Positions 1-21,139 of a DNA stretch of 21,139 nt are shown here, piece by piece. The stretch is taken from the IMG/VR virus record IMGVR_UViG_3300035180_001245, positions 1-21,139 of that record; one strand, 5' to 3'. How positions within the stretch are numbered: position 1 is the first letter of the stretch; each line of letters starts with the position of its first letter. The DNA is from a virus. The notes beneath the pieces were generated by a model. It did no database searches. It saw only the letters and a program-made list of their open reading frames with translations, and was not told the origin of the DNA. Both the position numbers and the translations under genes were made by a program.

Positions 1-1315
1 TGCGGGTTTAGAGGATATTTATACCGCAGTACTGCCAACCATTTCTACTGGTGGTCGAGCGATAATTCTATCTACGCCCAACGGTCCCCAGGGATTTTTC
101 TACGATACATGTATGAAGGCGAAAGAGCGCGAGCGTCTAAAAAAGATTGACCCTGCTCATGCAGATGAGTTGGCGTCTACAACATTCAAATACGTAGAGT
201 TGCAGTGGCATCTCCATCCAGATAGAGACCAGACGTGGCTTGACAATATGAGAAAGAAGTTCAATAATGATAGCCGTAAGCTTGCACAGGAAGTTTTATG
301 TGACTTTACTGCGTCTGGTGATAAAGTCATTAGTCCAGACATAATTAAGTGGTATGAAAATGATAGTCGCAGGGTGCCCGTATTACCAAATCAGCAAGAT
401 ATAATGGAACAACTCTTTGCTAAATATCTGCCAGAGGTATTTGAAAACTATGACCTCGGCTCAGATGAAAATCGACTCATGTTGACCGAGCAGCTCGTTG
501 AATCCGCAACAAGGGGACTTAGGCTATACATACCAGCCGAAAAGCTAACTGACACTCAAATATTTGCCGGTGTTGATGTTGCTTCTGGTGGTGCCACTGA
601 CTATTCAGCTTTTCATTTCAGTGATACGCAGGGCTCTATAGTAGCTTCGTTCAAAGACAAAGTCAATACACGAATTTTAGCCGTCTTGCTATACTGTTTA
701 GGGCGTTACTATGGAGACGCACGATTAGCTATAGAACGCAATTCATACGGACTTGACGTGATTATTCGTCTCAGTGACGAGCTTAGATATTCAAATCTGC
801 TCGAAGGTTTACAGAAAAACAAGCTAGGATACACCACCACAGGCATAAGTAGACAGCTATATGTGAGTAGACTTATCAGCCAGTTATCAATACCAGAACT
901 CGAAAAACGTCCTATCTTGAATGACAAAAGATTTCTTGAGGAGTTGTTAGTATTTGTATGGAAAAATGGTAAACCCCAGGCAGAATCAAAATGCAATGAC
1001 GATTTAGTGATGTCTTATGCAATACTATGCACCGCGATAGGAAAAGAGACAACTAGTGATGACCATTTGTTGGGAGTTTATCGGGGCGTGGGGCAAGAAG
1101 TTGCCCCCGAAGGTCCTTTAACTCCAAAGATATTGAGAGATGAAATTAATCGAATTGTGAAGGATAAGGCTATGCGTGACTCCGCCGAGACGTTCATAGC
1201 CGCAAATAGTGATAACCCTGCGCTAAGAGAATTGCAAGCTCAGCAGGAGATATGGGACCAGTTTGGAATACCACACATGGCGAACCCCACAGGAAAACTA
1301 AAAGACAATTCTTAG
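1..1315 (+). CDS. Phage terminase large subunit, C-terminal part (5' end outside window)
   Basis: The ATPase-nuclease that translocates DNA into the prohead and cuts the concatemer. The reading frame is open from base 2, so the ATG at 113 is internal and about 437 residues are visible. At the left edge the fragment reads LSTPNG (about residues 29-34), the coupling motif that follows the Walker B part of the ATPase domain. The RNase H-like nuclease domain follows, with its three expected acidic positions: Asp in FAGVDVASGG (bases about 560-590), Glu in LAIERNSYG (about 724-750) and the Asp pair in CNDDLVMSYA (about 992-1021). A C-terminal tail ends at TAG 1313-1315. Walker A lies upstream of the window. 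Position directly before the portal gene supports the call. Very sure of family; the protein is cut only by the window edge, with no frameshift seen. Confidence 0.95.
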   Translation, partial: AGLEDIYTAVLPTISTGGRAIILSTPNGPQGFFYDTCMKAKERERLKKIDPAHADELASTTFKYVELQWHLHPDRDQTWLDNMRKKFNNDSRKLAQEVLCDFTASGDKVISPDIIKWYENDSRRVPVLPNQQDIMEQLFAKYLPEVFENYDLGSDENRLMLTEQLVESATRGLRLYIPAEKLTDTQIFAGVDVASGGATDYSAFHFSDTQGSIVASFKDKVNTRILAVLLYCLGRYYGDARLAIERNSYGLDVIIRLSDELRYSNLLEGLQKNKLGYTTTGISRQLYVSRLISQLSIPELEKRPILNDKRFLEELLVFVWKNGKPQAESKCNDDLVMSYAILCTAIGKETTSDDHLLGVYRGVGQEVAPEGPLTPKILRDEINRIVKDKAMRDSAETFIAANSDNPALRELQAQQEIWDQFGIPHMANPTGKLKDNS

Positions 1316-1328
1316 AGAATTAGGAACG

Positions 1329-1346
1329 GAATATAACAAGGGGCGG
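1329..1346 (+). promoter_or_regulatory. Candidate late promoter motif before portal gene
   Basis: GAATATAACAAGGGG matches the recurring GAATATA motif found before four other genes of the window. It lies about 70 bases before the portal start. No -35-like element is conserved. Weakest in its 3' half of the five copies (AACAA instead of ACTTT). Confidence 0.4.
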
Positions 1347-1399
1347 TTCGTGTGTGCTTACAGTTCAACTAGCATTAGGAAAGGCTGGAGTTAATAGCC

Positions 1400-3688
1400 A
1401 TGGCAGATAATAACAAACCTACATTTATGGACAGACTCTTTTCGCGGTGGAGCGGAAATTACGTACGAGTGTTAGTGGCTGATTCCCCAGTAATGCCTGG
1501 GGGAGTGTCTCGCACCAAACTTTGGCGCGCTGACAAGATGAAGGATTCTCCATTTCCAACGGGTTATGATGCTAGAGACCTTGTTGATGACCCCAGTAGA
1601 AACATAGCATTGACGGGATCGCAATTCTACATTTTCAACTTAATGAATGTCAGTAGAAAAATTCGATACCACTTATATGACCTCATTGAAGAATGGCATC
1701 CTGAAATTACGGCGGCGCTTAACATCATTGCTGACGAGGCTTGTATTACCGGAATGAACAACGAAATTTTTGATATAGTTATCGAGAAGATGGATGGTGG
1801 GGAACTAAGTGATTTAGATGAAGCTGAAGTGGCTGCAATGACCACCATCCTTAACCAATTCTTCTTTAAGACACTTAATATCTCAGAAATGGCGTGGTCT
1901 TGGGTACGAAATTTAGCTAAGTATGGAGATTGGTTTGTTGAACCCGTATTTGGAGAAAAAGGCATCATTGACGTGGAGCCAATATACGACTTACAAAACG
2001 TCAGTAAAATAGACGATAAAACTGGGTTGCCATATTACTTTTACATGCCAGATGCCACTAACCAAGACATCCCGAACTATATTGCTAAAGACTTTTCTTC
2101 ATCCATGATTTGGCAGCCTGCAGTTATGCAGCATTTTACTCCTACTCGTCCAAGCGATTATCTAGTCTTGTTTGATGGGGAGCTTATTCATTTCAAGCTC
2201 GAAGACAAGCCACAATTCTTTCCTTATGGAACTAGTCACTTAGAAGCCATTAGACAAACGTGGGAATTGCTCAGAAGGATGGAAGATGCCATCTGGGTTT
2301 ATCGAATTGTGCGTGCTCCTGAACGTAAGATATACTACATTTATACAGGAAAATTACCAACTTTCCAAGCTCTTGAGTATGTCAACCTTATCAGAAACAG
2401 CCTGAAACGTTCTCCCAACTCTAACACGATTGATTTTACTATGTCACAATTCAAGGACATTGAATCCATTGATAAACGCTTTAGGCATGTATCAGTTGAC
2501 GAAGACCTCTGGATACCCGTTTCTGCGGGTGGAGAATCCACAAAGGTAGACACGTTACCTGGTGCGAATAACTTTTCAGACGTGGGAGATGTTGAGTACT
2601 TTAGACAGAAATTATATACCGGTTTACGAATACCAAAAGCATACTTGTCACTTGAGGAAAACACCAATCGTGCAACATTGCAACAGCAAGATGTACACTT
2701 TGCACGTATCATACATCGGTTCCAGGCGGCTATTTCAAAAGGCTTGGAACAGCTAGCGATAATGCAGTTGACGGCTTGGTTTACAGGAATGAAATCGGGT
2801 TCCTATGACGATTTTGAAAAAGCAAAGGCGCTCATCAAGAAATACAAAATCTCATTTAGGTGGACTACTGCTTCGTTTATTGAAGAGGCTGCCAGGTATG
2901 AAGGATACAAAGCACGAATGGAAATAGCGGAAGGGTTTACAAACCTTTTTGGTCCTAGTGCTAGAGCATACATTATAGAAAAGATTTTCAGACTGTCTCC
3001 AGATGAGAAGGAGCTACTTATGACGGGAGAAATGCCAGAGGAGGGAGCGGCTGGAGGAGGTCCAACTGCAACGGGAACAGCCCCATTTGGAGAAATGCCC
3101 TCGACTGGTAAAGAACCAGAATTAGGTGGGGCGGGAGAGACGGAACCGGCTGCTACTGGACCTGAATTGGGTGGCGCGGGAGGAGAGGCTGCTAGTGAAG
3201 AGGCGGCTCCTACCACTGGTGGACCTGGAGAGACTGCGATGCCAGAAGAAGAAAGCGCACCAAAGGAGTCTATGTCGCCTTTCTTTGGTTCTAAACGCAA
3301 GCTCATCAAAGAGACTTGGAAACATCTTGCGGAACGCTCTTCTAAGCTGAAAGACAAGTTTATATCGGGGTCTCCAGTGAGAATAGGCGCGCTGGGAATG
3401 AAAGAGTCTTACCGAGAGCTGTGGTTCGATTCCTTTGTCACTGCTAAGCTGGGCGCAATTAAAAATCGTCCCGCTGCGCAAGCTAAACTCATCACTGAAT
3501 CATACCAGAGTATTGTAAAACACCTAGCAGACTTAGATTTAATCAAAGAAGCTGAAACCAATGACAGCAAGTCAACCAATTCAGAAGTACCATCTGTTCC
3601 TCCCACCCTACTCAAGGAGATAAAAGCGGAGGAAGCCAAAACTGCTAATGTTACAGAAGAGAAAAAGTCCGAATTATTAAAGGATTGA
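1400..3688 (+). CDS. Portal protein (T4 gp20-like) with long C-terminal extension
   Basis: Dodecameric portal vertex: DNA entry/exit channel and nucleus of prohead assembly. 762 residues, clearly longer than T4 gp20. Family hallmarks are RAPERKIYYIYTGKLP (about residues 305-320), matching the gp20 'RAP-R-YIDVGNLP' signature, and EYFRQKLYTGLRIP (about 399-412). An early stretch, EEWHPEITAALNIIADE, is also typical. From about residue 545 to 625 a Gly/Glu/Pro/Ala-rich linker contains a repeated PELGGAG unit, followed by a basic/acidic helical tail (about 626-762) with no recognised fold. Start ATG 1400 is preceded by GGAG lying in the loop of a short GGCT/AGCC hairpin. Downstream: intrinsic terminator at 3721. 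The portal assignment is firm; the role of the tail is unknown. Confidence 0.93.
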   Translation: MADNNKPTFMDRLFSRWSGNYVRVLVADSPVMPGGVSRTKLWRADKMKDSPFPTGYDARDLVDDPSRNIALTGSQFYIFNLMNVSRKIRYHLYDLIEEWHPEITAALNIIADEACITGMNNEIFDIVIEKMDGGELSDLDEAEVAAMTTILNQFFFKTLNISEMAWSWVRNLAKYGDWFVEPVFGEKGIIDVEPIYDLQNVSKIDDKTGLPYYFYMPDATNQDIPNYIAKDFSSSMIWQPAVMQHFTPTRPSDYLVLFDGELIHFKLEDKPQFFPYGTSHLEAIRQTWELLRRMEDAIWVYRIVRAPERKIYYIYTGKLPTFQALEYVNLIRNSLKRSPNSNTIDFTMSQFKDIESIDKRFRHVSVDEDLWIPVSAGGESTKVDTLPGANNFSDVGDVEYFRQKLYTGLRIPKAYLSLEENTNRATLQQQDVHFARIIHRFQAAISKGLEQLAIMQLTAWFTGMKSGSYDDFEKAKALIKKYKISFRWTTASFIEEAARYEGYKARMEIAEGFTNLFGPSARAYIIEKIFRLSPDEKELLMTGEMPEEGAAGGGPTATGTAPFGEMPSTGKEPELGGAGETEPAATGPELGGAGGEAASEEAAPTTGGPGETAMPEEESAPKESMSPFFGSKRKLIKETWKHLAERSSKLKDKFISGSPVRIGALGMKESYRELWFDSFVTAKLGAIKNRPAAQAKLITESYQSIVKHLADLDLIKEAETNDSKSTNSEVPSVPPTLLKEIKAEEAKTANVTEEKKSELLKD

Positions 3689-3720
3689 TGCTGTTTGTGG
3701 GCGTCACAAGATAGCTAGAT

Positions 3721-3757
3721 AATCGCCCTGCTCAATTGAGTGGGGCGATTTGTTTTG
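3721..3757 (+). terminator. Intrinsic terminator after portal gene
   Basis: AATCGCCC (3721-3728) pairs with GGGCGATT (3743-3750). The loop holds a further CTCAATTGAG palindrome, and TGTTTTG follows. One of three terminators here followed by TTTTGTACC. Confidence 0.75.
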
Positions 3758-3764
3758 TACCACA

Positions 3765-3782
3765 GAATATATTACTGGAGGC
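3765..3782 (+). promoter_or_regulatory. Candidate late promoter motif before the 1282-residue gene
   Basis: GAATATATTACTGGAGG lies four bases after the TTTTGTACC that follows the portal terminator and about 98 bases before the next ATG. The leader between them can fold: AGCCCGT near 3808 against ACGGGGCT near 3829. Position just after a terminator makes a promoter role likely. Confidence 0.5.
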
Positions 3783-3862
3783 GCTTTCAGTTTATATAGC
3801 ACCTAGCCCGTTTCAAAATACTTTGGGACGGGGCTGAGAACGACCACGACAAGGAGATTTCG

Positions 3863-6800
3863 ATGAAAAAAGACAGTCTACTTACTGGTATACAATCCAC
3901 TTTCTCTAGCAGAATGGACGAAAAGATTCGCTCCAACAGCAAAGTGTTTGGAGAGTCCTATGATGTTCTGACGTATGACGGTGACGCAGCTACTTTTGTA
4001 AGTCATAAGACAGGGGCTTTGTATGAATACAGAGAGTCTGCTGGGGGTAGTATTATATCTAGAGTTGATTTTGACGCTGAGGACATGAAAGCCCGAACGT
4101 CAGCTACTTGCCGAAATATAGTAGAGGCTGTTGTTAGAGGTTCTGACTCAAGGCCATTCATAAATGAGTTGAATCGCCTGTTGACTGAGCGCATATATGT
4201 TAGTCGTTTACCTTTTCGAGGAGTGTTTCCTATTTCAGAGAGAATTCGTAAACGAGTTTTTAACACACTTATGGAAAACGAGTTGTTTATCGAATACCTC
4301 TCTAATCTTGGATATTCAATTAAGGAAAATAAAAAACTCCTCGTAGAATCAATGCCGTTTTTAGGATTAAGAGCTAGAGATAAGCTCATTAAGTTTTTTC
4401 AAGACCAAATCGGTTTGACTTATGAACAGGCGAGGCTTATCACGCACACGCTTTTGAACCTTGGATTGGGTCAGAAATTCCAAGAGGCATTTGATTTCAG
4501 GAATTTGAATAACGCACTCTCCGCTTATCTAACGCCGAGGAAGGCTCGCGCATTATCAACTATTATTGTAGAGACCGTTATAAGTCACCTATTAGGGGAG
4601 GCAGAGGTTACACAAGCCGCTCCCGCAGACGCCACTGCTCAGACCGATACCAATACCAAGCCTTGGGGCGACCAAGCTGACAAAGTCAAAAAAGGTATGG
4701 CTGTTAATCTTGATTCCACAGAAAAGGTTGCGGTATACGATGACTCAGGACAAGAAATTGCAAATGATACAGTAGCAAATCTCATTGCAAAAGGTACATT
4801 GCCTAATGCTGTTGATCCTAAAACCAAAAAGCTTGCTTTTCTGGTAGATGCACCTAAAGACCCAGATAAGGGGTTAGCGGCAGTTTCTTCCGTTGATGGA
4901 AAAACCAAATTAAACCTTGCTTTCTCTCTTAATAAATCTACCACTACAGCAGGGGCACAGAAAAATACACAAGCAGCTAAGCCCAACTCCCCCGAAGCAA
5001 ATGCACAGAAAAATACACAAGCAGCTAAGCCCAACGCCTCTACAACTACAGCAACAAATACAGGTGGCGCAACAGCACCAGCTATTCCAGGAACTACCAA
5101 AGAGTCTGCCTACAGACTAACTGATTCTACTGAAGATGAGTTTGATATAATAAAAGAATATCTTGAGCGCGAGGATGAGGACGTGTTTGCAGATGACGAT
5201 GAACAGACACCTTCAGATGAAGCTGAACAAGAGGAAAGAGAAGCACAGGAGCTTCTGCGTGTGCTAGATTTGTTCAAGAAAATGAATGCGAAAGCTGAAG
5301 AAGCGACAGAGACACCAGAGCCAGAAATTGCTGAGTTTGACAGCGAGGGCGACTTCAGGTCGGCGTCAGATTTTGATACTGATGCTGACACTGTTGTTTC
5401 AGATGCTGAAGGCGGCTCAGACGCGATTTTAATGCCACCTAAAACGGGTGGACTTGGTGATGGAATTGATGAAAATAGTGTTGACGAAGAGCAATTAAGC
5501 CTTGGTATTGAGATAGAATATGAGGAACACATCGCCAATAATTTTGATTTAAGTGAGAAAGCCAAACGCGAAATGGCTAAGAGTATTGCTTTAGACCATT
5601 TGCGCGAAGACCCTGAGTACTATTCAAAGTTGCTAGCGATGGAAGATGGTGCTTGTGATGATGTAGCCTCTGAATATGGAAAAAAAGATTTAGAGGATGT
5701 AGTAGAAGTCAACGAATCTAATGATATTCCTCTTAATGGGAAAACTGTATTAAAAGGTGTAACGACAGCAGAAGACGATTTGGAAGAACCAAAGGACAAA
5801 AAGTCACCTCTGCCACAGGTAGGAGTGAATGTCGGAGATAAATATCAAATAGAAGAAGGAGAGCTTGAAGACGCGGAAACTGGTGCTCCATTATTGCCAG
5901 GAGAATACACAGTCTCTGAAATAGTCTCTGACATTGCTACGTTACAAGATTCTGACGGAGAGAAGCATAAAGTAGCAGCTTCAGAACTTATTCAAAACGC
6001 TGAAGAGATTGAATCTCCTGCTGATGAGCTATCAAAAGGTGATGGTCTTTCTGTAGAAGACGGTGCTTTTCCTGTTCCCGTAGATATTGAGACTGGAGAG
6101 GAGCTTCCCCCTGGTGAATACAGGATAGAAGAAACGACGGACACCATCCTCGTTTTACGCTCTGATTCTGGCGAATACACGGTATCTAAAAGTGACCTAG
6201 GCGGATTTACAAAGCTACAACGCCCACCAGCTAAAAATAATGCACCTAAACCCCAGGAGGACTATTCAGAAGAAATAGATGAGAAAGCATTTAGCCGAAA
6301 TTTTGAGAAGGAACTCATGGATGCGCTTGGCGAAGCAAAAGATATGATTGAAGAGGCTGCACCCAAATTACCCGCCCCGCCGTTACCAGACACTACACAG
6401 GAATTAGGTGGCTTTCCTCTAGACACTGAGGACCTTATAGCTGCAGACTCAATTATGGAAGAGGTACCTACATCTACAGGCAGTGAGGTTCCAGAACCTC
6501 CTGCAAACCTCGCTGAACAACCAACTAAAACCAAGAACGCTCCAGTCGCAGAAGCTCCTGCCCCACCAACAGCGAATGAGCCAGACTTCAAAAATCTTGA
6601 CGTGCCCGACTATGTAACAGAACCCACAGAGAAAGAGGGAGAGCCCCCACAGCCACCCACAACTCCCACAACCCCTACAGGAGACGCACCCACTCTTCCT
6701 GACGCCGCCCCAGCAGCCAAAGTTCCTGCTCGAAAGGGCTCGACAACTCCTGGAGGGGCAGCACTAGACGAGTTTGGAGACCTTGAGGTGCCCGAAGGTG

Positions 6801-7711
6801 TTTCTGAGCCAACTGAAGGTGTTATGGTGCCAGAGCCGCCAAGGCCAGAGTCTGAGCCCCTAACGGAGCCAGCTATTTCGCCCGAAGAGACTCTTAAAGA
6901 ACCTGGTGACGAGGCTATACCGCCCCCAGATTTTAATTCTGACTCTCAGTCTAATGTACGAGAACCAAAGGTAGAGACGGGGAATGAGGGCGCGGGTAAT
7001 CTTGATACGCCCTCGTCTGGAGAAGAAAAAGGGACTAATGGTGAAGTTTCATTAGCTCCAGAGTCTTCTGAGTCTAAACCGATAGAACCCAATGATGAAG
7101 TTTCATCAACTCCAGAATCTTCTGAGTCTAAACCAATAGAACCCAATGATGAAGAAGAAAATGTAGAAGAAGCCCCAGCCAATGAAACAGACGAGATGAA
7201 GAAAATTGACAAACAGCCTTTAGGTTACGTGGCTAATCCACTAGACCCAAGTGCTGATATTGTCGATCCCACTGGAAAATTCGGTGCAGATAAAGACGCA
7301 CAAGAGTTGTATACTAAGCTGGATGCACTTAAGACACATCTTACCAATACCTCGCAAAATGCCAATAATGACGGACCTACTCCAGCAGAAGGACAAGCTG
7401 ATTATCAAGTTGATGTCGAGGTGCGAGAATATGCTGATACGGTTGCCAATCTAATGACCAAGCTAAAAGAATCCCCCGATGCGTATACCAAAGACCAAGC
7501 GCGGCAATTAGTTTCTTTTTTCTCTGAAGAGCCAATAGTAGCGCCAGAGAAAGAAGAAAAAGAGTCCAAAGAGAATGATAACAGCACTCACGAATATAAC
7601 AAAGAGGATGAGGGGATTAAAGCTTCTTCCGAAATAGCGTCTCCGCCTAAGACGGCAGACAGAGATCCCATCCCAAAATCATTAGCTTCTGCTCCGAAGG
7701 GAGGTCTATAA
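3863..7711 (+). CDS. Very large acidic repeat-containing protein in prohead-core position; function unknown
   Basis: 1282 residues, extremely Glu/Asp/Pro-rich. Not recognised as a named family. Residues about 1-245 look like a folded, mostly helical domain. Visible repeats after that: a 33-base identical repeat (4955-4987 and 5003-5035, encoding AQKNTQAAKPN twice); two similar beta-rich modules of about 60 residues (about 653-712 and 727-785), each with the pattern GD...ETG..LPPGEY....L.SDSGE...V..S; and an 18-residue tandem repeat (7043-7096, 7097-7150: PESSESKPIEPND). Long Pro/Glu linkers separate them. The gene sits between portal and protease, where T4 has the small prohead-core genes 67 and 68, so a core/internal head role is plausible but inferred only from position. 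The start is preceded by AAGGAG. It ends one base before the protease ATG, so the two are translationally close. Alternative: a virion decoration or ejected protein. Confidence 0.85.
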   Translation: MKKDSLLTGIQSTFSSRMDEKIRSNSKVFGESYDVLTYDGDAATFVSHKTGALYEYRESAGGSIISRVDFDAEDMKARTSATCRNIVEAVVRGSDSRPFINELNRLLTERIYVSRLPFRGVFPISERIRKRVFNTLMENELFIEYLSNLGYSIKENKKLLVESMPFLGLRARDKLIKFFQDQIGLTYEQARLITHTLLNLGLGQKFQEAFDFRNLNNALSAYLTPRKARALSTIIVETVISHLLGEAEVTQAAPADATAQTDTNTKPWGDQADKVKKGMAVNLDSTEKVAVYDDSGQEIANDTVANLIAKGTLPNAVDPKTKKLAFLVDAPKDPDKGLAAVSSVDGKTKLNLAFSLNKSTTTAGAQKNTQAAKPNSPEANAQKNTQAAKPNASTTTATNTGGATAPAIPGTTKESAYRLTDSTEDEFDIIKEYLEREDEDVFADDDEQTPSDEAEQEEREAQELLRVLDLFKKMNAKAEEATETPEPEIAEFDSEGDFRSASDFDTDADTVVSDAEGGSDAILMPPKTGGLGDGIDENSVDEEQLSLGIEIEYEEHIANNFDLSEKAKREMAKSIALDHLREDPEYYSKLLAMEDGACDDVASEYGKKDLEDVVEVNESNDIPLNGKTVLKGVTTAEDDLEEPKDKKSPLPQVGVNVGDKYQIEEGELEDAETGAPLLPGEYTVSEIVSDIATLQDSDGEKHKVAASELIQNAEEIESPADELSKGDGLSVEDGAFPVPVDIETGEELPPGEYRIEETTDTILVLRSDSGEYTVSKSDLGGFTKLQRPPAKNNAPKPQEDYSEEIDEKAFSRNFEKELMDALGEAKDMIEEAAPKLPAPPLPDTTQELGGFPLDTEDLIAADSIMEEVPTSTGSEVPEPPANLAEQPTKTKNAPVAEAPAPPTANEPDFKNLDVPDYVTEPTEKEGEPPQPPTTPTTPTGDAPTLPDAAPAAKVPARKGSTTPGGAALDEFGDLEVPEGVSEPTEGVMVPEPPRPESEPLTEPAISPEETLKEPGDEAIPPPDFNSDSQSNVREPKVETGNEGAGNLDTPSSGEEKGTNGEVSLAPESSESKPIEPNDEVSSTPESSESKPIEPNDEEENVEEAPANETDEMKKIDKQPLGYVANPLDPSADIVDPTGKFGADKDAQELYTKLDALKTHLTNTSQNANNDGPTPAEGQADYQVDVEVREYADTVANLMTKLKESPDAYTKDQARQLVSFFSEEPIVAPEKEEKESKENDNSTHEYNKEDEGIKASSEIASPPKTADRDPIPKSLASAPKGGL
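4955..5035 (+). repeat. Direct repeat, 33 bases twice, inside the 1282-residue gene
   Basis: Bases 4955-4987 and 5003-5035 are identical as read, spaced 48 bases, in frame, and encode AQKNTQAAKPN both times. Near-perfect DNA identity suggests a recent duplication. Confidence 0.95.
7043..7150 (+). repeat. Tandem 54-base repeat inside the 1282-residue gene
   Basis: Units 7043-7096 and 7097-7150 differ at only a few bases and encode the 18-residue blocks EVSLAPESSESKPIEPND and EVSSTPESSESKPIEPND. Confidence 0.95.
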
Positions 7712-7712
7712 A

Positions 7713-8357
7713 ATGGGAGTTCTCAGAGAAGTACTTATGCTAGAAGCTGCCTCAGTAGGCACGTCCGAGATGACAGGTGCTATGACTGTTCAGGGTGTGT
7801 TTCAGGTAGCTGATTCCCCGAATGCTAATCGTCGTGTGTATCCGTTTGATATATTGATGTCGGAAACCAAAAGACTACAAGAGATATGTAAAGTTCGCGG
7901 TCTTTTTGGCGAATTAGACCACCCTTGGTACAGTGGTGACGGTGCTGAGGCAGAGGCAGCCATTATTCATGCCAAGACTGTATCGCATCTTATTACGTCT
8001 CTATGGAATGAAGGCAAAATATTTTATGGAAAGCTTGAGCTGTTAGATACTCCGATGGGTCTCATTCTTCAAGAAATTATCAATAAGAAATGTCAAATAG
8101 GCGTGTCTTCTCGGTCTCTTGGCGGTGTGCGTTCTGGAGCCAATGGATTTTCCTATGTAGAGGCAGATGGTTTTCGCATAATTTCTTTTGATGCCGTCAT
8201 TGGTCCTTCAGTTGTTGAATCAAAACTACAGACAGTGCGTGCTATGAAAGAATGGTCAGAGTTGTCGGGTGCGTTGATAAAAGAGACGACCGAGGAAGCA
8301 AAACAAGATATCAGGAAAGACATAAGAAAAATGATAAGACAGATAGTGTTTGACTAA
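7713..8357 (+). CDS. Prohead protease (T4 gp21-like serine protease)
   Basis: Head maturation protease that processes core, scaffold and capsid proteins after prohead assembly. 214 residues, typical size. Catalytic-site signatures are visible: GLFGELDHP with His70 and QIGVSSRSLGG with Ser132/133, as in the gp21/herpes-assemblin-like fold. The NANRRVYP segment near residues 38-44 is also common in the family. The N-terminus contains VLMLE/AASVG and the C-terminus ALIKE/TTEE, both fitting the (L/I)-x-E cleavage rule known for T4 gp21, so self-processing is possible (inference). The start ATG 7713 is preceded by GGGAGG at good spacing and lies one base after the stop of the large upstream gene. 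Confidence 0.93.
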   Translation: MGVLREVLMLEAASVGTSEMTGAMTVQGVFQVADSPNANRRVYPFDILMSETKRLQEICKVRGLFGELDHPWYSGDGAEAEAAIIHAKTVSHLITSLWNEGKIFYGKLELLDTPMGLILQEIINKKCQIGVSSRSLGGVRSGANGFSYVEADGFRIISFDAVIGPSVVESKLQTVRAMKEWSELSGALIKETTEEAKQDIRKDIRKMIRQIVFD

Positions 8358-8421
8358 AACAAGAAAGCACTAGTTAGGATGTCGAAGCAAGTAAAGAACA
8401 TATACATTGAAGGAGCCACAC

Positions 8422-9510
8422 ATGGCAAAATCTACTAAGGCAACGGAAAAAAAAGTAAGTCCAAAAAAGACTGTACTCAAAGAAGTACAGGAACCGCAGG
8501 ACAGTCCGCTAAGCGATTTGCAAAAAATGGTAGCAGAGGAAGTTGCTCCTTTGCGTGAAAGTTTGAATCGTCTCACTGAGGAGAATGCTCAGTTAGTAGA
8601 TAGCACGACTACGCTCAAGGCTAGCTTAGCTGCCGCCGAGAAAAAGGTCAAGGATTTGATGCTCGAAGCTTCGGGACTATCAGAGAAATTGAAAAATGTC
8701 ACTGTGGTAGCTAAAGAAGCTGCTAGAGAAAATGCCATGCTTAAAGAGTCGATAGAGGCTATCAAGAAACGTAATGTTAGACTTGTTTCTGAAATGAAAG
8801 CCATCAATGAATCAGCATCTAAACGTGTCAAGCTTGCTGTGGAGAGGGCAGAAGCAGACAAGCAGGCATTCATACGTTCAGTCACTGAAAGTTTGGAGAA
8901 ACAAGTAGGGCAACTACTCCATGAGGCTTTCAGTGGAGCAAAAATGTTATTTGAATCAGATATGAGTGCAGTACAAACAGACCTGCTATCTGACCTTGGA
9001 AATCTATTGCTGCCGTATGTTACGGATCCTTCATTGCCTCGTCGTACCGAGACTTTACGCAAAGCCATCAGAGAAGCGAAGGAAGCACTTGTTAAATCTG
9101 CTCGTACTTTCAAAGAATATCAATCGAAAAAAGACGCAGAATCCAAAAAACTTCTGGCTAAACTGACGGAAGCAAACAAGCTGCTACAAGAAGCCAAATT
9201 TGACAAATATAAGGACAATCTCGTTAAAAATTTACCTGAAACTATAAGGAATTTTGCAAGAGAGAAATTGAATGAAGCAAAAAATGTTGACGATGCGAAG
9301 AATATACTACAGACAATCATCCGAACATCCTCCGCCACAGGTGGGATTAAAACTCCTCCTAAGCCCGTGGTGGTTACAGAGGCTGCGCAAGCCCAGGGCG
9401 GTGATAATCGGGTGGAAGCACTTCTTCGAGAATCCCTCGGACGTGCCGAGGTAGATGCCACAGTTGATCCTGAATTACTCAGACTCGCAGGCATCTCGAA
9501 GAGAAAGTAA
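8422..9510 (+). CDS. Prohead scaffolding/core protein (gp22-like position)
   Basis: 362 residues, highly charged and rich in Lys, Glu, Ala and Leu, with long predicted coiled-coil segments (about residues 30-140 and 200-300), as expected for a scaffold that fills the prohead and is degraded by the protease. Sequence identity to T4 gp22 is not obvious by eye; the call rests on gene order (protease, scaffold, capsid) and composition. Start chosen at ATG 8422 because GAAGGAG lies at 8408-8414 at correct spacing; the upstream in-frame TTG at 8407 would overlap that site. Many L-x-E segments followed by Ala/Ser (LLQEA, LLHEA, LLRES, MLKES) could be protease cut sites. Confidence 0.82.
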   Translation: MAKSTKATEKKVSPKKTVLKEVQEPQDSPLSDLQKMVAEEVAPLRESLNRLTEENAQLVDSTTTLKASLAAAEKKVKDLMLEASGLSEKLKNVTVVAKEAARENAMLKESIEAIKKRNVRLVSEMKAINESASKRVKLAVERAEADKQAFIRSVTESLEKQVGQLLHEAFSGAKMLFESDMSAVQTDLLSDLGNLLLPYVTDPSLPRRTETLRKAIREAKEALVKSARTFKEYQSKKDAESKKLLAKLTEANKLLQEAKFDKYKDNLVKNLPETIRNFAREKLNEAKNVDDAKNILQTIIRTSSATGGIKTPPKPVVVTEAAQAQGGDNRVEALLRESLGRAEVDATVDPELLRLAGISKRK

Positions 9511-9538
9511 GGCATTCACTCTAGAAGGAGGACATCAC

Positions 9539-11287
9539 ATGCCTATCGCTGGAAGTTATCGTCAATACAATCTACCTGAACTACACAAAAAGTGGAATCA
9601 GTGGCTCACGGGCATTAAGTCCGATGAGATGCGCGATGCTATGGCGGTTCTACTCGAAAACCAACATGCTTGGAACAAGAAAGAAGCTCCTGGACTTTTG
9701 AAGGAAGCTGTTACTACGTCAGACGTGGGTACATTCCAGAAGGTCATTCTTCCCGTCGTTCGCCGTGTGTTCCCAAGGCTTATCGCTCCTGAGCTAGTTG
9801 GTATGCAGCCAATGTCAGGACCTCATGGTCTGGCTATTTTCCTCAAGTATTTCTATGGCAATGCGTCCGACAATGACCAGATCCTTAAACCCCAGGGTAA
9901 CGTCGACGGTCGCAGAGTCAATTTCCGTGAGTACCAGGGAACACAGTGGATGGAAAAGACTGCTGCTGGCGCTCCAGCCAATACTATTACTTATGACTTC
10001 TCTGTACCTAATGTTGGCGCAACGTCTCCAGTCATCCTGCCTTCCTCTGCGGCTGGTGGTGGCGTTATCGCTCCCAATCCCACAGGCAACGCTTGGTTTG
10101 GTCCAGCCACTTTCCGTTTCAATGTCACCGTGACTAACCATGACTCCTCAACTGCAACCGACACAATCGTAGTTTACAATACTGCACCATATAACAGCTA
10201 CACGAGCAGCGGTCAGGTTCCTTCTTGGGCTATCAGGGCTGAGAAAGGCAATATCGCTGTGTCTTTCGGCTCCGCGCCTGATGCAGTTAACGCAGTCTCC
10301 TGCTCTGCTGCCCCAACTGACTACACTCTCGCTGGTCTGAAGTTCACTTTCCTGTGCAAGACTGACGGTACTATGACAGTTAATCCGCAGCCCGTGCCAT
10401 ATACTACGCTAGTCCCCAATGCTACCACGTCAAATGGCGTTTTCAACGATGCAGTTTTCATTGATTCTACTGGCTGCCCAATCATCGCTTCCAGGGGTCT
10501 TGAAAACCAGACTCCAGCAAGCCTTAGCGTCGCTTACGAAACAAAGCCTATCACAGCCGAGACCTTCAAACTGCAGGCTGCTTGGAGCCTAGAAGCAAAC
10601 CAGGACGTAGGTGCACTGCATGGTGAGTCCCTCGAAGAGATTCTCGCCAACCTACTTACTCAAGAGCTTATGAATGAGACAGACTACACCGTAGTCAATG
10701 ACCTTCTGTCTATCGCTGGTCTCGTTCAGACTTGGGGCAGGTATCCTGGCGTCATTACTGGTTTGTCTGGCTCAGGCACTACCTCAATGCCAGCTTTCCG
10801 TGGCAATCTCCAGGACCATTACCAGACCCTCATCATGGCTATGAACGACATGGCTAATGGCATTTTCACTCGTATTCTCCGTGGTCCTGCCAATTTCGCA
10901 GTCTGCGCTCCTGATGTTTCTGCTATCATCGAGAACATCAATGGCTTCAAGTCTGCTGAGATGGGCGACCTCGATAACGAGGCTGGCATTGTCAACGTCG
11001 GTAGCTATCAGTCCAAGTACAAGATTTACAAGGATGCTCGTCTACCAAAGGGCACTATGCTCATGGGTTACAAGGGCAAGGACGCTACCTCAACTGGCTA
11101 TGTGTTCGCACCGTACATCCCCGCCACCCTGTCTCCAGTCATCTGGAATCCAACCACTTATGCACAGTCCAGGATGATTATGACTAGGTTCGGTCGGACA
11201 ACCTTAATGGACGGGCAATTCTTCTATGGCCGGATTCTTGTTACTGAGAACGCTGGTAAAGCCACCTCAGATTTCAGCGCTGTATAA
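9539..11287 (+). CDS. Major capsid protein (T4 gp23-like, HK97 fold) with insertion domain
   Basis: 582 residues. Family marks: GTFQKVILPVVRRVFPRLIA then PELVGMQPMSGPHGLAIFLK (about residues 64-103), equivalent to the gp23 'RRAIPNLIAFDICGVQPMNSPTG' region, and a second conserved block EANQDVGALHGESLEEILAN (about 345-370) matching gp23 'ELAQDLRAVHGLDAEAEL'. Between them (about 145-325) is a Thr/Ser/Pro/Gly-rich beta-like insertion, probably a surface domain. Predicted maturation cut is LKE/A at residues 56/57, just before the conserved core as in T4. Start at ATG 9539, preceded by AGAAGGAGG; the in-frame ATG at 9455 overlaps the scaffold gene and has no good site. Codons end in C more often than in neighbours, as expected for a highly expressed gene. 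Followed by a strong terminator. Confidence 0.95.
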   Translation: MPIAGSYRQYNLPELHKKWNQWLTGIKSDEMRDAMAVLLENQHAWNKKEAPGLLKEAVTTSDVGTFQKVILPVVRRVFPRLIAPELVGMQPMSGPHGLAIFLKYFYGNASDNDQILKPQGNVDGRRVNFREYQGTQWMEKTAAGAPANTITYDFSVPNVGATSPVILPSSAAGGGVIAPNPTGNAWFGPATFRFNVTVTNHDSSTATDTIVVYNTAPYNSYTSSGQVPSWAIRAEKGNIAVSFGSAPDAVNAVSCSAAPTDYTLAGLKFTFLCKTDGTMTVNPQPVPYTTLVPNATTSNGVFNDAVFIDSTGCPIIASRGLENQTPASLSVAYETKPITAETFKLQAAWSLEANQDVGALHGESLEEILANLLTQELMNETDYTVVNDLLSIAGLVQTWGRYPGVITGLSGSGTTSMPAFRGNLQDHYQTLIMAMNDMANGIFTRILRGPANFAVCAPDVSAIIENINGFKSAEMGDLDNEAGIVNVGSYQSKYKIYKDARLPKGTMLMGYKGKDATSTGYVFAPYIPATLSPVIWNPTTYAQSRMIMTRFGRTTLMDGQFFYGRILVTENAGKATSDFSAV

Positions 11288-11310
11288 CAACAACAAGGGG
11301 TTTCACGCAT

Positions 11311-11341
11311 AGGGGCGGTCGCAAGACCGCCTCTTTTTTTG
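11311..11341 (+). terminator. Strong intrinsic terminator after major capsid gene
   Basis: Ten-pair stem: AGGGGCGGTC (11311-11320), GCAA tetraloop, GACCGCCTCT (11325-11334) with one G-T pair, then a run of T to 11340. Followed by GTACC as at two other terminators of the window. Confidence 0.92.
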
Positions 11342-11407
11342 TACCTTGTTGGACAATTTTATTCACTCAAATCTTTAAGTCAATTTTCGCTATTATAGTT
11401 GCGGATA

Positions 11408-11425
11408 GAATATACTTTGGGAGGT
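11408..11425 (+). promoter_or_regulatory. GAATATACTT motif before zinc-finger endonuclease gene
   Basis: GAATATACTTTGGGAGG overlaps the ribosome binding site GGGAGG of the gene at 11431. If TATACT were a normal -10, the transcript would begin at or after that site, so either initiation spacing differs for the phage polymerase or this copy is not used for this gene. It may be the relic of the promoter split by island insertion. Confidence 0.35.
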
Positions 11426-11430
11426 TCCAA

Positions 11431-13197
11431 ATGACAAACAGACTTTGTAAAATATGTCACAAAGAAATTCCTGAAACGATGGGAAAGCGTGCTGTCACTT
11501 GTGGGTCTAAAGAATGCTTGCTACAGGTCAAGCGCACACGACAGGCGCAAACAAAAGTCTGCCCACAGTGCCATAAAGAGTTTCAGACAAAAACAGCAAA
11601 AAGCATTTATTGCAGTCGGTATTGCAAAAACGTAGCTCGTTATTTAGCTGGTAAAGATCGAGCACCGAAGAAGTGTGAAAGATGTGGGGGAATGTTTTTT
11701 TCAAGACCTGGCTCCTCTCGAACACTGTGTCAAGAATGTTTTACTGATAAAAGTCGATTGCAAAAAGAAGAGTTAGATAAGAAGCTAGCAAAGTTTGAAG
11801 GACAAGAAAGCGTTACCTGTCGCATTTGTAATGCTTTGTTCTTGAGTGGCGAAATAACTGGCAAACACCTAAAAAAACATAATTTGACACCAAGTCAATA
11901 TAAAGAGCAATTTGGCGAAGATTCGTTATGGTCAAGCACTAGACGACAAGTAAAGCTAGAGCAATTAAATCGGGCTCGACAGAAACGAGCAAAGCCCGAA
12001 GTGACTAGGACTTGTGCCTTTTGTGGGAAACCGCTCTCACCAACGCAAGACGCTAGCGTTAGCACATGCTCTGCCGCTTGTGGGTATGCTCTGCGAAAAC
12101 AGAAAACCGCAGAACGTATTAGATATTGTAAGGTTTGTAACAAACCTATAGACTTTAGCCCAGGACACCGAGATAGACGAGCAACAACGTGTTCTGAGGA
12201 GTGCGCTCGACTAGCAATCGGAATGAGAAAACCAACATTGAGGGTGTGTGAGTGCTGCGGCAAAACGTTTGAAAGTCGAGCGTCAAAAGCTTCTGCTTGC
12301 CCAGAGTGTCAATCAAAACTGCATCAATTAAAGGACGGTAGAGTTGTCAAGACTTGCGTTCGATGCGGTCGTGAGTTTTTATCTACATCCGAATCTAACG
12401 ACCTCTGTAAAAAATGTTTTCTTTCTCCTGAATCAAAACCTGAAAGGGTTATAGACGACCCAATTGAATGCAAGATTTGTCATCAAAAGTTTTCAGGCAT
12501 TATTACTACCTCACATCTTAAAACTCATGCAATGACGCAAGAACAGTACAAGGCAGCCTACGGTCCTCTGTCAGTAATGACAAGTGCTGTTAGAAATCGA
12601 TTGAATAAGCACAATCCCAAATTTGACGATACACACATCAAGGCACGTGAAGAAGCGTTACGGAAATACGAAGAGTTGCAGCCCAAATGTACTTTTTGTC
12701 ATAAGCTATTGCCATTGAAAAAATTTATGCAAAACTATAGTCGCAAAAAACCAGGAAGCAAATGGGAAGACAAGCCTAGATTTTGTAGCACTAAGTGTCG
12801 AGGTTCGTATTATATCAGTGACGAGTTTCGCAAAATTGCTCCTCACAAGTATTTAAGACCTCGGAGCAAGGGTGAGAAGGCAGTAGAGCAATGGCTTCGT
12901 ACCAACTTTCCCACATTGGAGCTAATAACAAATGACAGAACACAGCTAAAACCGTATGAATTAGACATCTATTTACCTCAGCAAAAGATAGGTATCGAAT
13001 ATCAAGGCAGACAGCACTTTCTACCTGTTTTTGGAGAAAAACGATTTCAGAAATCAATAGAAACTGATGCAAAAAAAGTGGCGCTTGCCGCTGAAAAGGG
13101 CATCACGCTAATTATTATAGATGGCAGAATCAAGTCTTTTGACGAGCAGATAGCACCGCTCAAAGCAGCATTAGCCTCTGTTCTTCCCCCCTCTTGA
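11431..13197 (+). CDS. Putative homing endonuclease: ten zinc-binding modules plus Vsr/EDxHD-type nuclease domain
   Basis: 588 residues. Ten cysteine modules are visible: C6/C9/C24/C29, C44/C47/C61/C65, C82/C85/C100/C103, C130/C133/H146/H150, C195/C198/C213/C217, C233/C236/C254/C258, C273/C276/C290/C293, C309/C312/C326/C329, C347/C350/H362/H366 and C420/C423/C452/C456. The two C2H2 modules share HLK-H-(L/M)T---Y---(F/Y)G, a pattern like MucR/Ros zinc fingers. The C-terminal domain (about 479-585) reads SKGEKAVEQWL, PYELDIYLP, IGIEYQGRQHF and ETDAKK, giving E482, D512, H529 and D546 in the order described for EDxHD (Vsr-like, I-Bth0305I type) nucleases. Start ATG 11431 with GGGAGG. Likely a free-standing mobile endonuclease lodged after the capsid gene, the zinc modules probably reading DNA. 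Family of the nuclease fairly sure; mobility inferred. Confidence 0.85.
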   Translation: MTNRLCKICHKEIPETMGKRAVTCGSKECLLQVKRTRQAQTKVCPQCHKEFQTKTAKSIYCSRYCKNVARYLAGKDRAPKKCERCGGMFFSRPGSSRTLCQECFTDKSRLQKEELDKKLAKFEGQESVTCRICNALFLSGEITGKHLKKHNLTPSQYKEQFGEDSLWSSTRRQVKLEQLNRARQKRAKPEVTRTCAFCGKPLSPTQDASVSTCSAACGYALRKQKTAERIRYCKVCNKPIDFSPGHRDRRATTCSEECARLAIGMRKPTLRVCECCGKTFESRASKASACPECQSKLHQLKDGRVVKTCVRCGREFLSTSESNDLCKKCFLSPESKPERVIDDPIECKICHQKFSGIITTSHLKTHAMTQEQYKAAYGPLSVMTSAVRNRLNKHNPKFDDTHIKAREEALRKYEELQPKCTFCHKLLPLKKFMQNYSRKKPGSKWEDKPRFCSTKCRGSYYISDEFRKIAPHKYLRPRSKGEKAVEQWLRTNFPTLELITNDRTQLKPYELDIYLPQQKIGIEYQGRQHFLPVFGEKRFQKSIETDAKKVALAAEKGITLIIIDGRIKSFDEQIAPLKAALASVLPPS

Positions 13198-13201
13198 ATA
13201 A

Positions 13202-13290
13202 ATGGAAAAGCCTCCCTGCTAGATATTGGGAGGCTTCGCCGTGGTGCGGAGGAGGGAGGTTCCTGTAATTACTTTGGTCGAGGTACTTCC
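13202..13290. repeat. Copy A of an 89-base near-identical repeat (3' end of minus-strand cassette)
   Basis: Matches 16243-16331 with about five mismatches as read. It contains the minus-strand terminator hairpin, a GGAGGGAGG stretch and the last codons (VPRPK) of the small minus-strand gene. Confidence 0.95.
13203..13236 (-). terminator. Minus-strand intrinsic terminator of small cassette A
   Basis: On the minus strand AAGCCTCCC (13236-13228) pairs with GGGAGGCTT (13216-13208), followed by TTTTCC. There is no T run on the + side, so it serves the minus-strand gene at 13269-13478 rather than the convergent endonuclease gene. Confidence 0.75.
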
Positions 13291-13478
13291 CTAGCCACTA
13301 TTTCAAAATATCTACTGTCCTTGTTGACGGGCTTAGTAGTGCCGTCCAAACGAGGGTAGAGTTTAGCAAGATCCCAGTTGTTTTGAATATCCTCTTCAAT
13401 ACTTCTAAGAAATTCTGCCATTTCTTTATCTGTCATTTTGCTAAGTACTACATACACTGTCCTCTTTGTTTTGGACAT
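13269..13478 (-). CDS. Small protein of unknown function, cassette copy A
   Basis: 69 residues, not recognised. Paralogue of the product of 16310-16525: both begin MxKxK, share a helical middle (K-T--EM--FL--IE-DI-NNW) and end in EVPRPK. Mixed charge, no signal peptide or membrane segment. AGGAG lies nine bases before ATG 13478. The gene has its own promoter (13501-13530) and terminator (13203-13236), and runs against the late genes, like a moron cassette. It is convergent with the endonuclease gene ending at 13197. Conservation between the two copies supports a real protein. Confidence 0.8.
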   Translation of the reverse strand: MSKTKRTVYVVLSKMTDKEMAEFLRSIEEDIQNNWDLAKLYPRLDGTTKPVNKDSRYFEIVAREVPRPK

Positions 13479-13500
13479 CTGCGCATCTCCTCACGCCGAG

Positions 13501-13530
13501 AGTATAGCACAAACTTTTGGACATTGACTC
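13501..13530 (-). promoter_or_regulatory. Island promoter P1 (GAGTCAAT box, 16 bases, TATACT), minus strand
   Basis: Read on the minus strand: TTTCGAGTCAAT (box at 13530-13523), 16 bases ending TGTGC, TATACT (13506-13501). TGC before TATACT is an extended -10. No sigma70-like TTGACA at the right spacing; the box takes its place. Drives the gene starting at 13478. Confidence 0.75.
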
Positions 13531-13565
13531 GAAATTTGAGTTTTAAGACGAAAGCAGTAAAAAGC

Positions 13566-13595
13566 GAGTCAATGTAGCCTGTCCTCTGTTATAAT
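13566..13595 (+). promoter_or_regulatory. Island promoter P6 (GAGTCAAT box, 16 bases, TATAAT), plus strand
   Basis: GAGTCAAT 13566-13573, 16 bases, TATAAT 13590-13595. Divergent from P1; their boxes form an inverted repeat with a roughly 35-base loop. Drives the small-gene operon 13615-15778. Confidence 0.75.
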
Positions 13596-13614
13596 AGCGA
13601 TGAAGGAGGTACAC

Positions 13615-13926
13615 GTGCGTCATAAAGAGCCAGAATACGAAAAGAAGTTCATTCCGCCAACAGCAGAGGGACATTATGTTTGGGTAGCCCATTGGTTTGG
13701 ACGTTGGCGTTGTAGATGGCCAAAAATTTTGGCGGCGGAATGGACTGGCAATATGTCTTTCAGACCGTGGTGTCGATGGTTTATCTCTACGCGCCCAGTA
13801 TTTGTAACCTGGGCTGAAGCAAGGAAAAAGGCTGAGCAGGAACGGCAACGCATGGAGGAACGCAAAAGAAAACGTGGCAACAAGAATAGGCTGCTAGAAT
13901 TATTCTTGCAAAAAGTATGGAAGTGA
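13615..13926 (+). CDS. Small basic protein of unknown function, first gene of island operon
   Basis: 103 residues, not recognised. Trp/Arg-rich middle (WVAHWFGRWRCRW, WCRWF) and a long Lys/Arg/Glu helix at the end (about residues 65-100), suggesting a soluble nucleic-acid- or protein-binding protein, but this is only composition. Start taken as GTG 13615 because AGGAGGT lies at 13604-13610 just upstream; the in-frame ATG at 13600 precedes the Shine-Dalgarno site and sits about five bases after the -10, so it cannot be used. Stop TGA is three bases before the next ATG. Confidence 0.7.
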   Translation: MRHKEPEYEKKFIPPTAEGHYVWVAHWFGRWRCRWPKILAAEWTGNMSFRPWCRWFISTRPVFVTWAEARKKAEQERQRMEERKRKRGNKNRLLELFLQKVWK

Positions 13927-13929
13927 CAG

Positions 13930-14181
13930 ATGAAGCAGAATAACGGGGGCAGGGAATGTGCTGGTGATGTTATGAACTATTTATTGCAGAGGCACCGGAT
14001 AGACGGTAAGGCGATGAAAATGTACGAGGTTACGGTGAAAAAGGCTCTTGGCATGGCTGAAGATTGCCGGAAGGTGAGAGACTGGGAGGGCGTCGTAATT
14101 TGGACGGAAACGGCGAAAGCTGCAGCGACCTATCTCGCCGAACTAGAGAAGCAGGAAAGAACGCAGAAGAGCCAAGACTAG
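13930..14181 (+). CDS. Small helical protein of unknown function
   Basis: 83 residues, not recognised. Mostly helical with alternating Lys/Glu and Ala (YEVTVKKALGMAEDCRKVRD, AKAAATYLAELEKQERTQKS). No membrane segment. It starts three bases after the stop of the previous gene with only a weak ribosome site, so translational coupling is likely. Second gene of the operon driven from P6. Confidence 0.65.
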   Translation: MKQNNGGRECAGDVMNYLLQRHRIDGKAMKMYEVTVKKALGMAEDCRKVRDWEGVVIWTETAKAAATYLAELEKQERTQKSQD

Positions 14182-14263
14182 CCTTGAGTGTGATTAGAGT
14201 TATAAAGAGTACGAATGATACTTTAAGGAGACGAAGCAGGCAATGCTTGATGTGGAGAAGAAA

Positions 14264-14659
14264 ATGAGCGAGAAACCTAAAGTCACGCGCACTGAACGGG
14301 GTTGGGGTGGACATTTTATTGGAGTGAGCCGTTGTCGCTTCAGACGAAATACTTTGCTAGAATGCGGCGAAGAAAGAATCGTAGTTTCCACAGTCGGGGC
14401 GGCTACGGAAGACCATGGAGATGAGGAACAGTTCAGCACAATAGGTCTAGACCGATATTATGAGACGGCGGCATTCCGAGCCGTAAAGTCTGGCATTTAT
14501 TGGGAGGCTGACGTGACGAAGCAGGTTCCCTTCAAGGGCAACTGGTATATCTCTACGTTGTCGGAGACCTCTGACGCGGAAGCCAACGATATGCACGAAG
14601 CGGTAGTGGCAGAGCTTACCGAACAGCTACAGAATCGTGCACGAAGGAGGAGAGCATGA
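14264..14659 (+). CDS. Phage protein of unknown function, tandem paralogue 1 (FRRNTLLE family)
   Basis: 131 residues. Signature blocks: TERGWGGHFIGVSRCRFRRN, TLLECGEERIVVSTVG, RYYETAAFRA, GIYWEADVTKQVPFKGNW, ANDMHEAVVAELTEQL. From memory this resembles a widespread family of uncharacterised phage proteins; no function is known to me. Beta-rich in the first two thirds, then a helix ending in Arg-rich RARRRR. The start at ATG 14264 (MSEKPKVTRTERGW) lines up with the paralogue start MSENKVTRTERGW and has GGAG seven bases upstream; ATG 14243 is an alternative with AAGGAG further away. Stop overlaps the next start (ATGA at 14656). Confidence 0.8.
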   Translation: MSEKPKVTRTERGWGGHFIGVSRCRFRRNTLLECGEERIVVSTVGAATEDHGDEEQFSTIGLDRYYETAAFRAVKSGIYWEADVTKQVPFKGNWYISTLSETSDAEANDMHEAVVAELTEQLQNRARRRRA

Positions 14660-14768
14660 GCGAGAATAAAGTTACGCGCACTGAACGGGGTTGGGATGAG
14701 CATTTTATTGAAACGAGTCACTGCCATTTCAGACGAAATACTTTGCTAGAATGCGGCGAAGAAAGAAT
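14339..14768 (+). repeat. 41-base identical segments in tandem paralogous genes
   Basis: Bases 14339-14379 and 14728-14768 are identical as read (from TTCAGACGAAATACTTTGCT to GAAGAAAGAAT), 389 bases apart, inside two homologous genes. An AAGGAGACGAAGCAG segment is also shared by 14224-14238 and 15027-15041, so the duplicated unit seems to include leader sequence. Confidence 0.9.
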
Positions 14769-15060
14769 TGTAGTCGTCACGATTGGAACCCCAGACGGCG
14801 GTGAGCAGGAAAAAGGGTGTGGGCATTATGAGACTATGGCTTTTAAGGCTAAAAAGGTCGGCATATATTGGGGGGCAGACAGGACGAAGAAGGTCAACTT
14901 TAAGGGCAACCGACATATACCTAGAGAGTACTTTCACCCCTCGCCGGAAACCGTCAATTTAGAGGCAAATAACATGCACGAGGCTGTCGTAGCAGAAATT
15001 AGCGAACGGCTACTGCGCCGTGCACAAAGGAGACGAAGCAGCCATGCTCATGCTGGATAA
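14656..15060 (+). CDS. Phage protein of unknown function, tandem paralogue 2 (FRRNTLLE family)
   Basis: 134 residues. Product of a tandem duplication of the previous gene: TERGWDEHFIETSHCHFRRN, TLLECGEERIVVVTIG, YETMAFKAKKVGIYWGAD, MHEAVVAEI. It lacks some residues between the beta blocks, and the second half has diverged (HIPREYFHPSPE). ATG 14656 overlaps the preceding stop and has GGAGG at 14646-14650. Its last 17 bases overlap the next gene. Divergence in one half with near identity in the other suggests either partial gene conversion or relaxed selection on the end. Confidence 0.8.
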   Translation: MSENKVTRTERGWDEHFIETSHCHFRRNTLLECGEERIVVVTIGTPDGGEQEKGCGHYETMAFKAKKVGIYWGADRTKKVNFKGNRHIPREYFHPSPETVNLEANNMHEAVVAEISERLLRRAQRRRSSHAHAG

Positions 15061-15295
15061 AGAAACGAGGATAGCAAAGTTCCACGAGGAACTTAAGCAG
15101 CTAAATTGTGATAAAGAAACTGCACACGTCATTTCGGACTATTTTCTTTTGAAGATGTTACTACTTTTGGGCCACGAAGATGTGGTTGATGCTTGGCTAG
15201 AAGAAGAACGTACTTACAAATGGTGGAAACGCATGGATAACAAAGGAATTACAGAACGTGTTAAGGATTACTTAACAACTAACTCAAAGGAGTAA
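15044..15295 (+). CDS. Small acidic helical protein of unknown function
   Basis: About 83 residues from ATG 15044 (or 81 from ATG 15050). Not recognised. Helical, with a hydrophobic segment DYFLLKMLLLLG too short for a confident membrane span, then charged DVVDAWLEEERTYKWWKR. AAAGGAG at 15026-15032 lies upstream; an in-frame GTG at 15020 precedes it and is less likely. Overlaps the end of paralogue 2. Fifth gene of the operon. Confidence 0.65.
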   Translation: MLMLDKETRIAKFHEELKQLNCDKETAHVISDYFLLKMLLLLGHEDVVDAWLEEERTYKWWKRMDNKGITERVKDYLTTNSKE

Positions 15296-15307
15296 GAGGA
15301 GATAAAG

Positions 15308-15526
15308 ATGCGGATTAAGGTGGGTTCTTATGAGTATTCTCCGTTTTATTACTTCAAGGACTTTGGCGATGATCCTACTGTGTATGATGTAATATTGGAT
15401 TTACCTAAAGAAAAGGTGAAGAAGTTTCAAAGAATTTTTCGAGAGTTTAGGGCTATGCAAGACGAGTTGGAGTCTTTGTGTAGCATTAGTAATAGAAAAC
15501 GATTCACAACGACGCATAGAAGGTGA
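15308..15526 (+). CDS. Small protein of unknown function
   Basis: 72 residues, not recognised. Aromatic N-terminus (YEYSPFYYFKDFGDDPTVYD) followed by a helix (KEKVKKFQRIFREFRAMQDE). Two ribosome-site-like stretches (AAAGGAG, AGAGGAG) precede ATG 15308. Twelve bases after the previous stop. Confidence 0.65.
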   Translation: MRIKVGSYEYSPFYYFKDFGDDPTVYDVILDLPKEKVKKFQRIFREFRAMQDELESLCSISNRKRFTTTHRR

Positions 15527-15541
15527 AAATGGTTTTTTAAC

Positions 15542-15778
15542 ATGGACACAATGCTAGTCAGACGACACACAGGATATAAAGACAAAAACGGGAAACCTAT
15601 TATAGAAGGGGACACGCTACAGGGCTGGTTCGCGGCTCCGTGGGATAACGAGCAACCCATTCTCAGGAACTTCCGTGTGTGTAAAGAGTCGGGTCGCTGG
15701 TGGTGTCATGGGGTAGAAACACAGGAAGAGGATGATTTTCTATCGAATATGTTATACTTAGAACACAAGTCCACTTAA
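15542..15778 (+). CDS. Mini YopX-like protein
   Basis: 78 residues. The N-terminus RRHTGYKDKNGKPIIEGDTL closely matches the opening of YopX-domain phage proteins ('yTGLKDKNGKEIYEGDIV'), a family common in phages of Gram-positive bacteria, function unknown. Full YopX proteins are usually longer, and the conserved later part is not evident here, so this is a shortened member or only the first subdomain. The start may be ATG 15542 or 15551; the ribosome site is weak. Last gene of the operon, followed by the terminator at 15806. Confidence 0.7.
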   Translation: MDTMLVRRHTGYKDKNGKPIIEGDTLQGWFAAPWDNEQPILRNFRVCKESGRWWCHGVETQEEDDFLSNMLYLEHKST

Positions 15779-15805
15779 CAAGGTCGCAGACCCAGGTGAA
15801 AACCG

Positions 15806-15846
15806 AAAGGTCCCCCAAAGTACTTAGTAGGGGGACCTTTCTTGTT
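15806..15846 (+). terminator. Intrinsic terminator of island operon
   Basis: Perfect 11-pair stem AAAGGTCCCCC (15806-15816) with GGGGGACCTTT (15830-15840), then CTTGTTG. Ends the operon that began at P6. Confidence 0.85.
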
Positions 15847-15911
15847 GTAGCTCAGGTGTAGCAGCCGACTAACGAACACCTATATTAGCGTTAACTAGCG
15901 TTTTGGTGTGG

Positions 15912-15976
15912 TATAATATAACAGATAATTAGGATTTTTGCAAACAAGAGACGGGTTTATAGACCCGTCTTTTTTG
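15912..15976 (+). ncRNA. Candidate short RNA (promoter directly followed by terminator)
   Basis: TATAAT at 15912-15917 with an imperfect -35 (TTAACT 15891-15896). About 30 bases downstream a perfect hairpin AGACGGGT (15949-15956) / ACCCGTCT (15963-15970) is followed by TTTTTT. The expected transcript is about 53 bases with no ORF. The GAGTCAAT box is absent here. Confidence 0.45.
15949..15976 (+). terminator. Intrinsic terminator
   Basis: Eight-pair perfect stem with six-base loop TTATAG and a T run (15970-15975). Confidence 0.88.
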
Positions 15977-16044
15977 TGTTTCGAGCAGTTCAACTACGTA
16001 GCAATCCTCGGTAGTTCGATTTTTGTGTGTTATAAAACGTGTTA

Positions 16045-16131
16045 GAAAAGGTGTTGGGGGGCTTCGAGGAGAAGAGTGAGGACGAAGCCCCCCATGGAGG
16101 TAGGAGGCAGCAAGGTGGAGGTCCTTGCTAC
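16045..16131 (-). ncRNA. Candidate structured small RNA with repeated anti-Shine-Dalgarno segments
   Basis: Promoter P3 points at this stretch and there is no usable ORF. From the expected start near 16131 the minus-strand RNA begins with hairpin 1 (stem AGCAAGG/CCUUGCU, 16129-16109, loop ACCUCCA), then an unpaired GCCUCCUACCUCCAU, then hairpin 2 with an 11-pair GC-rich stem (CGAAGCCCCCC / GGGGGGCUUCG, 16093-16056) and pyrimidine loop UCCUCACUCUUCUCCU. CCUCC occurs three times and UCCUC/CUCCU occur in the last loop, all complementary to GGAGG/AGGAG ribosome sites. The 3' end is uncertain: only UUUUCU about ten bases after hairpin 2. Confidence 0.42.
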
Positions 16132-16137
16132 GGGGTA

Positions 16138-16167
16138 AGTATAGCACAAACTTCTGATCATTGACTC
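16138..16167 (-). promoter_or_regulatory. Island promoter P3 (GAGTCAAT box, 16 bases, TATACT), minus strand
   Basis: Box at 16167-16160, TATACT at 16143-16138, with TGTGC immediately before it, all matching P1. The only member of the set with no protein gene downstream. Confidence 0.7.
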
Positions 16168-16242
16168 GAAATTTGGCTTTTTGCGGTAACTCGGTCTAGC
16201 TTACTTCTTATTTAGTTTCTACTTATAATAGCGAAAAATGAT

Positions 16243-16331
16243 ATGGAAAAGCCTCCCTGCTAGATATTGGGAGGCTTCGCCGTGGTACAAAGGAGGGAGG
16301 TTCCTATAATTACTTTGGCCGAGGTACTTCC
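16243..16331. repeat. Copy B of the 89-base near-identical repeat
   Basis: Matches 13202-13290 with about five mismatches as read, 3041 bases apart and in the same orientation. Confidence 0.95.
16245..16277 (-). terminator. Minus-strand intrinsic terminator of small cassette B
   Basis: The same hairpin as cassette A: arms 16249-16257 and 16269-16277, followed on the minus strand by TTTTCC. Confidence 0.75.
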
Positions 16332-16525
16332 TTGGCTGTGACTGTTATCTCGAAGCACCTAGCGTTAATATCGTCATCAAGTTCACTATTTTTGGTCAAG
16401 TGATATAAGTCATAGTCCTCCCAATTGTTTAGGATATCGCGTTCAATACCCGCAAGAAACTTTGACATCTCCCTGTTTGTTCTTTTACCGTATGCCACGA
16501 ATAAGGGTTTCTTTGCTTTGTTCAT
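16310..16525 (-). CDS. Small protein of unknown function, cassette copy B
   Basis: 71 residues, paralogue of the product of 13269-13478. Shared features: basic start MNKAKK, K-T--EM--FL--IE-DILNNW and the C-terminal EVPRPK. The middle (DYDLYHLTKNSELDDDINAR) has diverged, so the proteins are about half identical while the 3' flank is nearly identical at DNA level, which suggests recombination at the flank or strong constraint there. AGGAG precedes ATG 16525. Own promoter P2 and own terminator. Confidence 0.8.
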   Translation of the reverse strand: MNKAKKPLFVAYGKRTNREMSKFLAGIERDILNNWEDYDLYHLTKNSELDDDINARCFEITVTAKEVPRPK

Positions 16526-16544
16526 CTGTTTCTCCTACATCATC

Positions 16545-16574
16545 AGTATAGCACAAACCCTCGAACATTGACTT
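16545..16574 (-). promoter_or_regulatory. Island promoter P2 (AAGTCAAT box, 16 bases, TATACT), minus strand
   Basis: Box variant AAGTCAAT at 16574-16567, 16 bases ending TTTGTGC, TATACT at 16550-16545. Drives the gene starting at 16525. Confidence 0.7.
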
Positions 16575-16586
16575 GAAGTTTGGTCT

Positions 16587-16775
16587 TTATCTCTTTTTCC
16601 ATAGTTGACCTTTTGTTTTTCTTCGCTCCGCTACGGTCATCTCTGGCCCGAAAGCAAAGTTCACCCACGTCTCATACATTTCATGCCATTCTTTAGTGTC
16701 TCTAACTGGTAGCTTGTTGTGTGTTTCTAGCCACCATGCTTCTGCTTCCTCAGCTAGTGTTCGTTCTTTTGTCAT
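16587..16775 (-). CDS. Small protein of unknown function
   Basis: 62 residues, not recognised: acidic helical start with a Trp pair (TLAEEAEAWWLETHNKLP), aromatic middle (KEWHEMYETWVNF) and a basic end (ERRKTKGQLWKKR). Start set at ATG 16775, which has GTAGGAGGAACC upstream; the longer frame back to 16841 would run through promoter P4. Its stop is about 12 bases before the box of P2, so it may also be read as the head of a minus-strand row of genes. Confidence 0.7.
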   Translation of the reverse strand: MTKERTLAEEAEAWWLETHNKLPVRDTKEWHEMYETWVNFAFGPEMTVAERRKTKGQLWKKR

Positions 16776-16796
16776 TCTGGTTCCTCCTACGTCGCT

Positions 16797-16826
16797 ATTA
16801 TAGCACAGTCCCAAGGACATTGACTC
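16797..16826 (-). promoter_or_regulatory. Island promoter P4 (GAGTCAAT box, 16 bases, TATAAT), minus strand
   Basis: Box at 16826-16819, TATAAT at 16802-16797 preceded by TGTGC. Back to back with P5: the two boxes form the inverted repeat ATTGACTC, eight bases, GAGTCAAT. Confidence 0.75.
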
Positions 16827-16834
16827 GAAATTTA

Positions 16835-16864
16835 GAGTCAATACTCAAAGTTCTATGATATACT
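16835..16864 (+). promoter_or_regulatory. Island promoter P5 (GAGTCAAT box, 16 bases, TATACT), plus strand
   Basis: GAGTCAAT 16835-16842, 16 bases, TGA then TATACT 16859-16864. Drives the HNH gene at 16885. Confidence 0.75.
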
Positions 16865-16884
16865 GTCGACATAGGAGGAAACGG

Positions 16885-18066
16885 ATGAACGAAGTAGAAA
16901 AGACATTAGGTAAGCAAGACGAGCGCGCATCTGGGGAATTAACATTCATTAGGTCGAGAGCACCGAACCTCGAAGGACAAAGATTTGGTAAATTAGTGGT
17001 ACTTCGACGTGTTCCAAACAGAAAAGTGAAACACAGAACTTATGCTCAGTGGCTCTGCAGATGTGATTGCGGTAGAGAAATTGTTACCTTTTCTAGTGCG
17101 CTTCGTTCAGGGAACACTAGAAGTTGCCACTGTTTACCGCGTAAGTCGTTATCAACAGTAAAGAGTCTTAAAGGGCAAAGATTTGGGAAATTATTAGCGC
17201 TAGAACGAAGTCGGAATGGCTGGCTCTGTCACTGTGATTGCGGAAACGAAGTTGTTGTGCCAAGGCACAAATTGCTAAGTGGAAGAATTGACCGTTGTAG
17301 AGAGTGCGCAAAAACACAGCTTCCCACTAACAGAAAAACAGCATTTGAGTATCTGTTTACTATGTTTTGTCACAACGCAAAAAATCAAAGCCTAAGACAG
17401 GAGCTTTCAAAAGAAAAATTTTATGAGCTTAGTACTCAACCGTGTTATTATTGCGGTAAAGCGCCTGCTAACGTGCTTGTGTCTAAAAGTGTGCACGATA
17501 CATTCATCTACAATGGCATAAACAGAGTTGACGGCAGAATAAAAGCGTATACTATTGACAACTCTGTCCCAGCGTGTAAAGCTTGTAACTACGCCAAGTA
17601 TGGACAAACTCTTGACTATTTTCGTGAGCTAGTTATAAAGGTTTACAATACGCTTGTTGTTCAAAGACGCTCTCCCGCTGTTTATGCGACCGAGTTGCTT
17701 AAAATACTAGACACTGAGTTGCCTCCGTCTCCTGTTCGCTCTCTTGTTGTTGAGTGGAAATGGCTAGCAAAGCAAAGAAAAAAACTTTGGTCGTTGACCA
17801 ATGCTCAGGCAGCCTGGTTGTCTCAGCAACCCTGTTTTTATTGTGGTAAAAAACCTTCTCAATTGCGTAAAAAGTGCATACATTCGGGTTTGGACCTAAT
17901 TGATAATGAGAAAGGCTATGAAATCGGCAATGTTGTGCCATGTTGTAAAGCTTGCAACATCGCCAAAAATACTATGACTATTGACCAGTTCAGGGATTGG
18001 GTGACTGCTGTTTATTTGCATTGGGTTTTACCAAACACCCCCAACAATGAACAAATCAAACCTTGA
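16885..18066 (+). CDS. HNH homing-endonuclease-like protein with doubled N-terminal module and two HNH domains
   Basis: 393 residues, built as two pairs of repeats. Module 1 (about residues 28-84): L-GQRFGKL-VL-R then W-CRCDCG and CHC; module 2 (95-142) repeats it with LKGQRFGKLLALER, WLCHCDCG and CREC. Such GQRFGKL modules precede HNH domains in many phage endonucleases and probably bind DNA. HNH domain A (185-245): QPCYYCGK, YNGINRVDG, VPACKACNYAK; HNH domain B (315-365): QPCFYCGK, SGLDLIDNEKGY, VPCCKACNIAK. In B the usual NGIDR reads SGLDL, so it may be catalytically weak. Start at ATG 16885 after ATAGGAGG; the upstream ATG 16855 lies on the -10. Likely a mobile endonuclease marking the right edge of the island. 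Confidence 0.87.
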   Translation: MNEVEKTLGKQDERASGELTFIRSRAPNLEGQRFGKLVVLRRVPNRKVKHRTYAQWLCRCDCGREIVTFSSALRSGNTRSCHCLPRKSLSTVKSLKGQRFGKLLALERSRNGWLCHCDCGNEVVVPRHKLLSGRIDRCRECAKTQLPTNRKTAFEYLFTMFCHNAKNQSLRQELSKEKFYELSTQPCYYCGKAPANVLVSKSVHDTFIYNGINRVDGRIKAYTIDNSVPACKACNYAKYGQTLDYFRELVIKVYNTLVVQRRSPAVYATELLKILDTELPPSPVRSLVVEWKWLAKQRKKLWSLTNAQAAWLSQQPCFYCGKKPSQLRKKCIHSGLDLIDNEKGYEIGNVVPCCKACNIAKNTMTIDQFRDWVTAVYLHWVLPNTPNNEQIKP

Positions 18067-18132
18067 AGAATTGCTTGTAACATCAAATAACATTCAACCT
18101 AATTTATAAGCGTTTGCCGCATACTCTAGAAT

Positions 18133-18152
18133 AAAGCATCATTTGCTTTTTT
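18133..18152 (+). terminator. Short intrinsic terminator after HNH gene
   Basis: AAAGCA (18133-18138 region), loop TCATT, TGCTTT followed by TTT. Six pairs, weak stem but good T run. The 159-base gap 18067-18225 otherwise holds only the late motif and leader. Confidence 0.5.
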
Positions 18153-18157
18153 GGAGA

Positions 18158-18175
18158 GAATATACTTTTGTGTAA
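18158..18175 (+). promoter_or_regulatory. Candidate late promoter motif before the 666-residue gene
   Basis: GAGAGAATATACTTTTG lies about 60 bases before ATG 18226, directly after the terminator. Shares GAATATACTT exactly with 11408 and 20318. Confidence 0.55.
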
Positions 18176-18225
18176 TCAACCAGTGTTAAATCGTCTTCAT
18201 CTTACGAGTATGAGGAGAACTAAAG

Positions 18226-20226
18226 ATGAAAAAAATCTCAAGTAATGAGCAGGAAGTTGTAAAAGAAGCTGCTGAAGAAGAGTTTCTACCATTTAAGGTT
18301 TCAGATTTTAGCGTTGGATCAGGAGTGTATGCAACTATTTCAGAGAATAGACGGACCATAGCGGGTATTGAGCTTTACAATTTGTTAGCTTCAGCCGATG
18401 ACTTGGAAAATGGCAAGCTGCTATCCCCTCCGTGGCAAATAGAGTTTTTCTCAGGGGATAACCACGAGCTTCTTGCTAAGGTGAACTCAACTAAATGGCC
18501 AGGAAAACGTCCAGTTATCAAAATGGTAGCCGATATACTTAAAGGCAAAAAAATAGAAGCCGAAGCCGCACAAGAGACGGACGCCGTACCGTTGCCTCCT
18601 GAAAACGTTACTGGCGGACAGCCTGCTATTGAAGAGCCGCAGCAATCAGGTGCTCCTGCGCAACCACCAACTAGAGAATCTCGCAATCCTCTTCTAGGCG
18701 AAAAGGTTCTTGGCGAGGAATCTGAACCAGAAGGCGGAGACACAGTGACTGAGGCTGAGGCAAAAGAAAAGTGGGCACAAGCGGCTTCCGAAAAGATGGC
18801 AGAAAAGGGTACTAAAGGCTCATTGACGAAGATAGCTAAGAGCAAAGGTGGTTATGACGAGAAGGCAGGAAAGATAAAGAAGTCCTGGCTTAACAAAGCC
18901 GCGAAAGGCGATTTTGGGCCTAAAATACAGAAGAAAGCCAATTTTGCAAAAAATATCAATAAAGAATCCAAAGACGAAACAGGCGGCGGACATTGTGACA
19001 GATGCGGCAAGGCATCTCCGCTCACGCCAGTTAATGCCGCAGACGGCACAACGCTAGGCTTTTTCTGTCCTCGGTGCCACATGGCAGTACAGCGGATGGT
19101 TGATAAAGTATCTGATTGGCATGGCGCGTACAAAGGCAAAGCGTCTCCTCGTCACACCCCGCATTTCAATGCGTGGGAAGACGTGGAAGACTACATCACT
19201 AAACACGAAAAAGAGATACCCATAACAACGGAATCTAGGGAGGCAAAAATGAAGAGGATAGTGGCTCTTACTGAAGCACAGGTAAAAAGAATTAGTGGAT
19301 ATTTGACCCAGGAATCGAAAGAGTTCTTAAAAGCTCTTCCTGTGGATGTTAGAGCGAATGCGGTTAGGCAGCTATTGACGTTCGAGGCAAGATGCCGCAC
19401 AAAGCTCAAACTCAATGAAGCCCAGACTGCTGAAAAACTTAACGCCGCCGTACTCAAAGCCGCAGGTAACGCCGAAGGCAAGTCTGAGGAAAAAGATAAG
19501 CTTCCCAAGGCTAGCTTCAAAATGTCAAAGACAGGAAAGCCAGGAACTGCTGAAGGTACTGAAGAAGTCAAAGCAGTGAAGGAGGCTAAAGAAGCGCCTG
19601 AAGACAACAAAATAGTGGAGTTCAAGACAGCATTTGGTAATATTGTGAAAGAAGCCAAAGCAAAGTCCACTATTAAGGAGGGGGTTAAAGTATGTGACAT
19701 CTGCTCTGGCGTTCTTCGTGAATCAGGCAGACATAGTTTGGCATCGACAGTTCGTCTTGCCTCCGAAGTAGCCAAAGGCTATATCACCAATGAGATTAGC
19801 AGAGAGGCTCTTCCTGAGACTATCAAAGAGATGGCTGACCACACAGGATTTTCTACCGCCGCCATTGCTAAGCTCGTCAAAGAGTCTGCAATGACACAGT
19901 TAAAAGCTCTTCGCGCAAAAGTAACAGCGGCTGATTCTAAAGACTTTATGCTTGAGGCTCGTAGACTGCTTGCTGGTGCCGCAAAAGTAGAAAAGGTGTT
20001 CACTGAATCAGCAAAAACTGATGAGACGCCAACAGTTATTACGGAAACAGCGCAACTTACTATTACAGAGACTACCGAAGCTACTGAAGCTGCTCCAGCC
20101 ATTGAGGAAACTGTGGGCCTTGATAAGAAACTCCTGAAAGAGACTGCGGCAGTGGAAGCCACGCAGAAGTTTTTGGAATCAATGGAACGAATAGACTACC
20201 TCAAAACACTGGAAGTACCAGAATAA
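18226..20226 (+). CDS. Lys/Glu/Ala-rich putative virion protein with zinc ribbon; function unknown
   Basis: 666 residues, not recognised as a named family. Order of parts: folded N-terminus (about 1-105); a Pro/Glu linker; a basic helical segment at about 185-250 (KGTKGSLTKIAKSKGGYDEK ... KKANFAKNINK) of a kind I recall from other phage proteins; a four-Cys zinc ribbon C257/C260...C281/C284 followed by DWHGAYKGKASPRHTPHFNA; then long Lys/Glu/Ala helices to the end, with an isolated CDIC at 490-493. Many (I/L/V)-x-E-(A/S) segments resemble gp21-type cut sites. Start ATG 18226 with GAGGAG upstream. It lies between capsid and neck genes, so a head-associated or packaged internal protein is plausible; this is inference from position and composition only. 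Confidence 0.82.
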   Translation: MKKISSNEQEVVKEAAEEEFLPFKVSDFSVGSGVYATISENRRTIAGIELYNLLASADDLENGKLLSPPWQIEFFSGDNHELLAKVNSTKWPGKRPVIKMVADILKGKKIEAEAAQETDAVPLPPENVTGGQPAIEEPQQSGAPAQPPTRESRNPLLGEKVLGEESEPEGGDTVTEAEAKEKWAQAASEKMAEKGTKGSLTKIAKSKGGYDEKAGKIKKSWLNKAAKGDFGPKIQKKANFAKNINKESKDETGGGHCDRCGKASPLTPVNAADGTTLGFFCPRCHMAVQRMVDKVSDWHGAYKGKASPRHTPHFNAWEDVEDYITKHEKEIPITTESREAKMKRIVALTEAQVKRISGYLTQESKEFLKALPVDVRANAVRQLLTFEARCRTKLKLNEAQTAEKLNAAVLKAAGNAEGKSEEKDKLPKASFKMSKTGKPGTAEGTEEVKAVKEAKEAPEDNKIVEFKTAFGNIVKEAKAKSTIKEGVKVCDICSGVLRESGRHSLASTVRLASEVAKGYITNEISREALPETIKEMADHTGFSTAAIAKLVKESAMTQLKALRAKVTAADSKDFMLEARRLLAGAAKVEKVFTESAKTDETPTVITETAQLTITETTEATEAAPAIEETVGLDKKLLKETAAVEATQKFLESMERIDYLKTLEVPE

Positions 20227-20264
20227 GACTAAGGCAAAGAGAACCAATTTGCCTGACCCACATG

Positions 20265-20298
20265 AGGCACCTCCTTTCGAGGGGGTGCCTTATGTTTT
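20265..20298 (+). terminator. Intrinsic terminator after the 666-residue gene
   Basis: AGGCACCTCC (20265-20274) pairs with GGGGGTGCCT (20281-20290) with one wobble, loop TTTCGA, then TATGTTTTG and again GTACC. The T tract is broken, as at 3751. Confidence 0.72.
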
Positions 20299-20317
20299 GT
20301 ACCCATGCTGTGAAAAA

Positions 20318-20335
20318 GAATATACTTCGGGGATA
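20318..20335 (+). promoter_or_regulatory. Candidate late promoter motif before neck gene
   Basis: AAAGAATATACTTCGGGG lies about 50 bases before ATG 20368 and after a terminator. Confidence 0.55.
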
Positions 20336-20367
20336 CTGTACTACATTCTCAGGCCAAGGAGTTTTCA

Positions 20368-21139
20368 ATGGACGATAAGCAAATTACTGCCGAGAGTTCA
20401 ATGTCATTTATGGACCCCAATTTTCAAAAGGGGGGAAATAACAAACAACAGTTTGCTGACTGGATAAAGCGAAGACTTGGTTATCCGCAAATACGACTAG
20501 AGCTAACTGATAGTCAAATATACGATGCTATGCAAGAGGCTCTACAAAAATATGTTGCTATGGCTGAACGTCCTGTCAAATATTACAGTCAAGTAACTAC
20601 CGCTGGGGTTAACGTATACCCACTGCCGGACGAATGGGTTAGAATGACTGATAGAATATACTATCTTCCAAACAGCGTCATTGCTACCATTCAAACGTAT
20701 ACCGCGTATAATATGTATTTGAATTTTACAGGAAATCTTGACATCACTACTTATGAGGTGTTGATGGAAAATTTGCAACTTAAACTAAATCGTATTGGAG
20801 CAACGCCTACTTTTGAAATCATTTATGATCCTCCAAGATTAAAAGTGTATCCTGCCCCTACTGATATCAATTACATTGTTTATGCTTATGTAGCAATGCC
20901 TAGGCTAGAGTCTTGGACGCCGAGTGTAGATATGAAAGGGTATTTTTGGACTCGTGATTATGCGTTGGCGTTGAGTAAATTTACATTAGGACGAATCAGG
21001 AGCAGGTACGGTGATACAGTTGTAGCGGGTGAGCAAACTGTAAATCAAGACGGCGCGGTATTAATTGGGGAGGCTAAAGAAGAGTTGGCAAAACTCGATG
21101 AAGAGTTGTTAGAATTGCGGACACCTTGTCCAATAATTA
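20368..21139 (+). CDS. Neck / head-completion connector-like protein, 3' end outside window
   Basis: Open to the right edge; 257 residues visible. The start is ATG 20368 with AAGGAG eight bases upstream. The N-terminal block QFADWIKRRLGYPQIRLELT, then DSQIYDAMQEALQKYVAMAE, followed by a beta stretch (YPLPDEWVRMTDRIYYLPN), is characteristic of phage connector/neck proteins that sit under the portal. The later part WTRDYALALSKFTLGRIRSRYG, then the QDGAVLIGEAKEELAKLDEE helix, also fits proteins of this group (T4 gp13/gp14-like neck region). Which neck protein it equals cannot be told from the fragment. Position after the capsid block supports the role. Confidence 0.72.
   Translation, partial: MDDKQITAESSMSFMDPNFQKGGNNKQQFADWIKRRLGYPQIRLELTDSQIYDAMQEALQKYVAMAERPVKYYSQVTTAGVNVYPLPDEWVRMTDRIYYLPNSVIATIQTYTAYNMYLNFTGNLDITTYEVLMENLQLKLNRIGATPTFEIIYDPPRLKVYPAPTDINYIVYAYVAMPRLESWTPSVDMKGYFWTRDYALALSKFTLGRIRSRYGDTVVAGEQTVNQDGAVLIGEAKEELAKLDEELLELRTPCPII

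Follow-up and report, generated by a model that had tools for sequence, protein, structure and literature searches.

The gene behind the major capsid gene

The window analysed here, the whole 21-kb stretch of 21,139 nucleotides taken from IMG/VR, is a fragment of a tailed phage with a T4-like portal and a gene order that is protease/scaffold/capsid-like. Its gp23-like major capsid gene has its last base at 11287 and is followed by a strong intrinsic terminator (11311-11334, on the plus strand, as are all features of the endonuclease gene given below), a 10-pair stem and then a T run, which is conserved in L001, a sister phage represented by one IMG/VR contig. The gene under study opens 96 bases beyond this terminator, with an ATG at 11431 preceded by a GGGAGG ribosome-binding site read from the sequence (11419-11424), and extends to a TGA ending at 13197; its 588-residue product carries ten zinc modules followed by an EDxHD/Vsr nuclease domain. 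The original prediction had set the gene straight after the capsid terminator, and this placement is correct.

The L001 ortholog occupies the same place, encodes a protein with 83% identity and, like the window gene, is intact. Comparison of the two genes gave an overall dN/dS of 0.14 and therefore indicates purifying selection. A search with Rfam for a group I intron context found no match within the window, and the gene was thus taken as free-standing and intron-less.

The zinc-module array and its duplicated cassette

As originally predicted, the array combines eight C4 modules with two C2H2 modules of the Ros/MucR type. The C4 modules are treble-clef-like and built of CxxC followed by CxxC, CxxxC or CxxxxC. 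From the N-terminus, each module starting at its first ligand, these are M1 (C6 C9 C24 C29; 11446-11517), M2 (C44 C47 C61 C65; 11560-11625), M3 (C82 C85 C100 C103; 11674-11739), the first Ros/MucR-like module R4 (C130 C133 H146 H150; 11818-11880), M5 (C195 C198 C213 C217; 12013-12081), M6 (C233 C236 C254 C258; 12127-12204), M7 (C273 C276 C290 C293; 12247-12309), M8 (C309 C312 C326 C329; 12355-12417), the second Ros/MucR-like module R9 (C347 C350 H362 H366; 12469-12528) and the FCS-like M10 (C420 C423 C452 C456; 12688-12798), which adjoins the nuclease. The ten four-ligand modules account for 36 of the 37 cysteines of the protein plus four histidines; the only non-ligand cysteine, C275, lacks conservation, and there are no cysteines in the nuclease domain. 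All 40 predicted zinc ligands are invariant in L001 despite differences at about 17% of residues, so that the module pattern is not due to chance. Pfam ROS_MUCR (PF05443) matched R4 and R9 in two stretches, with 28.3 bits for the whole protein against a gathering score of 25.4, and zf-FCS matched the last module weakly, below its own gathering score. The array is strongly basic (pI 9.6). Full-length structure prediction from a two-sequence alignment modelled its fold only weakly (mean pLDDT 50.7); in this low-confidence model, on which we did not rely, several module helices begin where the second pair of ligands lies, which is also the case in treble clefs.

Local alignment of the modules with each other gave M1-M6, M2-M7, M3-M8 and R4-R9 as the best-scoring partners, and residues 4-185 align collinearly with residues 231-397 with a score of 220 (278 in L001). 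In 500 shuffles with the Cys/His positions fixed, the score had a mean of 60.5, a standard deviation of 11.9 and a maximum of 117. By this comparison the array is a four-module cassette of three C4 modules and one Ros-type module that has been tandemly duplicated, with cassette A (M1-M2-M3-R4) at 11440-11985 and cassette B (M6-M7-M8-R9) at 12121-12621, plus the single modules M5, between the two cassettes, and M10. A repeatedly expanded array had been proposed, and this internal duplication bears the idea out.

The two copies of the Ros module have fared differently between the two phages. Protein identity between window and L001 is 94% in the R4 region and 42% in the R9 region (67 codons), with dN values of 0.02 and 0.57, respectively. 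Gene conversion of the L001 R9 from R4, or a recent copy of R4, could be ruled out, as their DNA identity is 52%. The nuclease centre is likewise highly diverged, and the synonymous difference along the gene varies from 0.11 to 0.90 per 30 codons, swings that are larger than those in the capsid, scaffold and protease genes. The divergence of R9 compared to R4 suggests, from sequence comparison, that a module has been replaced, and the patchy pattern suggests exchange between endonuclease alleles, a suggestion we keep as such because some other genes are also uneven in synonymous difference.

The nuclease domain and its relatives

The EDxHD/Vsr nuclease domain covers residues 463-588 (12817-13194), with E482, D512, E523, H529, D546 and K549 as its characteristic residues. 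An AlphaFold2 model built on an alignment of 75 relatives showed, with a mean pLDDT of 90.5, a helix, three strands, a helix and a strand, and its best solved match in VIA-align was the catalytic domain of I-Bth0305I (3r3p; Z 12.0, rmsd 2.6, 96/97 residues), tied with the next one, E. coli Vsr (1cw0; Z 11.7). The PD-(D/E)xK/Vsr core that had been anticipated is thus present in the predicted fold. By sequence alone, the profile of the 75 relatives also placed 3r3p first among solved structures, weakly (E 0.011). The window domain alone matched no Pfam family: the Vsr mismatch-repair family (PF03852), with which the fold is common, weakly matched one of the 75 relatives, and a DUF559 identity was rejected, with weak matches in 8 of the 75 and none for the window domain. 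Matches in PHROG were to homing/HNH endonuclease families, down to 1.9e-21.

The catalytic positions E482, D512, H529 and D546, in EDxHD order, lie exactly where they had been predicted and are conserved columns in the relatives. In an alignment of ten C-terminal domains, including proteins from Staphylococcus, Enterococcus, Klebsiella, Bacillus, Vibrio and Pseudomonas phages, E482, D512, E523, G526, H529 and K549 are among the invariant columns; across the 75 relatives there is no variation at E482, D512, E523, G526 and K549 and almost none at H529 and D546; and the four EDxHD residues are unchanged in L001. That the gene is a decayed or inactive homing endonuclease carried along by hitchhiking would fit with no empty site being known, but it is extremely improbable for a gene that is intact in both phages, is under purifying selection by its low dN/dS and has kept all its zinc ligands and catalytic residues.

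In a tree of 177 Vsr domains (96 columns), the window protein and its L001 ortholog group with 13 short IMG/VR proteins (L177, L179-L182, L184-L186, L194, L214, L219, L236 and L239) with moderate support (0.81). This nearest clade shares with the window protein the closest nuclease domains, the C4 module type and the absence of a long C-terminal extension, but its members usually carry two modules (range 2-6, with six in L181) and no Ros module. The zinc modules are therefore kept in homologues, as had been expected, completely in the ortholog and, with fewer modules, in the nearest clade, and M10 may correspond to the nuclease-adjacent modules of the latter.

Counting modules by pattern and HMM matches over the 177 Vsr proteins, whose loci were chosen by similarity and so do not form a census, gave 0-4 modules in 156, 5-7 in 18 and ten in three, these being the window protein, its ortholog and L080, which has modules of another zinc type. 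The earlier statement that homing endonucleases usually have one or a few modules goes too far for the Vsr class, in which 45 of the 177 proteins carry 4-10. Ten modules are a tail value and not unique, L080 having ruled out that they are unheard of. The L080 protein is a 798-residue open frame (L080 2024-4417, on an IMG/VR contig of 129 kb) in which ten modules of the CapR/DUF4379 type precede the Vsr domain; it has seven-module relatives in L071 and L070 and no close match among GenBank phages.

Among known systems, I-Bth0305I resembles the window protein in its catalytic fold, in the aligned E and final D and in being multi-domain, and its DNA target is long, at just under 60 bp (review PMC3943268). 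The two domains are 19% identical, the crystallised chain of 3r3p apparently has Ala at the D and H positions, and I-Bth0305I is intron-encoded (review PMC3943268), unlike the window gene; no ten-module zinc array is reported for it in the literature examined. A large EDxHD/Vsr outgroup has repeated small zinc modules and then a C-terminal EDxHD/Vsr-like domain, the modules, three to five, being CapR/DUF4379/DUF723-like (PMC12350094). Phage examples found here are Stau2, Enterococcus phage 113, L076 and L080, the last two with matches to these module families in Pfam, whereas the window protein has none and carries C4 treble-clef-like and Ros/MucR modules instead. The Hef-like proteins of PA5oct, Kuja, L092 (its copy L092a) and L123 also have zinc modules, in most of them including Ros-type ones, before a Vsr domain and lie beside capsid or tail genes, but they continue for about 200 residues beyond the nuclease (GNAT-like in L123), where the window protein terminates with the nuclease domain and lacks this long C-terminal domain. 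T5orf172 homing endonucleases have repeated zinc domains arranged as beads-on-a-string, with module recombination and domain swapping (PMC10448857), and a nuclease domain that differs from that of the window protein.

Position beside the capsid gene, the downstream island and the proposed function

The relatives annotated or placed as homing endonucleases lie inside split terminase genes or beside structural genes. Independent Ros plus Vsr endonucleases adjoin T4-like capsid genes in L092 (the huge phage LR756508), which has two, and in L123; a Vsr-type endonuclease lies beside the T4-like capsid gene of Vibrio phage Kuja, and in T4 itself segD lies between genes 23 and 24 (PMC2988022). In the stretch examined around 80 distant capsid loci, a Vsr gene was found in only two, in one of which it directly adjoins the capsid gene. 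The capsid-adjacent spot is therefore used repeatedly, not often. An annotated "HNH endonuclease" near the capsid gene of RM378 was set aside as evidence, since no nuclease motif is recognisable in its sequence. Near the L092 capsid gene, a 644-aa protein (L092 8564-10498) combines several C2H2 modules of Ros-like type with a Vsr-like domain and, as judged by eye, an additional domain resembling a DNA methyltransferase.

A location after the capsid terminator would also suit a regulator, in which the array would bind DNA of the capsid region and, like CapR in ICP1, control transcription, and homing-endonuclease zinc modules have indeed been reused as CapR, the repressor of ICP1 capsid expression (PMC10448857). 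We nevertheless regard a regulator, as opposed to a mobile gene, as very unlikely, because all catalytic columns are kept and the gene is under purifying selection, while a pure regulator has no need of a nuclease. Unlikely too, if a little less so, is an exclusion weapon whose nuclease cuts satellites or co-infecting phages, with homing secondary or absent: conflicts between phages and satellites have recruited related endonuclease domains (PMC10448857), and an arms race might yield an R9 as different as that of the two phages, but PADLOC gave no match and the capsid-adjacent position, shared with Kuja, L092, L123 and T4 segD (PMC2988022), suits homing endonucleases.

We consider it most likely that this gene, lying behind a T4-like capsid gene, encodes a free-standing EDxHD/Vsr-type homing endonuclease, that its array would read the target and that the gene would home; it is probably selfish. 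The ten zinc modules would act as independently folded beads along the DNA and select the target, which the C-terminal Vsr-like domain would cut using E482, D512, H529 and D546 with a metal. During a mixed infection, the enzyme would cleave a relative without the gene, the cut probably falling within or close to the capsid gene or the adjacent gene, and use of the carrier as the repair template would transfer the gene to that relative. Free-standing endonucleases can cut hundreds to thousands of bases from their gene (PMC2988022), so that the target may be the capsid or a neighbouring gene and not the junction. Searches with the capsid protein and the product of the gene at 18226 as queries found no island-free relative; the one close relative found, L001, carries the gene, and the other capsid relatives are about 30% identical. 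The array grew by tandem duplication of the four-module cassette, and single modules seem to be replaceable, which would shift the target. We propose more tentatively, as a possibility we hold to be rather doubtful, that the array reads a target longer than the ~60 bp of I-Bth0305I, that targets evolve by exchange of whole modules or cassettes and that the R9 difference reflects recent retargeting.

Several further features were observed in the island downstream of the endonuclease gene. Five copies of GTCAATG-N15-TATA (13503-13528, minus; 13568-13593, plus; 16140-16165, 16547-16572 and 16799-16824, all minus) lie within the island at 13.5-16.9 kb, compared to a chance expectation of 0.06, and look like a phage promoter family for the small island genes. 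A 94-base direct repeat, 93% identical between 13202-13295 and 16243-16336, contains a stem-loop and the ends of two small genes that resemble each other and run on the minus strand (69 and 71 aa). In L001, 1.2 kb with two ORFs of 240 and 137 aa (9811-11024) separates the endonuclease gene from the island gene that follows, at exactly the point where the endonuclease gene ends in the window (13201/13202), and duplicated ORFs at 14243-15060 of the window are absent from L001. The island also holds a second endonuclease gene (16855-18066) and is thus bounded by two. The 403-aa product of this second gene contains a repeat with cysteines, present twice, as well as two regions that resemble HNH/endonuclease VII (PHROG E 1.8e-26 and 4.4e-24).

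Long, shuffling zinc arrays in homing endonucleases have already been described; the literature searched contained no cassette array that mixes C4 and Ros modules. New here are the cassette duplication, the divergence of R9 compared to R4 and a nearest clade with 2-6 modules of the same C4 type, and the window gene is a real, expanded, long variant of a known gene type. It adds an endonuclease beside a T4-like major capsid gene, at a spot also occupied in L092, L123, Kuja and T4 (segD). It also provides a natural zinc array whose growth is still legible, as a cassette duplication and then an apparent module replacement, and the relatives with short arrays of two to six modules form a length series; together, these allow tests of how homing endonucleases acquire and alter long targets.
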